A stretch of DNA of 64,000 bases from Flavobacteriaceae bacterium (lineage in GTDB: Bacteria; Bacteroidota; Bacteroidia; Flavobacteriales; Flavobacteriaceae), in contig CP031964.1 in assembly GCA_003443635.1 (NCBI GenBank), forward strand, positions 62,001 to 126,000. Reading direction: 5' to 3'. Shown piece after piece: positions 1 through 64,000 of the stretch; position 1 is the first letter of the stretch; the number at the start of each line of letters is the position of its first letter. A program made the position numbers and the translations under genes. The notes below the pieces were generated by a model. That model did not search any database, was not told where the DNA came from, and worked only from the letters and a program-made list of their open reading frames with translations.

Positions 1-3000
1 TTAATACGCTCACCTTGTATATCTTTTATATTTAATTGTATGGATAGTTTTTTAGCATACACATCCATCACATCATGTAATAATTGAAAGTTACTAAACT
101 GAATTCGAGGATCACTCTTTTTACCTGTCTCTCTATTTACCCAACCTTCTTTTACATAGGAACGGACATACACAAAGCTGTTACGCAATAAAAAATGCCT
201 GTATTTAAGATACTCTTCACCAAAAATCCTGAACTCAAATGTATCTGTATAATCTTCTACAGTAAATAATGCCCAGCCTTTTCCTTGTTTGCTTACACGA
301 TGCTGTACATCGGTTACGACGCCTCCAAAAGTAAGTTCACGATTTACATAAGGTTCTAAATTATTGAACATTGCTAAAGTTGCATTGCAAAAAGTTTTCA
401 TTTCAGTTTTAAAGTCATCTAACGGATGTCCAGAAATATAAATCCCTACTACTTCACGCTCGCGTGCTAATTTTTCCATCGTTCCCCATTCTTCACATGG
501 CGGCACTTCAGGTTCGGGAATTTGTACATCGCTAGCTTCACCAAATAAACTTACTTGCGCAGAATTCTCATTCTCCTGATATTTATTTGCATAACGAATT
601 GTTTTTTCTAAAAAGGTAATTCCATCACCTGTATCGTGAAAATACTGTGCACGATGGGCATCAAAACTATCAAATGCACCTGCATTGGCTAGATTTTCAA
701 ATGCTTTTTTATTAGCGGCACGTAAATCAATACGCTTTGCCATATCAAAAATAGATTTGTAAGGTCCAGCATCTGTTTTACGATGTTCTACTATAGTAGC
801 TACAGCACCACTCCCTACTCCTTTTATTGCGCCCATTCCAAAGCGCACAGCATTATCTTGATTTACTGAGAATTTATAATAGGATTCATTTACATCTGGC
901 CCAAGCACATTCAGTTTCATACGCTTGCACTCTTCCATAAAAAAGGTTACCGATTTAATATCATTCATATTATTAGACAGTACTGCTGCCATATACTCTG
1001 CTGGATAATGTGCTTTTAAATATGCGGTTTGGTAAGCAATCCAAGCATAACATGTAGAGTGCGATTTATTAAACGCATAGCTCGCAAAAGCTTCCCAGTC
1101 TTTCCATATTTTCTCAAGCTTTTTCTCATCCATTCCTTTGGCAGCTGCTTGAGAAATAAACTTAGGTTTCATTTTATCCAGAACAGCTTTTTGCTTTTTC
1201 CCCATGGCTTTTCGTAACACATCTGCCTCACCTCTTGTAAAATCAGCTAATTTCTGTGAAAGCAACATTACCTGCTCTTGATATACTGTAATTCCATAGG
1301 TTTGCTTTAGGTATTCTTCCATTTCTGGAAGATCATACTCAATCGTTTCGGTACCGTGTTTACGATTAATAAAACTAGGAATATACTCCATAGGCCCTGG
1401 TCTATAGAGTGCATTCATTGCAATTAAATCATCAAAAACTGTTGGCTTTAAATCTTTTAAATGCTTTTGCATTCCTGGAGATTCGTATTGAAATATCCCT
1501 ACAGTTTCTCCACGTTGGAATAAGGCATAAGTTTCTTCATCATCCAAAGAAAAATTATCAGGATCTAAAAGGATATTGTGCTTTGCTTTTACAATTTTAA
1601 CCGTGTCTTTAATTAAGGTTAGGGTTTTTAATCCTAAAAAATCCATTTTTAATAGACCTGCATCCTCTACAACAGAGTTATCAAATTGTGTAACATATAA
1701 GTCGGAATCTTTTGCAACAGCTACGGGTACGAAATTGGTAATGTCATCTGGAGTGATAATTACACCACAAGCATGAATCCCCGTATTACGCACTGAACCC
1801 TCTAAGATACGTGCTTGATTTACAGTTTCAGCTTCCAGATCATTTCCTTCAGAAATATTTAAAAGCTCATTTACTTTTTCTAGATCTTCAGCTCTAAACT
1901 TACTTCGTAATTCCTTTTCAGGAACTCCAAATATTTTTCCCAACTTAGACATTGTCGGAATTAGTTTCGAAATCCTATCAGCATCTCCCAATGGTAAATC
2001 TAATACTCGAGCCGTATCTCGAATAGATGATTTTGCCGCCATCGTACCATAAGTAATAATTTGTGCTACCTGATTAGATCCATACTTATCAATTACATAA
2101 TCCATCACGCGACCACGACCTTCATCATCAAAATCAATATCAATATCTGGCATACTTATACGATCTGGATTTAAGAAACGCTCAAAAAGCAAATCGTATT
2201 TAAGAGGATCTATATTGGTAATCCAAAGGCAGTATGCTACTACAGATCCAGCTGCCGATCCACGTCCTGGACCTACAGACACATCCATGTTTCTCGCTTC
2301 ACGAATAAAATCTTCAACAATTAAAAAGTATCCTGGATATCCTGTATTCTCTATTACGCTTAACTCAAAATCAAGACGTTCTTTTATCTCTTCTGTAATT
2401 TCGCCATATCTTATTTTTGCACCTTCAAAAGTTAAGTGTTTTAAGAATGCATTCTCACCACGTTTCCCACCATCTACTTCATCTTCTTCAGATTTAAATT
2501 TCTCTGGAATATCAAACTTAGGAAGCAAGACATCTCTCGCCAATTCAAAAGCTTCAATTTTATCTACAACTTCTTGAATATTTATAATTGCTTCAGGTGT
2601 ATGTTTAAACAAGTCTTTCATTTCGTCTGAAGACTTGAAATAATATTCTTGATTTGGTAACCCATAACGATATCCTCGACCTCGACCTATAGGGGTTGCC
2701 TGCTTCTCACCATCTTTTACACATAATAAAATATCGTGTGCATTAGCATCTTCTTGCTCACAGTAATAAGTGTTATTAGTAGCTACTACTTTTACATCAT
2801 GTTTTTTGGCAAGCTGTTTTAATACTTGGTTTGCACGCTTTTCGTCTTCTTGCCCATGCTCCATCAACTCTAAATACAAGTCTCCACCAAACTGTTCTTT
2901 CCACCAAACCAAGGCTTCTTCAGCCTGTTTTTCACCAACATTAAGCACTTTACTAGGTACTTCTCCATAGAGGTTTCCCGTAAGTACTAAAATATCTTCC

Positions 3001-4214
3001 TTGTATTGTTCAATAACTTTTTTATCTATTCGAGGGACATAATAAAATCCATCTGTATAAGCGATAGATGACATTTTTGCTAAGTTCTGATAGCCATTCT
3101 TATTTTTTGCGATCAGTACGATTTGGTATCCATAATCTTTTTGTGATTTATTGGTGTGATCGTCACAAACAAAAAACTCACATCCTAAAATAGGTTTTAT
3201 CTCTTTTGCAACGGGTGCTTCCCCTTTTGCTTCAGCTTCTGCATTTTTCTCTTTTACAGCTCTGTTGTGATTTTTTACTTCTTTCACAAAGTGAAAAGCT
3301 CCCATCATATTAGCATGATCGGTTAACGCTACAGCAGGCATATGATGTTTTGCTGCCGAAGCCACTAAATCTTTAATACTAATAGTAGATTGTAATACTG
3401 AAAATTGTGAGTGGTTATGTAAATGCACAAAATCTAAAGCGTTTAGAGAAGCAATATCTACAGCGCTATCCTCTTGAAATTTATCTTGTTGTGCTTGTTC
3501 TTTAGCAATACGCTCATTAATCTTTGCCGAAGCTTGTTTAAGATTAATATGCTTTAATCCAATAAGTTGAATTTGTTTTGGATTTGCTTGAGAAAACCTC
3601 TCAAAATAATCTGGTGCTACATCTAACTGCTCTTTAGTGTATTTTTTTAACCGAATAAGTTCGAAAAAACAACGTGTTGTTGCTTCAACATCGGCAGTTG
3701 CATTATGTGCTTCCCCAAATGGAGTATCAAATAAAAATTGATGTAACTCTGTAAGTGTTGGTAATTTAAATTTTCCGCCGCGCCCTCCAGGAATCTTACA
3801 TAATTCTGCTGTGTATTCTGTACAGGTATCTAAAACTGGTAATTCTTGTAATGGATTAGTGATATCTTCTCTAAAAAATTCACACCCCATGATATTAAGA
3901 TCGAACTTTACATTCTGCCCAACTACAAATTTCGCTTTCCCTAAAGCTTCATTAAATTTCTCTAGCATTTCGACTAAAGGAATTCCCTGCTCTTGGGCTA
4001 ATTCTGTAGAAATTCCGTGAATTTTCTCTGCATCATAAGGAATATTAAACCCATCTGGTTGCACCAAATAATCTTGACTTTCAATACAGTTTCCCATTTC
4101 ATCATGCAATTGCCATGCAATTTGTATACAACGTGGCCAATTATCTGTATCAGTAATCGGAGCGTTAAATCGCTTTGGTAACCCTGTGGTTTCTGTATCA
4201 AAAATTAAGTACAT
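1..4214 (-). CDS. dnaE: DNA polymerase III alpha subunit with fused N-terminal proofreading exonuclease (3' end cut by window)
   Basis: Replicative DNA polymerase catalytic subunit. The reading frame is open from the ATG at 4214 to the window edge, giving about 1404 residues without a stop. Residues 6-11 read DTETTG and H170/D175 lie in HNATAD, the ExoI and ExoIII motifs of a DnaQ-type 3'-5' exonuclease. A PHP domain begins near residue 261 (HLHNHS at 264-269). The polymerase core carries GPGRGSAAGS and the acidic catalytic motif PDIDIDFDDEGR near residue 690. An OB-fold segment (ELTFGGVVTDVQ) lies near 1290. Exonuclease-PHP-polymerase fusion is the form I know from flavobacterial DnaE; in E. 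coli proofreading is a separate DnaQ subunit. The gene runs divergently from rpsP across 219 bases. Confidence 0.96.
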   Translation of the reverse strand, partial: MYLIFDTETTGLPKRFNAPITDTDNWPRCIQIAWQLHDEMGNCIESQDYLVQPDGFNIPYDAEKIHGISTELAQEQGIPLVEMLEKFNEALGKAKFVVGQNVKFDLNIMGCEFFREDITNPLQELPVLDTCTEYTAELCKIPGGRGGKFKLPTLTELHQFLFDTPFGEAHNATADVEATTRCFFELIRLKKYTKEQLDVAPDYFERFSQANPKQIQLIGLKHINLKQASAKINERIAKEQAQQDKFQEDSAVDIASLNALDFVHLHNHSQFSVLQSTISIKDLVASAAKHHMPAVALTDHANMMGAFHFVKEVKNHNRAVKEKNAEAEAKGEAPVAKEIKPILGCEFFVCDDHTNKSQKDYGYQIVLIAKNKNGYQNLAKMSSIAYTDGFYYVPRIDKKVIEQYKEDILVLTGNLYGEVPSKVLNVGEKQAEEALVWWKEQFGGDLYLELMEHGQEDEKRANQVLKQLAKKHDVKVVATNNTYYCEQEDANAHDILLCVKDGEKQATPIGRGRGYRYGLPNQEYYFKSSDEMKDLFKHTPEAIINIQEVVDKIEAFELARDVLLPKFDIPEKFKSEEDEVDGGKRGENAFLKHLTFEGAKIRYGEITEEIKERLDFELSVIENTGYPGYFLIVEDFIREARNMDVSVGPGRGSAAGSVVAYCLWITNIDPLKYDLLFERFLNPDRISMPDIDIDFDDEGRGRVMDYVIDKYGSNQVAQIITYGTMAAKSSIRDTARVLDLPLGDADRISKLIPTMSKLGKIFGVPEKELRSKFRAEDLEKVNELLNISEGNDLEAETVNQARILEGSVRNTGIHACGVIITPDDITNFVPVAVAKDSDLYVTQFDNSVVEDAGLLKMDFLGLKTLTLIKDTVKIVKAKHNILLDPDNFSLDDEETYALFQRGETVGIFQYESPGMQKHLKDLKPTVFDDLIAMNALYRPGPMEYIPSFINRKHGTETIEYDLPEMEEYLKQTYGITVYQEQVMLLSQKLADFTRGEADVLRKAMGKKQKAVLDKMKPKFISQAAAKGMDEKKLEKIWKDWEAFASYAFNKSHSTCYAWIAYQTAYLKAHYPAEYMAAVLSNNMNDIKSVTFFMEECKRMKLNVLGPDVNESYYKFSVNQDNAVRFGMGAIKGVGSGAVATIVEHRKTDAGPYKSIFDMAKRIDLRAANKKAFENLANAGAFDSFDAHRAQYFHDTGDGITFLEKTIRYANKYQENENSAQVSLFGEASDVQIPEPEVPPCEEWGTMEKLAREREVVGIYISGHPLDDFKTEMKTFCNATLAMFNNLEPYVNRELTFGGVVTDVQHRVSKQGKGWALFTVEDYTDTFEFRIFGEEYLKYRHFLLRNSFVYVRSYVKEGWVNRETGKKSDPRIQFSNFQLLHDVMDVYAKKLSIQLNIKDIQGERI

Positions 4215-4380
4215 AGATGCTGTTTTATCTCAATAAACAAGAGCATTAAAAATACATATAAATCCTTCTTATTACAGCTAAAAGTTATGAACATTTGTAA
4301 ACAAAAATCATTTTGTTTTTAACTTAATTTCAGCACTTTAAAAAAAGTAATCTAATTAATTAACAATTAGAAAAATGTAT

Positions 4381-4389
4381 TATATTTGC
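4381..4389 (+). promoter_or_regulatory. Promoter -7 box of rpsP
   Basis: TATATTTGC matches the Bacteroidota -7 consensus TAnnTTTG exactly. It lies 44 bases before the rpsP ATG. A short hairpin (GAGGT 4406-4410, loop CGAGA, ACCTC 4416-4420) sits in the leader between them. No clear -33 TTG is visible. Confidence 0.7.
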
Positions 4390-4433
4390 ACCCTCATTAA
4401 TAACAGAGGTCGAGAACCTCATAAATTAATTAT

Positions 4434-4949
4434 ATGCCAGTAAAAGTAAGATTACAAAGACACGGTAAAAAAGGAAAACCTTTTTACTGGATCGTAGCAG
4501 CAGATGCAAGATCAAAAAGAGATGGTAAATTTCTTGAAAAATTAGGAACTTACAATCCAAACGTTAACCCAGCAATTATAGATTTAGATGTTGATGGTGC
4601 AGTAAAATGGCTTCAAAATGGAGCACAACCTACTGATACCGCAAGAGCAATTTTATCTTATAAAGGTGCTTTATTAAAAAATCACTTAGCAGGAGGCGTT
4701 AGAAAAGGTGCTTTAACAGAAGAAGAAGCTGAGAAGAAATTCCAAGCTTGGTTAGATGAAAAAGCAGCTAAAGTTGAATCTAAAGAAGGTGATTTAGCAA
4801 AAGCACAAGCAGATGCTAAAGCAAAAGCTTTAGAAGCAGAAAAAGCAGTAAATGAAGCAAGAATTGCTGCCGCTGCTCCTGTTGTTGAAGAAGAAGTTGC
4901 AGAAGAAGCTCCGGCTGCTGAAGCAGATGCTTCTAACGAAGAAGAATAA
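4434..4949 (+). CDS. rpsP: 30S ribosomal protein bS16 with long charged C-terminal tail
   Basis: Small-subunit ribosomal protein. The first roughly 85 residues (MPVKVRLQRHGKKGKPFYWIVA... onward) are the standard bS16 domain. The remaining half is a low-complexity Ala/Glu/Lys extension ending in acidic residues (SNEEE), so the protein is 171 residues where E. coli bS16 has 82. The extension is probably helical and solvent-exposed; such tails are common in Bacteroidota bS16. It is first in a group with rimM, which is the 16S maturation factor gene often found beside rpsP. A strong terminator follows, so rimM is probably only partly cotranscribed. Confidence 0.97.
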   Translation: MPVKVRLQRHGKKGKPFYWIVAADARSKRDGKFLEKLGTYNPNVNPAIIDLDVDGAVKWLQNGAQPTDTARAILSYKGALLKNHLAGGVRKGALTEEEAEKKFQAWLDEKAAKVESKEGDLAKAQADAKAKALEAEKAVNEARIAAAAPVVEEEVAEEAPAAEADASNEEE

Positions 4950-4973
4950 AACAAAAAATGTTTTTATACTTTT

Positions 4974-5003
4974 AAACTCCGATAGACTCTATCGGAGTTT
5001 TTT
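4974..5003 (+). terminator. Intrinsic terminator after rpsP
   Basis: A perfect inverted repeat, AAACTCCGATAGA (4974-4986) and TCTATCGGAGTTT (4988-5000), with further T residues. It separates rpsP from rimM, either as a terminator or as an attenuating processing stem. Confidence 0.85.
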
Positions 5004-5054
5004 ATTTTCAATAGTGACTCTTAACAATAGAGTAAAATATACTCCCATAAAAAG

Positions 5055-5074
5055 ATTCTCGCCTACGCGAGAAT
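5055..5074. repeat. Short REP-like palindrome
   Basis: ATTCTCGC-CTAC-GCGAGAAT forms a perfect 8-bp stem with a 4-base loop between rpsP and rimM. It resembles the core of dispersed palindromic repeats (ATTCCCGC...GCGGGAAT type) seen in many bacterial intergenic regions. Only one copy of this exact form was noticed in the window. Confidence 0.45.
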
Positions 5075-5093
5075 AACAAATAAATGATTTGCT

Positions 5094-5618
5094 ATGACAA
5101 TTGACGATTGTTTTTATTTAGGAAAAATTGTAAAAAAATACAGCTTTAAAGGAGAACTCCTTATAAAATTAGATACAGATCAACCAGAATTATACGAGAA
5201 TTTAGGTGCTGTTTTTATTTCTGTACGCAATACGTTCTTACCCTTTTTTATTGAAAGTTCTCAGCTTCATAAATCCGATTTACTACGTGTACAGTTTGAA
5301 GATGTAGATACTGAAGCTGATGCAGATGCTTTATTAAAAAGTGATGTATACCTACCTTTAGAGCTACTTCCTAAATTAGAAGGTGACAAATTTTACTATC
5401 ACGAAGTCATTGGTTTTACTATTAAAGACATTAATTTCGGAATTGTTGGTATTATTAAAGGAATTAATGATAGTACTGCTCAAGCTTTATTTGAAATTGA
5501 TAGAGATGGAATTGAAATTTTAATTCCGATGAACGATGAGTTCATCTCAAAAGTAGATCGTAAAGCAAAAACTATAGTGGTCGAAACTCCAGAAGGACTT
5601 ATTGATTTATATCTTTAA
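5094..5618 (+). CDS. rimM: Ribosome maturation factor RimM
   Basis: Assists 30S head maturation by binding uS19 and 16S rRNA. The 174-residue length fits the family. The N-terminal domain opens with YLGKIVKKYSFKGELLIKLDTD, the usual beta-barrel start (GKIVK..GlkGEl). The C-terminal PRC-barrel contains the segment near FYYHEVIGFTIKD and ends with LIPMNDEFISKVDRKAKTIVV. Its position after rpsP agrees with the conserved ribosome-biogenesis neighbourhood. The ATG at 5094 places the first motif at residue 8. A methyltransferase gene follows within 15 bases and is probably cotranscribed. Confidence 0.95.
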   Translation: MTIDDCFYLGKIVKKYSFKGELLIKLDTDQPELYENLGAVFISVRNTFLPFFIESSQLHKSDLLRVQFEDVDTEADADALLKSDVYLPLELLPKLEGDKFYYHEVIGFTIKDINFGIVGIIKGINDSTAQALFEIDRDGIEILIPMNDEFISKVDRKAKTIVVETPEGLIDLYL

Positions 5619-5630
5619 AAATTGGTACTT

Positions 5631-6347
5631 GTGAAAAATGAAATTTTTCGATTCAAAGAATTTGAAGTGACCCAAAATCGCTGCGCAATGAAAATTGGCA
5701 CTGATGGTGTTTTACTGGGTGCTTGGGCTAATCTAGAGCATCAACCTTTTGCGATATTAGATATTGGAAGTGGCACTGGAGTGATTGCTTTAATGCTGGC
5801 ACAACGTAGTAATGCAGAAGTCGTGGACGCTTTAGAAATTGATGAAGATGCCTATGAGCAATCTGTTGAAAATTTTGAAAACTCCCCTTGGGGAGATCGC
5901 TTGTTTTGCTATCACGCATCGCTTGAAGAATTTGCTGATGAGATTGATGACACCTACGATCTCATTGTTTCCAATCCACCATTTTATTCTGAAAATTATA
6001 AAACCGATAACTCTAAACGTGATCTCGCACGTTTTGAAGATGCCATGCCTTTTACTCATCTATTAGAAAGTGCTTCAAAATTGTTATCTGAAACAGGAAA
6101 ATTTATAGTCATTATTCCGTTTAAAGAAGAAGAGAATTTTATTAAACTTGCATCAAATTTTAATTTATTCTCAAATCGTATCTTACATATTAAAGGAAAT
6201 CCTAATTCTGAAATTAAACGCAGTCTTTTAGAATTCTCATTCAGTAACAGTGAAATCAATATTGATGAACTTATTATCGAAACCGAACGCCATCAATACA
6301 CCCAAGACTATGTTAATCTTACTCAAGATTTTTATTTAAAAATGTAA
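5631..6347 (+). CDS. trmN6: tRNA1(Val) (adenine-37-N6)-methyltransferase, TrmN6 family
   Basis: SAM-dependent methyltransferase expected to modify A37 of tRNA. Motif I is ILDIGSGTGVIAL and motif IV is VSNPPFYSEN; the NPPF sequence marks N6-adenine methyltransferases. The invariant opening RCAMKIGTDGVLLGAW is present. No ATG lies upstream of the conserved block: the options are TTG at 5622 and GTG at 5631. I chose GTG because it gives VKNEIFRFKEF, a short lead-in like that of homologues. It is 12 bases after rimM, so an operon is likely. Confidence 0.88.
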   Translation: MKNEIFRFKEFEVTQNRCAMKIGTDGVLLGAWANLEHQPFAILDIGSGTGVIALMLAQRSNAEVVDALEIDEDAYEQSVENFENSPWGDRLFCYHASLEEFADEIDDTYDLIVSNPPFYSENYKTDNSKRDLARFEDAMPFTHLLESASKLLSETGKFIVIIPFKEEENFIKLASNFNLFSNRILHIKGNPNSEIKRSLLEFSFSNSEINIDELIIETERHQYTQDYVNLTQDFYLKM

Positions 6348-6359
6348 CAATTCGTTACA
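6343..6359. promoter_or_regulatory. Candidate operator palindrome at the gcdH promoter
   Basis: TGTAAC-AATTC-GTTACA, two perfect 6-base arms with a 5-base spacer. It overlaps the stop codon of the methyltransferase gene and the first bases of the gcdH -7 box. The position suits a repressor site, but the regulator is unknown. Confidence 0.45.
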
Positions 6360-6364
6360 TTTGC
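6356..6364 (+). promoter_or_regulatory. Promoter -7 box of gcdH
   Basis: TACATTTGC fits TAnnTTTGC and lies 22 bases before the ATG at 6387, giving a leader of roughly 15 bases. It overlaps the palindrome at 6343-6359. Confidence 0.65.
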
Positions 6365-6386
6365 TTTCCAAACAATATTCTATACA

Positions 6387-7565
6387 ATGAAGCCAGATTT
6401 ATTTGAAGCTCCAGATTATTACAATCTTGACGAACTATTAACAGACGAACATAAATTAGTACGTGATGCAGCGCGTGAATGGGTAAAGCGTGATGTCTCT
6501 CCAATTATAGAAGATTATGCACAGCGTGCAGAGTTTCCAACACAAATTGTTAACGGATTAGCAGAAATTGGTGCTTTCGGACCTTATATTCCTGAGCAAT
6601 ATGGTGGCGCTGGACTAGATCAAATTTCTTATGGATTGATTATGCAAGAGATCGAACGTGGTGATTCTGGAGTTCGCTCAACCGCATCAGTACAATCATC
6701 ATTAGTGATGTATCCTATTTGGAAGTACGGTAACGAAGAACAACGCAATAAATACTTGCCAAAATTAGCCAGTGGTGAATGGATGGGCTGTTTTGGATTA
6801 ACAGAACCTGATCATGGCTCTAATCCTGGTGGTATGGTTACTAATTTTAAAGATATGGGTGATCATTATCTTTTAAATGGTGCTAAAATGTGGATCTCAA
6901 ATGCCCCTTTTGCACAAGTGGCTGTAGTTTGGGCAAAAAATGAAGAAGGGCGTATACACGGACTTATTGTAGAACGTGGCATGGAGGGTTTCTCTACTCC
7001 AGAAACACATAACAAATGGTCATTACGTGCCAGTGCCACTGGTGAACTTATTTTTGATAATGTAAAAGTCCCTAAAGAAAATTTATTACCTAACAAATCA
7101 GGGTTAGGGGCACCATTAGGTTGCTTAGATTCTGCTCGTTTTGGTATTGCTTGGGGTGCAATAGGCGCAGCTATGGATTGTTACGATACCGCTCTAAGAT
7201 ATAGTAAAGAACGGTTACAATTTGGGAAACCAATCGGTGGATTTCAATTACAACAAAAAAAATTGGCCGAGATGATTACCGAAATTACCAAAGCGCAGTT
7301 ATTAGCCTGGAAGCTTGGTGTGATGCGTAATAACGGTACAGCGACCTCTGCGCAGATCTCTATGGCAAAACGTAATAATGTAGATATGGCAATAAATATT
7401 GCACGTGAAGCACGTCAAATGTTAGGTGGTATGGGAATCTCTGGAGAATATTCGATCATGCGTCATTCTATGAATTTAGAAAGTGTAATTACTTACGAAG
7501 GAACACATGATATCCATTTATTGATTACAGGATTGGATGTTACTGGTTTAAATGCATTTAAATAA
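6387..7565 (+). CDS. gcdH: Acyl-CoA dehydrogenase, glutaryl-CoA dehydrogenase type
   Basis: FAD-dependent acyl-CoA dehydrogenase of 392 residues. The subgroup signals point to glutaryl-CoA dehydrogenase: the substrate-pocket stretch SVQSSLVMYPIWKYG, the FAD segment CFGLTEPDHGSNPGGM, and TYEGTHDIH with the catalytic-base glutamate at about residue 371. The known reaction is oxidative decarboxylation of glutaryl-CoA to crotonyl-CoA in lysine and tryptophan breakdown. It has its own promoter with an overlapping palindrome and its own terminator, so it is monocistronic. A saccharopine-dehydrogenase-like gene at 28.6 kb could serve the same lysine route, but the two are not linked. Another acyl-CoA substrate is possible. 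Confidence 0.88.
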   Translation: MKPDLFEAPDYYNLDELLTDEHKLVRDAAREWVKRDVSPIIEDYAQRAEFPTQIVNGLAEIGAFGPYIPEQYGGAGLDQISYGLIMQEIERGDSGVRSTASVQSSLVMYPIWKYGNEEQRNKYLPKLASGEWMGCFGLTEPDHGSNPGGMVTNFKDMGDHYLLNGAKMWISNAPFAQVAVVWAKNEEGRIHGLIVERGMEGFSTPETHNKWSLRASATGELIFDNVKVPKENLLPNKSGLGAPLGCLDSARFGIAWGAIGAAMDCYDTALRYSKERLQFGKPIGGFQLQQKKLAEMITEITKAQLLAWKLGVMRNNGTATSAQISMAKRNNVDMAINIAREARQMLGGMGISGEYSIMRHSMNLESVITYEGTHDIHLLITGLDVTGLNAFK

Positions 7566-7620
7566 CAGGCATCGTTGTTTCTACATCTTATTTATTCAGG
7601 TGTGAAGACTATATTAAATA

Positions 7621-7654
7621 AAAAAAGCATCAACGTTTAGTTGGTGCTTTTTTT
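7621..7654 (+). terminator. Intrinsic terminator after gcdH
   Basis: GCATCAAC and GTTGGTGC pair (one G-T) around a 5-base loop, flanked by an A-run and a T-run, 56 bases after the gcdH stop. Confidence 0.85.
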
Positions 7655-7674
7655 ATTCTCCTTTTCTAAAAAAG

Positions 7675-7719
7675 AAGTTAATTCGTATTAAGTTCTCTGT
7701 TAATTAAAGTTAATTCGTA
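7675..7719. repeat. Pair of 13-base direct repeats upstream of a membrane-protein gene
   Basis: AAGTTAATTCGTA occurs at 7675-7687 and again at 7707-7719, 32 bases apart, which is about three helical turns. The pair lies 108 bases before the start at 7827. A tandem activator site is one reading; no function is established. Confidence 0.4.
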
Positions 7720-7826
7720 CAAATACCTGTAAGCGAAACTCAAAACTGCGACTTTACCTAGAGTCATATCATTAGAATTTGACTGTTTAACATTATTATT
7801 TTAATAACTTTTTAATACATAACACT

Positions 7827-8183
7827 ATGGGTTTTGTCACAAAAAAAATACACGCTTTTTTAGATTATCCAGTTGCTATTGCTTTAATAGTTCTTCCATT
7901 TTTATTAGGATTAGGTAGCACCAATCCTTTAGCTTTACAAATCTCTGTTGCTACTGGAATTGCAGCATTTATTTTAACATTATTAACAGATCATCAATTA
8001 GGAGCAATTCGGGTTATTCCTTATCGATTTCATTTAATTGTTGACTTTTTAGTAGCTGTAGTCTTCATCTTAGTTCCTTTTGTTTTCTCTTTCAAAGGGT
8101 TAGATGCTTATTTTTATTGGATTAATGGCGCTGCAGTACTACTTGTAGTAAGTATGCATAAATCGGAACTAAAAGCAGCTTAA
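7827..8183 (+). CDS. Small four-helix membrane protein, SPW-repeat-like
   Basis: A 118-residue, very hydrophobic protein with four predicted membrane segments at about residues 12-30, 37-54, 68-88 and 94-110. The two halves look alike (HAFLDYPVAIALIVLPFLLG and HLIVDFLVAVVFILVPFVF), which suggests an internal duplication of a two-helix unit, as in SPW-repeat proteins. No catalytic or binding motif is visible. It stands alone between two terminators, so it is monocistronic. It may be an inner-membrane stress or housekeeping protein; the function is not known. Confidence 0.75.
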   Translation: MGFVTKKIHAFLDYPVAIALIVLPFLLGLGSTNPLALQISVATGIAAFILTLLTDHQLGAIRVIPYRFHLIVDFLVAVVFILVPFVFSFKGLDAYFYWINGAAVLLVVSMHKSELKAA

Positions 8184-8229
8184 CAATATAAATTATTCTA
8201 TTAAAGAGAGAGTTGAGAATCTTAGTATC

Positions 8230-8260
8230 AAATAGCAACCTATAATGGGTTGCTATTTTT
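8230..8260 (+). terminator. Intrinsic terminator
   Basis: AAATAGCAACC (8230-8240) and GGTTGCTATTT (8248-8258) form an 11-bp stem with a 7-base loop followed by T residues, 46 bases after the preceding stop. Confidence 0.85.
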
Positions 8261-8382
8261 GTATATAATTGAAATTATACTAAATATTTTATTTATACAA
8301 TATGCAAGATTACATATCATACAATCAAAACACTAATAGTCAATTGTTTAATCATTAAAAGAATTTTAGCTTATTTTTAGCT

Positions 8383-9279
8383 ATGTTTTCTTCCAAACTT
8401 AAATTAGATCGAGCATATACTAATGCTAAAGTGGTGCCATTTAATGATACTGATAAGTTTATCTTGTTTAGTGATTGCCACCGTGGGGATAATAGTTTTG
8501 CAGACGATTTTGCGAATAACCGTAATATTTACTTGTATGCCTTAAAACATTATCTGGATGAAGGTTTTACTTATTGCGAACTGGGTGATGGTGATGAGCT
8601 TTGGGAAAACTTAAAATTCGAATCTATTTTTTATGCACATAAAGATGCATATATGCTTATTAAAGAATTTTACACACAGCAACGTCTGCATATGATCTGG
8701 GGAAACCACGATATGGTATATCGCAATCCCAATTACATTAAAAAACATCTGTCTACTTATTTTGATACACGTACCGGAAAAGACATCCCACTTTTTAAAG
8801 GAATTACATATCATGAAGCACTTATTTTAAAACATAGCGATACAGGGCAAAAACTCTTTTTAACACATGGCCATCAAGCAGATTGGTGGAATTATGATTT
8901 TTGGAAATGGAGCAGAGCAATGGTACGTATCCTTTGGAAACCTTTACAAATTATGGGTATTGCAGATCCTACGAGTCCTGCAAAAAATTATAAAGAAATG
9001 ATTCGTATTGAACGACGTATAAAAAAATGGATCGTAAACAATAATAACCAACTTACCATTGTTGGACATACCCATCGCCCACGTTTTCCATCACCTGATG
9101 AATTACCTTTTTTTAATGACGGGAGTTGTGTACACCCGCGTAGTATTACGGGTATAGAAGTTGAAAACGGTGAAATTTCACTCATTAAATGGCATATCGC
9201 TACCGAAGAAGATGGTACGCTACAGATTGATAGAGTACTCCTTGAAGGTCCTCAAAAATTAGTAGATTATATACAATAA
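8383..9279 (+). CDS. Calcineurin-like metallophosphoesterase
   Basis: Binuclear metal phosphoesterase of 298 residues. The metal-binding motifs appear in order: DCHRGD (D31, H33), GDGDELWE, GNHD (107-110), THGHQAD and GHTHRP (H229, H231). The fold and motif order recall UDP-2,3-diacylglucosamine hydrolase (LpxH) and other periplasmic or cytosolic phosphoesterases, but no signal peptide or membrane segment is seen and the substrate cannot be named. It ends 7 bases from the convergent hybrid kinase gene, leaving almost no room for a terminator. Confidence 0.88.
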   Translation: MFSSKLKLDRAYTNAKVVPFNDTDKFILFSDCHRGDNSFADDFANNRNIYLYALKHYLDEGFTYCELGDGDELWENLKFESIFYAHKDAYMLIKEFYTQQRLHMIWGNHDMVYRNPNYIKKHLSTYFDTRTGKDIPLFKGITYHEALILKHSDTGQKLFLTHGHQADWWNYDFWKWSRAMVRILWKPLQIMGIADPTSPAKNYKEMIRIERRIKKWIVNNNNQLTIVGHTHRPRFPSPDELPFFNDGSCVHPRSITGIEVENGEISLIKWHIATEEDGTLQIDRVLLEGPQKLVDYIQ

Positions 9280-9286
9280 CTTGACT

Positions 9287-11530
9287 TTAAACCGCAGCAC
9301 TTTTAAACTCGTCGCTCATATGTTTAAAAATTGTTTCCTGTAATTTATTAAAAATAACAGGTTTTGCAATAAAATCATGCATCCCATGTGCTAGGGACTT
9401 TGCTTTATCTTCATCAAAAGCACTAGCCGTTACTGCAATAATAGGTATTGGATTTTCGCTGTATTTTGACAGTCTTTTTATTTCTGTAACCGAAGTATAT
9501 CCATCCATCACTGGCATATGCAAATCCATAAATATCATATCGTATTCATGTCTTTTAAAAAAAGATAATGCTTCCAATCCGTTTTTAGCAACATCTGCCT
9601 CTATATTTAGTTTTTTAAGGAAATTAACAATCACTTTTTGATTGATAAGATTATCTTCAGCTATAAGTACCTTACTACGATTATAATCTGTAGGCACTTT
9701 TAAATAATTAAGTTCTTTTTCTGATAATAATACTTTGCTCTTATCGATACTTAATGGAATCTCAAAATAAAAACAAGAACCTTGTTTAGGGTTGTTCATT
9801 ATATTTAAACGTCCATCCATTAATTTTATAATCTGATGTGCTATAGTTAACCCAAGACCTGTACCGCCATATTTACGTGTATTGGTAGGGTCTACTTGCT
9901 CAAAAGCACTTAGGATATTTTTTGCTTTATCTGTATCTATACCAATCCCCGAATCGGTTACTTTAAATCTAACATTTTGTATGTCGTCTTTTCTACTAAC
10001 CAACTCTGCTTCTAACAGTATATTACCTTCATCTGTAAATTTAATAGCATTGTCTAAAAGATTAATTAATACTTGTTGAATACGTAAGTTATCTCCTAGT
10101 ATATTATTCTCAATGGCTGGGTCAAAAGAAAACTTGAGTTGAACATTTTTATCGAGTGCTCGATACTCAAAAAGACGCACTAATTTATTAAGTTCTCTTT
10201 TTAAGTTTAGTGAGTATTTGTTTAGCTCAAACATTCCTGTTTGCAGTTTTGAATGATCCAAGATCATATCTACCAATTCCATAAGATGATCCGCACTATT
10301 CTCTGCAATCTCCATATATTCTAATTGCTGTGCACTTAAATCTTGAGATTTTACCAAATTAAGCATCCCAATAACACCATTAAGTGGCGAACGAATTTCA
10401 TGGCTCATATTTGCCAGAAATTGTGTTTTGAGTTCTGAAGTTTTTTTAGCCTTTTCTGTAGTTTCTTCTAACTGTTTTATGTTTATTTCAAACTTTTCTT
10501 TTAACGAATTATAGTTATTATTTAAAGCTACTATCTCTTTAATATTCGATTTTTTACGAATAGTAGGAGTATGATTTTTAAAGTTTGATTTAATGTAGTG
10601 TGTTATATCTAAAGAGAGGTTTTTTAAGTCCTTTTTTGAATATCTAGACACCAAGAAACTTAGAGTGATCATTAGCAACGCTATTAAAAACGTTTGAATG
10701 AGTTGCCATAAAAACAATCTGTCTTGCAATAACAAAATTCTATTTTTAGACAATTCAATAATATTAAGAAATGTCTTTTCGATCTCGGCATGAGCGTTCT
10801 CAACATCAGCATAAAAACCTGTGGTTTTGGTTAAACCTAATTGCAAATTTAAATTGACTAGTTTATTGAAATTAAGGTTATAATTTTCGAGTAGTCCTTT
10901 TGTGTTTTTATCAACTTTATCATCCTTAATTAAAGTATTTATTAGCATTACAAATTGTTGCTTATAAATAGTTTCTCCACGCATTAGGTAATCTTTTTCG
11001 TGACGACGCAACTCCAACAACGTTGATTTATCTAACGTTGAGTGATTTTCTAATTGATGGGTTATAATATGCATTTCTCCTTCTACACCATAATCGTTAA
11101 ATCCACGGATTAAGATAATATCTTTAAATTTTAAACTTAAGTTTTGTAAAGAATTTAATTTTAAAGACAAGGTATCTATAGGTTCACTTATATCCATGTT
11201 ATATTGATTAGATGTATCTTGAATATCATCTATTCTTGTTTTTATAACATTTAGTCTTCTAAAATATTTTTCAATATGCTCTTCGGTTCCTTGCTCATAC
11301 AACGCACGATTTTTATAACCCATATGGGCAAAAGCTTGGAAATTTTGAACATTCTTACTAAAGCTATTTGATACTTTTTGTAGCTGATAGTTAAGTGTAT
11401 TCAAAGTTTGAGTTTTATCCCCCACGTATAGATAATGGCTTATCCATATACCAAATAGGAGGATTACTGCAAATGCAGTTAAGATGATTTGAACTCTAAA
11501 AGAGGCAAATCTTAAAAGTAGGTTTTTCAT
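9287..11530 (-). CDS. Hybrid sensor histidine kinase with C-terminal receiver domain
   Basis: Membrane signalling protein of 747 residues. Membrane helix 1 spans about 12-32; a mostly helical extracytoplasmic sensor spans about 33-280; membrane helix 2 spans about 281-303. A coiled coil leads to the HisKA domain with the phosphate-accepting H377 in NMSHEIRSPLNG. The HATPase domain shows DNAIKF, DSGIGID and KYGGTGLGLTI. The C-terminal receiver has the phosphoryl-accepting D669 in MDLHMPVMDG and a lysine in the segment AKPVIF. The architecture is BarA-like. There is no output domain or adjacent response regulator, so the partner is unknown. Confidence 0.93.
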   Translation of the reverse strand: MKNLLLRFASFRVQIILTAFAVILLFGIWISHYLYVGDKTQTLNTLNYQLQKVSNSFSKNVQNFQAFAHMGYKNRALYEQGTEEHIEKYFRRLNVIKTRIDDIQDTSNQYNMDISEPIDTLSLKLNSLQNLSLKFKDIILIRGFNDYGVEGEMHIITHQLENHSTLDKSTLLELRRHEKDYLMRGETIYKQQFVMLINTLIKDDKVDKNTKGLLENYNLNFNKLVNLNLQLGLTKTTGFYADVENAHAEIEKTFLNIIELSKNRILLLQDRLFLWQLIQTFLIALLMITLSFLVSRYSKKDLKNLSLDITHYIKSNFKNHTPTIRKKSNIKEIVALNNNYNSLKEKFEINIKQLEETTEKAKKTSELKTQFLANMSHEIRSPLNGVIGMLNLVKSQDLSAQQLEYMEIAENSADHLMELVDMILDHSKLQTGMFELNKYSLNLKRELNKLVRLFEYRALDKNVQLKFSFDPAIENNILGDNLRIQQVLINLLDNAIKFTDEGNILLEAELVSRKDDIQNVRFKVTDSGIGIDTDKAKNILSAFEQVDPTNTRKYGGTGLGLTIAHQIIKLMDGRLNIMNNPKQGSCFYFEIPLSIDKSKVLLSEKELNYLKVPTDYNRSKVLIAEDNLINQKVIVNFLKKLNIEADVAKNGLEALSFFKRHEYDMIFMDLHMPVMDGYTSVTEIKRLSKYSENPIPIIAVTASAFDEDKAKSLAHGMHDFIAKPVIFNKLQETIFKHMSDEFKSAAV

Positions 11531-11676
11531 TTTTGGGCAATCTGGGTTATGTCAAAACTACTTTATTGAGGTTATGTATTTAGTTAACAATTCGTTAATA
11601 TAAAAATTTTAACATTTCAGACCCTACTCAAAAATTAAGTATTTAGAAGATAAGTTTATAGGAGTATTCTTTAGAT

Positions 11677-11916
11677 TTAAGCAATATTGATAACTTCTTC
11701 TATTTGAGGAGCATACTTTTTAATGGTCATTTCAACTCCAGATTTTAGGGTCATTTGGTTAACCGTACAACTGATACAAGCACCTTCTAGTTGCACTTTT
11801 ACGAGTTTATCGTTTTCAATACTCACAAGAGAAATATCACCTCCATCACTTTGTAAAAAAGGTCTGATTTCCTCTAAAGCTTTCTCTACATTGGTTCTAA
11901 TCTCTTTTGAAGTCAT
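11677..11916 (-). CDS. NifU C-terminal-domain (Nfu) iron-sulfur scaffold protein
   Basis: A stand-alone 79-residue Nfu domain. C47 and C50 (GACISC) form the CxxC that binds a labile 4Fe-4S cluster between two subunits; the DGGDISLV segment is also typical. The usual GCPSS after the motif is CTVNQ here, but the TLKSGVE helix is kept. It lies 6 bases after mrp, so the two are clearly one operon, pairing a cluster carrier with an Mrp-type ATPase. It is expected to deliver Fe-S clusters to target enzymes in the cytoplasm. Confidence 0.92.
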   Translation of the reverse strand: MTSKEIRTNVEKALEEIRPFLQSDGGDISLVSIENDKLVKVQLEGACISCTVNQMTLKSGVEMTIKKYAPQIEEVINIA

Positions 11917-11922
11917 ATTATA

Positions 11923-13059
11923 TTATTTTACTGCTGAGCATCCAGCCATTGTTGTGATCTTTATAGCTTCTGTTGGTGGTAAATTATCGTTACGTTTTAC
12001 TACTTCCTGCACAACATTTTGTGTAATTATCTCAAAAGCACTTTCTATAGGTCCAGATTCTTGTAATGCTGCAGGACGACCAACATCTCCTGCTTCACGA
12101 ATACTTTGTATTAATGGCAACTCTCCTAAAAATGGAACATCTAAATCTTCAGATAAATGCTTAGCTCCTTCTTTACCAAATAAATAGTATTTATTATCTG
12201 GTAATTCTTCTGGTGTAAAATAGGCCATATTTTCGATAATACCTAATACTGGCACGTTAATACTATCTTGTTGGAACATTGCTACTCCTTTCTTAGCATC
12301 AGCTAAAGCTACATTTTGAGGTGTACTTACTACCACAGCACCAGTTATTGGAAGTGATTGCATAATACTTAAATGAATATCTCCTGTTCCTGGAGGTAAA
12401 TCCAACAGCATAAAATCGAGCTCCCCCCAATGGGCATCAAAAATCATTTGATTTAATGCTTTAGCGGCCATAGGTCCTCTCCATACTACAGCTTGATCCG
12501 GTTTGGTAAAAAATCCAATAGATAATACTTTTACACCATAATTTTCAACAGGTTTCATTTTAGATTTTCCATCTACAGTTACTGCCAATGGGCGTTCTAA
12601 TTCAACATCAAACATAATAGGAACTGATGGTCCGTAAATATCAGCATCTAAAATCCCAACTTTAAAGCCCATTTTAGCTAGAGTTACTGCTAAATTAGCT
12701 GTTACTGTAGATTTACCAACGCCTCCTTTACCTGATGCTACTGCTATTATATTTTGAATTCCAGGAATACTTTTTCCTTTAATAACATTTGGTGCCGGTG
12801 CTGCTGGAGGTGCTTCTACTTTTATATTTACTTTTACCTGCGCTTTCTCAAACACATTTTCCTGAATAACCTTTACAATATCTGCTTCAGTACGTCTTTT
12901 GGCTTGTAAGCTTGCATTTGTAATAGTAATATCTACAATTACTTCATCTCCAAAAGTAATTACATTTTTTATAGCTCCGCTTTCTATCATATTCTGTCCT
13001 TCACCAGGTACAGTAATCGCTTCAAGAGCTTTTAATATATCTTCTTTATTAAGTTTCAT
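11923..13059 (-). CDS. mrp: Mrp/ApbC-type P-loop ATPase, iron-sulfur cluster carrier
   Basis: A 378-residue protein with an N-terminal MIP18/DUF59 domain (about 1-82), a Pro/Ala linker and a ParA/MinD-type ATPase with the deviant Walker A SGKGGVGKST (109-118). Family members bind and transfer Fe-S clusters. The bridging CxxC expected after the ENM motif (CSNC in E. coli) is absent here: the segment reads ENMAYFTPEELPDNKYY. The cluster, if bound, must use other cysteines or the partner Nfu protein 6 bases downstream. A TATCTTTGC promoter box lies about 80 bases upstream. Confidence 0.92.
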   Translation of the reverse strand: MKLNKEDILKALEAITVPGEGQNMIESGAIKNVITFGDEVIVDITITNASLQAKRRTEADIVKVIQENVFEKAQVKVNIKVEAPPAAPAPNVIKGKSIPGIQNIIAVASGKGGVGKSTVTANLAVTLAKMGFKVGILDADIYGPSVPIMFDVELERPLAVTVDGKSKMKPVENYGVKVLSIGFFTKPDQAVVWRGPMAAKALNQMIFDAHWGELDFMLLDLPPGTGDIHLSIMQSLPITGAVVVSTPQNVALADAKKGVAMFQQDSINVPVLGIIENMAYFTPEELPDNKYYLFGKEGAKHLSEDLDVPFLGELPLIQSIREAGDVGRPAALQESGPIESAFEIITQNVVQEVVKRNDNLPPTEAIKITTMAGCSAVK

Positions 13060-13138
13060 GTTCTATTCCCTATAAAAAACATCTGTTTTTTGTTATTAAA
13101 TAAATCTGAAATCCATTAATTTAGATTCATTCTAATAT

Positions 13139-13147
13139 GCAAAGATA
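13139..13147 (-). promoter_or_regulatory. Promoter -7 box of the mrp-nfu operon
   Basis: TATCTTTGC on the minus strand, 79 bases upstream of the mrp ATG. The leader would be about 70 bases long. Confidence 0.6.
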
Positions 13148-13253
13148 CAGCGAAATGTTTAAACCGTGAAGCGTCAAATACAAATGATTTGTTAAGAATT
13201 AGCTATTAATTATTTTGTGTTTTGAAGCTAAATAGTGATATGGAATTTAAAAA

Positions 13254-13586
13254 CTAAAGCAGTTCTTTAGAAGGGTCCCAATAATGTTTTTCCATATTTT
13301 GAATCTGATTGTCTATAACTTCTATCCCTTCACTTTCTAATAGTTGTTGCATTAAATTAGTACCATCAAAATGATGTTTTCCTGTAAGCAATCCTTTTCT
13401 ATTAACCACACGATGTGCTGGCACATCTTTTCCTCCAGAACCATTCATGGCATAGCCTACCATTCTTGCACTACGAGCTGCGCCTAAATATGTAGCAATA
13501 GCTCCGTAGCTTGTAATTCTACCATAAGGAATTAATTTAGCAACTTCGTAAACGCGATCAAAAAAGTTAGTGGTTTCTACTTTCAT
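13254..13586 (-). CDS. Alkyltransferase-like (ATL) DNA-binding protein, MGMT family without the active cysteine
   Basis: A 110-residue protein matching only the DNA-binding half of O6-alkylguanine-DNA alkyltransferases (IPYGRITSYGAIATYLG, ARMVGYAMN). The active-site PCHR is replaced by PAHR (A57), so it cannot accept alkyl groups. Such ATL proteins bind O6-alkylguanine and flag it for nucleotide excision repair. The arginine finger region SARMVG is retained. It directly abuts the LysE-type gene (13586/13587), and with trmB they form one minus-strand operon. Confidence 0.88.
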   Translation of the reverse strand: MKVETTNFFDRVYEVAKLIPYGRITSYGAIATYLGAARSARMVGYAMNGSGGKDVPAHRVVNRKGLLTGKHHFDGTNLMQQLLESEGIEVIDNQIQNMEKHYWDPSKELL

Positions 13587-14216
13587 TTATAAATTCATTA
13601 TAATACTAATTAGTGTCACTATAGAAATTGCTCCTGTAATTCCACCAATGAGATAATTCATATTTTTTTGAGTTGTAAATTTTTTATTCTTAATTCTTTC
13701 GAAAAAGAAAATATAAATATAAAGCATTACAAAAGTTCCTGACATCGCTCCAGCGACATACGAAATAATACTTATCTGTTCAAAATTTAATAATCCAAAC
13801 GTTGCCAATGTAATCCCCATATAAGCTTGATATGGAATTGGAAATACATTAATCGCAGACATAAAAATACCTAAAAATAAACGGCTCTTTTTACTTCTCC
13901 CATTTGTATTTACATCTGCTTTTGTATCTTTTTTTGCAAAAAAGAAATAGTAAATGGTAATCAAGATAAAAATAACTAAAGCAACTTGCTTTAACACCTC
14001 AACAATATCCGGATGATTACTCAAATATCTCGCAAAAATTATAGCAATATAAGTCTGAAAAGCAACTGTAATACAAACTCCTATCGAAAATACAATTCCT
14101 CGACTATATCCTTCTTTTAAACTTATCTTAGCCGCCGATACATTAAGCAATCCTGGAGGAATAACACCTACTAATGCTATAATTAGCCCAAGAAAAAATA
14201 TTAGAGTGATATTCAA
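13587..14216 (-). CDS. LysE-family amino-acid exporter
   Basis: A 209-residue inner-membrane protein with about six hydrophobic segments. The N-terminal PPGLLNVSAAKISLKEGYSRG is the LysE/RhtB-type signature (PGP.... in many homologues). A central charged stretch (KKDTKADVNTNGRSKKS) forms the cytoplasmic loop. Substrate cannot be inferred; the family exports lysine, homoserine, threonine and similar compounds. Its start overlaps the trmB stop by 4 bases (ATGA-type coupling), and it abuts the ATL gene. Confidence 0.85.
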   Translation of the reverse strand: MNITLIFFLGLIIALVGVIPPGLLNVSAAKISLKEGYSRGIVFSIGVCITVAFQTYIAIIFARYLSNHPDIVEVLKQVALVIFILITIYYFFFAKKDTKADVNTNGRSKKSRLFLGIFMSAINVFPIPYQAYMGITLATFGLLNFEQISIISYVAGAMSGTFVMLYIYIFFFERIKNKKFTTQKNMNYLIGGITGAISIVTLISIIMNL

Positions 14217-14893
14217 TAGTCTTTAATTTTAAATCTAATATACGTAATTGGTTTATTATGCTCTAAATATTGCTTTTCATAAAATGTTTGAATATTCGTT
14301 ACTTCTTCAGGACTTCCTTCTTGACGGTACACATCATGGTTTGCATATAGTACTTCATGCCCTTCGCCATGTAGTAATCCAAGAGTATAACCATGCATAA
14401 ACTCACTATCCGTTTTTAAATTCACAACACCTTCTGGTTTTAAAATAGATTTATAGCGTTTTAAAAATGTAGTATTTGTCATTCGGTGTTTAGTTCTCTT
14501 ATATTTTATTTGTGGATCAGGAAATGTGATCCAGATTTCGTCTACTTCTTGAGCGGCAAAAATATATTCTACCAATTCAATTTGTGTTCGTATAAAAGCA
14601 ACATTAGGCATTTTATCTTCTATAGCTGTTTTAGCTCCTCGCCAAAAACGTGCTCCTTTAATATCAATACCAATAAAATTTTTATCTGGGTATTTTTGAG
14701 CTAATCCAATAGTATATTCTCCTTTACCACAACCCAATTCTAACACCAAAGGGTTATTATTTTTAAAAAATGTAGTATTCCAATTTCCTTTAAGTGAATA
14801 ATTCGCATCTACTAATTCGGAACGGGTTGGTTGAAAAACGTTATCAAATGTATCGTTCTCTCTAAATCGCTTAAGTTTATTTTTACTTCCCAC
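14213..14893 (-). CDS. trmB: tRNA (guanine-46-N7)-methyltransferase
   Basis: SAM-dependent enzyme of 226 residues that makes m7G46 in the tRNA variable loop. Motif I is LVLELGCGKGEYTIGLA and the post-motif region is FIGIDIKGARFWRGAKTA. The catalytic segment IWITFPDPQIKYKRTKHRMT has the PDPxxKxRHxxxR signature. It is the first gene of a three-gene minus-strand unit with a LysE exporter and the ATL protein. The intergenic region of about 60 bases to the divergent glycosyltransferase gene must hold both promoters. Confidence 0.95.
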   Translation of the reverse strand: MGSKNKLKRFRENDTFDNVFQPTRSELVDANYSLKGNWNTTFFKNNNPLVLELGCGKGEYTIGLAQKYPDKNFIGIDIKGARFWRGAKTAIEDKMPNVAFIRTQIELVEYIFAAQEVDEIWITFPDPQIKYKRTKHRMTNTTFLKRYKSILKPEGVVNLKTDSEFMHGYTLGLLHGEGHEVLYANHDVYRQEGSPEEVTNIQTFYEKQYLEHNKPITYIRFKIKDY

Positions 14894-14942
14894 TTTATGC
14901 TTTAAGATAACTAAGCGGTAAAATTAAAAAAACTAATTCGCT

Positions 14943-14950
14943 TATCTTTG
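14943..14950 (+). promoter_or_regulatory. Promoter -7 box of the glycosyltransferase gene
   Basis: TATCTTTG ends 6 bases before the ATG at 14957, so transcription would start only a few bases before the start codon. The TTG at 14948 is part of this box, which argues against it as a start codon. Confidence 0.6.
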
Positions 14951-14956
14951 TTTTTT

Positions 14957-16021
14957 ATGGGTTTTAAAAAACGTATTTTAATTGCTCCTTTAAATTGGGG
15001 GTTAGGACACGCCACAAGATGTATTCCTATTATAAATGAATTGATAGCACATCACTTTGAGCCCATCATAGCTAGTGATGGTAAAGCTTTACTTTTATTA
15101 AAAAAAGAGTTTCCCAACTTAACGACTATTGAACTCCCTTCATATCATATAAAATACCCTAAGAATGGAAGCTTATTCAGAATTAAACTACTCTTTAGAA
15201 GTTTAAAAATACTAAAAGCCGTTTATAAAGAACAAAAAAAAACAGATACAATCATTGCATCATATCGTATTGATGGAATTATTTCTGATAACAGATTAGG
15301 AGTGTTTTCTAAAGTTATCCCCTCTGTATATATCACACATCAATTACATGTATTAAGTGGTTTTACAACTTTTTTAAGTTCGAAATTACATCATTTTTTT
15401 ATTAAAAAGTTTGATCAATGTTGGATCCCAGATAATAATGAGAAACTCAGTTTAAGTGGCAAACTAGGGCATTTAAACTACCCTAAATTTAATTTAAAAT
15501 ATATAGGAGTTTTAAGCAGGTTTAAAGAAATTCAAACTTCTAATAAATATAATCTCTTTGTAATGCTTTCTGGGCCTGAGCCACAACGTTCTATTTTTGA
15601 AAAATTATTACTAAATAAACTAAAAGATTATAAAGGAAAAGTACTTTTTGTTAAAGGAAAAATAGAAAACGAACAAAAAACAACGATTAAAAATAACATT
15701 ACTATTGTTAATTTTATGCAAAGTGATGCTTTACAACTTGCGATAAATCAAAGTGATTTAATTTTATGCCGTTCTGGTTATACATCAGTAATGGATTTGG
15801 TTAAATTAGGAAAAAAAGCATTTTTTATACCTACTCCGGGGCAATTTGAACAAGAATATTTAGCAAAACGCCTTGAACAATTAAATTTTGCTCCCATGTG
15901 TAAGCAAAGTCATTTTAATTTAAAGCAACTCAATCGAATCTCAAATTACAAAGGGTTGTCTTTTTTTAATAAGAATACGGTAGATTTTAAATTATTATTC
16001 CGCCTTTTCGATAGTAAATGA
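14957..16021 (+). CDS. GT28/MurG-like glycosyltransferase
   Basis: A 354-residue, probably GT-B-fold, cytoplasmic glycosyltransferase. It opens with RILIAPLNWGLGHATRCIPII, the glycine-rich acceptor-side loop shared by MurG and related enzymes. The C-terminal half has the nucleotide-sugar site LCRSGYTSVMDLVKLGKKAFFIPTPGQFEQEYLAKRL, which is close to the GT28 pattern. Donor and acceptor are unknown. The start is set at ATG 14957 because an upstream in-frame TTG lies inside the promoter box. Its last 27 bases overlap the convergent histidine kinase gene. Confidence 0.82.
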   Translation: MGFKKRILIAPLNWGLGHATRCIPIINELIAHHFEPIIASDGKALLLLKKEFPNLTTIELPSYHIKYPKNGSLFRIKLLFRSLKILKAVYKEQKKTDTIIASYRIDGIISDNRLGVFSKVIPSVYITHQLHVLSGFTTFLSSKLHHFFIKKFDQCWIPDNNEKLSLSGKLGHLNYPKFNLKYIGVLSRFKEIQTSNKYNLFVMLSGPEPQRSIFEKLLLNKLKDYKGKVLFVKGKIENEQKTTIKNNITIVNFMQSDALQLAINQSDLILCRSGYTSVMDLVKLGKKAFFIPTPGQFEQEYLAKRLEQLNFAPMCKQSHFNLKQLNRISNYKGLSFFNKNTVDFKLLFRLFDSK

Positions 16022-17047
16022 GAACTCACTGCCAATACCCAGCTCGCTTTCTACATATATACGTTCATCATGTGCCTCAATAATATGCTTTACAATAGCT
16101 AAACCTAAGCCTGAGCCTCCTTCTTTTCTAGATCCACTTTTATCTACTCTATAAAAGCGTTCAAACAATCTAGGCATATGCTCACTTCCTATACCTTCTC
16201 CATTATCTGTTATACGTACAATTGCTTTATTTTTGATAAGGTTTTCTATACTAACTTCTGTTATACCATATGCATCTCCATACTTAATAGAATTAACTAT
16301 AAGATTTGTTACTACCTGTTGTATGCGTTCCTTATCAGCATTAACCATTATAGGAAATGGATAATCCATATCAAAAGCTAAATTAATATTCTTTTTAGCA
16401 GCCTTCATTTCTAAAAGTTCAAATACGTTCTGAATAAGTTCTACAATATCAAAAGGTTCTATATTTAAACTCAAATCTCCAATTTCGAGTTTAGTAATCA
16501 TATCCAAATCTTTGATTATATAAGTAAGGCGCTCAACGCCTTTATCTGCTCTTTCTAAATATTTTTTTCGAAGCTTCTCATCATCACTTGCACCATCCAA
16601 TAATGTAGAAATATAGCCTTGTATTGTAAATAGCGGTGTTTTTAATTCGTGAGACACATTGCCTAAAAACTCTTTCCGGTATTGTTCTCTCACTTTAAGA
16701 GTTTCTATCTCTAATTTTTTGTCTTTGGCATACTTATCAATCTCTTTGGTAAGTGTTACCATATCCGTTGTTATTTTGTCTTTACTAAAAGAACTGGACT
16801 CTAAAAGCGTTAAATCGTCGTAAATTTTCTTTACTCGCCTATATATAAAACGTTCAACTCGAAATTGAATTACAAAAAATGATATTGCAAATACAAAAGC
16901 TGCAAAAATTAACAAATACATCCATATTAGCGTATATGACTCATATGAAATCAATAAAAAAACACTCAAAAAGAGTGTTGTAAAAATGGTAATGACTAGC
17001 GAAGATTTAAACGCAAACTTATAAGATCTTTTTATTTTTTTATACAT
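15995..17047 (-). CDS. Sensor histidine kinase, PhoR-like
   Basis: A 350-residue kinase with two adjacent membrane helices at about 14-35 and 39-61 and almost no periplasmic loop. A coiled linker leads to the HisKA domain with H133 in NVSHELKTPLFTIQGY. The HATPase domain has NLIVNSIKYG, DNGEGIG and GGSGLGLAIVKHI. Its start overlaps the stop of the response regulator gene by one base (TAATG), so the two are translationally coupled partners. The lack of a sensor domain suggests it reads a membrane or partner signal. PhoR of the phosphate regulon is the nearest match, but phosphate is an inference. Confidence 0.92.
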   Translation of the reverse strand: MYKKIKRSYKFAFKSSLVITIFTTLFLSVFLLISYESYTLIWMYLLIFAAFVFAISFFVIQFRVERFIYRRVKKIYDDLTLLESSSFSKDKITTDMVTLTKEIDKYAKDKKLEIETLKVREQYRKEFLGNVSHELKTPLFTIQGYISTLLDGASDDEKLRKKYLERADKGVERLTYIIKDLDMITKLEIGDLSLNIEPFDIVELIQNVFELLEMKAAKKNINLAFDMDYPFPIMVNADKERIQQVVTNLIVNSIKYGDAYGITEVSIENLIKNKAIVRITDNGEGIGSEHMPRLFERFYRVDKSGSRKEGGSGLGLAIVKHIIEAHDERIYVESELGIGSEFSFTIEKAE

Positions 17048-17730
17048 TAAACTACAAACTTATATCCCACTCCTTTGACAGTTTTAAATGATTCGTCACC
17101 TAATTTTTCTCTTAATTTTCTAATGTGAACATCTATTGTTCTGCCTCCAACAATAACCTCATTGCCCCAAACCTTATCTAAAATTTCGTCTCTTTTAAAT
17201 ACTTTTCCAGGTTTAGAAGTTAGTAAAGATAATAATTCAAATTCTTTTCTTGGCAGTACAATTTCTTTTCCTTTAAGTAAGATTTTATATTCATCTCTGT
17301 CTATTGTTAAACTTCCTATTTTAAGCTTATTATCTCCTTTATCTTTATCAATAAATCGACGCAATAAGCCTTTTACTTTACTAACTAAAACTTTAGGTTT
17401 TATTGGTTTTGTTATATAATCGTCTGCTCCAGCATCAAATCCTGCGACTTGAGAATAATCTTCTCCTCTTGCTGTTAAAAAAGTAATTAAAACATCTTTA
17501 AGTTCTGGGATTTTTCGAATTTGTTCACAAGCTTCAATACCATCCATTTCTGGCATCATTACATCAAGAATTATTAACTGAGGTTTTTCTTTTTTCGCTT
17601 TCTTCACGCCTTCAATACCGTTTTCTGCAGTAATGACTTTATAACCTTCAGAAGATAAATTATAACCAACTATCTCCAAAATATCTGGCTCATCATCTAC
17701 TAATAATATCTTTATGTTCTTTTTTTCCAT
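17047..17730 (-). CDS. OmpR/PhoB-family response regulator
   Basis: A 227-residue DNA-binding regulator. The receiver domain (about 5-120) has the acidic pocket VDDEPD, phosphoryl-acceptor D56 in LDVMMPEMDG, and the conserved lysine in YITKPIKP. The C-terminal winged helix ends with DVHIRKLREKLGDESFKTVKGVGYKF, the OmpR-family signature. It is the promoter-proximal gene of the pair with the kinase at 15995-17047. Confidence 0.94.
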   Translation of the reverse strand: MEKKNIKILLVDDEPDILEIVGYNLSSEGYKVITAENGIEGVKKAKKEKPQLIILDVMMPEMDGIEACEQIRKIPELKDVLITFLTARGEDYSQVAGFDAGADDYITKPIKPKVLVSKVKGLLRRFIDKDKGDNKLKIGSLTIDRDEYKILLKGKEIVLPRKEFELLSLLTSKPGKVFKRDEILDKVWGNEVIVGGRTIDVHIRKLREKLGDESFKTVKGVGYKFVV

Positions 17731-17856
17731 TAGTTCAATATAGTGTAAAATTTTGTTAAAGTAAAGATAAACTTAATCGCAAAACTATTACTATTTACTT
17801 AAATTGATAACATAATCATAACTCTAGTATTACATATATTTAACCCTATAAACTGT

Positions 17857-17865
17857 TAAATTTGC
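17857..17865 (+). promoter_or_regulatory. Promoter -7 box of the T9SS-tail mini protein gene
   Basis: TAAATTTGC fits TAnnTTTGC and lies about 80 bases before the ATG at 17945. Confidence 0.5.
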
Positions 17866-17944
17866 ATTTTAACAAAGTTTTGGTCTAATTTTTGGAGGAT
17901 TTTACTTAAATTTACAAAACCATCAGAATTATTAATTAACGCTT

Positions 17945-18286
17945 ATGAAGAAAACCTACTCTTTAAAGTTTTTCATTTGTATATTTTTGTTTCTCGCTGG
18001 TATAAATTATGCCCAGTCTCAAAACCAACGCCTCAAAGAAAAAGCTAATCAACAAATTACTGATTTAAGTATTTATCCTAATCCCGTTAGTACTGGAAAG
18101 ATATTTATTACAACTAAATTAAATCTGGAAAAACAAATTGAGATTTATGATGTATTGGCTAAAAAAGTAATGGCTTTAACTCTTCGCGGTAAAGAATTAT
18201 TAGTAGACGATCTAAAGCCTGGTATTTATATTTTAAAAATACGAGAAGGAGATTTTACAGCTACGCGTAAATTAGTGATTAAATAA
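17945..18286 (+). CDS. Mini secreted protein: signal peptide plus type A T9SS sorting domain
   Basis: A 113-residue protein made almost wholly of export signals. Residues 1-24 are a Sec signal peptide (MKKTYSLKFFICIFLFLAG...). Residues about 41-113 are a type IX secretion C-terminal domain: LSIYPNPVSTGKIFI, IEIYDVLAKKV, LKPGIYILKI, TRKLVIK. Only some 16 residues, rich in Gln, Lys and Asn, lie between the two parts, so there is no cargo domain. T9SS tails are normally cleaved and the protein anchored to lipopolysaccharide or released. Its role is unknown: a free tail could occupy the sortase or secretin machinery or form a small surface protein. It is followed by the LuxE-type gene, which has its own promoter box. 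Confidence 0.85.
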   Translation: MKKTYSLKFFICIFLFLAGINYAQSQNQRLKEKANQQITDLSIYPNPVSTGKIFITTKLNLEKQIEIYDVLAKKVMALTLRGKELLVDDLKPGIYILKIREGDFTATRKLVIK

Positions 18287-18315
18287 TTAATTTATTTAGA
18301 GTGATTCAATTTATA

Positions 18316-18324
18316 TACTTTTGC
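18316..18324 (+). promoter_or_regulatory. Promoter -7 box of the LuxE-type gene
   Basis: TACTTTTGC, 15 bases before the ATG at 18339. It suggests separate transcription from the mini T9SS gene that ends at 18286. Confidence 0.55.
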
Positions 18325-18338
18325 ATCAAGCATAAGTA

Positions 18339-19319
18339 ATGATAGATACAGCAGATATATTTAGTATAAAAACTGAAAGTGATTTTAAAACTATTGCTTT
18401 ATCTATTTTTAAACACCAGTTTCAAAATAATCCAGTTTATCGTTCTTATTGTGATTTAATTTATAAGCATCCTAGTGATGTAAAACTTATTCAAGATATT
18501 CCTTTTTTACCAATACAGTTCTTTAAATCGCATTCTATTTTAAGCTCTAAATCTATTCCTGAGATTTCGTTTTCTAGCTCAGGAACTACAAGTAGCACAA
18601 CTAGCAAACATTATATTACAAACTTAGATATTTATAAAAAAAGTTTTAGAAAAGGGTTTCAACACTTTTATGGAGATATTGAAGATTATGTAATACTCGC
18701 TTTATTACCATCTTATTTAGAGCGTGAAGATTCTTCGTTAATTTATATGGTAGATGATATGATATCTCAATCTAATCATCCTAAAAGTGGTTTTTACTTA
18801 AATAATTTTGAAGAATTAAAAACCACCTTAATTTCTTTAGACAACTCTGGTGTTAAAGTATTGCTTTTAGGAGTTTCTTTTGCGCTATTAGATTTGATTG
18901 AATCACACCAATTCAAACTAAAAAACACAACGGTAATGGAAACTGGAGGAATGAAGGGTCGTAGAAAAGAATTGATTAGAGAAGAACTACATCATCAATT
19001 AAAAATGGGGTTTAAACTTAACCATATTCATAGTGAATACGGAATGACTGAATTACTCTCTCAAGCTTATTCAAAAGGCAATAGTGTTTTTGAATCACCG
19101 CCTTGGATGCGCGTACTAACAAGAGATACTGAAGATGCTCTCACGATTCAATCAACTGGTAAGACTGGAGGAATCAATATTATTGATCTAGCCAATATAA
19201 ATTCTTGTTCTTTTATTGCTACTCAGGATTTAGGAAAAGTCTACGATAATAAAACTTTTGAAATCATCGGTAGATTTGATAACTCTGACATACGAGGTTG
19301 CAATCTGATGGTCTTATAA
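18339..19319 (+). CDS. LuxE-type acyl-protein synthetase / adenylate-forming enzyme
   Basis: A 326-residue protein of the LuxE/PaaK-like ANL superfamily. The phosphate-binding loop is SFSSSGTTSSTTSKHY. Later blocks LLLGVSFALLDLI, METGGMKGRRKELIREELH and IHSEYGMTELLSQAY match the A-domain core motifs; YGMTE is the usual A5-type motif. The family activates carboxylic acids as acyl-AMP and passes them to a cysteine or an acceptor. It is shorter than full acyl-CoA ligases, as LuxE is. The natural substrate is not deducible. It may act in lipid, surface-glycan or arylpolyene-like chemistry. Confidence 0.85.
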   Translation: MIDTADIFSIKTESDFKTIALSIFKHQFQNNPVYRSYCDLIYKHPSDVKLIQDIPFLPIQFFKSHSILSSKSIPEISFSSSGTTSSTTSKHYITNLDIYKKSFRKGFQHFYGDIEDYVILALLPSYLEREDSSLIYMVDDMISQSNHPKSGFYLNNFEELKTTLISLDNSGVKVLLLGVSFALLDLIESHQFKLKNTTVMETGGMKGRRKELIREELHHQLKMGFKLNHIHSEYGMTELLSQAYSKGNSVFESPPWMRVLTRDTEDALTIQSTGKTGGINIIDLANINSCSFIATQDLGKVYDNKTFEIIGRFDNSDIRGCNLMVL

Positions 19320-19386
19320 TTTTTTTAAACCTTATTGTGTAATTGTATTTAATTGTTTTCGACTTAATGAAAAACAAGTTTATACT

Positions 19387-19827
19387 ATGAAAACTTTTAT
19401 CGCAATTTTTATTTTAGGAATAACAACTTCTTTCGCTCAACAAATTGATTACAATGTAAAAAAAGGATATGTAGTTGAAGGTTATGATGTTGTAGCTTAT
19501 TTTAATAACGAAGCTGTTAAAGGAGATAAAAAATTCTCAACAACTTTTGATGGAGCAAAATACAAATTTTCTAGTCAAGAAAATTTAAATGCTTTTAAAG
19601 CAGATCCAAAAAAATATATCCCTCAATATGGTGGTTATTGTGCATACGCCGTAGCAGTAAACTCTAAAAAAGTTGATATTGATCCAGAAACTTATGAAAT
19701 CAGAGATAATAAATTATATTTATTTTATAACTCTTGGGGCAATAACACTTTAAAATCATGGAAAAAAGAAGGCGCGAAAGTTTTACAACAAAAAGCCGAC
19801 AAAAACTGGGAGGCTATAAAACATTAA
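19387..19827 (+). CDS. Exported YHS-domain protein
   Basis: A 146-residue protein with a Sec signal peptide (MKTFIAIFILGITTSFAQ). The mature part contains a YHS domain: YVVEGYDVVAYFNNEAVKGD, then KYKFSSQENLNAFKADPKKYIPQYGGYCAYAV, the tail being the classic YHS block that ends with GGYCA. YHS domains are linked to copper or other metal binding. No membrane anchor follows, so it is probably periplasmic. It is bounded downstream by a bidirectional terminator shared with tyrS. Confidence 0.9.
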   Translation: MKTFIAIFILGITTSFAQQIDYNVKKGYVVEGYDVVAYFNNEAVKGDKKFSTTFDGAKYKFSSQENLNAFKADPKKYIPQYGGYCAYAVAVNSKKVDIDPETYEIRDNKLYLFYNSWGNNTLKSWKKEGAKVLQQKADKNWEAIKH

Positions 19828-19887
19828 AGCCAAGTGCTGTAAAAATATAAAAGAGAAAGAAAAATTTAGGTTGGTTAGTTTTTTAAG

Positions 19888-19921
19888 AAGTCCGATTATT
19901 ATACTTATAATAGTTGGACTT
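19888..19921. terminator. Bidirectional terminator between the YHS gene and tyrS
   Basis: AAGTCC...GGACTT arms with an inner TTATTATA/TATAATAG pairing form a long stem between two convergent genes, with T-rich sequence on the plus-strand side. Confidence 0.75.
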
Positions 19922-19928
19922 CATCTTT

Positions 19929-21224
19929 TTATACCATTTTAATTATGTAGGTATTCTTCTTCCCTTTGTTTAAAATAATGTATTTATCGTTGATTAAGTC
20001 TTCAGAAGTAATTTTATAATCTTCTTTTATTTTTATTTTATTTACAGAAACTGAGTTTTCTTTTAATGCACGTCGAGCTTCTCCATTAGAGTTTAAAAAA
20101 TTAGTTTTTGCAGACAAAGCAGCAATCATGTCCAAACCTTCTTCAATTTCGTTTTTTGAAATTTCTGCTTGAGGTACGCCTTCAAACACATCTAAAAAAG
20201 TAGTCTCATCTATAGTTTCAATATCGCCTTTAAAGGTTTTACTAAATAAAATCTCAGAAGCCTTTTTTGCTTTCTCAAACTCTCCATCAGAATGAACTAT
20301 TCTTGTAATTTCTTCAGCTAATTTCTTCTGTAATTTTTTCAAACCCCTATCCTTATTATGCTCAACTATCAAAGCGTCTATGGTGTTTCTATCTAAAAAC
20401 GTAAATATCTTAATATATTTTTCTGCATCGTCATCTCTAGAATTCAACCAATATTGATAAAACTTATATGGTGATGTTCTTTTGGCATCTAACCATACGT
20501 TACCTCCTTCAGATTTACCAAATTTAGAACCATCTGATTTGGTAATTAAAGGACAGGTTATTGCATACCCTTTACCACTTCCTATACGCCTAATTAATTC
20601 TGTACCAGTAGTAATATTTCCCCATTGATCACTTCCTCCCATCTGTATTGTACAATTATTAGTTTTATATAAATGAAGAAAATCATAGCCTTGCACTAAT
20701 TGATAGGTAAACTCTGTAAAACTCATTCCTTCAGAAGTTTCTGATGTGATTCTGTTTTTCACAGAATCTTTTGCCATCATATAATTTACTGTAATATGTT
20801 TGCCTACATCTCTAATAAATTCTAGGAATGAAAAGTTTTTCATCCAATCATAATTATTAACTAAAACAGCAGCATTAGCGACATCACTTTCAAAATCTAA
20901 AAAATGAGCTAATTGCTTCTTTATTGCTTCTTGATTATGGCGAAGTGTTTCTTCATCTAACAAATTACGTTCGCTAGATTTTCCAGAAGGATCTCCGATC
21001 ATCCCAGTTGCTCCACCAACAAGAGCTACCGGTTTATGCCCACATCGTTGGTAATGCGCTAATAGCATAATTGGCACTAAATTACCTATATGTAATGAAT
21101 CGGCAGTAGGATCAAAACCAATATAAGCACTTCGCATTTGTTCAGCAAGGTGCTCTTCTGCTCCTGGCATAACATCATGTATCATTCCTCTCCACTGTAG
21201 TTCTTCAATAAAACTCTTGGTCAT
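19929..21224 (-). CDS. tyrS: Tyrosyl-tRNA synthetase
   Basis: Class I aminoacyl-tRNA synthetase of 431 residues that charges tRNA-Tyr. The HIGH motif is HIGN (45-48) within [17 protein letters not shown], and the KMSKS loop is KFGKS (234-238). A C-terminal S4-like RNA-binding domain carries [19 protein letters not shown]. The family length is typical (about 420-430). A TATCTTTG box lies 16 bases upstream, giving a very short leader with no room for a T-box or other control RNA. Confidence 0.97.
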
Positions 21225-21240
21225 TTCTTAAAATTTTGAA

Positions 21241-21248
21241 CAAAGATA
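21241..21248 (-). promoter_or_regulatory. Promoter -7 box of tyrS
   Basis: TATCTTTG on the minus strand, 16 bases upstream of the tyrS ATG at 21224. Confidence 0.6.
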
Positions 21249-21295
21249 ATTGTTTCACTAATGATGAGAAAAGAAAAAAATAGTAATTTAGTCTT

Positions 21296-22309
21296 ATGAT
21301 TTTAGTTACTGGAGGCACTGGATTAGTAGGAAGTCATTTACTTTATACATTGACAAAAAAAGAAGAATCAATTCGGGCGATTTATAGAGATGAGCATACC
21401 TTAAAAGCTGTAAAACATGTTTTTTCTTACTATACTAATGACGTTGATTTACATTTTTCTAAAATTGAATGGACAAAAGCAGATATTACAGATGTTCCTT
21501 CATTAGTTTATGTATTCAAAAATATTACTAAAGTATATCACTGTGCTGCATTAATTTCTTTTGATCCTAAAGATTATATCAATCTAAAGTCCATAAATAT
21601 TGAAGGCACTGCTAATATTGTAAATCTATGTATAAGTAATTCGATAGAAAAGTTATGCTATGTGAGTACTATTGCAGCTATAGGGAAGTCAAATATAGAG
21701 TCGAATTTTATCACGGAAGAGACACATTGGAATCCTGAAGAAGATCATTCTGTATATGCCATTACAAAGTACGGTGGCGAAATGGAAGTGTGGAGAGGTT
21801 CTCAAGAGGGTTTAGATGTAATAGTCATAAATCCTGGTATTATTTTAGGTTCTGGTTTCTGGAGATCAGGCAGTGGCAATTTGTTTAAACGTATTTATAA
21901 AGGTGTAAATTATTATACTAAGGGTATAACTGGTTATGTTGATGTACGCGATGTTGTAAAATCCATGACATTACTTATGGAAAGTACAATTAAAAATGAA
22001 CGCTATATTTTGGTTTCAGAAAATGTTTCTTTTAATGAGTTTTTCTCAAAAACAGCTAAGGCTTTAAATACTAAGCCTCCTCAAAAAGAAGTCTCTAAAT
22101 TACTTTTAAATTTTGCATGGCGCCTCGATTGGTTACGATCTCTTTTTAAGAATAAACGTCGTAAGGTTACTAAACAATTGGCAGAATCACTCTTAAGTAC
22201 TTCTTATTATGATAATTCTAAAATTAAAGATGCAATACATTTAGAATTTATCAAAATAGATAATTCGATACTAGATAATTCAAAATATTTTTTAGAAGAT
22301 CATTTATGA
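21296..22309 (+). CDS. NAD-dependent epimerase/dehydratase family protein (extended SDR)
   Basis: A 337-residue extended short-chain dehydrogenase. The Rossmann loop is TGGTGLVGSHLL (5-16) and the catalytic pair is Y154/K158 in YAITK. The upstream serine is in LCYVSTIAAIG. The sequence is closest in style to dihydroflavonol-4-reductase or nucleoside-diphosphate-sugar epimerases, but the substrate is not identifiable. It is monocistronic. Its 3' end overlaps the convergent DUF4296 gene by 6 bases. Confidence 0.85.
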   Translation: MILVTGGTGLVGSHLLYTLTKKEESIRAIYRDEHTLKAVKHVFSYYTNDVDLHFSKIEWTKADITDVPSLVYVFKNITKVYHCAALISFDPKDYINLKSINIEGTANIVNLCISNSIEKLCYVSTIAAIGKSNIESNFITEETHWNPEEDHSVYAITKYGGEMEVWRGSQEGLDVIVINPGIILGSGFWRSGSGNLFKRIYKGVNYYTKGITGYVDVRDVVKSMTLLMESTIKNERYILVSENVSFNEFFSKTAKALNTKPPQKEVSKLLLNFAWRLDWLRSLFKNKRRKVTKQLAESLLSTSYYDNSKIKDAIHLEFIKIDNSILDNSKYFLEDHL

Positions 22310-22810
22310 ATCATCTGCTTCTGCATCTTCTTCATCAGCGTCAGCATCTTCTTCATTTATCTCTGTATTTGTTTCAATTCTTTCTTTTATTGGATTTAAA
22401 GATTTCGACCTTTCAGTATTCAAATCAATTTTGCCTGCATTTGCTGCTTTCTTTATACTATCAACAATAGCTTGATATATTTTTTTATCTGCTTTAAATC
22501 TAATATCTAATTCTATATAAATCTGTTGATAATCATCAATATTAAAAGTATAATATTCATTACTTTCAGTAAACTGCAAGCTATCAATATTATATTTTTC
22601 AAAAACATATCTTTCAGGTTGAAACCCTTTATTTTCTAATATTCGCTTTTGAGTTGATTTCGCATGAGTAATAATAGTCATATCATAAAGTATGTCTACC
22701 ATTTTTTCTTTTGAAATAAGATTTTTTGGCTTCTTCGGTTTTTCAATAGTATTATTGTGACACGAAGTAATTAATATTAAAAAAAGTATATATTTAAATA
22801 ATAATCGCAT
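22304..22810 (-). CDS. DUF4296 lipoprotein
   Basis: A 168-residue predicted lipoprotein: hydrophobic N-terminus with lipobox ITSC near residue 17. The DUF4296 core is MVDILYDMTIITHAKS and the segment around FEKYNIDSLQFTESNEYY. The C-terminus is strongly acidic (about 20 Asp and Glu residues in the last 30). The function is unknown; it is a Bacteroidota family. It is the last gene in an operon after the GT2 glycosyltransferase and dihydroorotase genes, its start overlapping the pyrC stop by one base. Confidence 0.82.
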   Translation of the reverse strand: MRLLFKYILFLILITSCHNNTIEKPKKPKNLISKEKMVDILYDMTIITHAKSTQKRILENKGFQPERYVFEKYNIDSLQFTESNEYYTFNIDDYQQIYIELDIRFKADKKIYQAIVDSIKKAANAGKIDLNTERSKSLNPIKERIETNTEINEEDADADEEDAEADDS

Positions 22811-24156
22811 TATCTATTAAAAGTTAATCGTCTTGCTACTTTAACGTTATAAAATTCAGAATTCTTATATGCTAAACTACCATTTATAAGAGTATGGGTG
22901 ACTTTAGATTTAAATGTTGTTCCTTCAAAAGGAGACCAGCCACACTTATAAAGAATATTATCTTTATTTACAGTCCAAGGATTATTAGTATCTATAATAA
23001 CTAAATCTGCAAAATAACCTTCTTTTATAAATCCTCTTTTTTCAATTTGAAATAATATTGAAGGATTATGACACATTTTTTCTACAATTTTCTCAATAGA
23101 AATTTTTCCTCTATGGTATGCTTCTAAAATAGCTGGTAATGCATGCTGTACCAAAGGGCCTCCTGAAGGTGCATTGGTATACATATTATCTTTTTCTTCT
23201 ATAGTATGTGGCGCATGATCTGTAGCGATAACATCTATACGATCATCTAATAAGGCTTCCCATAATTGTTCTCTATCTGCTTTTGTTTTAACAGCTGGAT
23301 TCCATTTAATTAATGCGCCTTTATCTTCATAATCTTCGTCAGAGAACCAAAGGTGGTGCACACATACTTCAGCAGTAATTTTTTTATCTTCTAACTTTAT
23401 TTTATTTGTTAGCAATTCTGTTTCTTTTCCTGTAGATAAATGAAATACATGCAATCGTGCTCCTGTTTTTTTAGCAAGCTCAATAGCTTTTGATGATGAA
23501 ATGTAGCAAGCTTCTTCACTTCGAATTATTGGATGATACTTTATTGGAATATCATCTCCGTATTTTTCTTTATATTGTTTTAAATTTGCTTGAACTGTTG
23601 CCTCATCTTCACAATGAACAGCAATTAATAAATCTGTACTAGAAAATATCTTTTCTATAGTCTCTGGGTTATCTACAAGCATATTACCCGTTGATGAGCC
23701 TAAAAACAATTTTAAAGCTGCAACATTTTTTGCGTCTACTTTTAAAATTTCTTCAAGATTATCGTTTGTGCCACCAAACATAAACGAATAATTGGCGTAT
23801 GATGTTCGTTCTGCAATATCAAACTTCTCTTCTAATTTTTCTATCGTTGTTGCTTGAGGATTAGTATTAGGCATTTCTATAAAAGAGGTGATTCCACCAG
23901 CTATAGCAGCTCTAGATTCTGTTTCTATATTACCTTTATGAGTCAGCCCTGGTTCTCTAAAATGTACTTGATCATCAATAATTCCTGGTAGCACATAATT
24001 ATTTTGTGCATCAATAATTTGAATATTGTCAAACTCATCATTTATAGAAGGTGCGATTTTTTTTATATATTCATTTTCTATAAAAATATCTCCATTTGCA
24101 ATAATACCTTCATTTACTATTCTAGCATTTTTTATAAGTACTCTACTATCTTTCAT
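22810..24156 (-). CDS. pyrC: Dihydroorotase
   Basis: Amidohydrolase of 448 residues, expected to cyclise carbamoyl-aspartate to dihydroorotate in pyrimidine synthesis. Features: PGIIDDQVHFREPG (about 57-70), TESRAAIAGGITSFIEMPNTNP, the carboxylated-lysine region, AEVCVHHLWF and VIATDHAPH. The usual DxHxH of the metal site reads DDQVH here, so the first histidine is glutamine (Q63). I believe this is shared by Bacteroidota homologues. It lies between the GT2 gene (1 base away) and DUF4296 (1-base overlap), so one operon. Other cyclic amidohydrolases such as allantoinase are less likely. Confidence 0.9.
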   Translation of the reverse strand: MKDSRVLIKNARIVNEGIIANGDIFIENEYIKKIAPSINDEFDNIQIIDAQNNYVLPGIIDDQVHFREPGLTHKGNIETESRAAIAGGITSFIEMPNTNPQATTIEKLEEKFDIAERTSYANYSFMFGGTNDNLEEILKVDAKNVAALKLFLGSSTGNMLVDNPETIEKIFSSTDLLIAVHCEDEATVQANLKQYKEKYGDDIPIKYHPIIRSEEACYISSSKAIELAKKTGARLHVFHLSTGKETELLTNKIKLEDKKITAEVCVHHLWFSDEDYEDKGALIKWNPAVKTKADREQLWEALLDDRIDVIATDHAPHTIEEKDNMYTNAPSGGPLVQHALPAILEAYHRGKISIEKIVEKMCHNPSILFQIEKRGFIKEGYFADLVIIDTNNPWTVNKDNILYKCGWSPFEGTTFKSKVTHTLINGSLAYKNSEFYNVKVARRLTFNR

Positions 24157-24157
24157 T

Positions 24158-24883
24158 TTATTTTTTTGTAAATAAACTTTTAATTTTCATTGTAATCACA
24201 CCAAAAATAGCTTCAGAAATAATACCTCCACTTAATTTTGATTCTCCTCGTGTTCTATCAGTAAAAACTACTGGAATTTCTTTAATAGTAAAACGTTTTA
24301 AATATGTTTTAAATTTCATTTCAATTTGAAATGCATATCCCACAAATTTAATTTTGTCTAGATTTATAGTTTCTAAAACATGCTTTTTATAACATACAAA
24401 CCCAGCTGTTGTATCGTGTATTTTCAATCCGGTTATTAATCGCACATATTTAGATGCCAAATACGATAGTAACACCCTACTCATAGGCCAATTAACTACA
24501 TTTACACCTTTTACATATCTTGAACCAATAGACATATCTGCATTTTCTATAGCGCAAGCATTATATAAATTTATAAGATCTTTAGGATTATGAGAAAAAT
24601 CAGCGTCCATTTCAAAAATATAATCATAATCACGTTGTAAACACCATTTAAAACCATGTATATATGCTGTTCCTAATCCTGATTTTTCTTGACGAGTTTC
24701 TAAAAATAACTGATTTTTAAATTCTTCCTGTAGAGATTTTACTTTCAACCCTGTATTATCTGGAGAATTATCGTCAATTACTAAAATGTCAAAACTTTTA
24801 TTTAAACTAAATACTGCTCTAATAATAGCTTCAATATTTTCGATCTCATTAAATGTTGGTATGATGACAATCGCGTCTGTCAT
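24158..24883 (-). CDS. Polyprenol monophosphomannose synthase-like GT2 glycosyltransferase
   Basis: A 241-residue GT2 enzyme resembling dolichol-phosphate mannose synthase (DPM1 type). Motifs: IVIIPTFNEIENIEAIIRAV, LVIDDNSPDNT, FEMDADFSHNP (metal-binding DxD), and VVFTDRTRGESKLSGGII near the C-terminus. It would move mannose or another sugar from a nucleotide donor to a lipid carrier at the cytoplasmic face of the membrane. No membrane helices are obvious. It is the first gene of the GT2-pyrC-DUF4296 operon, with a TACTTTTGC box 17 bases upstream. Confidence 0.9.
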   Translation of the reverse strand: MTDAIVIIPTFNEIENIEAIIRAVFSLNKSFDILVIDDNSPDNTGLKVKSLQEEFKNQLFLETRQEKSGLGTAYIHGFKWCLQRDYDYIFEMDADFSHNPKDLINLYNACAIENADMSIGSRYVKGVNVVNWPMSRVLLSYLASKYVRLITGLKIHDTTAGFVCYKKHVLETINLDKIKFVGYAFQIEMKFKTYLKRFTIKEIPVVFTDRTRGESKLSGGIISEAIFGVITMKIKSLFTKK

Positions 24884-24899
24884 AAAAATTGTGATTTCA

Positions 24900-24908
24900 G
24901 CAAAAGTA
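24900..24908 (-). promoter_or_regulatory. Promoter -7 box of the GT2-pyrC-DUF4296 operon
   Basis: TACTTTTGC on the minus strand, 16 bases before the GT2 start codon at 24883. Confidence 0.6.
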
Positions 24909-24958
24909 AGTTTTTTACAGGACTATTTTTATAGAATATTCTTCATAATTTAGCAATT

Positions 24959-25603
24959 ATGTTACGAGAAATTATCTCTACAGAATGGTATACTATTTTA
25001 ATAGTGATTAGCTTACTTGTTTTAGCAATTGCTAAATATGTATATTCTAGTAGATTTAATGATTTTTTATTAGTTATTGGTAATTCTAAATACCTTAAAA
25101 TCTATTCTCGGGATCAAAAATTTATTGATCACTTTGATTCATTATTATATATTAATCTAATCATTTCATTATCTTTATTTGGCTTTATTAGTTACAATAC
25201 TATTGTAGGTACTATTACGCTCAATCTCATATTGTATACAAAAATAGTTGTTGGTATTGGTGCTTTAATTTTAATTAAAATCCTTTTAGAACGCTTAATA
25301 GGTAGTCTTTTCGAGATTGATAATTTAATTGACACTTATATTTTTCAAAAAACAAATTATAAAAATTACATTGGATTAGTTCTTTTACCTGTTAATATCA
25401 TACTATGTTTTGCTATTCCCCCCTCTTCTCAGTTGATTTATATAATCATAGGGTTAATCTTTCTCATTAATTTTATTGGCTTTATAACTTCTTTTTTGGC
25501 AAATCAAAAGTTAATTATAAACAACTTGTTTTATTTTATTTTATATCTTTGCACACTTGAAATTGCACCATATATAATTTTATATAAGCTATTTATAAAT
25601 TAG
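24959..25603 (+). CDS. DUF4271 membrane protein
   Basis: A 214-residue integral membrane protein with about six hydrophobic segments (approximate positions 12-29, 63-80, 90-110, 138-155, 160-178, 188-210). No catalytic motif is seen. The family is a Bacteroidota-specific one found next to uroporphyrinogen-III synthase, as here with a 19-base gap. A link with haem metabolism or the membrane is only contextual. The function is unknown. Confidence 0.8.
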   Translation: MLREIISTEWYTILIVISLLVLAIAKYVYSSRFNDFLLVIGNSKYLKIYSRDQKFIDHFDSLLYINLIISLSLFGFISYNTIVGTITLNLILYTKIVVGIGALILIKILLERLIGSLFEIDNLIDTYIFQKTNYKNYIGLVLLPVNIILCFAIPPSSQLIYIIIGLIFLINFIGFITSFLANQKLIINNLFYFILYLCTLEIAPYIILYKLFIN

Positions 25604-25622
25604 TTAGTAGATGAAAGATCCT

Positions 25623-26372
25623 ATGAAAGTGAAAACAATTTTGGTTTCTCAACCAGAACCTAAGATAGAAAACTCTCCTTACTTCGAGTTACAGGAGAAG
25701 CAACGTGTAAAAATTGACTTTAGACCTTTTATACATGTTGAAGGAGTTACTGCTAAAGATATTAGATTACAAAAGGTAGATTTAAATAATTACACAGCTA
25801 TTATACTTACCAGTAGAAATGCGGTAGATCATTTTTTTAGAGTAGCTGAAGAAATGCGTTTTAAAGTTCCAGATACGATGAAATATTTTTGTCAATCTGA
25901 AGCTGTTGCTTATTATTTACAAAAATATGTTGTTTATAGAAAACGTAAAATTTATGTTGGCAAGCGTACATTTCAAGAATTATCACCATTAATTAAGAAA
26001 TATAAAGATGAAACATTCTTATTACCTAGCTCAGATAAATTAAAGCCAGAGATACCAACTATATTGGATGATTTAGGTATTAATTGGAAACAAGCTACGT
26101 TTTATAAAACTGTAATTAGTGATTTATCCGATTTAGAGAATGTATTTTATGATATTTTAGTATTCTTTAGTCCTTCTGGAATTGAATCTTTATTTCAAAA
26201 TTTCCCTGATTTCAAACAGAATAATACGCGAATAGCTGTTTTTGGAAATACAACAATTAAAGCTGTTGAAAGTAAAGGACTAAGAGTTGATATTGCTGCT
26301 CCAACGCCAAAAACTCCTTCAATGACAATGGCTTTAGAGAAGTATATTGAAGAGATGAATTCAAAGAAATAA
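25623..26372 (+). CDS. hemD: Uroporphyrinogen-III synthase
   Basis: Haem-pathway enzyme that closes and flips ring D of hydroxymethylbilane. The protein is about 249 residues from ATG 25623 (an in-frame ATG at 25611 would add four residues); the later start matches homologues opening with MKVKTILVSQPEP. The sequence shows the two-domain HemD layout: IILTSRNAVDHFFRVAEE in the first domain and DILVFFSPSGIESLFQNF then IAVFGNTTIKAVESKGLRVDIAAPTPKTPSMTMAL in the second. HemD sequences diverge widely, but these blocks are diagnostic. A strong terminator follows. Confidence 0.88.
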   Translation: MKVKTILVSQPEPKIENSPYFELQEKQRVKIDFRPFIHVEGVTAKDIRLQKVDLNNYTAIILTSRNAVDHFFRVAEEMRFKVPDTMKYFCQSEAVAYYLQKYVVYRKRKIYVGKRTFQELSPLIKKYKDETFLLPSSDKLKPEIPTILDDLGINWKQATFYKTVISDLSDLENVFYDILVFFSPSGIESLFQNFPDFKQNNTRIAVFGNTTIKAVESKGLRVDIAAPTPKTPSMTMALEKYIEEMNSKK

Positions 26373-26409
26373 TATCATATCACAAATAGTTATCTTGTGA
26401 TTTATAAAT

Positions 26410-26443
26410 AAAAAAGCGCGATATAAATACATCGCGCTTTTTT
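26410..26443. terminator. Bidirectional terminator between hemD and pckA
   Basis: AAAAAAGCGCGAT (26410-26422) and ATCGCGCTTTTTT (26431-26443) form a perfect 13-bp stem with an 8-base loop between convergent genes. Confidence 0.92.
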
Positions 26444-26463
26444 ATTTATACTCTTTTTAATCT

Positions 26464-28074
26464 TTAACTCTCTTTTGGAGCTCCAGCTAAAATTTCATCA
26501 TTAGCATTATCTTCAAACTGCTTAAAGTTTTCTTTAAATGATCTTGCTAACTTATTTGCTGTCTCGTAATATCCTTTATCATTATTCCAAGTAGTCCTTG
26601 GACTCAATACTTCTGTAGGAACGTCAGGGCAAACCCTTGGTTGTTGTACACCAAATATAGAATGAGTATGATAATTATCCTTATTCGCTGCTTCCAAACT
26701 ACCATTCATAGCAGCAGTAATCATTGCTCTAGTATATTTTAGCTTCATTCTTGATCCCACACCATAAGGTCCTCCAGTCCAACCAGTATTTACCAACCAA
26801 ACATTTACACCAGCTTCTTGCATTTTAGCACTTAACATCTCTGCATACTTTGTAGGATGTAATGGCATAAATGGCGCACCAAAACATGCCGAAAAAGAAG
26901 GCACAGGTTCTGTAATACCTGCTTCTGTTCCAGCTACTTTAGCAGTATATCCAGAAATAAAGTGGTACGCAGCTTGACCTGGTGTTAGCTTAGAAATTGG
27001 AGGTAATACTCCAAAAGCATCAGCTGTTAAGAAAAATATATTCTTAGGATTACGTCCTATTGAAGGCACTTGAATATTATCAATATGCTCTATTGGGTAA
27101 CTTACTCGAGTATTTTGTGTAATGGTAGTATCTTCAAAATCCACAATACCACTATCGCCCATAATTACATTTTCGAGAATAGCACCACGTTTTATAGCTC
27201 TAAAAATATCTGGTTCTTTTTCTTCAGAAAGGTCAATTACTTTAGCATAACATCCTCCTTCAAAATTAAAAACTGTATTCTCATTAGTCCAACCGTGCTC
27301 ATCATCTCCAATTAGTTTACGTTCAGGATCTGCAGATAACGTTGTTTTACCAGTTCCTGATAACCCAAAGAAAATAGCAGTATCTCCATCTTCACCAACA
27401 TTAGCACTACAATGCATTGGCAACGTGTTTTTAAATACAGGAAGTATGAAATTTAAAGCTGAAAATATTCCTTTTTTAATTTCACCTGTATAGCCAGTTC
27501 CTCCAATAATGGCTGCTTTCCTTGTAAAGTCTAAAATTGCAAAATTATGCTGTCTTGTTCCATCTATTTCTGGGTTTGCCATAAATCCTGGAGCATTAAT
27601 AATTGTCCACTCAGGATCAAATGTTTTTAGTTCTTCTTCAGAAGGGCGTAAAAACATATTATAAGCAAACATATTACTCCACGGTAATTCGTTTATCACA
27701 CGAATAGTTGTTTTATAATTATGATCTGCACATGCATAACTATCTCTAACAAAAACTTCTTTGTTTGATAAATAATCGCCTAACTTATCGTATAGTTTTT
27801 CAAATTTATCACTATCAAAAGGGATATTAATATTTCCCCACCAAACTCTATCTTTAGTAACGTCATCTTTAACAATAAAACGATCCATAGGAGAGCGTCC
27901 TGTAAATTCGCCTGTATTAACTGCTAATGCTCCTGATGATGCTGCAACTCCTTGCCCACTAGACACTGAGATATCGTGAAGTTCGTCTGGTGATAGTTGA
28001 TAATTTACTTTCGCGTTTTTAATTCCGTACTTTTCTAACGAAATCGTTTTCGTCGATTGGGTATTATCTACCAT
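26464..28074 (-). CDS. pckA: ATP-dependent phosphoenolpyruvate carboxykinase
   Basis: A 536-residue gluconeogenic enzyme converting oxaloacetate and ATP to phosphoenolpyruvate. The kinase-1a P-loop GLSGTGKTTLSADP and the metal-binding block LIGDDEHGWTNENTVFNFEGGCYAKVI identify the ATP-type. The N-terminal GEFTGRSPMDRFIV and the later ENTVFNF segment agree. A TATTTTTG box lies about 27 bases upstream. It is monocistronic, bounded by the hemD terminator. Confidence 0.97.
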   Translation of the reverse strand: MVDNTQSTKTISLEKYGIKNAKVNYQLSPDELHDISVSSGQGVAASSGALAVNTGEFTGRSPMDRFIVKDDVTKDRVWWGNINIPFDSDKFEKLYDKLGDYLSNKEVFVRDSYACADHNYKTTIRVINELPWSNMFAYNMFLRPSEEELKTFDPEWTIINAPGFMANPEIDGTRQHNFAILDFTRKAAIIGGTGYTGEIKKGIFSALNFILPVFKNTLPMHCSANVGEDGDTAIFFGLSGTGKTTLSADPERKLIGDDEHGWTNENTVFNFEGGCYAKVIDLSEEKEPDIFRAIKRGAILENVIMGDSGIVDFEDTTITQNTRVSYPIEHIDNIQVPSIGRNPKNIFFLTADAFGVLPPISKLTPGQAAYHFISGYTAKVAGTEAGITEPVPSFSACFGAPFMPLHPTKYAEMLSAKMQEAGVNVWLVNTGWTGGPYGVGSRMKLKYTRAMITAAMNGSLEAANKDNYHTHSIFGVQQPRVCPDVPTEVLSPRTTWNNDKGYYETANKLARSFKENFKQFEDNANDEILAGAPKES

Positions 28075-28100
28075 AATATTTTGTTGTGTTATTTAATGCA

Positions 28101-28108
28101 CAAAAATA
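28101..28108 (-). promoter_or_regulatory. Promoter -7 box of pckA
   Basis: TATTTTTG on the minus strand, 26 bases before the pckA start. Confidence 0.5.
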
Positions 28109-28141
28109 TGAATTTTTGTAAAACCTAATTCAAAAACTGAA

Positions 28142-28531
28142 TTAATCTTCTTTTAATTTCATAAATTTTAACACCATAAGCCCCCAAGCAATTATAAGAA
28201 ATAAACCTCCTATTGGTGTTACAAAGCCTATACTCTTAAAATCAAAGCTTGTTAAATTATTTGTTGACAAGCCATAAATAGAGCCTGAAAATAAAATTAC
28301 TCCCAGAATTAATAAAATTAATAGAATTTTCTTAGTCCTTAATACTAGTTTAGAAGTAGTTCCAATAAATAAAAGCAATATCGCATGATACATCTGGTAA
28401 CGCACACCAGTCTGAAAAGTTTCAATAGCATCGTTATCAATTACTTTTTCCAGACTATGAGCTGCAAAAGCTCCCAATACTACAGCTAAGAGCCCTAAAA
28501 CACTTCCCGCTACTAATAGTTTTTTATTCAT
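28142..28531 (-). CDS. DUF423 (YgdD-like) membrane protein
   Basis: A 129-residue inner-membrane protein with four hydrophobic segments. The DUF423 signature is LGAFAAHSLEKVIDNDAIETFQTGVRYQMYH followed by a glycine-rich segment GSIYGLS and GFVTPIGGLFLIIAW. The family is widespread; E. coli YgdD is an uncharacterised member. It lies upstream of pckA on the same strand; pckA has its own promoter box in the 67-base gap. Confidence 0.88.
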   Translation of the reverse strand: MNKKLLVAGSVLGLLAVVLGAFAAHSLEKVIDNDAIETFQTGVRYQMYHAILLLFIGTTSKLVLRTKKILLILLILGVILFSGSIYGLSTNNLTSFDFKSIGFVTPIGGLFLIIAWGLMVLKFMKLKED

Positions 28532-28620
28532 ATTAATTTTTATTTTAAGTTATTAATACCAATTTCATTTTACTACATTCGTAATAGCAATTATTACAAA
28601 GCTACTCAACTATTCTGACT

Positions 28621-29985
28621 ATGCGAAAGATTTTAGTAATAGGTTCTGGTAAATCATCCTCTTACCTTATAAAATATTTTTTAGAAAAAGCTGAATCTGA
28701 AAAATTACAGCTTACCATTGGTGACATTTCTTTAGAAAATGCAAAAGAATTAATAGGGAATAACTCGAATGCAAAAGCTATTATTCTTGATGTTTTTAAT
28801 GAAGTTTCTCGTACTTCTGCTATTAAAAATGCAGATATTGTAGTATCGATGCTCCCTGCACGTTTTCATATTGAAGTTGCAAAAGATTGTATTATTTATG
28901 AAAAACATATGGTTACTGCATCTTATATTAGTAAAGAGATGCAGGCTTTAAATGATACGGCAAAGTCTAAAAATCTGGTATTTATGAACGAGATTGGTGT
29001 AGATCCAGGTATTGATCATATGAGCGCTATGCGGGTAATAGATGACATTCGTAATAAAGGAGGCGATATTATATTATTTGAGTCGTTTACTGGTGGTTTA
29101 GTAGCTCCAGAAAGTGATAACAATCTATGGAATTATAAGTTTACCTGGAATCCGAGAAATGTGGTAGTTGCTGGCCAAGGTGGAGCAGCAAAATTTTTAC
29201 AAGAAGGCACTTATAAATATATTCCTTATAATCGATTATTTAGACGTACAGAATTTTTAGAAATTGAGGGTTATGGTCGTTTCGAAGGTTATGCAAATCG
29301 TGATTCTTTAAAATATCAAAGTGTATATGGGTTAGATCACATTAAAACCTTATATCGTGGTACAATGCGTCGTATTGGTTTTAGTCGTGCGTGGAATATG
29401 TTTGTACAATTAGGAATGACAGATGATAGTTACACTATAGACGATAGTGAAAATATGAGTTATCGTGATTTTGTAAATGCATTTTTACCTTACAGTCCGA
29501 GCGATTCTGTAGAGCTAAAGTTTAGGCATGCTTTAAAAATTGATCAAGATGATATTATCTGGGAAAAACTAGAAGAATTAGATATTTTTAATTCTAAAAA
29601 AATGGTCATTCTCAAAAAAGCAACTCCTGCACAAATTCTTCAAAAAATATTAATGGATAGTTGGACACTTAGTGAAGATGATAAAGATATGATTGTGATG
29701 TATCACAAATTTGGTTATGAATTAAATGGAAAGCAACATCAAATAGATGCCACAATGGTTACTCTTGGCGAAGATCAAACTTATACTGCCATGGCAAAAA
29801 CTGTAGGTCTACCTGTTGCTATTGCAACGTTGGCTATTTTAAATAAAAAAATAACAACTCCTGGTGTACAACGCCCTATAAAACCTGAAATTTATAATCC
29901 GATTCTAGATGAATTAGAAGATTTCGGTATTGTTTTTAAAGAAAAAGAAGTTCCTTATTTAGGCTACAATCCTTTAAACGTTTAG
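28621..29985 (+). CDS. Saccharopine dehydrogenase family protein
   Basis: A 454-residue NAD(P)-dependent enzyme resembling saccharopine reductase (LYS9 type). The Rossmann loop is VIGSGKSSSYLIKYF; other blocks are MLPARFHIEVAKDCI, EIGVDPGIDHMSAM and GLVAPESDNNLWNYKFTWNPRNVV. Known members interconvert saccharopine with glutamate and aminoadipate semialdehyde in lysine breakdown. The downstream Lrp-type regulator, 90 bases away on the same strand, fits amino-acid control. A different role, for example carboxynorspermidine-type chemistry, cannot be excluded. Confidence 0.85.
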   Translation: MRKILVIGSGKSSSYLIKYFLEKAESEKLQLTIGDISLENAKELIGNNSNAKAIILDVFNEVSRTSAIKNADIVVSMLPARFHIEVAKDCIIYEKHMVTASYISKEMQALNDTAKSKNLVFMNEIGVDPGIDHMSAMRVIDDIRNKGGDIILFESFTGGLVAPESDNNLWNYKFTWNPRNVVVAGQGGAAKFLQEGTYKYIPYNRLFRRTEFLEIEGYGRFEGYANRDSLKYQSVYGLDHIKTLYRGTMRRIGFSRAWNMFVQLGMTDDSYTIDDSENMSYRDFVNAFLPYSPSDSVELKFRHALKIDQDDIIWEKLEELDIFNSKKMVILKKATPAQILQKILMDSWTLSEDDKDMIVMYHKFGYELNGKQHQIDATMVTLGEDQTYTAMAKTVGLPVAIATLAILNKKITTPGVQRPIKPEIYNPILDELEDFGIVFKEKEVPYLGYNPLNV

Positions 29986-30075
29986 GTTAAAGTGTGTTTT
30001 CAATTTACGAAAACATAGGTTTCAATTAAAAATCATTTTAGTATTTTTATCTTTTAATTTAAAATCATAATTGCT

Positions 30076-30546
30076 TTGAAGGTTACAGATCAAAATATTC
30101 GTATTGATGGGATTGATAAAAAAATACTTCGTGCTTTAATGGATGATGCCCGAACTCCAGTATTAGAAATTGCACGACAGGTAGGTATTTCTGGCGCTGC
30201 CATACATCAACGCTTACGAAAACTCGAAAAATCTAAACTTATATCTGGTTCTAAATTTGTAATTAACCCTAGGGTTTTAGGGTACACTACAATGGCATTT
30301 GTTGGTATTTTTTTAGATAAAGCCATAAGTAACCCTGATGCAGTAAGGCAATTAAAAAAAATACCCGAAGTTTTAGAGTGCCACTATACAACAGGGAATT
30401 GGAGTATTCTTATTAAAGTACTCTCAAGAGATAACGAACATTTAATGCATTTACTAAATAAAGAAATTCAAACCATTACAGGGGTATCGCGTACAGAAAC
30501 ATTTATTTCTTTAGATCAGCAGATTGACAGGCAGATTAAAATATAA
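30076..30546 (+). CDS. Lrp/AsnC-family transcriptional regulator
   Basis: A 156-residue regulator. The N-terminal helix-turn-helix spans about 12-60 (IDKKILRALMDDARTPVLEIARQVGISGAAIHQRLRKLEKSK) and the C-terminal RAM ligand-binding domain about 70-150. The start is TTG at 30076: no in-frame ATG precedes the domain, and the next Met is within the HTH. It follows the saccharopine dehydrogenase-like gene and may control it in response to lysine or another amino acid, which is an inference from context. Confidence 0.9.
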   Translation: MKVTDQNIRIDGIDKKILRALMDDARTPVLEIARQVGISGAAIHQRLRKLEKSKLISGSKFVINPRVLGYTTMAFVGIFLDKAISNPDAVRQLKKIPEVLECHYTTGNWSILIKVLSRDNEHLMHLLNKEIQTITGVSRTETFISLDQQIDRQIKI

Positions 30547-30551
30547 AGCAA

Positions 30552-30583
30552 AAAAGCCTCTTAAAGTATTATAAGAAGCTTTT
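30552..30583. terminator. Terminator between the Lrp gene and the YugP-type peptidase gene
   Basis: AAAAGCCTCTTA and TAAGAAGCTTTT form a 12-base stem with one mismatch and an 8-base loop between convergent genes. Confidence 0.75.
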
Positions 30584-30604
30584 GTATTATAAAATTGCTG
30601 TTAT

Positions 30605-31303
30605 TTAATCTCTGCTGGCAAATATCTGAAATCCCCAGTATGCTAAGTTTGCTAAAGCACCAAGTGCAGCAACTAAATAGGTTCTCGCTGCCCATTTAAG
30701 TGCATCTTCAGCACCTTTATATTCTTCCTGAGAGACCATATGTTTGTTTTGTAACCATGCTAAAGCTCTATTACTCGCATCATACTCTACAGGTAATGTA
30801 ATAAAGCTAAATAATGTTGCAAAACCCATCATTATAAATCCAGCTACAGCAATATAAAAGCCTCCACCACCAATTGCATTAGTAGCCATTAATACTACAC
30901 CACCAATAACAATCCATTGCGACATCCCAGAAGTAATACTTACCATAGGTACTAATGTAGAACGCATTTGCAACCAACCATATGCTTGCGCATGTTGTAC
31001 TGCATGCCCGCATTCGTGTGCTGCCACTGCTGCTGCTGCTGCATTACGTTGATTATATACCGATTCGCTTAGGTTAACTGTTTTATTTTTAGGGTTATAG
31101 TGATCTGTTAATCGTCCTGCGGTAGATACCACTTTCACATCTGTAATACCATGATCTGCTAACATTTTTTCAGCAATCTCTGCACCACTCATACCATTAC
31201 GCAATTGCTTTTTAGAATAAAATGCAAACTTTCGTTTTAATTGATTACTTACCAACCAACTTATTAAAGCTACTGCTCCAATAATTATATAATAATTCAT
31301 CAT
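30605..31303 (-). CDS. YugP-type neutral zinc metallopeptidase, membrane-bound
   Basis: A 232-residue membrane protein with a zinc-protease motif HECGH (H96, E97, H100) in AAHECGHAVQHAQ. An N-terminal membrane helix (about 3-20) and hydrophobic segments near 125-145 and 150-172 frame it, followed by TLPVEYDASNRALAWL, typical of the YugP family. Such proteins are widespread and little studied. A REP-like palindrome lies between this gene and leuS. Confidence 0.87.
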   Translation of the reverse strand: MMNYYIIIGAVALISWLVSNQLKRKFAFYSKKQLRNGMSGAEIAEKMLADHGITDVKVVSTAGRLTDHYNPKNKTVNLSESVYNQRNAAAAAVAAHECGHAVQHAQAYGWLQMRSTLVPMVSITSGMSQWIVIGGVVLMATNAIGGGGFYIAVAGFIMMGFATLFSFITLPVEYDASNRALAWLQNKHMVSQEEYKGAEDALKWAARTYLVAALGALANLAYWGFQIFASRD

Positions 31304-31392
31304 ATCTCTTTATTTTTTAAGGTTCTTAATCTACACTAAAGATAACAAAAATAACGCCAGTTTAGTATTCAGAAATTTTGTCAGTAAGCCGT

Positions 31393-31466
31393 GTCATTGC
31401 GAATGCAGTAAAACAATCTCTAAAATAATAAAAAGATTACCACGTCGCTTCACTCCTCGTAATGAC
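31393..31466. repeat. REP-like palindromic element downstream of leuS
   Basis: A 74-base stretch starting GTCATTGCGA and ending TCGTAATGAC. The ends are inverted copies with one G-T difference, and inner parts (AACAATCTC ... AGATTACCACGTCG) can also pair. The layout matches the dispersed GTCATTGCGAG...CTCGCAATGAC palindromes common in bacterial intergenic DNA. It ends one base before the leuS stop codon at 31468. Confidence 0.65.
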
Positions 31467-31467
31467 G

Positions 31468-34400
31468 TTAACCAACAACATTTACAATCTTACCAGGAAC
31501 AACAATCACTTTTTTAGGAATTCGACCTTGTAATTGCGCTTGTGTTTTTTCGTGCGCCATAACTGTCGCTTCAATATCATCTTTACTCATATCCAGAGGT
31601 AACTCCAAAGTAAAACGCATTTTACCATTAAATGAGATTGGATAGTTTTTACTGTTTTCTACCAAATGACTTTCATCAAATATTGGAAAAGCAGCTATAG
31701 AAATAGATTCTGTATTTCCTAATTGCGCCCATAACTCTTCAGCAATATGTGGTGCATACGGAGAAATCAATACTAGTAATGGTTCTAAAATAGATTTACT
31801 TGTACATTTTTGAGTAGTTAACTCATTAACTGCAATCATAAAAGTAGATACCGAGGTATTAAACGAGAAACTCTCAATATCTTCTTCTACTTTTTTAATG
31901 GTTTTATGTAATGTTTTTAAATTGTCTTTTGTTGGTTCTGCATCATTAACATTCAATTCGCTTTCTCCAACATATAATTTCCATAATTTTTTAAGAAAAC
32001 TATGTACACCTGTAATCCCCGCTGTATTCCAAGGTTTAGATTGTTCTAATGGACCTAAAAACATTTCGTAAAGACGTAAACTATCAGCGCCATATTGCTC
32101 ACATATGTTATCTGGGTTGACGACATTGTATTTAGATTTAGACATTTTTTCGACATCTCTAAAAACTTTAAACAAATTTTCTTTAGAGATTAACTTAGCA
32201 TTCTCGTATTCAACTCTCCAACTTCTAAAATCTTCAATCTTAAGTTCATCTGTATATTTATAACTCGATACATCTTTAATAACTTTCAAAAACTGTATAT
32301 CTATATGATAAGGATTGATTGTTAAGGTTATATTTTCATTAAACCCTAATTCTTTAAACTTATTTTTTAAAGGTTCAATTTCATTGGCCTTAATAAATAT
32401 TGGGAATTTTTTAAATTGCTTATTAAAAGCCTCTTCCAAATACTCAAAAGAAATAAATGTATTTGAAAATGTATTTTCCAAATTCTTAATTACTTCTTTT
32501 CTTTTATTTAAATCTTCTAAATCTAATACAATTGCATCAGAGTTTTGATTTTCATCTTCTCCATAAGTAAGAGCAAAATCTGTAATTTTACACACAAAAG
32601 CACTCGTCCCCAAGATCATCCCTTGATTAATGAGTTTTTTAAACGGCTCATCTACGCCTACAAAACCTCTGTCTTTCATAAACTTTACCCAAAAACGTGA
32701 GTATAATAGATGCCCCGTAGCATGCTCGCTTCCGCCAATATATAAATCTACATTTTTCCAATACTTTAATGCTTCTTCACTAGCAAAGATTTCATCTCGC
32801 ATAGCATCTTCCATATAACGGAAGAAATACCACGAGCTTCCTGCCCATCCTGGCATGGTATTTAACTCTAATGGAAAAATTGTTTTACCATCAATTAAAT
32901 CGTTTGAAACAACTTTATTTGTATTAGTATCCCAAGCCCAAGTAATTGCATTTCCTAATGGTGGTTCTCCTGTTTTTGTTGGTAAATACTTTTCTACTTC
33001 AGGTAATTTAATAGGTAGATGTGCTACATCTATCATTTGAGGCATTCCATTTACATAATATACCGGGAATGGTTCTCCCCAATAACGTTGACGAGAGAAT
33101 ACAGCGTCACGTAATCTGTAATTGGTTTTTCCTTTTCCGTGTCCAATTTTTTCTAATTCAAAAATGGCACGTTTTAGTGCTTTTTTATATGGTAATCCGT
33201 TTAAGAAATCACTATTAGCAATTACTGTATTGTCTTTATCTACATGTGCTGCTTCACTTATGTCAACTCCTTCAAAAACGTTAGGAATCTCTATTCCGAA
33301 ATGATTAGCAAAATCATAATCTCTCTGATCCCCACAAGGTACCGCCATCACCGCTCCTGTTCCATAGCTTGCCAGTACATAATCGCCAATCCAGATTTGT
33401 ATAGGTTGCTTTGTAAATGGATGTTCTGCATAGGCTCCTGTAAATACTCCCGAAATGGTTTTTACATCTGCCATACGATCACGCTCACTACGTTTTGTAG
33501 TCGCTTCTACATATTCTTTAATGGCGTCTTGTTGTTCTGGAGTTGTAATTTTAGTCACCAATTCATGTTCTGGAGCTAAGGTTAAAAAATTAGCTCCAAA
33601 AATGGTATCTGGACGTGTGGTGAATACTTCTATCTGTTCGTCATGATTATTCACATTAAATGTAACAGATGCGCCAACAGATTTTCCTATCCAATTTGTT
33701 TGAGAATCTTTTAAGGGTTGTGGCCAGTCAATCGTATCCAAACTTTTAAGTAATCGTTCAGCATAAGCAGAGATACGCATACTCCATTGTGTCATTTTTT
33801 TACGAACTACAGGATGACCACCACGTTCGGACACACCGTTTACAATCTCATCATTTGCTAAAACTGTTCCCAATGCAGGACACCAGTTCACTTCACTTTC
33901 AGCTAAATAAGTCAGTCTATATTTAAGCAATATTTCTTGCTGTGCTTCAGAAGACATTCCTCGCCAAGTTTCGGCAGAAAACAATTCTATATCGTCATCA
34001 CATTCAGCATTAATATTAGCATTTCCTTTCGTAGAAAAAATATCTATCAAATCAGAAATTAATTCTGCTTTATTTGTGTTTTTATTATACCAAGAATTAA
34101 ATAATTCTATAAAAATCCATTGGGTCCACTTATAATATTCTGGACTCGAAGTACGTACTTCTCTAGACCAATCGAATGAAAATCCGATCTGATCTAATTG
34201 ACGACGATAGGTTTTTATATTTTCTTCTGTGGTTACAGCAGGATGTTGACCCGTTTGAATTGCATACTGCTCAGCAGGTAATCCAAAACTATCATATCCT
34301 TGTGGGTGTAATACATTAAATCCTTTGTGACGTTTGTAACGCGCATAAATATCTGAAGCAATATAGCCTAAAGGATGGCCTACGTGTAGGCCTGCGCCAC

Positions 34401-34527
34401 TTGGATAAGGGAACATATCCATCACGTAGTATTTAGGTTTATCTGATTTATTACTAGCTTTAAATGTTTGATTGTCTAACCAAAATTTTTGCCATTTTTT
34501 TTCTATCGAATTGAAATCGTATTTCAT
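31468..34527 (-). CDS. leuS: Leucyl-tRNA synthetase with enlarged leucine-specific domain
   Basis: Class I synthetase of 1019 residues charging tRNA-Leu, with editing domain. HIGH motif HVGH lies in PYPSGAGLHVGHPLGY; KMSKS is at 794-798. The editing domain contains TRPDTIFGAN. A block around 150-180 (STKGNANINAECDDDIELFSAE) is a known lineage feature. Between GMILG (637) and KMSKS there are about 155 residues, with a stretch rich in Asn, Lys and Glu. The corresponding flavobacterial segment I know is near 75 residues, so about 75-80 residues are extra. REP-like palindromes flank the gene on both sides. It is monocistronic. Confidence 0.96.
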   Translation of the reverse strand: MKYDFNSIEKKWQKFWLDNQTFKASNKSDKPKYYVMDMFPYPSGAGLHVGHPLGYIASDIYARYKRHKGFNVLHPQGYDSFGLPAEQYAIQTGQHPAVTTEENIKTYRRQLDQIGFSFDWSREVRTSSPEYYKWTQWIFIELFNSWYNKNTNKAELISDLIDIFSTKGNANINAECDDDIELFSAETWRGMSSEAQQEILLKYRLTYLAESEVNWCPALGTVLANDEIVNGVSERGGHPVVRKKMTQWSMRISAYAERLLKSLDTIDWPQPLKDSQTNWIGKSVGASVTFNVNNHDEQIEVFTTRPDTIFGANFLTLAPEHELVTKITTPEQQDAIKEYVEATTKRSERDRMADVKTISGVFTGAYAEHPFTKQPIQIWIGDYVLASYGTGAVMAVPCGDQRDYDFANHFGIEIPNVFEGVDISEAAHVDKDNTVIANSDFLNGLPYKKALKRAIFELEKIGHGKGKTNYRLRDAVFSRQRYWGEPFPVYYVNGMPQMIDVAHLPIKLPEVEKYLPTKTGEPPLGNAITWAWDTNTNKVVSNDLIDGKTIFPLELNTMPGWAGSSWYFFRYMEDAMRDEIFASEEALKYWKNVDLYIGGSEHATGHLLYSRFWVKFMKDRGFVGVDEPFKKLINQGMILGTSAFVCKITDFALTYGEDENQNSDAIVLDLEDLNKRKEVIKNLENTFSNTFISFEYLEEAFNKQFKKFPIFIKANEIEPLKNKFKELGFNENITLTINPYHIDIQFLKVIKDVSSYKYTDELKIEDFRSWRVEYENAKLISKENLFKVFRDVEKMSKSKYNVVNPDNICEQYGADSLRLYEMFLGPLEQSKPWNTAGITGVHSFLKKLWKLYVGESELNVNDAEPTKDNLKTLHKTIKKVEEDIESFSFNTSVSTFMIAVNELTTQKCTSKSILEPLLVLISPYAPHIAEELWAQLGNTESISIAAFPIFDESHLVENSKNYPISFNGKMRFTLELPLDMSKDDIEATVMAHEKTQAQLQGRIPKKVIVVPGKIVNVVG

Positions 34528-34548
34528 TGTAATCTTATAGATATCTTC

Positions 34549-34622
34549 GTCATTATGAAAGTGTTAATCTTTTAATCTAAAACTTAAAGTTAAACAGACT
34601 CGCGCGCTTTACTAGGAATGAC
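34549..34622. repeat. Degenerate REP-like element upstream of leuS
   Basis: Starts GTCATT and ends AATGAC, with a total length of 74 bases, the same as the element at 31393-31466. The right half (GACTCGCGCGCTTTACTAGGAATGAC with spacing) resembles another REP class; the inner pairing is poor. It lies in the 5' region of leuS. Confidence 0.4.
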
Positions 34623-34719
34623 AAATTTTAAAGCTGCAAATTTACATTTTAAATAGTATACTATAAAACCTTTGGTTCTAATTTATAAATCCCATTAAAA
34701 GGTTAATAATTATCTTTTA

Positions 34720-34737
34720 GTAGAAAGTAATTTCTAC
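34720..34737. promoter_or_regulatory. Candidate operator palindrome at the EamA gene promoter
   Basis: GTAGAAA-GTAA-TTTCTAC, a perfect 7-base inverted repeat whose right arm enters the -7 box at 34735. The position suits a repressor. Confidence 0.45.
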
Positions 34738-34743
34738 TTTTGC
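34735..34743 (+). promoter_or_regulatory. Promoter -7 box of the EamA transporter gene
   Basis: TACTTTTGC, 22 bases before the TTG start at 34766. Confidence 0.55.
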
Positions 34744-34765
34744 GCTCATCATTAAATTTCAAGTA

Positions 34766-35695
34766 TTGGGAATACAGAATTACAAAGCACATATTGCATT
34801 ACTTGGCGCAAATATTATTTACGGTGCCAATTACCTTATTGCTAAAGGAGTGATGCCTAATAAAATTGGACCTGCTGCTTTTGTATTTCTTAGAATTTTA
34901 GGAGCTAGTATTTTATTCTGGCTGATAAAATCATTTATAAAAGAACGTGTTGAGAAAAAAGATCTTTGGCGTTTGGTAATATGTGGTCTTTTAGGAGTTG
35001 CTACCAATCAGCTATTATTTTTTCATGGATTAAACCTGACGTCTCCAATTGATGCTTCTATAATTATTACATTTATCCCTGTGATGGTACTTATTTTTAG
35101 TGCTCTTATTCTTAAAGAACGAGTTACTACTAATAAGGTATTAGGAATTACTATAGGAGGTATTGGTGCTATATTTTTAGTTTGGTATGGTAAAAGCTCG
35201 GGAGGCACAAGTTCTCTTTTAGGGAATTTACTGGTATTTATTAATGCAAGTTCTTACGCTATGTACTTAGTACTTGTAAAACCTTTAATGAAAAAATATA
35301 ATAGCCTTACAGTAATTTCCTGGGTGTTTTTGTTTGGGTTTGTATTTATGTTCCCTTTTGGAATAAGTGATATGTTATCTACCGATTTTTCAACCTTTAC
35401 ATTAAACACATATCTCGCTGTAGCATTTGTAGTAGTTGGCACTACATTTTTAGCTTATTTGTTTAATATTTATGCCTTAAAACAAGTATCTCCATCTGTT
35501 ACCGGAAGCTATACTTATGTGCAGCCTGCCGTGAGTTTTATTATGGTAAGTATTTATGCTTATGCATTTAATAACACTGAATATGCTCAGGATATTAATT
35601 TAGTGAAAATATTAAGCTGCGCTCTTGTAGTTTCTGGGGTATATTTAATAAGCTTGAAACCGAAAAAAGAAAAGCTAAACCAAAAATTCAAGTGA
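34766..35695 (+). CDS. EamA-family (DMT) transporter
   Basis: A 309-residue inner-membrane protein with ten hydrophobic helices in two similar EamA halves. NIIYGANYLIAKGVMP opens the first, and FLAYLFNIYALKQVSPSVTGSYTYVQPAVSFIM marks the second. The family exports metabolites such as amino acids, riboflavin or nucleobases; the substrate is unknown. The start is TTG at 34766; no earlier in-frame ATG exists and the next Met (residue 29) would cut the first helix. A palindrome overlapping the promoter suggests inducible expression. Confidence 0.88.
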   Translation: MGIQNYKAHIALLGANIIYGANYLIAKGVMPNKIGPAAFVFLRILGASILFWLIKSFIKERVEKKDLWRLVICGLLGVATNQLLFFHGLNLTSPIDASIIITFIPVMVLIFSALILKERVTTNKVLGITIGGIGAIFLVWYGKSSGGTSSLLGNLLVFINASSYAMYLVLVKPLMKKYNSLTVISWVFLFGFVFMFPFGISDMLSTDFSTFTLNTYLAVAFVVVGTTFLAYLFNIYALKQVSPSVTGSYTYVQPAVSFIMVSIYAYAFNNTEYAQDINLVKILSCALVVSGVYLISLKPKKEKLNQKFK

Positions 35696-35861
35696 TTGAA
35701 AACCATAATCCAGAGCAAGAGATTTTAAAATCGTGAAATAAATAATTATCTATTTACACTACAAAAAGACACATCTCATAACAATGTTAATAGTTTAAAC
35801 GTTCTAATCCTTTAAGAATTAGATTTCTTTTATATTTTTACCTGCATATCCAATTCATCAT

Positions 35862-36740
35862 ATGAGTTCATCTTTTGAAAAACATCAAAAACGACGCTTA
35901 ATCTCATCATACTTTTCGGTAATTATTAGTATTGCTTTAGTGTTGTTTTTATTAGGTTTATTAGGGATGTTAGTATTGAATGCCAATACAATTTCAAATA
36001 ATTTTAAAGAACGTGTTCAACTCAATATTTACTTTAATGATTCTGCTAAAGATGTTGAAATAAAGCAGCTTGAAAGAAGTTTAGCACTATCTCCTTATGC
36101 TAAAGAAGCTAAATATATCTCTAAAGAAGATGCTGCTGAATTTTTAAAAACAGAATATGGAGAAGATTTTTTAGATGATGTGGGATATAATCCGTTACAA
36201 AACTCTATAGACGTTAATTTTAAAGCCGAATATGTTACAGAAACATATTTAGATAGTATTTCGCAAGTTATCCTTACCAAAAAATATGTAAACGATGTGC
36301 AGTATGACAAAGATTTGGTCTCTGTTATGAATAGTAATGTAAAGCGTATTAGTTTTTGGATACTGGTAATTAGTGCTTTGTTTACTTTAATTGCCGTATT
36401 ACTTATTAATAGCTCGATACGCTTAGCCGTGTACTCTAAGCGTTTTATTATTAAAACCATGCAAATGGTTGGAGCTACCAAGCAATTTATCAGGCGTCCG
36501 TTTATATTAAAAAGTGTACGATTAGGTATTATTGGTGCTCTTTTAGCACTCATAGGAATGGCAATTGTTTTATATTATATTAATAAAACATTTCCAGAAT
36601 TAGAGCTATTAGGGAATCCTGTATTAACTTCGGCTTTGTTTGTTATTGTTTTCCTTTTAGGTATTATAATTACTTGGATTAGCACTTATTTTGCAACACA
36701 GCGATTTTTGAATTTAAAAACAGATCAGTTATATTATTAA
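35862..36740 (+). CDS. ftsX: Cell division protein FtsX (permease-like)
   Basis: A 292-residue membrane protein. The first helix is at about 18-41, followed by an extracytoplasmic domain up to about 165, then three more helices (about 170-190, 223-245, 260-280). LINSSIRLAVYSKRFIIKTMQMVGATKQFIRRPF is the typical FtsX cytoplasmic loop. FtsX works with the ATPase FtsE, absent here, to control peptidoglycan hydrolases at the septum. It starts a conserved ftsX-DUF3098-uppP-truB gene order, all on the plus strand. Confidence 0.93.
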   Translation: MSSSFEKHQKRRLISSYFSVIISIALVLFLLGLLGMLVLNANTISNNFKERVQLNIYFNDSAKDVEIKQLERSLALSPYAKEAKYISKEDAAEFLKTEYGEDFLDDVGYNPLQNSIDVNFKAEYVTETYLDSISQVILTKKYVNDVQYDKDLVSVMNSNVKRISFWILVISALFTLIAVLLINSSIRLAVYSKRFIIKTMQMVGATKQFIRRPFILKSVRLGIIGALLALIGMAIVLYYINKTFPELELLGNPVLTSALFVIVFLLGIIITWISTYFATQRFLNLKTDQLYY

Positions 36741-36900
36741 TAGTAAGATTAGAAGTGCTCTATAAATTTAGAAGCTCTTAACGTAAAAGTTTTAAATAAA
36801 ACAGTTACTTTGCATTTATTAAAGTTTTGGATTAGTATTTAAAACATATTGCTCAATTAACAATAAGAGGCAACATTATATTTACTGAATTTAAATAATT

Positions 36901-37167
36901 ATGGGAGAGCAAAAACGAAAGCAAGACTCAAAAAGTAGTTTTATATTTGGCAAAAAGAACTATAAATTTATGTTTATAGGATTAGCTTGTATTGCTCTTG
37001 GTTTTATTTTAATGTCTGGTGGTGGAAGTGATGACCCCAATGTTTTTAATCCAGAAATTTTTAATTTTAGACGTATTCGATTAGCGCCAACATTAGTGTT
37101 AATTGGCTTTGGAATTCAGGTGTATGCAATTCTTTTAAATCCTGATAATTCTAATTCAAAAAAATAA
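36901..37167 (+). CDS. DUF3098 membrane protein
   Basis: An 88-residue protein with two hydrophobic helices at about 23-41 and 60-79. The DUF3098 core is FGKKNYKFMFIGLACIALGFILMSGGGSDDPNVFNPEIFNFRRIRLAPTLVL with a glycine- and aspartate-rich loop. The family is restricted to Bacteroidota and sits between ftsX and uppP, suggesting a role linked to envelope or division. The function is unknown. Confidence 0.88.
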   Translation: MGEQKRKQDSKSSFIFGKKNYKFMFIGLACIALGFILMSGGGSDDPNVFNPEIFNFRRIRLAPTLVLIGFGIQVYAILLNPDNSNSKK

Positions 37168-37212
37168 TTTCAAATTCTAAATCTTTTCTAAAGTATCCTA
37201 TCTCTATTTTGA

Positions 37213-37220
37213 TATTTTTG
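37213..37220 (+). promoter_or_regulatory. Possible -7 box of uppP
   Basis: TATTTTTG, only 4 bases before the uppP ATG at 37225; if used, the message would be leaderless or nearly so. Confidence 0.3.
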
Positions 37221-37224
37221 TGAA

Positions 37225-38019
37225 ATGGAAATTATCGATTCTATTATTTTAGGAATTATACAAGGATTAACTGAGTTTCTTCCTGTATCGTCTAGCGGAC
37301 ATTTAGAACTTGGAAAAGCCATCCTTGGTGACGAATCTATTCCTGAAGAAAGTCTTTTGTTTACAGTTGTACTCCATTTTGCAACAGCATTTAGTACCAT
37401 TGTAGTGTTTAGAAAAGATATTCTAGAAATTATAAAAGGAGTATTTTCATTTAAATGGAACGAAGACACTCAGTTTATCACAAAGATTATCATCTCTATG
37501 CTTCCTGCAATTTTTGTAGGCCTTTTTTTTGAAGAACAGCTTGAACAGCTTTTTGGAAATAGTGTATTATTAGTTGGATTCATGCTTATAATTACAGCAG
37601 CTTTATTATTTCTTGCTGATAAAGCAAAAAATACTGATAAAAAAGTATCTTTTAAAAATGCATTTGTTATTGGTATTTCACAAGCTATAGCTATTTTACC
37701 AGGTATTTCACGTTCTGGGGCCACAATTTCTACTTCTGTATTATTAGGAAACGATAAAACAAAAGCTGCTCGTTTTTCTTTTTTAATGGTCGTTCCTTTA
37801 ATTTTTGGAAAAATTGCGAAAGATGTTTTTAGTGGAGATCTAACTTACAGCAGTGATAATTTCACAGCACTTTCTGTTGGGTTTATAGCAGCATTTATAG
37901 CAGGTTTATTTGCTTGCACTTGGATGATTGCACTTGTAAAAAAGAGTAAGCTCTCATATTTTGCCATTTACTGTGTTATTGTAGGGGTCATCGCTATTAT
38001 GATTTCATTATTAAATTAA
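37225..38019 (+). CDS. uppP: Undecaprenyl-diphosphate phosphatase
   Basis: A 264-residue BacA-type membrane enzyme that recycles the undecaprenyl carrier for cell-wall and glycan synthesis. Signature blocks: QGLTEFLPVSSSGHLELGKAIL near the N-terminus (with the catalytic Glu and Ser residues) and the second repeat QAIAILPGISRSGATIS with the catalytic Arg. About eight hydrophobic segments are present. It sits in the ftsX-DUF3098-uppP-truB group and confers bacitracin tolerance in other bacteria. Confidence 0.97.
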   Translation: MEIIDSIILGIIQGLTEFLPVSSSGHLELGKAILGDESIPEESLLFTVVLHFATAFSTIVVFRKDILEIIKGVFSFKWNEDTQFITKIIISMLPAIFVGLFFEEQLEQLFGNSVLLVGFMLIITAALLFLADKAKNTDKKVSFKNAFVIGISQAIAILPGISRSGATISTSVLLGNDKTKAARFSFLMVVPLIFGKIAKDVFSGDLTYSSDNFTALSVGFIAAFIAGLFACTWMIALVKKSKLSYFAIYCVIVGVIAIMISLLN

Positions 38020-38058
38020 AATGAAATCTAAAAGATCCCATAAGATCATTAAAAAATA

Positions 38059-38769
38059 ATGCAAATGAATCGAATTAAAACAGGAGAAGATTATAAATCT
38101 GGTCAAGTTTTACTCATTGACAAACCTTTGCATTGGACATCTTTTCAAGTTGTAAATAAATTACGATGGGAAATACGTCAAGCTTTTAATATTAAAAAAA
38201 TAAAAGTAGGGCACGCTGGAACTTTAGATCCGTTAGCCAGTGGATTATTAGTGATATGCACAGGTAAAATGACCAAACAAATTGATCGTTTTCAAGGACA
38301 AATAAAAGAGTACACAGGGACATTTACTTTAGGAAGTACAACACCATCTTACGATCTTGAAACAGAGATTGACAATACTTTTTCTACAGAACATCTCACA
38401 AGAGATTTAATTATAAATACTACCACCAAATTTATTGGAGATATTGAGCAAGTGCCCCCTGTGTTTTCAGCTTTAAAAAAAGATGGAAAGCGTTTATATG
38501 AATTTGCCAGAGCAGGAGAGTCTATAGAAATTAAATCTCGAACAGTTCATGTTTCTGAATTTGAAATAACCAATATTGAAGGGTTTAAAATTGATTTTAG
38601 AGTAGTTTGTAGCAAAGGTACTTACATACGTTCATTAGCAAACGATTTTGGAAAAGCATTAAACTCTGGAGCTCATTTATCTGCTTTACGCAGAACAAAG
38701 ATTGGTGATTTTAATGTTGATAATGCTATCTCTATTGAACAATTTATAACTAATTTATCTTCGGAATAA
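38059..38769 (+). CDS. truB: tRNA pseudouridine-55 synthase
   Basis: A 236-residue enzyme making pseudouridine 55 in the T-loop of tRNA. Motifs: LLIDKPLHWTSFQVVNKLR, the catalytic block GHAGTLDPLASGLLVICTGKMTK with the active Asp in TLDP, and SKGTYIRSLANDFG. The start could be ATG 38059 or the in-frame ATG 38065. It follows uppP by 39 bases, likely in one operon. Confidence 0.96.
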   Translation: MQMNRIKTGEDYKSGQVLLIDKPLHWTSFQVVNKLRWEIRQAFNIKKIKVGHAGTLDPLASGLLVICTGKMTKQIDRFQGQIKEYTGTFTLGSTTPSYDLETEIDNTFSTEHLTRDLIINTTTKFIGDIEQVPPVFSALKKDGKRLYEFARAGESIEIKSRTVHVSEFEITNIEGFKIDFRVVCSKGTYIRSLANDFGKALNSGAHLSALRRTKIGDFNVDNAISIEQFITNLSSE

Positions 38770-38808
38770 TTTTTGATATTCTAATTGCTTCAATCAACAA
38801 AACACAAA

Positions 38809-39354
38809 ATGAAGCAGTCAATCATAATTGTATTTCTAACTATCCCCTATTTTTTATTTTCTCAAGAACCAGATGACATCAAAACTCATGGTTTATTTTA
38901 CAAAGGTTCTTTTGCAGCAACGTTAACTATTAATGAGGATTTTGAAATTGGTAATGAAGATGATGAAGTTCTCATAAACCCTAGTGCTTTTTTTATAAAT
39001 AATACTGTAGGCTATCAGTTTGACGAACGTACTTCTATTGGATTAAATGCTGAACTCGATTGGCATTCTAAACAAGGGCTTCTGTTTTTTCCAACATACT
39101 TAAGTTTGAGATATAATATTTTTGTAGATGATGATAATATATTTATTAGAGGTGGTTATGGTCGTTTATTAAATTTAGGTAGCGATTTTGAAAAAGGAAC
39201 ACTTTATAAAGCTGGGGTTGGTGTTCAAGTTTTTGATGGAGATTATAAAAATTCCATTTTATTTGGTATTGATTTTAGTAGAAAACGATTTGGGTTTCGA
39301 CAAACCGAAAAACTATCTAGTGTTTCCGTATTTTTGGAATTCATAGTTTTCTAA
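38809..39354 (+). CDS. Secreted beta-barrel-like outer-membrane protein
   Basis: A 181-residue protein starting at ATG 38809 (an upstream in-frame TTG at 38785 would spoil the signal peptide). The signal peptide is MKQSIIIVFLTIPYFLFSQ. The mature part alternates polar and hydrophobic residues in eight or so short strands (SIGLNAELDW, YLSLRYNIFV, IFIRGGYGRLL, LYKAGVGVQVF, SILFGIDFSRK) and ends with an aromatic residue (EFIVF), as outer-membrane beta-barrels do. No specific family is recognised. It follows truB by 39 bases. Confidence 0.78.
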   Translation: MKQSIIIVFLTIPYFLFSQEPDDIKTHGLFYKGSFAATLTINEDFEIGNEDDEVLINPSAFFINNTVGYQFDERTSIGLNAELDWHSKQGLLFFPTYLSLRYNIFVDDDNIFIRGGYGRLLNLGSDFEKGTLYKAGVGVQVFDGDYKNSILFGIDFSRKRFGFRQTEKLSSVSVFLEFIVF

Positions 39355-39405
39355 ACTTTTTTAGATAAATGAACGTATATTATATAAATTTACGTTTAAT
39401 ATTAA

Positions 39406-40140
39406 ATGCCTATAGCAACAAGCACATATAAAGCATTGATTATCACAACTTTTTTATCTACAGTTGTGGTGATTTTGGGTTTTACACTTCAAGTAAAAAA
39501 ACAACCTCATTTGGTTGCAGAAACTTTTTATGAAGTAGAATCTGAGCCTATAGTAGAAGAATCTAAAGAAGAGTTAGAAGATATTATTAAAAGCTTAGAT
39601 AACTTGCTAAATACTACTAGTACTAATCAAGCATATAATGAAACAAAACAATATGAAGCTCCAGATGAAAAAGCATTTAATGAACGCTTAGAAGAAATTA
39701 GAAATAGAAATACCATTGAAAATTCTCAAGAAAGCTCCAAAAACAATAATTCATCTAATAGCAAAAGTGAATTTAGTGCTGAAGATGATTCGGCATTTAA
39801 TGAGATTAAGGATCTTATTTCTGAAAAGAAACGAACTGCTTCAGGGGGTTCTAGTAATGTTAATAAAAACAGTTCGATTAGTTACTCTTTGGTTGATCGT
39901 ACAAAAATAGAAATCCCTCCACCTGTTTATTTATGTGAAAAAAGCGGGAAAATTGTTATAAATATTACAGTAGATGCCAGTGGTAATGTTATTGACACCT
40001 ATTTTAATAATGCTTCAACATCTAAAGATGGATGTATGGTAGATCATGCTCTAGAATATGCAAAAGCTGCGAAATTTAATGCAGATGCATCAAAACCTTC
40101 GCAGCTTGGTTCTATTACATTTTATTTTAAAGGCAAGTAG
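39406..40140 (+). CDS. TonB-like membrane-anchored protein
   Basis: A 244-residue protein with one N-terminal membrane helix (about 9-27), a long Glu/Asn/Ser-rich disordered linker (about 45-165), and a C-terminal TonB-C-like domain: YLCEKSGKIVINITVDASGNVIDTYF...GSITFYF. The layout is that of an energy-transducer TonB-type protein, but a proline-rich linker is lacking. It probably spans the periplasm. Its last 14 bases overlap the convergent thioredoxin-like gene. Confidence 0.75.
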   Translation: MPIATSTYKALIITTFLSTVVVILGFTLQVKKQPHLVAETFYEVESEPIVEESKEELEDIIKSLDNLLNTTSTNQAYNETKQYEAPDEKAFNERLEEIRNRNTIENSQESSKNNNSSNSKSEFSAEDDSAFNEIKDLISEKKRTASGGSSNVNKNSSISYSLVDRTKIEIPPPVYLCEKSGKIVINITVDASGNVIDTYFNNASTSKDGCMVDHALEYAKAAKFNADASKPSQLGSITFYFKGK

Positions 40141-40744
40141 CAGGTTGTAATTCACAAATCATTTTCGACAAATCGTCAATAATATTTTGCCCCTTATTTT
40201 TGTTATACCACATTTGTAAATCTTCCTTAAATTCTGGAGTTAATTTACCATGTGCTTCTTTATAATCATTTACCATTTGAGTTGCTTCTGATGGGCGAGG
40301 TCCAAATGTATTTACAACATCTTCAGATTCATTATCAATCATAATCAATTTTGGAATTGACTTCCCTCCATTAGTTAAAAATTGATTCATTAGCTCGTCA
40401 TTCTCATCTCGAAGTACTACTTTAAACTCAATATTTGCATTTAATTCAGCAACTTTATTCATTACTGGCATAATATGCGCTGCATCACCACACCAGCTTT
40501 CTGTAAGGATTAACCAAGTTACCTTCCCTTCAAAAGCAGCTATTTGATTTTGAATTTCTTCAGATACTTTTACTGTTTTATCCCAACGTTTCATACGTTT
40601 ATCGTTGAGCTTAGTATATTCTGCTAGGGCTTCAGTCTTTTCTGCACCCGTAGTAGAGTTTTGTTCTGCCATTTGTTTTACCAAATCTTTATACTCTTGG
40701 TAAGACATACTATTTTCGAGGCTATTTTTTATTGTACTATTCAT
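40127..40744 (-). CDS. Thioredoxin-family protein with a single active-site cysteine
   Basis: A 205-residue cytosolic thioredoxin-fold protein. The active site reads SWCGDA (C85), so the second Cys of CxxC is aspartate-alanine; classic disulfide exchange is therefore unlikely. The segments NKVAELNANIEFKVVLRDENDELM and GGKSIPKLIMID (cis-Pro) fit the fold. Two cysteines lie near the C-terminus (CELQPATC) and could substitute. This form is common in Bacteroidota and is annotated simply as a thioredoxin family protein. Confidence 0.85.
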   Translation of the reverse strand: MNSTIKNSLENSMSYQEYKDLVKQMAEQNSTTGAEKTEALAEYTKLNDKRMKRWDKTVKVSEEIQNQIAAFEGKVTWLILTESWCGDAAHIMPVMNKVAELNANIEFKVVLRDENDELMNQFLTNGGKSIPKLIMIDNESEDVVNTFGPRPSEATQMVNDYKEAHGKLTPEFKEDLQMWYNKNKGQNIIDDLSKMICELQPATCL

Positions 40745-40846
40745 AAATTTTGTTTTCTAATCTGTAAAACTAAGTGTCATACATGTTAAAAAATATGACT
40801 ATTATCATAACTATGTCTATATTTAAGGCAGAAACTTACATAGGTA

Positions 40847-41413
40847 ATGACTACAAAACATAGATGTGGCTGGTGTATAGGTGATGACCTATATGAAGCT
40901 TATCACGATTTAGAATGGGGAGTCCCCGTTCGTGATGATGATACTCTTTTTGAGTTTTTAATTTTAGAAACTTTTCAAGCTGGATTAAGCTGGATTACGA
41001 TCTTACGAAAACGCGACAATTTTAGAAATGCATTTGATAATTTTAACTATAAAAAGATCGCTAATTACAATCAAGATAAAATTGATACGCTTCTTGAAGA
41101 TGCAGGAATCATTAGAAATAAATTAAAAATAAATGCTACCATTACTAATGCACAAGCTTTTATGAAAATTCAAGAGGAATTTGGAAGTTTCAGTAAATAC
41201 ATATGGAATTTTGTTGATGGTAAACCTATAAAAAATGCTTTTGCAACTTATAAAGATGCACCAGCAAATACTGCTTTAAGTGATATAATTAGTAAAGATT
41301 TAAAAAAGCGTGGTTTCAAATTTGTAGGCTCTACAGTAGTTTATGCACATATGCAAGCCACTGGTATGGTGAATGATCATGAAGTAAATTGTTTTAGATA
41401 TAATGAAGTTTAA
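40847..41413 (+). CDS. tag: DNA-3-methyladenine glycosylase I
   Basis: A 188-residue base-excision repair enzyme removing 3-methyladenine. Typical blocks: RCGWC at the N-terminus (zinc ligand), YHDLEWGVPVRDDDTLFEFLILETFQAGLSWITILRKRDNFRNAF, and the C-terminal zinc residues in QATGMVNDHEVNCF. It stands alone and diverges from the thioredoxin-like gene. Confidence 0.95.
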   Translation: MTTKHRCGWCIGDDLYEAYHDLEWGVPVRDDDTLFEFLILETFQAGLSWITILRKRDNFRNAFDNFNYKKIANYNQDKIDTLLEDAGIIRNKLKINATITNAQAFMKIQEEFGSFSKYIWNFVDGKPIKNAFATYKDAPANTALSDIISKDLKKRGFKFVGSTVVYAHMQATGMVNDHEVNCFRYNEV

Positions 41414-41426
41414 TCTGATTATTATT

Positions 41427-42050
41427 TCATTTTAAATATTTCAAAAATTCTGCTCTAGAAATATCTTTAGCGCCTAAGCTTTCGAGATGACTCGTATATA
41501 CCTGACAATCTATTAACTTATAATTACTGTTTTTAATAAAAGTAACAAAACCAACTTTACTTGCATTACTCACTTTAGAAAACATACTTTCACCACAAAA
41601 CACATTCCCTAAATCAATACCATACAATCCTCCAACTAGTTCTTTATTCTGCCATACTTCAACAGATTTTGCATAGCCTAAATGATGTAATTTCAAATAA
41701 GCTTCAATCATAGATTCTGTGATCCAAGTTCCAGATTCTCCATTGCGTTTTATTTGAGAACATGTTCTTATAACATCTTTAAAAGCAGTATTAACTGTGA
41801 CTACAAAATCACTATTTTTCAGTATTTGCTTCATACTTTTTGAAACTTTTAGCTCTGTCGGGAATAGTACAAATCGCGGATCTGGAGACCACCATAAAAT
41901 AGGTTGATCATTTTCAAACCAAGGGAAAATCCCGCTTTTATAAGCTAATAGTAATCGTTGTACTGACAAATCCCCTCCAATGGCAAGTAATCCCTCTTCA
42001 TTAGCATTCTCAACATTTGGGAATTCTATATTTTCATCTAAAATTATCAT
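41427..42050 (-). CDS. aat: Leucyl/phenylalanyl-tRNA-protein transferase
   Basis: A 207-residue enzyme of the N-end rule that adds Leu or Phe to proteins with basic N-termini. Motifs: GLLAIGGDLSVQRLLLAYKSGIFPWFENDQPILWWSPDPRFVLFP, and EVWQNKELVGGLYGIDLGNVFCGESMFS. Its gene directly abuts (42050/42051) the AtoE-type transporter gene, so both are one operon. A ClpS/ClpA degradation role follows from the family. Confidence 0.95.
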   Translation of the reverse strand: MIILDENIEFPNVENANEEGLLAIGGDLSVQRLLLAYKSGIFPWFENDQPILWWSPDPRFVLFPTELKVSKSMKQILKNSDFVVTVNTAFKDVIRTCSQIKRNGESGTWITESMIEAYLKLHHLGYAKSVEVWQNKELVGGLYGIDLGNVFCGESMFSKVSNASKVGFVTFIKNSNYKLIDCQVYTSHLESLGAKDISRAEFLKYLK

Positions 42051-43427
42051 TTAAAAGAGTAATAAACCTAAAATATAAATCACTATTCCTACCAACATTA
42101 AAATTAAAGTATAAGGCAAAATTTCTTTTGCTTTTAACTTAGTAATTCCTAATAATGGCAAAGCCCAAAATGGTTGTAACATGTTTGTAATTTGATCTCC
42201 ATAAGCTAATGCCATAATAGCTTTAGGTAGTGGCACTCCTAATTTTAAGGCAGATTCTACTACAATTGGACCTTGTATAGCCCATTGGCCTCCTCCACTC
42301 GGCACAAAAATATTTACTAATCCAGCACTAAAAAACGTCACAATAGGCAATGTTGTTTCTGAAGCTATCGATACAAAAAAATCAGAGATCATTACTACCA
42401 TTCCTGTGCTTTTCATAATTCCCATGATTCCAAAATACAAAGGAAATTGAATTAAAATTCCTGAAGTACCTTTAATCGCTTCTTCTATTGCATTTAAAAA
42501 ATTATTAAAGTTTTTATGTAGAATAATAGCTAATCCTAGCATAAAGAAGTTTACCATATTAGGTGTAATCTGTAAGTTAATAAGGTTACCCCAATATTGG
42601 TGTCCAAAAGCAATTAATAATACTATCCCAAAACCAATGGCTATTGGTGTTGAATCATCTAATTTTTCTGCACCTTTTAAATTTTGAGCATTTTTATTTT
42701 TAAACTTATAGATTTCTAAATTGAGCTTAGTTGGATTAGTTCGCTTAGCAATTCTATATAATACTAATGGCATAACTATAAGAAGTACTGCAAAAATCAC
42801 CAAATTCCACCAGCTAAATACAGTACTATCAAAATTAATACTTGTAGGTAATTGTGAAATAATTTCAGGAGAAGAAATATCTTTCATTAATTCCTGTAAA
42901 TGATTATTCTCTGTTACTTTTATTGGAGCAGAACCACTAATCCCTCCATGCCAAATCATAAGCCCTACATATCCTGAAGCACCTACTAATGGGTAATTAA
43001 TAGCTATATTATTACGTTGGGCTTGCTCACCAATTTTCCGTGCTAAAATAGCTCCAAAAATAAGACCAAGCCCCCAATTAAAAAATGCAACGCACATTGT
43101 TGTAATACTAACTAAAACAACTGCATTAGCTGTATTTGTAGCAAATTTTGTAAGCCCAAGAATAAGGTTATTCATTGGTTTACTTAAAACTAACACATGT
43201 CCTAACACCAAAATAAGCATCATTTGGTATGCAAATTCTAATAAAGCTGTATTCCAAATACCATTTTCCCAAAACGATAAAATACTTAGTAATTGATTTT
43301 CATCAGTAATTGGTTCTGTAAACACCAATGCCAATATTATAGTTAACAATGTTAGTAAAATAGCTATTGTAAAAGGTGATGGTAAATACTTATTAAAAAG
43401 TGTTTCTATAGATCTCGTAATATTCAT
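42051..43427 (-). CDS. AtoE-type short-chain fatty-acid transporter
   Basis: A 458-residue inner-membrane permease with about 10-12 hydrophobic helices, of the AtoE/TIGR00366 short-chain fatty-acid transporter group. Recognisable blocks: FNWGLGLIFGAILARKIG, HGGISGSAPIKV, NIFVPSGGGQWAIQGPI and GDQITNMLQPFWALPLLGI. It should carry acetoacetate, butyrate or similar acids. It is followed directly by aat. The gene begins 30 bases from the terminator of the upstream DUF3127 gene. Confidence 0.88.
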   Translation of the reverse strand: MNITRSIETLFNKYLPSPFTIAILLTLLTIILALVFTEPITDENQLLSILSFWENGIWNTALLEFAYQMMLILVLGHVLVLSKPMNNLILGLTKFATNTANAVVLVSITTMCVAFFNWGLGLIFGAILARKIGEQAQRNNIAINYPLVGASGYVGLMIWHGGISGSAPIKVTENNHLQELMKDISSPEIISQLPTSINFDSTVFSWWNLVIFAVLLIVMPLVLYRIAKRTNPTKLNLEIYKFKNKNAQNLKGAEKLDDSTPIAIGFGIVLLIAFGHQYWGNLINLQITPNMVNFFMLGLAIILHKNFNNFLNAIEEAIKGTSGILIQFPLYFGIMGIMKSTGMVVMISDFFVSIASETTLPIVTFFSAGLVNIFVPSGGGQWAIQGPIVVESALKLGVPLPKAIMALAYGDQITNMLQPFWALPLLGITKLKAKEILPYTLILMLVGIVIYILGLLLF

Positions 43428-43457
43428 TACACGAAAATTAAGGTATTATATCAAAAT

Positions 43458-43492
43458 AAAAAAACCTTAACGTTATACGTTAAGGTTTTTTT
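43458..43492 (-). terminator. Intrinsic terminator of the DUF3127 gene
   Basis: AAAAAAACCTTAACG (43458-43472) and CGTTAAGGTTTTTTT (43478-43492) form a perfect 15-bp stem with a 5-base loop and run into T on the minus strand. The stem also lies before the AtoE gene. Confidence 0.9.
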
Positions 43493-43514
43493 CAGAATAT
43501 TATTATTGTTTGTA

Positions 43515-43892
43515 TTAAAACGGTAGATCATCATGATCTTCTTCATTAAGATCACTTACAGGTTCAAAAGCATCTGCTGGTGGTACAGGAGGCATTTCTC
43601 CACTAGGAGTAGCTTCTTGTAAACTTTCTATTCTCCAACCTTGTATTGAATTAAAGTACTTTGTTTCTCCTTGTGGATTTACCCATTCTCTTCCTCTTAA
43701 ATTAATACTGATTTTTACCTGTTGTCCAACTTGGTAATTATTTAATAAGTCTGTTTTATCTTGAACAAATTCTATCATTATATGCTGTGGGTATTGTTCT
43801 TCTGTAGTTACAACCACTTCTCTTTTTCTAAAACCATTTGTTCCAAATGTTTGTGTTTCTCCAATCAACTTAATCTTTCCTTGTACTTCCAT
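43515..43892 (-). CDS. DUF3127 protein with SSB-like acidic C-terminal tip
   Basis: A 125-residue protein. The DUF3127 domain (about 1-93: MEVQGKIKLIGETQTFG..., QVKISINLRGREW) is thought to adopt an OB-like fold. The tail is Pro-rich and acidic and ends NEEDHDDLPF, the same last five residues as the SSB encoded at 60579-61025. In SSB this tip recruits repair and replication proteins. A role at single-stranded DNA is thus likely. The gene has its own terminator. Confidence 0.87.
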   Translation of the reverse strand: MEVQGKIKLIGETQTFGTNGFRKREVVVTTEEQYPQHIMIEFVQDKTDLLNNYQVGQQVKISINLRGREWVNPQGETKYFNSIQGWRIESLQEATPSGEMPPVPPADAFEPVSDLNEEDHDDLPF

Positions 43893-43929
43893 TATTAATT
43901 ATTTATACTGTGTTCTTATTTTTCTTATT

Positions 43930-44799
43930 TTATGATAAAAGCAGTTTCCATGCACTTTCTACATCACCATAACTCAAATAGTTTTGAGCTACTTTATGTT
44001 TTTTTCTGTGAGTCGCTTCTTTTATATTTGGGTAGCGCTCACTTACGTCTGCAATAAACGCTTCAATCTCGGTTTTATTAGGTAACACTTCAACATTAGC
44101 TAACATTCCTAAATCATTTCCTGTTAAAATCATACTGTTTTTAACAAAATCTGGCATATTATCTACACCTATCCCTAAACGAGTTAATGGTTTTGGGATT
44201 TCAAAAAATCCTTCCTTTGCTCTGTTATAATAATTACCTCCAGCACGAGATACTAAATCTAATTTTTCTTGATTTATAGAATCATCTTTATTCAAAACTT
44301 CAGTATCAACATGAAGTTGTAAAATTTCACATATTACTAAGTTTCCTGCTCCTCCTTCTGTACCTAAAGGTTTTATCTCATTTACTTTGCATTCAAACTG
44401 TACAGGTGATTCTGCTACACGAAACGGTTTTACAACATCTGATTTTAACATTGTTAACCCTGCTTTTTCAAATTCATTTATACCTTTAGCATAAGCCGTG
44501 CTACTTAACGACATTTGATGTACAATATCAAAATTCACCACATTAATCACTACTTCTTTTGTTGCCTCTATATTATCCAAAGTATGCTTTCTAGTAGCAT
44601 CCCGCCCGCGAAGTGCCGGTGAAAAAATAAGAATAGGAGGGTTTGCACTAAACACATTAAAAAAACTAAATGGTGATAAATTAGGTTTTCCATCTGTGTC
44701 AACTGTACTTGCAAACGCAATTGGCCTAGGTGCTACAGCACTTATTAGTAAGCCATGTAATTGGGCAACAGTTAAATCTTTTGGTTTAAAGGACTTCAT
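43930..44799 (-). CDS. Flavin reductase-like domain protein
   Basis: A 289-residue protein with the split-barrel FMN-binding fold (MKSFKPKDLTVAQLHGLLISAVAPRPIAFASTVDTDGKPNLSPFSFFNVFSANPPILIFSP). It resembles flavin reductases and flavoredoxin-type proteins. The longer frame to 44844 is rejected: a TAACTTTGC promoter box at 44817-44825 lies within it, so the ATG at 44799 is the start. A partner monooxygenase is not in sight. Confidence 0.88.
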   Translation of the reverse strand: MKSFKPKDLTVAQLHGLLISAVAPRPIAFASTVDTDGKPNLSPFSFFNVFSANPPILIFSPALRGRDATRKHTLDNIEATKEVVINVVNFDIVHQMSLSSTAYAKGINEFEKAGLTMLKSDVVKPFRVAESPVQFECKVNEIKPLGTEGGAGNLVICEILQLHVDTEVLNKDDSINQEKLDLVSRAGGNYYNRAKEGFFEIPKPLTRLGIGVDNMPDFVKNSMILTGNDLGMLANVEVLPNKTEIEAFIADVSERYPNIKEATHRKKHKVAQNYLSYGDVESAWKLLLS

Positions 44800-44816
44800 A
44801 GCGCATATCGATTTGA

Positions 44817-44825
44817 GCAAAGTTA
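44817..44825 (-). promoter_or_regulatory. Promoter -7 box of the flavin reductase gene
   Basis: TAACTTTGC on the minus strand, 17 bases before the ATG at 44799. It decides the start codon of that gene. Confidence 0.6.
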
Positions 44826-44926
44826 ACAATCTAATTATTAACACAAAAACGATTTACTAACATCCAGAACAATAATATCAACATAATTGCATTATATTTA
44901 GAATTGTAATTAATCCTATAATTCTA

Positions 44927-46069
44927 TTGAATACTAAAAGCTATTTACGTTGGATACTTATCTTGGCTTCTTTTGCTATTATCTCCTTAATTCTTTGGAA
45001 TACCTATTCGTTTTTTCAATATTTTAAAGCTGAAGAACGAACAAAAATGGAAGTTTGGTCTTCAGCTCAAAGTGAACTTTCTAGAAACCTAGATTTAGAT
45101 GCTGAACTTGAGTTACCATTAAAAATACTCTCAAGTAACAGCAATACCCCCATGATCTATATACTTGAACAAGATGGAAGTATTGATTATAACAATATAG
45201 ATCCCGAAAAAGCTAAAGATTCATTATACTTACAAAAATTAATTTCTAGATTTAAAAAAGAAAACCCTCCACTTAAGGTAGAATTTGAAAATGATTTTGT
45301 TGGAACAATTTATTACGGCAATTCTCCGCTATTAGTTAAATTAAAATATTATCCATTAGCTTTATTACTCATTATTATTTTATTTGGAGCCGTTGTATTT
45401 TTCTTTTATAGAAGTTCTAAAGTAGCTACTCAAAATAAATTATGGTCAGGAATGGCAAAAGAAACAGCTCATCAAATTGGCACACCATTGTCTTCTTTAG
45501 TAGGCTGGACAGAACTTTTAAGGACCGAAAATGTTAATCCTAATTATATTCTAGAAATTGAAAAAGATATTGATAGATTACTCATTATAACTGAGCGTTT
45601 TAGTAAAATTGGATCTGTCCCTACTCTAGAGAAAAGTGATATTATAATAGAGACTATTGAATCTTATGAGTATTTAAAGGCACGTTTTTCTAAACTTATT
45701 GAATTTAAAATGAACACACCTCAACCACCTTTATATGCAAACTTAAATAGGCAGCTATACAGTTGGACTATTGAAAATTTGGTTAAAAACGCTATAGATG
45801 CTATGAAAGGTAAAGGGGTTTTAACACTTGATATTTCTCAAATAAAAGATGAAGTATTTATTAGTATTTCTGATACTGGAAAAGGATTAGAAAAAAATAA
45901 ATTTAAAAAGATATTTGAACCTGGTTATACTAGTAAAAAAAGAGGTTGGGGGTTAGGCTTATCTCTTGCTAAACGAATAATAGAAGATTATCACCAAGGA
46001 AAAATCAAGGTAACCTCATCACAAATAAACAAAGGAACTACCATACAAATTGCGCTAAAAACACTATAG
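44927..46069 (+). CDS. Sensor histidine kinase with one extracytoplasmic loop
   Basis: A 380-residue kinase with membrane helices at about 8-28 and 145-165, framing a loop of about 115 residues as sensor. The phosphorylation motif is atypical: AKETAHQIGTPLSSLVGW with H182, the HQIxTPL form. HATPase blocks: NLVKNAIDAM, DTGKGL, KRGWGLGLSLAKRI. The start is TTG at 44927. No adjacent response regulator is present. The 3' end overlaps the convergent HIT gene by 6 bases. Confidence 0.88.
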   Translation: MNTKSYLRWILILASFAIISLILWNTYSFFQYFKAEERTKMEVWSSAQSELSRNLDLDAELELPLKILSSNSNTPMIYILEQDGSIDYNNIDPEKAKDSLYLQKLISRFKKENPPLKVEFENDFVGTIYYGNSPLLVKLKYYPLALLLIIILFGAVVFFFYRSSKVATQNKLWSGMAKETAHQIGTPLSSLVGWTELLRTENVNPNYILEIEKDIDRLLIITERFSKIGSVPTLEKSDIIIETIESYEYLKARFSKLIEFKMNTPQPPLYANLNRQLYSWTIENLVKNAIDAMKGKGVLTLDISQIKDEVFISISDTGKGLEKNKFKKIFEPGYTSKKRGWGLGLSLAKRIIEDYHQGKIKVTSSQINKGTTIQIALKTL

Positions 46070-46453
46070 GTAAGATTGAATTTCTGTGGCAGTCTTTTGA
46101 AATTCTTCAGGAGTTAATGCTGTTTTATTTATGAATCTAGCATCTTCCATTGAGTGTAATGGGATTAAATGCACATGAACATGGGGTACTTCTAATCCAA
46201 TTACAGAAATTCCTATACGTTTGCAAGGAATGGCTTTTTCAATAGCTAGAGCTACTTTTCTTGAAAAACGCATCAACTCAATATATATTTCTTCATCTAG
46301 GTCAAAAATCTTATTCACTTCTTTTTTAGGTATACAAAGTGTATGTCCTTTTGCATTAGGATTGACATCCAAAAAAGCTAAAAAGTCATCCGTTTCTGCA
46401 ATTTTATAACAAGGAATCTCTCCATTAACAATTTTTGTGAAAATTGAAGCCAT
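46064..46453 (-). CDS. HIT-family nucleotide hydrolase
   Basis: A 129-residue histidine triad protein; HVHVHLIPL near residue 95-103 carries the catalytic triad. Opening SIFTKIVNGEIPCYKI is typical of the HinT branch, which hydrolyses AMP-lysine or similar phosphoramidates. It is 19 bases downstream of greA on the same strand, a conserved Bacteroidota arrangement. Confidence 0.94.
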   Translation of the reverse strand: MASIFTKIVNGEIPCYKIAETDDFLAFLDVNPNAKGHTLCIPKKEVNKIFDLDEEIYIELMRFSRKVALAIEKAIPCKRIGISVIGLEVPHVHVHLIPLHSMEDARFINKTALTPEEFQKTATEIQSYL

Positions 46454-46472
46454 ATATTATTTTATAATAGTT

Positions 46473-46946
46473 CTATCTAGAAATCTCAATAATATCGAAT
46501 TTCATTATTCCTGTTGGCACTTTTATCTCTGCTACTTCTCCAACAGATTTCCCTAATAAACCTTTCCCAATAGGAGAATTAACAGATATTTTCCCCGCTG
46601 CTAAATTAGCTTCTCCATCAGCTACCAAAGTGTATATCATTTCCATTCCGTTGGTCTGGTTTTTTATTTTCACTTTTGATAATACCAATACTTTAGAATC
46701 ATCTAATTGAGATTCATCAATCAATCGAGCTCCTGCTAAAGCGTCTTCTAATTTAGATATCCTCATCTCAAGCATACCTTGAGCTTCTTTAGCAGCGTCA
46801 TATTCGGCATTCTCACTTAAATCTCCTTTATCTCTTGCTTCTGCTATAGCCTTAGATGCTTTTACTCGCTCTATATCTTTTAATTGCTTTAACTCGTCTC
46901 TTAATTTTTTTAATCCCTCAGGTGTATAGTAAGATACTTTACTCAT
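46473..46946 (-). CDS. greA: Transcription elongation factor GreA
   Basis: A 157-residue factor that rescues backtracked RNA polymerase by stimulating transcript cleavage. The N-terminal coiled coil holds the tip acidic residues in SENAEYDAAKEAQ (typical D/E pair); the C-terminal FKBP-like domain ends with PIGKGLLGKSVGEVAEIKVPTGIMKFDIIEI. The leader is unusual, carrying two hairpins right after a TATATTTGC promoter. HIT follows in the same transcript. Confidence 0.96.
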   Translation of the reverse strand: MSKVSYYTPEGLKKLRDELKQLKDIERVKASKAIAEARDKGDLSENAEYDAAKEAQGMLEMRISKLEDALAGARLIDESQLDDSKVLVLSKVKIKNQTNGMEMIYTLVADGEANLAAGKISVNSPIGKGLLGKSVGEVAEIKVPTGIMKFDIIEISR

Positions 46947-46973
46947 AACTTCATCGTTTAATTTAAATAAAAG

Positions 46974-46994
46974 ATTCCGAAACTAGTTCGGAAT
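46974..46994 (-). other. Second hairpin in the greA leader
   Basis: ATTCCGAA-CTAGT-TTCGGAAT (minus-strand reading) is a perfect 8-bp stem with a 5-base loop immediately downstream of the T-run of the first hairpin. It could compete with or stabilise the leader. Confidence 0.55.
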
Positions 46995-47019
46995 AAAAAA
47001 ATCCCGTTCGCACGAGATT
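46995..47019 (-). terminator. Terminator-like hairpin in the greA leader
   Basis: On the minus strand AATCTCGT (47019-47012), loop GCGA, ACGGGATT (47007-47000) pair across 8 bp with one G-T, followed by T residues down to 46995. The hairpin begins almost at the predicted transcription start, so the transcript would open with it. Confidence 0.55.
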
Positions 47020-47024
47020 GTATA

Positions 47025-47033
47025 GCAAATATA
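47025..47033 (-). promoter_or_regulatory. Promoter -7 box of greA
   Basis: TATATTTGC on the minus strand, 78 bases before the greA ATG. The leader hairpins begin about 6 bases downstream. Confidence 0.65.
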
Positions 47034-47180
47034 CAAAATTATTAGCTTAAAGTGCTTTTTGTTGTAAATTGTGATCGGAAACAAATCATATAAAATAAAC
47101 TATAATATATAGATTATCAAAAATTTAAAATAACAAAAAGCTAAAATTATTAAACTCCATAAAAATCAAATTATACATAA

Positions 47181-47609
47181 ATGAAACACTTTTTTTTAAC
47201 TGCTCTTATTAGTTTATTAATTTTTTCTTGTAGTGGTAGCGATGATGTAGATCCAAATTGCAATTTTCTTATTAACGCAGGCTTTAGTACTAGTATAAAT
47301 TTAAATTTACCACAGTTTAGTCAACTTCAATTTGCCAGTAATTCTGTATTTATTCCTAATGTTGGAAATCAAGGTGTTATTGTTACCAATATTGGAAGTG
47401 GTTTTTTTGCATGGGACGCTAGCGACCCTAATCATGAATTGAGATCATGTTCGAGGTTATCTATTTCTGGTTTAGAGGGTACTTGTGGTTGTGAAGAAGC
47501 TAATACTTATAGTTTAGTAAACGGGCAACCTCTTGATGCAGATCTACCTTGTGGTTTATTAAATTACAGAGTACAGCAAGAAGGAAGTACTTTATTTATT
47601 TCAAACTAA
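47181..47609 (+). CDS. Small Rieske-like lipoprotein (function unknown)
   Basis: A 142-residue predicted lipoprotein (MKHFFLTALISLLIFSC, lipid-accepting Cys17, then GSDDVDPN spacing). The mature part is rich in beta-strands with segments FAWDASDPNHELRSCSRLSI and GTCGCEEANTYSLVNGQPL, similar to flavobacterial proteins with a Rieske-like or ferredoxin-like core. The usual CPxxH-type cluster ligands are not complete, so metal binding is doubtful. It lies convergent to the TonB receptor gene. Confidence 0.7.
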   Translation: MKHFFLTALISLLIFSCSGSDDVDPNCNFLINAGFSTSINLNLPQFSQLQFASNSVFIPNVGNQGVIVTNIGSGFFAWDASDPNHELRSCSRLSISGLEGTCGCEEANTYSLVNGQPLDADLPCGLLNYRVQQEGSTLFISN

Positions 47610-47651
47610 AAATAATAAACATTTTATAGCATTTTATTTTAATGTCCATTT

Positions 47652-49832
47652 TTAAAACTTAATTGTAGCTCCTAACAAGAAATTTATTCCTGCTTGAGGA
47701 TAAAACCCTGTTCCGTCAATAGTAGTTTGCCCACCAGATTGATTAGGTACATCAAAACTGAAGAAAAAACCATTGTTTTCATAAGTTTCGTCAAAGATAT
47801 TATTCACCTGCCCAGTTAAAATAATTGATTTAAATATAGAAAATCCACTAAAGACATATTGCACATTTAAATCATTAGTAAAATAACTATCTAATTTAGA
47901 GCTTTCAGCATCAATGTTTGCTAAATATTGTTCGCTTACAAATTTTGAAAAGAATGTAAAATTTAAATTGTCTGTTGGCTCATAGGTCAACGCATTACCA
48001 GCAACAAAATCTGGAGAGAATGAAATATTTGTTGTTCCTAAATTAACTAATTGCCCATCTCTTTGTGCCACAAAGTCTTTATTTTTATTTGTACTTAATG
48101 CTGCATTGGGTCTTATAGTAAATTTATCATTAACTCGAATTATTGCATCAACCTCTATACCTAACCTATAACTATTTCCACTGTTTTGACGAATAGGGAA
48201 TCCTACTTGATCGAGTTCACCTGTTAGTACTAATTGATTAGTAAAATCTAAATAATATATGTTTGTATTTAATTTAAAGCGTCTCTTATTTAAACGCCAT
48301 CCTAATTCAAAATCATTTAAACTTTCTGGTTCTGGATTTCCATTTTCAAAATCTACTCTTGCAGGCTCACGATTAGAACGCGCATACGAAAAATATAAAC
48401 TATTATTATCGTTTGCTTTAAATGTAATCCCAGCTTTAGGGTTGAAAAATGTATAATTTTCATTTACATCCAGTGGAACACTTCCAAATAATAATCCATC
48501 TGCTTTATAATCTATATTTCTAATTTGTGCATCTGCATAAAATGAAAATTGATTGTCGATCTTGTAAGTTGCTTTAGCGTATAAATTAAAATCTTTTTTA
48601 TCACTATTATTATCAAAAAATCGAGTAGGAAGTGTTGGTAATGGCGCAAGATCTGAGAATATAATTTCTCCAAATTGTTCACCATCATAGCGATTCCAGC
48701 CACCTCCAAAAATTGCGTTTAATCTATTCTTTTTGTAATTTATATTAAAAATTGTACCATAAAAATCACTATTTAAGTGTGATCGAGTCACTAAATCAGA
48801 GACTTCAATTGTTTGTCCTCCTGATTGAAATGAAGGTAATCTGTAAAATGCTAATGATGCTTCATCTATATATTGTTCAAAAAAACCTCTCCCATAAGTA
48901 TAATGAAAAGATATATTTCCTGTCCAATTTGGATTAAATCTATGTGTAAGGTGTAGTTGATAATGATCTTGCTTATAGTTATCTGTTTGATCTTCATAAA
49001 ACTGTTGGTTTCCATTACGATCAAAAAATAATCCTTCTGCATTGAAACGTCTGTCTGTAGTCAAAGTTGCAGCATCAACACCCGCAAATGATAAACCTGT
49101 AATCTCTTCTCCACCAAAAATTAAAGCTTTAATAAGTGTTTTATCATTTTTATAAACACCACTTAAAAAATAAGAGCTTAAATCTGAAAACGCTCTATCT
49201 ATATATCCATCTGACTCTATTCTTGATAAGCGCCCAGAAAATGCAAAATGATCATTTAAAAGGCCAGTTCCTAACTTAACTGTATGTTTCCTAGTATTAA
49301 AACTCCCAAAAGAGTTTGCAATTTCAGCAAATGGTTTTTCAGAAAGATTATCGGTTAAAACATTAATACTAGCTCCAAAAGCTCCGGCTCCATTTGTAGA
49401 TGTTCCTACCCCACGCTGCACTTGAATATTCTCTACAGAAGATGCAAAATCTTGAAGGTTTACCCAGAATACAGTTTGACTATCTGCATCGTTATAAGGA
49501 ATTCCGTTAAGTGTGACATTGATTCTAGAATTATCGGCTCCACGAATACGGATATCAGTATACCCAATTCCTGTTCCATCAAATGTAGTAGATACAACAG
49601 ATGGTAAAGAATTTAATAACACAGGTATGTCCTGCCCTAAATTTATTTTTTCTATTTGTTTTTTACCGATTTCTGAATAGGTAATCGGAGAATTTGTATT
49701 CACTCGAGATGACTTTACAATAACTTCTTCTAATTTCTCTACTTTGGTTGAGTCTTTCTGTGTTTTTTGTTGTTGTGCTCCAACACTCATTGATAATATT
49801 AAGAATGGTATAAAAAGAAATAAATTTTTCAT
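47652..49832 (-). CDS. TonB-dependent outer-membrane receptor, predicted thiamine-related transporter
   Basis: A 726-residue outer-membrane receptor. Signal peptide MKNLFLFIPFLILSMSVGAQ; then a plug domain at about 45-155 (VVSTTFDGTGIGYTDIRIRGADNSRINVTLNGIPYNDADSQTVFWVNLQDF) and a 22-strand beta-barrel ending with ...GATIKF. No carbohydrate-binding N-terminal domain (SusC type) is present. A TPP riboswitch in its leader makes thiamine or a thiamine precursor the likely substrate, as proposed for Bacteroidota OMR1 receptors (Rodionov and co-workers). The upstream genes pnuC and thiamine-binding protein support this. Repression by TPP is inferred from the riboswitch. Confidence 0.93.
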   Translation of the reverse strand: MKNLFLFIPFLILSMSVGAQQQKTQKDSTKVEKLEEVIVKSSRVNTNSPITYSEIGKKQIEKINLGQDIPVLLNSLPSVVSTTFDGTGIGYTDIRIRGADNSRINVTLNGIPYNDADSQTVFWVNLQDFASSVENIQVQRGVGTSTNGAGAFGASINVLTDNLSEKPFAEIANSFGSFNTRKHTVKLGTGLLNDHFAFSGRLSRIESDGYIDRAFSDLSSYFLSGVYKNDKTLIKALIFGGEEITGLSFAGVDAATLTTDRRFNAEGLFFDRNGNQQFYEDQTDNYKQDHYQLHLTHRFNPNWTGNISFHYTYGRGFFEQYIDEASLAFYRLPSFQSGGQTIEVSDLVTRSHLNSDFYGTIFNINYKKNRLNAIFGGGWNRYDGEQFGEIIFSDLAPLPTLPTRFFDNNSDKKDFNLYAKATYKIDNQFSFYADAQIRNIDYKADGLLFGSVPLDVNENYTFFNPKAGITFKANDNNSLYFSYARSNREPARVDFENGNPEPESLNDFELGWRLNKRRFKLNTNIYYLDFTNQLVLTGELDQVGFPIRQNSGNSYRLGIEVDAIIRVNDKFTIRPNAALSTNKNKDFVAQRDGQLVNLGTTNISFSPDFVAGNALTYEPTDNLNFTFFSKFVSEQYLANIDAESSKLDSYFTNDLNVQYVFSGFSIFKSIILTGQVNNIFDETYENNGFFFSFDVPNQSGGQTTIDGTGFYPQAGINFLLGATIKF

Positions 49833-49900
49833 CGCGATTAATAATTTAATCGAATAAAAAGAGGTAATTATTCTTTTAGTATTTTAAGCTTTTATTTTTT

Positions 49901-49978
49901 GTTTCCTAAACAGCATTATCTGTTCTAGGTTCAATGGGTGTGATCTCAGCCATTATTAATAGCACCCCTTTTGAGAAC
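49901..49978 (-). ncRNA. TPP riboswitch (THI element)
   Basis: Read on the minus strand, the conserved blocks appear in order: GGGGTGC, GGCTGAGATCACACCC, GAACCT, ACAGATAATGCTGT and TAGGAAAC. They match the thiamine-pyrophosphate aptamer: CUGAGA core, ACCC, GAACCUG and AUAAUGC(C). The outer stem P1 can form from GTTCTC (49978-49973) and GGAAAC (49906-49901) with one mismatch. It ends 68 bases before the TonB receptor ATG. No clear terminator stem lies between, so control may be translational or by a weak stem. Confidence 0.93.
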
Positions 49979-49981
49979 GCT

Positions 49982-49990
49982 GCAAAGATA
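49982..49990 (-). promoter_or_regulatory. Promoter -7 box driving the TPP riboswitch
   Basis: TATCTTTGC on the minus strand, directly before the aptamer. The predicted start is about 49976, so the RNA opens with the P1 stem of the riboswitch. Confidence 0.7.
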
Positions 49991-50037
49991 GTTTAGATTT
50001 TTATTTAAAAATATGTTAACTCATTTTTAAATTATAT

Positions 50038-50442
50038 TTATTCCAAATTCGGTTTCTTTCTATTTGCTTTTTTATCTGATTGGAATCGTTTATTTTTTAT
50101 ACGCTTTTTTATAATTGCTCTTGGTATTTTGGTAGGGAATCTTTTTTTTTGAATAATTAACCCTTGTCTTATAATTTCTAAAAAACGTTTTTTTACAAGT
50201 TCTTTATTTTTATGTTGACTACGAGATTCATCGCACTGTAAAATAAGTATATGTTCTTTTGTTAATCTTGTTTTTAAAGTTTTTAGTAATTGTTGTTTTT
50301 CTTCTTTAGAAAAGGCTAATGACTCAGATAAATTAAACTGTAGTTCTATTTTTGAAGATACTTTATTTACGTGCTGACCTCCGCTTCCTGAACTCCGAAT
50401 AGCCTTAAATTTTAATTCTGATATTAATAATTCAGCATCCAC
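50038..50442 (-). CDS. arfB: Alternative ribosome-rescue factor ArfB (peptidyl-tRNA hydrolase)
   Basis: A 134-residue class I release-factor-like protein. GGQ (21-23) in RSSGSGGQHVNKVSSKIELQFNL catalyses hydrolysis of peptidyl-tRNA in stalled ribosomes. The C-terminal basic tail (KKRIKNKRFQSDKKANRKK) is of the kind that enters the mRNA channel in ArfB/YaeJ. No codon-recognition domain is present. It follows DUF4301 by one base and may be cotranscribed. Confidence 0.93.
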   Translation of the reverse strand: MDAELLISELKFKAIRSSGSGGQHVNKVSSKIELQFNLSESLAFSKEEKQQLLKTLKTRLTKEHILILQCDESRSQHKNKELVKKRFLEIIRQGLIIQKKRFPTKIPRAIIKKRIKNKRFQSDKKANRKKPNLE

Positions 50443-50443
50443 A

Positions 50444-51994
50444 TTAAGAGATTTGATGAGCAGGTTTTAATAAATCGTTTACTGTTTTTACAGGGTTAAA
50501 AGTAAGTAATGGTACTTCTACAAAAACAGTATTCCAATTTGCCATAGCTCCATTCCACAACCCGGGAAGTTCGAGAGCTTTTATATTCTTTCCTGTTTTT
50601 GTTTTCATCGTAATGAAAGCTGTTTTAGAATCTACAAATTTTGTTAAATCAAATGTTTTTCCTTTACAGTCTTTAATCCCACAAACAAGGTCTACTGGGT
50701 TAAAATGTGTTGCATTCTTAAAAATATTTTTTTGAAGTTTATTTTTTTTATCAACTTGAGCAGATTCTACAATCTGAAGCGAAGCTGTACCCATTTCGTC
50801 TTTTACCCAAAAAGGACCACCACCAGGTTCTCCTTCATTTTTAACCATTCCGCAAACACGTATAGGTCGATTCAGTTTTTCTTTTAAATACTCTACTTGA
50901 TATTTAGCAGAATATTTTTCGAACTCTGAACTAATTGATACATTTAACTGATTTGATAAAAATTCTGCAATCTCTATAAGTTCACTTTCTGATACATCAC
51001 TTTCCAATTGATTTAAAAACTGAAATGCTTTTGCTTGTATATCTAATAAAATTCCACCAAGTATCTTTTTATACCTAGCCACTTTATTTTTATATTTAGA
51101 AACTACTACATTATCTATATTTTTAATAAAAATAATGTCTGCATCTAAATCGTTTAAATTCTCTATTAAAGCGCCATGACCAGAAGGTCTAAATAACAAT
51201 TTACCATTACTATCTCTAAAAAACTTATTATCTGATGTAACTGCTATAGTTTCTGTCACTTCTTTTTGATAAGAAAATGACACATCATACTCAGTGTTTG
51301 TGCGTTCTTCTACATCTTCCTCTATGTGTCTAAATTCTTCATCAAATTTATGTTTATATTTTTCAGAAATTGTAAAATGTAAGCTAGCTTTATTATTTGG
51401 AGATGCATATAATGCCGCTTCAAATAAATGCTCTTCAAACGCTGTACAAACTGTGTTTTTATATTTATGAAATGGTAATAATCCTTTAGGAGAAAAGCTA
51501 TAATTTAACCGATCTTCTTTAAGTATTGTTCTTACAAATTCTAAACGACGTTGATCTTCTGATAAATCATTAAAATTATCTATTACTCTGTGTAATTTAA
51601 AAACTACTTCTTCAAAAAATGGCAATTTCTCTAATCCTACAAAGAACACAGATAACTCATTAGCTCTATGTTTATTTATATAAGAGTTTATGCTTTCTTT
51701 TTTAGAATCATAGCTTTCTAAGAATTCAAATAAAAATTTGAACATTCTTGTAGCTGCACCCGAAGCAGGAACAAATTTTACAACCTTTTTTTCTGAGCAC
51801 TTACCATCAAATAAAGCTCTATAATATTCTTTTTCAGTTTCTTTTAAGCTTATAATACCATTATCAATAGTAGCAGCTTCTTTTAAGTTTATATATGGGA
51901 CTCCTGTTCTGAAAAGTTCTATTTGAGATTCAACTTTTTTAACTGTTAACCCTTTACTTTCTATTTGTTGTATATCTTCTTTTGTAAACTTCAA
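50444..51994 (-). CDS. DUF4301 protein
   Basis: A 516-residue cytosolic protein of the uncharacterised Bacteroidota family DUF4301. Recognisable blocks: FVPASGAATRMFKFLFEFL (resembling the nucleotide-sugar pyrophosphorylase glycine-rich loop, PASGAATRM), LLFRPSGHGALIENLNDLDADIIFIKNIDNVV, and VCGMVKNEGEPGGGPFWVKD. The loop and the D-I-I-F-I-K-N-I-D-N segment suggest a nucleotidyltransferase fold. Substrate unknown. Its start overlaps the NadR-like gene by 4 bases, so it belongs to that operon. Confidence 0.8.
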   Translation of the reverse strand: MKFTKEDIQQIESKGLTVKKVESQIELFRTGVPYINLKEAATIDNGIISLKETEKEYYRALFDGKCSEKKVVKFVPASGAATRMFKFLFEFLESYDSKKESINSYINKHRANELSVFFVGLEKLPFFEEVVFKLHRVIDNFNDLSEDQRRLEFVRTILKEDRLNYSFSPKGLLPFHKYKNTVCTAFEEHLFEAALYASPNNKASLHFTISEKYKHKFDEEFRHIEEDVEERTNTEYDVSFSYQKEVTETIAVTSDNKFFRDSNGKLLFRPSGHGALIENLNDLDADIIFIKNIDNVVVSKYKNKVARYKKILGGILLDIQAKAFQFLNQLESDVSESELIEIAEFLSNQLNVSISSEFEKYSAKYQVEYLKEKLNRPIRVCGMVKNEGEPGGGPFWVKDEMGTASLQIVESAQVDKKNKLQKNIFKNATHFNPVDLVCGIKDCKGKTFDLTKFVDSKTAFITMKTKTGKNIKALELPGLWNGAMANWNTVFVEVPLLTFNPVKTVNDLLKPAHQIS

Positions 51995-52560
51995 GTCTTA
52001 AGTTTTATTAGGTCATTAATATGTTTTATAGCTTTTTTAAATCGCTCTTCTTTATTTCCTTTAAGTAAAATATATGGTTTATTATATTTTATAAGTGTAG
52101 ATTCAAAAGCTTTAAACATTTGATCTCTTTCATTTGGTTTATCACGTAAATCGTCTACTTCCCAAGGCGTATCAATATAGGTTAAAAAATATAAATTGTA
52201 AGTATTTTCTATAGCATATTTGCTCAAGATTTTATCACATTTTTCAGTATAATATACTTCAGAATAAACTTTGGTTTCTAATAAGTTGGTATCACATATA
52301 AGTATTTTATTTGCATCTTGAACTAGTTTATTCTCTAATTTCATCTGACCAATAGCAATAGGCAGTAAATCTTTTGGTTCACAAATTTTTTGTTCTAAAT
52401 TCCATTTATTTTGGAGGTATTCTCGTGCATATTCAGGTACCCAATTTGTATTGTAGTATTCTGCTAATTGTTTAGAAAGTGTTGTTTTACCAGTAGATTC
52501 TGGTCCAAACAATACAATTTTTAGGCAATTTGAAGGCTGCTGTTTAAGTTTTTCTTCCAC
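51991..52560 (-). CDS. NadR-like P-loop ATPase/kinase (AAA_28)
   Basis: A 189-residue kinase-like protein with P-loop GPESTGKTT (19-27), then EYAREYL and ILICDTNLLETKVYSEVYY, as in the ribosylnicotinamide kinase domain of NadR. NadR itself has an extra nucleotidyltransferase domain, which is absent here. The start appears to be GTG at 52560, 40 bases inside pnuC. Next to PnuC it could phosphorylate the imported nucleoside and so trap it. In a thiamine context the substrate might be thiamine; nicotinamide riboside is the alternative. Confidence 0.82.
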   Translation of the reverse strand: MEEKLKQQPSNCLKIVLFGPESTGKTTLSKQLAEYYNTNWVPEYAREYLQNKWNLEQKICEPKDLLPIAIGQMKLENKLVQDANKILICDTNLLETKVYSEVYYTEKCDKILSKYAIENTYNLYFLTYIDTPWEVDDLRDKPNERDQMFKAFESTLIKYNKPYILLKGNKEERFKKAIKHINDLIKLKT

Positions 52561-53153
52561 GCTAAATATCCCATTATTGAAATAACAATAAATATAAGGT
52601 ATAACAAACTACTTAATGTATAGCCTTTAATGAAATATAAGGGTACACTAATAATGTTTCCTACCAATAAATACAGCCAATTTTCGACTTTACGTTTAGC
52701 TAACATCCACATACCTCCAAAAAAGATCATAGTAGTTAAAGTATCAACATAAGCCGTCCAACTTGTCCATTTCTCAAAAAAGTTATAAATCATAACTACT
52801 CCTACTAAAGATATTAATCCTATTAATACTGCAATACTATGATCTTTTTTAGAAGCTTTTGAAATAGGTGTGTAACTTTCTGGCGATATTTTACGTGTCC
52901 ATATATACCATCCATAAATACTCATTATAAAATAATAGCTTTGAATAATCATGTCTCCTAACAATGTCCATTGCCAAAGTAAATACACGAAAATCATGGT
53001 GCTAATAATACCTGTTGGATATACCCAAATACTATTCCGCCAAGAGCATAATGCTGAGGTTATTCCAAATAAAACAGCAATAGTTTCCATAACAATTTGA
53101 TAAGTCTCATATTCTGCGTATTGACTAAAAAGAAAATCAAAAACTTGGTTCAT
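52521..53153 (-). CDS. pnuC: PnuC-family vitamin/nucleoside transporter
   Basis: A 210-residue membrane protein with seven or so helices and aromatic-rich loops (WRNSIWVYPTGIISTMIFVYLLWQWTLLGDM, IYGWYIWTRK, WLYLLVGNIISVPLYFIKG). The family mediates facilitated uptake of nicotinamide riboside (PnuC) or thiamine (PnuT), with the substrate trapped by phosphorylation. ATG 53153 is preferred over TTG 53177. It overlaps the thiamine-binding gene by 17 bases and the NadR-like gene by 40 bases, so all three are tightly coupled. The neighbours favour thiamine. Confidence 0.88.
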   Translation of the reverse strand: MNQVFDFLFSQYAEYETYQIVMETIAVLFGITSALCSWRNSIWVYPTGIISTMIFVYLLWQWTLLGDMIIQSYYFIMSIYGWYIWTRKISPESYTPISKASKKDHSIAVLIGLISLVGVVMIYNFFEKWTSWTAYVDTLTTMIFFGGMWMLAKRKVENWLYLLVGNIISVPLYFIKGYTLSSLLYLIFIVISIMGYLAWKKNLNSSLQIA

Positions 53154-53397
53154 AATTGCTACGATCGCTTTTAACAATTTTTAAATTTACGATCACATTA
53201 TCCTGAGCATCAAATGCTATTTTAATCTCTTCTGTTAAAAATTGCATTAATGCATCATAATCTCCATAAATTTGAGTGCTCAACGGGTTTTCTATAACTG
53301 TAAATTCTGATAATCTCAACTTTTTTATAAATGTTTTGATATGATTTTCATAATCATTTTGAAGTGGCATTAAGGTTAATTCTACTGATATTTTCAT
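53137..53397 (-). CDS. Thiamine-binding protein, MTH1187/YkoF-like (DUF77)
   Basis: An 86-residue protein of the MTH1187 family: KISVELTLMPLQNDYENHIKTFIKKL, FTVIENPLSTQIYGDYDALMQFLTEEI, VNLKIVKSDRSNYEP. Family members form tetramers with a ferredoxin-like fold; YkoF relatives bind thiamine at the interface. No signal peptide is present. It lies at the head of the PnuC/NadR-like gene group and supports thiamine as substrate. Confidence 0.9.
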   Translation of the reverse strand: MKISVELTLMPLQNDYENHIKTFIKKLRLSEFTVIENPLSTQIYGDYDALMQFLTEEIKIAFDAQDNVIVNLKIVKSDRSNYEPSF

Positions 53398-53442
53398 CGA
53401 ATAATTATTTATTCATTTCTGCTTTCACAGAAATCTTAATTT

Positions 53443-54168
53443 TTAATTTTTTATTTCATCAAAAAAGCTTTCATTATCTTCAAAAGCTGTTCCAATGACT
53501 ACTAAATCTGCTCCTGATTTATATGCATTTTGTAATTGTGCTTTACTTTTTATACCACCTCCAACAATTAAAGGAATATTAAGTTCTTGTTTTACAAAAT
53601 TAATGATTTCGCTTGTAATTGGAGAAGATGCTCCACTACCAGCTTCAAGGTATATAAGTTGCATTCCTAAAAGCTCTCCTGCTTTTACAGTATCAACAAT
53701 GTTTTGAATATTAGTTCTCGATAAAGGCTTTGTTTTTGTAACACGCTCTACAGTGGTTTCTTTTCCATTTTCAATTAAAAGATAACCTGTTGGAATTATT
53801 TCTAAATTCGTTTTTCGTAATTTAGAAATAGAGTCAACATGTTTTCCTATTAAATAATCTGGATTTCTTCCTGAGATTAAAGATAAAAATAATAATGCAT
53901 CTGCTTCATTTGTAATTTGAGTAACATCTCCTGGAAACAATACAATAGGAAGTGTTGTATGTTCTTTAATTTTTAAAACTAACTCTTCTGTTACATTATT
54001 ATTTACTGTACTTCCTCCAACAAAAATATGAGTAGCCACAGATGTATTTACTTTTTTCAAAAAAGAAGCTACTCTTGATAACTCCATTTTATCTGGATCT
54101 ATTAAAACAGCAAGTAATTTTACATTTTCAGAAATCGCATTTAATATGTTTTTATAAATCTGTGTCAT
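53443..54168 (-). CDS. Geranylgeranylglyceryl/heptaprenylglyceryl phosphate synthase
   Basis: A 241-residue TIM-barrel enzyme (PcrB/GGGPS family) joining a polyprenyl diphosphate to glycerol-1-phosphate in the ether-lipid pathway. Motifs: LAVLIDPDKMEL, HIFVGGSTVNN, VLFPGDVTQIT, LIYLEAGSGASSPI and IVGGGIKSKAQLQNAYKSGADLVVIGTAFEDN. The start is ATG 54168, whose A overlaps the stop of the upstream PPTase gene (TAATG); the longer TTG frame to 54189 is unlikely. GGGPS is found in many Bacteroidota; the end product in them is not settled. Confidence 0.92.
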   Translation of the reverse strand: MTQIYKNILNAISENVKLLAVLIDPDKMELSRVASFLKKVNTSVATHIFVGGSTVNNNVTEELVLKIKEHTTLPIVLFPGDVTQITNEADALLFLSLISGRNPDYLIGKHVDSISKLRKTNLEIIPTGYLLIENGKETTVERVTKTKPLSRTNIQNIVDTVKAGELLGMQLIYLEAGSGASSPITSEIINFVKQELNIPLIVGGGIKSKAQLQNAYKSGADLVVIGTAFEDNESFFDEIKN

Positions 54169-54791
54169 TAAGATATTGCATAGGCGCAAGTAAAGCCTTC
54201 AAATTCAAAAAAGTAAATTTTATATCGATATTTCTTATTTTCATAATCTATCCAAGCAATAGTTTCTTCGTCATGAAGCATAAAAGGAATGACTAAAATA
54301 TGATTTTTAAAACTTAGTCCTGGGGTAGCAAATAATTTATATAAAGCTTCTTTAGCTCCCCAAATTACAGTTAGTTTATTAATATACTCTTTCTCTTCAA
54401 TTAAATAATTTGCTTCATAAGCAATAAATTTATGAGCAATTACTTTAATCTTTTCTCGTTGTTTTTCAATGTCAATCCCGATAGGCACATCACTAATAAT
54501 AACTCCTGAAAATATAAATGAATGTGTTATAGAAATATACTTACCATCTCTTAAATGTGGTTTTCCATTTTCGTCGTAATATAAATCTGAATCACTATAA
54601 CCAAAAGCTTTTAACAAATGTCGTATACTTAAAAACCCTCGTTGATGTAATTCACTCTTCATTTCTAAAACACGCTCTAAATGTTTAGGTTGTAATGTAA
54701 CCCCTTGAAACAATTCGTTATATGATTCTGTAATCTTCCAGAGTTTAACAGTAGTTTGTGAATTAGGGTGTAAAGTTAAATGTAAGGGCAT
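54168..54791 (-). CDS. 4'-Phosphopantetheinyl transferase (Sfp/AcpT-like)
   Basis: A 207-residue enzyme attaching the phosphopantetheine arm of CoA to carrier proteins. Motifs: ISITHSFIFSGVIISDVPIGIDIEKQREKI (the Mg-binding Asp and Glu in GIDIE) and VIWGAKEALYKLF (the KEA motif). It is coupled to the GGGP synthase by a 1-base overlap. No carrier protein or synthase is nearby. Confidence 0.92.
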   Translation of the reverse strand: MPLHLTLHPNSQTTVKLWKITESYNELFQGVTLQPKHLERVLEMKSELHQRGFLSIRHLLKAFGYSDSDLYYDENGKPHLRDGKYISITHSFIFSGVIISDVPIGIDIEKQREKIKVIAHKFIAYEANYLIEEKEYINKLTVIWGAKEALYKLFATPGLSFKNHILVIPFMLHDEETIAWIDYENKKYRYKIYFFEFEGFTCAYAIS

Positions 54792-54814
54792 TTATATTTC
54801 TCGTACTTATTACG

Positions 54815-54823
54815 TAACTTTGC
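54815..54823 (+). promoter_or_regulatory. Promoter -7 box of ahcY
   Basis: TAACTTTGC fits TAnnTTTGC and lies 121 bases before the ATG at 54945, leaving a leader of about 115 bases. Confidence 0.65.
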
Positions 54824-54824
54824 A

Positions 54825-54918
54825 GTCACAAATTTGACAAAAATACAGCCATAGGCTGCTTAACAATTTTGAGTAACGAAATTAAACTATTTTAAGGTGT
54901 AATCCCAAAGTTGTTAAG
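54825..54918 (+). ncRNA. Structured 5' leader of ahcY (candidate cis-regulatory RNA)
   Basis: Three helices can form: GTCA/TGAC (54825-54838); CAGCC-ATA-GGCTG (54846-54858); and, directly next to it, CTTAACAATTTTG (54859-54871) with CAAAGTTGTTAAG (54906-54918), a 13-bp helix with one G-T pair closing a 34-base loop. The second and third helices are contiguous and could stack. I do not recognise a known SAM or SAH riboswitch sequence. No T-run follows, so translational control would be more likely than termination. Confidence 0.5.
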
Positions 54919-54944
54919 GTTTAAAAAACATTTAAAAATTAGTT

Positions 54945-56261
54945 ATGAGTACAAAAACAGTTGACTATGTTCCTAATAAGGTAAAGGATATATCGCTAGC
55001 AGCTTGGGGAAGAAAAGAGATTGAACTAGCTGAAGCAGAAATGCCAGGATTAATGAGTTTACGTGAAGAATATAAAGATTCACAACCTCTTAAAGGTGCT
55101 CGTATTGCTGGGTGCTTACATATGACCATTCAAACCGCTGTATTAATTGAAACATTACAAGCTCTTGGTGCAGAAGTAACATGGAGTTCTTGTAATATAT
55201 TTTCAACTCAAGATCAAGCTGCAGCAGCAATTGCTGAAGCTGGAACTGCTGTTTATGCATGGAAAGATATGACTGAAGAGGAATTTGATTGGTGTATTGA
55301 ACAAACTTTATTTTTTGGAGAAGATCGCAAACCATTAAATATGATTTTGGATGACGGTGGTGATTTAACCAATATGGTGTTAGATAAATACCCTGAATTA
55401 ACTGCTGGAATAAATGGTCTTTCTGAAGAAACTACAACAGGCGTTCATCGCTTGTACGAGCGTGTAAAAAACGGAACATTACCAATGCCAGCAATAAACG
55501 TAAACGATTCTGTTACTAAATCTAAATTTGATAACAAATACGGATGTAAAGAAAGTGCTGTAGATGCGATTCGTCGTGCTACAGATATTATGTTAGCTGG
55601 GAAACGTGTTACTGTTTGTGGTTATGGTGATGTAGGTAAAGGTACCGCAGCTTCTTTTAAAGGCGCTGGAAGTATAGTAACTGTGACTGAAATAGATCCT
55701 ATTTGTGCATTACAAGCTGCAATGGATGGTTTTGAAGTTAAAAAACTAGAAACTGTTATTGGAAATACAGATATTGTAATAACTACTACAGGAAATAAAG
55801 ATATCGTTCAAGGCAAGCACTTCGAAGCTTTAAAAGATAAAGCTATTGTATGTAACATTGGTCATTTTGATAATGAAATTGATATGGCTTGGTTAAATGA
55901 TAATTACGGTCATACAAAAAACACTATCAAACCACAAGTAGATAAATATACTATTGATGGAAATGATATTATTATTCTTGCTGAAGGGCGTTTAGTAAAT
56001 TTAGGTTGTGCAACTGGTCACCCAAGTTTTGTAATGAGTAATTCATTTACAAATCAAACGTTAGCGCAAATAGAGCTTTGGAACAACAAAGAAGCTTACG
56101 AAAATGAGGTATACATGTTACCTAAGCATCTTGATGAAAAAGTAGCAAAATTACATTTAGCTAAAATTGGTGTAGAGTTAACAGAATTACGTGAAGAACA
56201 AGCAAACTATATTGGTGTAACTGTTGATGGACCATATAAACCAGAACATTACAGATATTAA
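54945..56261 (+). CDS. ahcY: S-adenosylhomocysteine hydrolase
   Basis: A 438-residue NAD-dependent enzyme that splits S-adenosylhomocysteine into adenosine and homocysteine. Blocks: [40 protein letters not shown], the NAD loop [32 protein letters not shown], and the C-terminal [12 protein letters not shown] lysine-tyrosine signature. The family length is typical. It is monocistronic with a structured leader and a strong terminator. Confidence 0.98.
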
Positions 56262-56310
56262 TCTATTATTATTTTTAATATAAATAAATATTGAGATTAA
56301 ATTATAAAAG

Positions 56311-56340
56311 AAAAACCCAAGCATAAATGCTTGGGTTTTT
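56311..56340. terminator. Bidirectional terminator between ahcY and a convergent small gene
   Basis: AAAAACCCAAGCA-TAAA-TGCTTGGGTTTTT, a perfect 13-bp stem with a 4-base loop. Confidence 0.93.
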
Positions 56341-56376
56341 CTTTTTTTAAAGCTTTTAGGTGTTTACTTTAGAGTT

Positions 56377-56634
56377 TTATTTTTCAAAATAGCTAGTTAA
56401 ATAATCGTCGATTACTTCTTTTAATACGTTAATATCTACATTCTCATTTCTAAATATTGTAATGTTTTCAGATACGCGATTACGCCCTACACTATCTCGA
56501 ATTTCAATCATCCTTATATCATCAAAATCTTGTAAATAACTTTTAATTTCATTATCTAAAGTAATATCTGTAAGGTATATTTTAATGGTCTGCTCTCTTG
56601 GGGAATTTCTAATTTCTGTTCTAAAAGGAAGCAT
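56377..56634 (-). CDS. Hypothetical 85-residue protein
   Basis: A small cytosolic protein with no recognised family. The pattern of alternating charged and hydrophobic stretches (TIKIYLTDITLDNEIKSYLQDF, IRMIEIRDSV, NITIFRNENVDINVLKEVIDDYLTSYFEK) suggests a ferredoxin-like alpha/beta fold with two helix-strand units. It is set between the ahcY terminator and rpmA. It has a normal codon look for the window and a clear ATG. Confidence 0.65.
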   Translation of the reverse strand: MLPFRTEIRNSPREQTIKIYLTDITLDNEIKSYLQDFDDIRMIEIRDSVGRNRVSENITIFRNENVDINVLKEVIDDYLTSYFEK

Positions 56635-56687
56635 AAGTACAGTATTTTATATTAAACACTTCATGAGTGGAAATATAAAAATAACAA

Positions 56688-56717
56688 AAAAACCCTTTTA
56701 GTTTCCTAAAAGGGTTT
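56688..56717 (-). terminator. Intrinsic terminator of rplU-rpmA
   Basis: AAACCCTTTTAG-TTTC-CTAAAAGGGTTT, a perfect 12-bp stem with a 4-base loop, followed on the minus strand by a T-run. It lies 27 bases after the rpmA stop. Confidence 0.92.
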
Positions 56718-56743
56718 CAATATTTTAAAGAAAGTTTAAGTTT

Positions 56744-57004
56744 CTAAGCTTCGAAAGGCTCTATAGAAACATAAGATTTATTATCCTTTTTCTTTGTAAA
56801 TTTTACAAGTCCATCAACTTTAGCATGTAAAGTGTGATCTTTTCCTTGATATACATTCTCACCTGGGTGATGTGTATTACCACGTTGTCTTATAATAATG
56901 TTTCCAGCAATAGCAGCTTGACCACCAAAAATTTTAACGCCTAAACGTTTCGATTCTGACTCTCTACCATTTTTCGAACTTCCGACTCCTTTTTTATGTG
57001 CCAT
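56744..57004 (-). CDS. rpmA: 50S ribosomal protein bL27
   Basis: An 86-residue large-subunit protein close to the peptidyl-transferase centre. [42 protein letters not shown] is diagnostic. The N-terminus starts with MAHKKG, so no cleavable leader as in Firmicutes. It follows rplU by 26 bases in the usual rplU-rpmA operon. Confidence 0.98.
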
Positions 57005-57030
57005 TTTATTTCGATTTTATGTGTTTATTA

Positions 57031-57555
57031 TTAACTTAAAGCTACAATTAAATCGGCTTTCTTCATTGAAGAAATTCCTGTAATTCCTTTAGCTTTTGCT
57101 AAATCTTTCAATTCAGCAACAGTCATACTTTTTAAATCTTGAGTAGCTTCTGCTTTTTCTACAACTGGTTTTGCTTCAGTTTTAGGAGCAGTAACTTTTT
57201 TAGCTTTTGGTTCAGCTTTTGTTTTGGTAGCTTTTTTAGCTCCAGATGTTGTAATACTTTCTATTACAATTTCCGTTAAAGATTGACGGTGACCATTTTT
57301 CACTCTATAGCCTTTACGTCTTTTCTTTTTGAAAACAATAACTTTATCACCTTTAAGGTGCTTTAAGACTTTTGCTCCTACTTGAGCTCCGTCTATAGCT
57401 GGGGCGCCAACAGTTACTTTTCCACCATCTTCAAGAAGAAGTACATTATCGAAAGCTACTTTCTTTCCTTCTTCTGTTTGTAAACGATGAACAAATACTT
57501 TTTGATCTTTAACAACTTTAAATTGTTGCCCTGCTATCTCTACAATTGCGTACAT
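57031..57555 (-). CDS. rplU: 50S ribosomal protein bL21 with SAP-like C-terminal extension
   Basis: A 174-residue form of bL21 (E. coli form 103). Residues 1-103 are the bL21 domain (MYAIVEIAGQQFKVVKDQ..., ...KKRRKGYRVKNGHRQSLTEI). A Lys/Ala-rich linker (about 105-140) leads to a small helical motif LKSMTVAELKDLAKAKGITGISSMKKADLIVAL, like SAP/Rho-N nucleic-acid binding motifs. It could anchor to rRNA or DNA. First gene of the operon with rpmA, with a TATATTTGC promoter. Confidence 0.96.
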   Translation of the reverse strand: MYAIVEIAGQQFKVVKDQKVFVHRLQTEEGKKVAFDNVLLLEDGGKVTVGAPAIDGAQVGAKVLKHLKGDKVIVFKKKRRKGYRVKNGHRQSLTEIVIESITTSGAKKATKTKAEPKAKKVTAPKTEAKPVVEKAEATQDLKSMTVAELKDLAKAKGITGISSMKKADLIVALS

Positions 57556-57596
57556 AGCGTAACGTTTTTATTAATTAATTTTGTTCAAAAATGAGT

Positions 57597-57605
57597 GCAA
57601 ATATA
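57597..57605 (-). promoter_or_regulatory. Promoter -7 box of rplU-rpmA
   Basis: TATATTTGC on the minus strand, 41 bases upstream of the rplU ATG. Confidence 0.7.
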
Positions 57606-57639
57606 CGGCTAATTAATTAATCCACAAATCTTTTTAAAA

Positions 57640-58527
57640 CTATGCTTTAAAGTTTTTTCTTTTATTGGCTAGATAAATTCCTATTAAAATAACTATGGTC
57701 GCCAATCCTTGTAATACACTAAATGCTTCACCATCTATAACGCCCCACATTAGTGCTATAATAGGCATTAAATAAGTAACTGATGATGCAAAAACAGGAG
57801 TTTCTAATTGAACTAGTTTAGCAAATAACACTTTTGCTAACGCTGTTCCAAAAATAGAGAGAATAATTACATAACCTATAGAAGTCATAAATTCAGGATG
57901 TTCAAAAGTTACAAGTGAGAAAAACCCTGATACAAATAGCATAATTACTGCAGGAATAAATATAATCACATAATTTCCCATTGTTAAACTTATAGCATCT
58001 ACATTTTGTAGATATCGTTTTATAATATTAACATTAGAAGCATACATTATTCCTGATAGCAAAACAAAACCTGCATAAAAATAATTTTGTTCTGGATTTA
58101 AATCTGCTCCTTTTAAAATTAATAAAGCAGTGCCAATAAACCCAATAATTACTCCTAAAACCTGACGCCTAGTAGAAGCAATTTTAAACACTGCTGCGCC
58201 TAACAAAACAGTATTTAAAGGAACTAATGAATTTAAAATAGAGGCTATAGCACTATCAATCTCAGTTTGAGCAATTGCAAATAAAAACACTGGGAAAAAA
58301 GAACCTAGCAATCCTGAAATAGCAATCCATTTCCATTCTGTTTTAGTAATCAATTTCATTCTCTTAAATCCAAATAAAAACAATACTAGACTTGTTATTA
58401 TAATACGTATCGCGCCTAATTGAAGTGGTTTTAAGCCTATAAGTCCTTTTTTTATAAGTATAAACGAACTTCCCCAGATTAAGGCTAATAATATAAGGTA
58501 ACCCCATTTTTTGTTAGTAGCATTCAT
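57640..58527 (-). CDS. EamA-family (DMT) transporter
   Basis: A 295-residue inner-membrane protein with ten hydrophobic helices and two EamA halves (WGYLILLALIWGSSFILIKKGL...; GTALAKVLFAKLVQLETPVFASSVTYLMPIIALMWGVIDGE). The second window copy of this family; the first is at 34766, and the two are not close relatives at sequence level by eye. Substrate unknown. It has no partner gene in the neighbourhood. Confidence 0.88.
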   Translation of the reverse strand: MNATNKKWGYLILLALIWGSSFILIKKGLIGLKPLQLGAIRIIITSLVLFLFGFKRMKLITKTEWKWIAISGLLGSFFPVFLFAIAQTEIDSAIASILNSLVPLNTVLLGAAVFKIASTRRQVLGVIIGFIGTALLILKGADLNPEQNYFYAGFVLLSGIMYASNVNIIKRYLQNVDAISLTMGNYVIIFIPAVIMLFVSGFFSLVTFEHPEFMTSIGYVIILSIFGTALAKVLFAKLVQLETPVFASSVTYLMPIIALMWGVIDGEAFSVLQGLATIVILIGIYLANKRKNFKA

Positions 58528-58640
58528 TAAATCGTTTTAAGAATACAAAAATGAGGATTTTAAGGTTAAGAGTATATTAATCATTAAGTTTTTACAAATT
58601 ATAATGATTTGTTATCTCACAATAATTTAGAGTAAATTAT

Positions 58641-59219
58641 TCAATCTTCCTTCCATCGTATAGTTTCCATAATGTGTTTAATATCTTTTTTAAGATAATC
58701 TGCTGCTGGTAAAATAGAGTCGTAATTAGGCTTTGCATAAAAATACAACGAACCAGTAATGAAATGATTAAGGCTATCTGTCACATAAAACTGTGATTGT
58801 GATGCTGCATTACCTCCCACTTCATAAAACATACCATAAACCTTATGTTCATCACTTACAAAAGGCTGTTCAATAATTTCGTCTGCTTTAACCGTATGCG
58901 TTTGTGTAATATTTTGAGCATCTAATAAAAGGGAATTTAAATTAGAATTATAAATTTTTTTATAAGTCAGATAAATTGTTCCTTTTAAAGTAGGGTAAGT
59001 AACCTCTAAACCCAAAGAGTTTTGATTATTAGTAACTTTTATATTTTCTATATCTTTAGACAACTCATTTTTTTCAAAAGAAAAAGGGAGTTGAGTTTTA
59101 ACTTTTAGATAGTTTGGGTTAGGATACTCTAACCTTAATAATGCTTTTGGTTTTGGTACAGGATCGTTCCCACAAGAAACGAATAGTATCACAGAAAGTA
59201 AAAACAACACGTTTCTCAT
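58641..59219 (-). CDS. gldD: Gliding-motility lipoprotein GldD
   Basis: A 192-residue lipoprotein (lipobox VSC, Cys16) with the GldD signatures PKPKALLRLEYPNPNYL and EQPFVSDEHKVYGMFYEVGGNAASQSQFYVTDSLNHFITGSLYFYAKPNYDSI. Required for gliding in Flavobacterium johnsoniae; it is connected with the T9SS motor. It follows gldE by 4 bases and ends the mutY-ssb-gldE-gldD group. Confidence 0.95.
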   Translation of the reverse strand: MRNVLFLLSVILFVSCGNDPVPKPKALLRLEYPNPNYLKVKTQLPFSFEKNELSKDIENIKVTNNQNSLGLEVTYPTLKGTIYLTYKKIYNSNLNSLLLDAQNITQTHTVKADEIIEQPFVSDEHKVYGMFYEVGGNAASQSQFYVTDSLNHFITGSLYFYAKPNYDSILPAADYLKKDIKHIMETIRWKED

Positions 59220-59223
59220 TATT

Positions 59224-60555
59224 TTATATTTTGTTAATCGTAATTTTAATCTGTTTAATACGTTTTTTATCTAAAGCTTCTATAGTAAAAACGAAATTTT
59301 TAAAATTTATTTTACTATCTATTTTCGGGAAACTTTTTGAAATTTCCAAAACAAAACCTGCTATAGTTTCCGCTTCTCCTTTTTCAGATTCAAAAATAGT
59401 TTCATCTTCAAGTTTTATAATTCGATAAAAATCCTTTAATGTTGTTTTTCCTTCAAACACATAATTATTATTGTCTAATTTAGAATACATCAATCCATCA
59501 TCATCAAACTCATCACTAATATCTCCTACTATTTCTTCAATTACATCTTCTAATGATACTAATCCTGAGGTTCCTCCATATTCATCAACTACAACAGCTA
59601 AATGAACTTTCTTTTCTTGAAATTCTACCATTAAATCGTCTAGCTTTTTATTCTCTGGAACAAAGATTGGAGTTCTTAATAAACTCACCCAATCAAATTG
59701 TTTTCTATCTAAATGCGGCAATAAATCTTTAACATATAAAATTCCAATAATAGTATCTATGCTATCTTTATATACTGGTATTCTTGAATATCCTTGTTTG
59801 GTAATTTCTGGAATAATCTCAGCATATTTTAAACTTTCGTCTAAAGCAAAAATATCTATACGAGGTCTCATCACTTGCTTAGTATCTGTATTCCCAAAAG
59901 ATACAATCCCTTGTAAAATTTTATGCTCTTCTTTTGTTGTGTCTTCCTCACTAGTTAACTCTAAAGCTTGTGACAATTGATCAACACTCAAATTAGATTT
60001 TTGTTTCCCTAATTTATTCTGAATAGCAAGCGTAATGCTCTGCATCGGGACACTTATTGGCGAAAAGATAGTATCTAAGGCATTTAATGGATGTGCCATA
60101 AATTTTGAAAACTTTAAATTGTTTCTGCTGGCATAAATCTTTGGTAAAATTTCTCCAAAAAGTAATATCAAAAATGTGGCGACAATTACTTTTAAAAAAA
60201 ACACCAGGTTAACTTCAATAATCCAAAATTTCACAACAGAATCTATATCTTTAAATAACACATCACTTATTCCAGCAAATAGAATAACAATAGCAATATT
60301 TATAAAATTGTTAGCTACTAAAATTGTAGCCAGTAATTTTTTAGGCTTTTTTAAAAGCTTTGTAATAATTTCGATAGGTTTCGATTTTTCTTGCGAAGTT
60401 TCATCAAGATCTATTTGGGTAAGAGAAAATAATGCAACTTCAGCTCCCGAAATTAGCGCAGAACAAATTAACAATACTACTAAAAGTACAAATCCAGATA
60501 TAACAAAAGTATCCATTGCTAATGCTATTAGTAAACTTACGGGTTCAGGGTCCAA
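59224..60555 (-). CDS. gldE: Gliding-motility-associated protein GldE (CNNM/CorC family)
   Basis: A 443-residue membrane protein: DUF21 transmembrane domain with about four helices (approx. 15-40, 75-95, 105-130, 145-165), CBS pair (about 210-325, with YSRIPVYKDSIDTIIGILYVKDLLP and VDEYGGTSGLVSLEDVIEEIVGDISDEFDDD), and the CorC/HlyC C-terminal domain. The start is TTG at 60555 giving LDPEP, consistent with family members opening MDPEP; no in-frame ATG is upstream. GldE aids GldD function and may be an ion channel/transporter. Confidence 0.92.
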   Translation of the reverse strand: MDPEPVSLLIALAMDTFVISGFVLLVVLLICSALISGAEVALFSLTQIDLDETSQEKSKPIEIITKLLKKPKKLLATILVANNFINIAIVILFAGISDVLFKDIDSVVKFWIIEVNLVFFLKVIVATFLILLFGEILPKIYASRNNLKFSKFMAHPLNALDTIFSPISVPMQSITLAIQNKLGKQKSNLSVDQLSQALELTSEEDTTKEEHKILQGIVSFGNTDTKQVMRPRIDIFALDESLKYAEIIPEITKQGYSRIPVYKDSIDTIIGILYVKDLLPHLDRKQFDWVSLLRTPIFVPENKKLDDLMVEFQEKKVHLAVVVDEYGGTSGLVSLEDVIEEIVGDISDEFDDDGLMYSKLDNNNYVFEGKTTLKDFYRIIKLEDETIFESEKGEAETIAGFVLEISKSFPKIDSKINFKNFVFTIEALDKKRIKQIKITINKI

Positions 60556-60578
60556 AGCATATGATATTAATTAAACAA

Positions 60579-61025
60579 TTAAAATGGTAAATCATCATTA
60601 TCATCTATCGGTGATGATTCGTTTATTGGGGTTTGATTTGCAATGGGTTGAGATGGCTGTGTTTGTGTTCCACTTGCAGCGCTTTCGTTTTTTGTAGTTA
60701 AGAATGTAAAATCTGAACATTGAATTTCTGTAGAATAGCGATCCATTCCTTTATCATCTTGCCACTTTCGTGTTTTTATACGCCCCTCAATGTACACACG
60801 ATCTCCTTTACTTAAATATTTTTCACAAATTTCTGCAGCCTTATTTCTAACTACTATATTATGCCACTCAGTATTAGTAATACGCTCGTTAGATTGTTTA
60901 TTTACATATGTTTCGTTTGTTGCTAACGGAAAACGCCCGATACATCCACCACCTTCAAAATGATGCATTTTCACTTCATCTCCTAAATGTCCAATAAGCA
61001 TTACTTTATTTAATGTGCCAGCCAT
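60579..61025 (-). CDS. ssb: Single-stranded DNA-binding protein
   Basis: A 148-residue SSB: OB fold (about 3-108, LNKVMLIGHLGDEVKMHHFEGGGCIGRFPLATNE; EKYLSKGDRVYIEGRIKTRKWQDDKG), Gln/Pro/Ser-rich linker, and the acidic tip DDNDDLPF that binds partner proteins. An inverted repeat AAACCAC/GTGGTTT (61043-61063) lies just upstream. The gene is 83 bases after mutY and probably within the same transcript. Confidence 0.96.
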   Translation of the reverse strand: MAGTLNKVMLIGHLGDEVKMHHFEGGGCIGRFPLATNETYVNKQSNERITNTEWHNIVVRNKAAEICEKYLSKGDRVYIEGRIKTRKWQDDKGMDRYSTEIQCSDFTFLTTKNESAASGTQTQPSQPIANQTPINESSPIDDNDDLPF

Positions 61026-61108
61026 AATTATTTACATGTTTAAACCACAAAATTAGTGGTTTTTAATTCTCTTTAAAAATACTAAAAAATATAAAGCCTC
61101 CATAGACT

Positions 61109-62149
61109 TTAAAAATTAAATCCCTCTAAAAACTTACTTATTAATATAGGTACAGGAAATGTTTTAAGCTTTGAAATTTCAACTCCTCTTTCTGGAAGTT
61201 TTGATACTTTTATTATCCAAAATTTAGTGTATAAATGTTGATGTGACAGCTTATGAATAATAGTTTTTTTATTATATAAAGCAACTGTATATGATTTCTT
61301 ATTTAAAAACTTAACAATAGTTTTATTTTTATTAAAATCTCTTTCTTTTAAATCTTCATTAGTTTCAACAAGTGGGAATTGATATAAATTTTGCCAAATA
61401 CCTTTACCTATTCGCTGTTCTAAAATGGTTCGCTTATCTTCAGAAATGAAAACCAAAAAATTAAAATGCTTTTTTGTGACTTTCAGTTTTTTCAACTTTA
61501 CAGGAAGTATCACTATTTTATTAAGTTCTCGAGCTGTGCATTTTTCGCATAAAGGGCAAACATTACAATTAGGGTTTTTAGGTTTGCATTGTCGCGAACC
61601 AAACTCCATTAAGCTTTGATTGTAATCTCCTATATTTTTTTTAGGTAAAAGCTTCTGTGCTAAATTTTTAAATTCTTTAACTCCTTCCGTTGAGTTAATA
61701 GGAGTTTCAATTCCAAAATAACGAGATAGTAAGCGATATACATTTCCATCTACCACAGCAGTAGATTCTTCAAAACAAATTGAAGCAATCGCACTTGCAG
61801 TATAATCACCTATTCCTTTTAGTTTTAAAAGCTCATTATAAGAAGTTGGAAAAACGCCATTAAACTCATTTGCAATGTGTTTTGCCGTATAATGTAAATT
61901 ACGTGCTCTAGAATAATAGCCTAACCCTTGCCATAGTTTTAAAACTGTTTCTTCTTTAGCTTTAGCAAGGTCAAAAACACTTGGAAAATTTATAACAAAG
62001 CTATCATAATAAGGTAAACCTTGTTTAATTTGAGTTTGCTGTAAAATTATTTCGGACAGCCATATATGATATGGATTTTTAGTTTTCCTCCACGGAAGGT
62101 CTCTTTTATGTATTGAATACCAGTCTGTTAAAATTTTATGAAAGTTCAT
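61109..62149 (-). CDS. mutY: A/G-specific adenine DNA glycosylase
   Basis: A 346-residue repair enzyme removing adenine opposite 8-oxoguanine. Motifs: WLSEIILQQTQI (catalytic Glu), helix-hairpin-helix LKGIGDYTASAIASI with catalytic Asp in VVDGNVYRLLSR, and the 4Fe-4S ligands CKPKNPNCNVCPLCEKC (C-x6-C-x2-C-x5-C). The C-terminal NUDIX-like domain reads 8-oxoguanine. It is the first gene of the mutY-ssb-gldE-gldD group, a gene order conserved in gliding Flavobacteriia. Confidence 0.97.
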   Translation of the reverse strand: MNFHKILTDWYSIHKRDLPWRKTKNPYHIWLSEIILQQTQIKQGLPYYDSFVINFPSVFDLAKAKEETVLKLWQGLGYYSRARNLHYTAKHIANEFNGVFPTSYNELLKLKGIGDYTASAIASICFEESTAVVDGNVYRLLSRYFGIETPINSTEGVKEFKNLAQKLLPKKNIGDYNQSLMEFGSRQCKPKNPNCNVCPLCEKCTARELNKIVILPVKLKKLKVTKKHFNFLVFISEDKRTILEQRIGKGIWQNLYQFPLVETNEDLKERDFNKNKTIVKFLNKKSYTVALYNKKTIIHKLSHQHLYTKFWIIKVSKLPERGVEISKLKTFPVPILISKFLEGFNF

Positions 62150-62168
62150 TTAAAGAAAATAGGAAGTA

Positions 62169-62177
62169 GCAAAAATA
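62169..62177 (-). promoter_or_regulatory. Promoter -7 box of mutY-ssb-gldE-gldD
   Basis: TATTTTTGC on the minus strand, 19 bases before the mutY start. Confidence 0.55.
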
Positions 62178-62235
62178 AACGTTTATTAGGTTAAATTTTA
62201 ATGATTTAGGCTTGAAATATTGAATTTAAAATACA

Positions 62236-62244
62236 TATATTTGC
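62236..62244 (+). promoter_or_regulatory. Promoter -7 box of the HU gene
   Basis: TATATTTGC, 39 bases before the ATG at 62284. A TTG at 62212 is 21 bases upstream and could be the -33 element. Confidence 0.7.
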
Positions 62245-62283
62245 ATCCCTAATAATTTTTAGTAATAATTAAAATAGCAAACA

Positions 62284-62574
62284 ATGACAAAAGCTGATAT
62301 AGTAGCGAAAATTTCAGATAAACTTGGAATTGAAAAAGGAGATGTTCAAGCAACTGTTGAAACATTTATGAATGAAGTAAAAACATCATTAGAAAGTGGT
62401 GATAATGTTTATCTAAGAGGTTTTGGTAGTTTTATCATTAAAACGAGAGCAGAAAAAACTGGTAGAAATATTTCAAAAAACACTACTATAAAAATTCCAG
62501 CTCACAATATTCCTGCATTTAAACCTGCAAAAGTTTTTGTAGAAAGTGTAAAAACTAACGTAGAAGTTAAATAA
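62284..62574 (+). CDS. HU/IHF-family DNA-binding protein
   Basis: A 96-residue histone-like protein. MTKADIVAKISDKLGIEKGDVQATVETFMNEV is the dimerisation helix pair; VYLRGFGSFIIKTRAEKTGRNISKNTTIKIPAHNIPAFKPAKVF carries the DNA-binding arms and the intercalating-proline region. Its downstream neighbour, 39 bases away, is the 29-residue basic protein; both precede rng. Expected to be abundant and nucleoid-bound. Confidence 0.96.
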   Translation: MTKADIVAKISDKLGIEKGDVQATVETFMNEVKTSLESGDNVYLRGFGSFIIKTRAEKTGRNISKNTTIKIPAHNIPAFKPAKVFVESVKTNVEVK

Positions 62575-62613
62575 AAGCATTTAAACTAATATTAATTTAA
62601 AAAAGACAATTTT

Positions 62614-62703
62614 ATGCCAAGTGGTAAAAAACGTAAAAGACACAAGGTAGCAACGCATAAGCGTAAAAAAAGAAGACGTGCTAATCGTCACAAAAAGAAA
62701 TAG
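62614..62703 (+). CDS. 29-residue basic protein, AURKAIP1/COX24-type (mS38/bS22-like) ribosomal protein
   Basis: An ORF of 29 residues with 18 Lys/Arg residues: MPSGKKRKRHKVATHKRKK then RRRANRHKKK. The ORF is too short for usual gene finders. Its pattern matches the AURKAIP1/COX24 domain, the core of mitochondrial mS38 and related to mycobacterial bS22, which binds rRNA. It lies between HU and a terminator, so probably cotranscribed with HU. It is most likely a small ribosome component. Confidence 0.8.
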   Translation: MPSGKKRKRHKVATHKRKKRRRANRHKKK

Positions 62704-62707
62704 CATG

Positions 62708-62732
62708 AAAAAGTAGTTTTTAACTACTTTTT
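62708..62732 (+). terminator. Intrinsic terminator after the HU/small-protein operon
   Basis: AAAAAGTAGTT (62708-62718), loop TTT, AACTACTTTTT (62722-62732), starting 5 bases after the stop of the 29-residue ORF. Confidence 0.88.
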
Positions 62733-62758
62733 CAGTTTTTTAAAAGTTCTTTGATATC

Positions 62759-62804
62759 AAATTCATAATTAAATACACATCTACCTATGTGTAATTATGA
62801 ATTT
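62759..62804 (+). other. Long hairpin in the rng leader
   Basis: AAATTCATAATT (62759-62770), bulge AAAT, ACACAT (62775-62780), loop CTACCT, ATGTGT (62787-62792) and AATTATGAATTT (62793-62804). The two stems add up to 18 bp with a single 4-base bulge. It lies 73 bases before the rng ATG. RNase G/E could act on it. Confidence 0.6.
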
Positions 62805-62877
62805 TACAGATTAAACCCTGTGAATCAAAATATGTATAATCCATCTGTACTTAATTGTATGGATAAAAATTAACTTT

Positions 62878-64000
62878 ATGAATAAAGAATTGATTATTCG
62901 TTCTAGTTCTAATGACGTTGATTTTGCCTTATTAAAAGATGGAAAACTAATTGAATTACAAAAAGAAGGAGATGACAACAAATTTGCCGTTGGTGATGTG
63001 TTTTTAGCCAAAATACGGAAAGCTGTCCCTGGTCTTAATGCTGCATTTGTTAATGTAGGTTACGAGAAAGATGCATTTTTGCATTATCACGATTTAGGAC
63101 CAAAACTTCCTACTCTTTTAAAATTCATTAAACGTGTAAGCACAGGTAAACTTAAAGATTATTCTTTAAAAGATTTCCCATTTGAAAAAGACATTGATAA
63201 GAATGGAAGCATCTCAGATGCTATAAAATCTAATCAATCGGTACTCGTACAAATTGTAAAAGAGCCAATATCTACCAAAGGACCCCGAATAAGCTCGGAA
63301 TTATCCATTGCTGGTCGATATTTAGTTTTAGTTCCTTTTTCTGATCGTATTTCAATTTCTCAAAAAATTGAATCAAAAGAAGAAAAAGAGCGACTTAAAA
63401 GGCTTGTTAAGAGTATAACTCCAAAAGGTTTTGGAGTTATTGTACGTACTGTTGCCGAAGGCAAAAAAGTAGCTGAACTAGATAGAGATTTACAAAATCT
63501 CTATGATCGTTGGACAGTAATGTGCAAAAAGCTACAAAAAGCAAATCATCCCAGTAAAGTGTTAGGAGAAATGAATAAAGCCTCTTCTATTTTAAGAGAC
63601 ATTTTTAATGACACATTTACATCTATAATTGTAGATGATGAATCGCTTTACATTCAAATTAAAGATTACGTGCAAGAAATTGCACCAAAAAAAGAATCAA
63701 TAGTTAAATTGTATCAGTCTAATGTTCCTGTTTTTGAAAAATTTGGAATAGAACGACAAATTAAAACATCCTTTGGACGTACTGTTTCTATGGCAAAAGG
63801 CGCTTATTTAGTAATTGAACATACTGAAGCCCTTCATGTTATAGATGTAAATAGTGGTAATCGCTCAAACAAAGCAAAAAGTCAAGAGGATACAGCTTTA
63901 GAAGTTAATATGATCGCTGCTTCAGAAATGGCTCGTCAATTACGTTTACGTGATATGGGTGGCATTATTGTAGTCGATTTTATCGATATGGGAAAAGCTG
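62878..64000 (+). CDS. rng: Ribonuclease G/E (3' end cut by window)
   Basis: Endoribonuclease for rRNA and mRNA processing; 374 residues are in the window. The S1 RNA-binding domain begins near residue 37 (GDVFLAKIRKAVPGLNAAFVNVGYEKDAFLHYHD) and has an inserted stretch (PKLPTLLKFIKRVSTGKLKDYS) as in Bacteroidota RNase G. The catalytic Asp pair lies in HVIDVNSGN (D323) and VVDFIDMG (D367). A large hairpin occupies the leader. Confidence 0.96.
   Translation, partial: MNKELIIRSSSNDVDFALLKDGKLIELQKEGDDNKFAVGDVFLAKIRKAVPGLNAAFVNVGYEKDAFLHYHDLGPKLPTLLKFIKRVSTGKLKDYSLKDFPFEKDIDKNGSISDAIKSNQSVLVQIVKEPISTKGPRISSELSIAGRYLVLVPFSDRISISQKIESKEEKERLKRLVKSITPKGFGVIVRTVAEGKKVAELDRDLQNLYDRWTVMCKKLQKANHPSKVLGEMNKASSILRDIFNDTFTSIIVDDESLYIQIKDYVQEIAPKKESIVKLYQSNVPVFEKFGIERQIKTSFGRTVSMAKGAYLVIEHTEALHVIDVNSGNRSNKAKSQEDTALEVNMIAASEMARQLRLRDMGGIIVVDFIDMGKA

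Follow-up and report, generated by a model that had tools for sequence, protein, structure and literature searches.

A stand-alone NadR-type kinase beside a PnuC-family transporter as a candidate thiamine kinase in Flavobacteriia and other Bacteroidota

What is the function of a kinase that resembles half of NadR when it is encoded in a cluster that ends with a TonB-dependent receptor under a thiamine pyrophosphate (TPP) riboswitch? This question is raised by three genes on the minus strand (53397 to 51991) of the window, a stretch of 64,000 nucleotides from contig CP031964.1 of a Flavobacteriaceae bacterium. The trio encodes a small YkoF/MTH1187-like protein, a PnuC-family transporter, and a stand-alone NadR-kinase-like P-loop kinase, and is followed on its 3′ side, in order, by DUF4301, ArfB, the riboswitch, and its receptor. 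The features of the locus are as follows.

53137 to 53397, minus strand: YkoF/MTH1187-like putative thiamine-binding protein, 86 aa (PF01910; PDB 2ibo)
52521 to 53177, minus strand: PnuC/PnuT-family inner-membrane transporter, 218 aa from TTG, probable start ATG 53153 (PF04973)
51991 to 52560, minus strand: stand-alone NadR-RNK-like P-loop kinase, candidate thiamine kinase, 189 aa (PF13521)
50444 to 51994, minus strand: DUF4301 protein, 516 aa (PF14134, 732 bits)
50038 to 50442, minus strand: ArfB peptidyl-tRNA hydrolase (NF006718, 118 bits, above cut-off)
49983 to 49990, minus strand: TATCTTTG, directly before the aptamer, resembling the Bacteroidetes -7 promoter element (TAnnTTTG)
49886 to 49979, minus strand: TPP riboswitch aptamer (RF00059)
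47652 to 49832, minus strand: TonB-dependent receptor under the TPP riboswitch, putative outer-membrane thiamine receptor (PF00593 and PF07715)

A sequence-only reading of this DNA had described three genes with 17- and 40-base overlaps, encoding a thiamine-binding-type protein, PnuC, and a NadR-like kinase, on the same strand as a riboswitch receptor further downstream, and this description stands. The three genes are real and conserved, and the overlaps are as described: that of the small protein with PnuC spans 17 bases with the ATG at 53153 taken as the start of PnuC, that of PnuC (stop 52521) with the kinase (GTG 52560) spans 40 bases, and the kinase and DUF4301 genes overlap by 4 bases. 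The gene order is kept in dozens of relatives, and the receptor and aptamer lie downstream of the trio on the minus strand. Profile searches bear out the named families, with 163.9 bits for PnuC (PF04973, NMN_transporter), 142 bits for the kinase (PF13521, AAA_28), and a weak pass for the small protein (PF01910, Thiamine_BP; 26.1 bits, cut-off 24.9). The small protein scores below the cut-off of TIGR00106 (MTH1187; 16.2 bits against 54.7); its best solved relative is SP2199 (PDB 2ibo, E 3.4e-7), and in relatives its gene still directly precedes that of PnuC or the kinase. TM0486 and MTH1187 are named as thiamine-binding proteins in a title (Dermoun 2010) cited in PMC6393860. They belong to the same family as the small protein, for which the match is weak and thiamine binding is putative. 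The ArfB neighbor is probably unrelated to the thiamine system. Elsewhere in the window, a putative lipoprotein of 142 aa (47181 to 47609), convergent to the receptor and with no Pfam or NCBIfam match, is kept near the receptor in most Flavobacteriales loci, and an S16-Flavobacteria ribosomal protein leader (RF03138; 4396 to 4430) scores above its gathering score.

The riboswitch retains all core motifs of the TPP aptamer (44.5 bits, E 1.2e-7), and is missed at the gathering threshold because its score is below Rfam's 54.3. Most receptor-linked TPP aptamers in relatives score similarly low. In flavobacteria these aptamers have a short or shifted P1 helix, and annotation by threshold misses many of them. 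The riboswitch is directly upstream of the receptor gene and no TPP riboswitch is present upstream of the trio at this locus; control by the riboswitch is predicted to extend to the receptor only. A TAnnTTTG element, resembling the Bacteroidetes -7 promoter consensus, directly precedes the aptamer here, and most of 34 aptamers in the comparison have a similar one, which makes a separate promoter for the receptor probable.

The relationship of the kinase to NadR has been probed using profiles, a structural model, and a phylogeny. In Pfam and NCBIfam profiles the protein consists of the kinase domain alone and the N-terminal NMN adenylyltransferase domain is absent. NadR is its best NCBIfam match, covering the kinase half only, and the TIGR01526 (NadR) score of 101.7 bits is far from the cut-off of 341. 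The AlphaFold2 model (pLDDT 95.3) is closest in Foldseek to NadR kinase domains (TM 0.84 with 8x7f) and then to thymidylate kinases, and the nearest solved relatives are nicotinamide riboside (NR) kinases. In the kinase tree, for which the bootstrap is incompletely settled, 95 stand-alone Bacteroidota kinases form one clade (support 98/96) that includes no bifunctional NadR. The PnuC-linked kinases of Pseudomonas and Sphingomonas fall outside this clade. Pseudomonas-, Sphingomonas-, and gammaproteobacterial PnuC-kinase pairs were found at five loci (L193, L194, L195, L197, and L198), all outside the Bacteroidota clade and with no TPP riboswitch nearby, and are possibly NR systems; the Pseudomonas and Sphingomonas pairs were discounted as support, being outside the clade and having no TPP riboswitch at gathering score nearby. 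Attempts to read substrate specificity from motifs were also set aside, as no residue cleanly splits the stand-alone kinases from NadR: the DGLR lid motif of NadR tends to become D-x-LR(D/E)xP in stand-alone kinases, with exceptions on both sides. At L006, a second kinase-like match in the genome proved on inspection to be an unrelated P-loop protein.

The gene content of the source genome bears on the need for such an enzyme. The genome is complete (a single 3.35-Mb contig), and statements of presence and absence across it rest on profile searches. These searches identified ThiL along with a complete operon for thiamine biosynthesis; they gave no match in the complete genome to thiamine pyrophosphokinase (TPK; PF04263, controls positive) or to bifunctional NadR, the NMN adenylyltransferase-kinase fusion. 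There are two TPP riboswitches, the receptor copy and one before the complete thi operon. With ThiL present and TPK absent, imported thiamine therefore needs a kinase other than TPK. We consider it probable, with some confidence, that the trio makes up the inner-membrane part of a system for salvaging thiamine. In the proposed pathway, the riboswitch-controlled receptor would carry thiamine across the outer membrane, and the PnuC-family protein (PnuT) would let thiamine levels on the two sides of the inner membrane even out. The stand-alone kinase would then trap thiamine by converting it to thiamine monophosphate, from which ThiL would make TPP; the small YkoF/MTH1187-like protein is a probable cytosolic binder of thiamine. 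What we infer from the observed gene content and conserved order, riboswitch linkage, exclusion of TPK, retention of ThiL, and separate kinase clade is that transporter and kinase are specific for thiamine, that the kinase yields the monophosphate, and that the small protein has the role given here.

Gene neighborhoods in relatives link the kinase to thiamine genes. The usual order in Flavobacteriales is SFP-PcrB-small protein-PnuC-kinase-(DUF4301-ArfB)-[TPP]-receptor. The anticipated co-occurrence with the riboswitch receptor was borne out by comparative genomics. Of 101 relatives with the kinase, 70 have a TPP riboswitch no more than 12 kb from it, where random placement would give about 0.9; gene order shared by descent is part of this count. 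In 19 relatives the distance is 500 bp or less. The kinase is still beside the riboswitch receptor at loci that PnuC has left (L061, L064, and L073), and the same proximity is seen in Cytophagales (L126, L163, L168, L180, and L185). Furthermore, TPK occupies the position of the kinase after PnuC at five loci (L045, L143, L145, L209, and L210), and orthologues of the receptor adjoin either the kinase or PnuC-TPK. In a PnuC tree obtained from a short search with SH-aLRT support only, the PnuC of the trio groups with PnuC proteins whose genes immediately follow TPP riboswitches (98), TPK-linked PnuC branches at the base of this group (91), and Hymenobacter-like partners fall on the NadR-linked side. 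In the window, PnuC shares a cluster with the riboswitch receptor and is not directly behind the riboswitch. PnuC is downstream of a TPP-riboswitch receptor in G018 (L046), where a 2OG-Fe(II) oxygenase-like gene (L046:4893-5597) lies between the two. In five genomes a second PnuC, itself immediately behind a TPP riboswitch, is followed by an acyl-CoA-dehydrogenase-like protein of about 340 aa (L042:6691-7704, L043:738-1772, L047:6513-7532, L054:6454-7479, and L077:5993-7021).

The distribution of the kinase was surveyed in 120 relatives (98 complete) alongside TPK, PnuC, ThiL, and ThiE, a gene set that excludes ThiK-type kinases, YjbQ (a substitute for ThiE), and ThiC as well as the genes for NAD synthesis. 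Strong kinase matches are present in 101 of the 120, compared to 15 for TPK, 114 for PnuC, 111 for ThiL above cut-off, and 30 for strong ThiE matches. The complete relatives divide into 80 with the kinase and without TPK, 11 with TPK and without the kinase, 2 with both, and 5 with neither. Of the 72 complete relatives that lack ThiE, the kinase is present in 67 and TPK in 5 (one has both and one neither). The single ThiE-less exception with neither enzyme is the 0.3-Mb genome G087; the other complete relatives lacking both (G021, G081, G083, and G084) all contain ThiE. The sequence-only reading had asked whether the trio goes with loss of thiamine biosynthesis genes. It does so in the relatives, where nearly all complete ThiE-less genomes carry the kinase, but not in the source genome, which keeps its full thi operon. 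Among the ThiE-less relatives counted here, ThiL is kept in 63 of the 66 that have the kinase and lack TPK (the remaining three are drafts), and consequently something must supply thiamine monophosphate in these kinase-dependent genomes. Because relatives share ancestry, Fisher tests on such counts overstate independence, and independent kinase-less lineages are the better unit: complete genomes contain about nine, all with TPK or ThiE, compared to roughly a fifth of kinase-containing genomes.

The separation of kinase and TPK extends through the wider phylum, with one exception. Across 393 genomes the two co-occur in 23, of which 20 belong to a single Flavobacterium-like genus (TPK in 25 of 25, kinase in 20 of 25); outside this genus the overlap is only 3 of 83. 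The overlapping kinase of G466 groups with bifunctional NadR in the tree, and the 324-residue frame of that in G305 suggests that it too is NadR. About 17 distant matches outside the class are not clearly of the same family, and none of those included in the tree belongs to the clade.

Several observations were counted against a role in thiamine metabolism, namely the NR-kinase-like fold, the coexistence of TPK and kinase in the Flavobacterium-like genus, the lack of a riboswitch of the trio's own, the placement of Hymenobacter-like PnuC, and the fusion of DUF4301 to the kinase. The homology and fold shared with the NR kinase half of NadR, together with NR transport being the best-known function of PnuC proteins, raise the possibility that the trio salvages NR: PnuC would import NR and the kinase would make NMN, which would reach NAD via NadD or after deamidation, with the closeness to thiamine genes reflecting inherited order. 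A NadD-like protein is encoded in the genome (L007). However, the genome has no NMN adenylyltransferase-kinase fusion, and an NR system leaves unexplained the exclusion of TPK, the near-universal presence of the kinase in ThiE-less genomes, and the retention of ThiL. A conserved association of the trio with NAD salvage, which would speak against thiamine, was not seen at the loci examined; seven genomes give matches to the stand-alone kinase as well as to a longer NadR-like protein, and in the two examined (G002 and G167) the longer protein is a bifunctional NadR in a separate PnuC operon (L075 and L125). NR salvage is therefore considered unlikely, and the comparative pattern favors a kinase that would convert thiamine to thiamine monophosphate and work with ThiL.

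Two further explanations are less probable still. The replacement of TPK at the same operon position, and five kinase-containing genomes with no ThiL above cut-off, would be consistent with a pyrophosphokinase that makes TPP directly, leaving ThiL dispensable for salvage. Yet the genomes lacking ThiL are drafts, nearly all ThiE-less kinase genomes keep ThiL, small ones included, and it is the TPK-only f16 genomes (0.6 Mb) that have no ThiL above cut-off. NadR-type kinases, moreover, transfer one phosphate, and a direct route to TPP appears very unlikely. The kinase could instead pair with DUF4301 as a kinase and nucleotidyltransferase acting on another substrate, the thiamine linkage being secondary. 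The two are fused in the Flavobacterium-like genus and a few others (L109, L111, L115, L116, L158, and L159), and the confident AlphaFold2 model of DUF4301 resembles UDP-glucose and UDP-GlcNAc pyrophosphorylases (a nucleotidyltransferase-like fold), suggesting that it may be an unrecognized nucleotidyltransferase. Basal Flavobacteriales and Cytophagales nevertheless have no DUF4301 beside the kinase while the riboswitch receptor remains adjacent, and this explanation does not account for the exclusion of TPK; we regard it as similarly improbable.

The proposed thiamine salvage system can be compared with known ones. In Bacteroides, thiamine salvage proceeds via OMthi-PnuT-Tnr3, where PnuT is paired with the TPK tnr3 (Costliow and Degnan 2017, PMC5613172). 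That system similarly comprises a TonB receptor with a TPP riboswitch and a PnuC-family transporter adjoined by a phosphorylating enzyme. In contrast, the enzyme here is a NadR-type P-loop kinase, after which ThiL would be needed to form TPP, the riboswitch is on the receptor only, and there are an extra YkoF/MTH1187-like protein and DUF4301. Rodionov 2002 is reportedly a further source for OMthi-PnuT-Tnr3. The locus is most likely a variant of receptor-PnuT-TPK with a non-orthologous kinase. It shares with PnuC-NadR NR uptake a PnuC-family transporter adjoining an AAA_28 kinase and the principle of facilitated diffusion and trapping, but the kinase has no NMN adenylyltransferase domain, belongs to another clade, and is linked to thiamine rather than NAD genes. 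The reaction proposed for the kinase, thiamine to thiamine monophosphate followed by ThiL, is that of E. coli ThiK (YcfN), an aminoglycoside-phosphotransferase-type kinase unlike the P-loop enzyme here. The literature searched, which covered few subscription journals, contained no previous report of a thiamine kinase resembling NadR.

The suggestion that the kinase is a new type of thiamine kinase thus gains from its riboswitch linkage and from the exclusion of TPK outside one genus, and is tempered by the absence of a riboswitch on the trio itself and by the full thi operon of the source genome. It is likely that the stand-alone NadR-type kinases widespread in Bacteroidota are a third, unrecognized thiamine kinase beside ThiK and TPK, and the usual route to thiamine monophosphate for ThiL in thiamine-auxotrophic Flavobacteriia and some Cytophagales. 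Flavobacteria are abundant marine consumers of vitamin B1 (PMC8552899). ThiE is missing in about three quarters of the complete relatives, most of which also lack TPK, such that none of the known enzymes surveyed feeds ThiL in them. If the proposal is correct, it would account for the use of external B1 by bacteria that have neither B1 synthesis nor the usual B1-activating enzyme, would correct the NAD-related annotation of a large kinase family and its PnuC partners, and would make the kinase a marker gene for B1 dependence.
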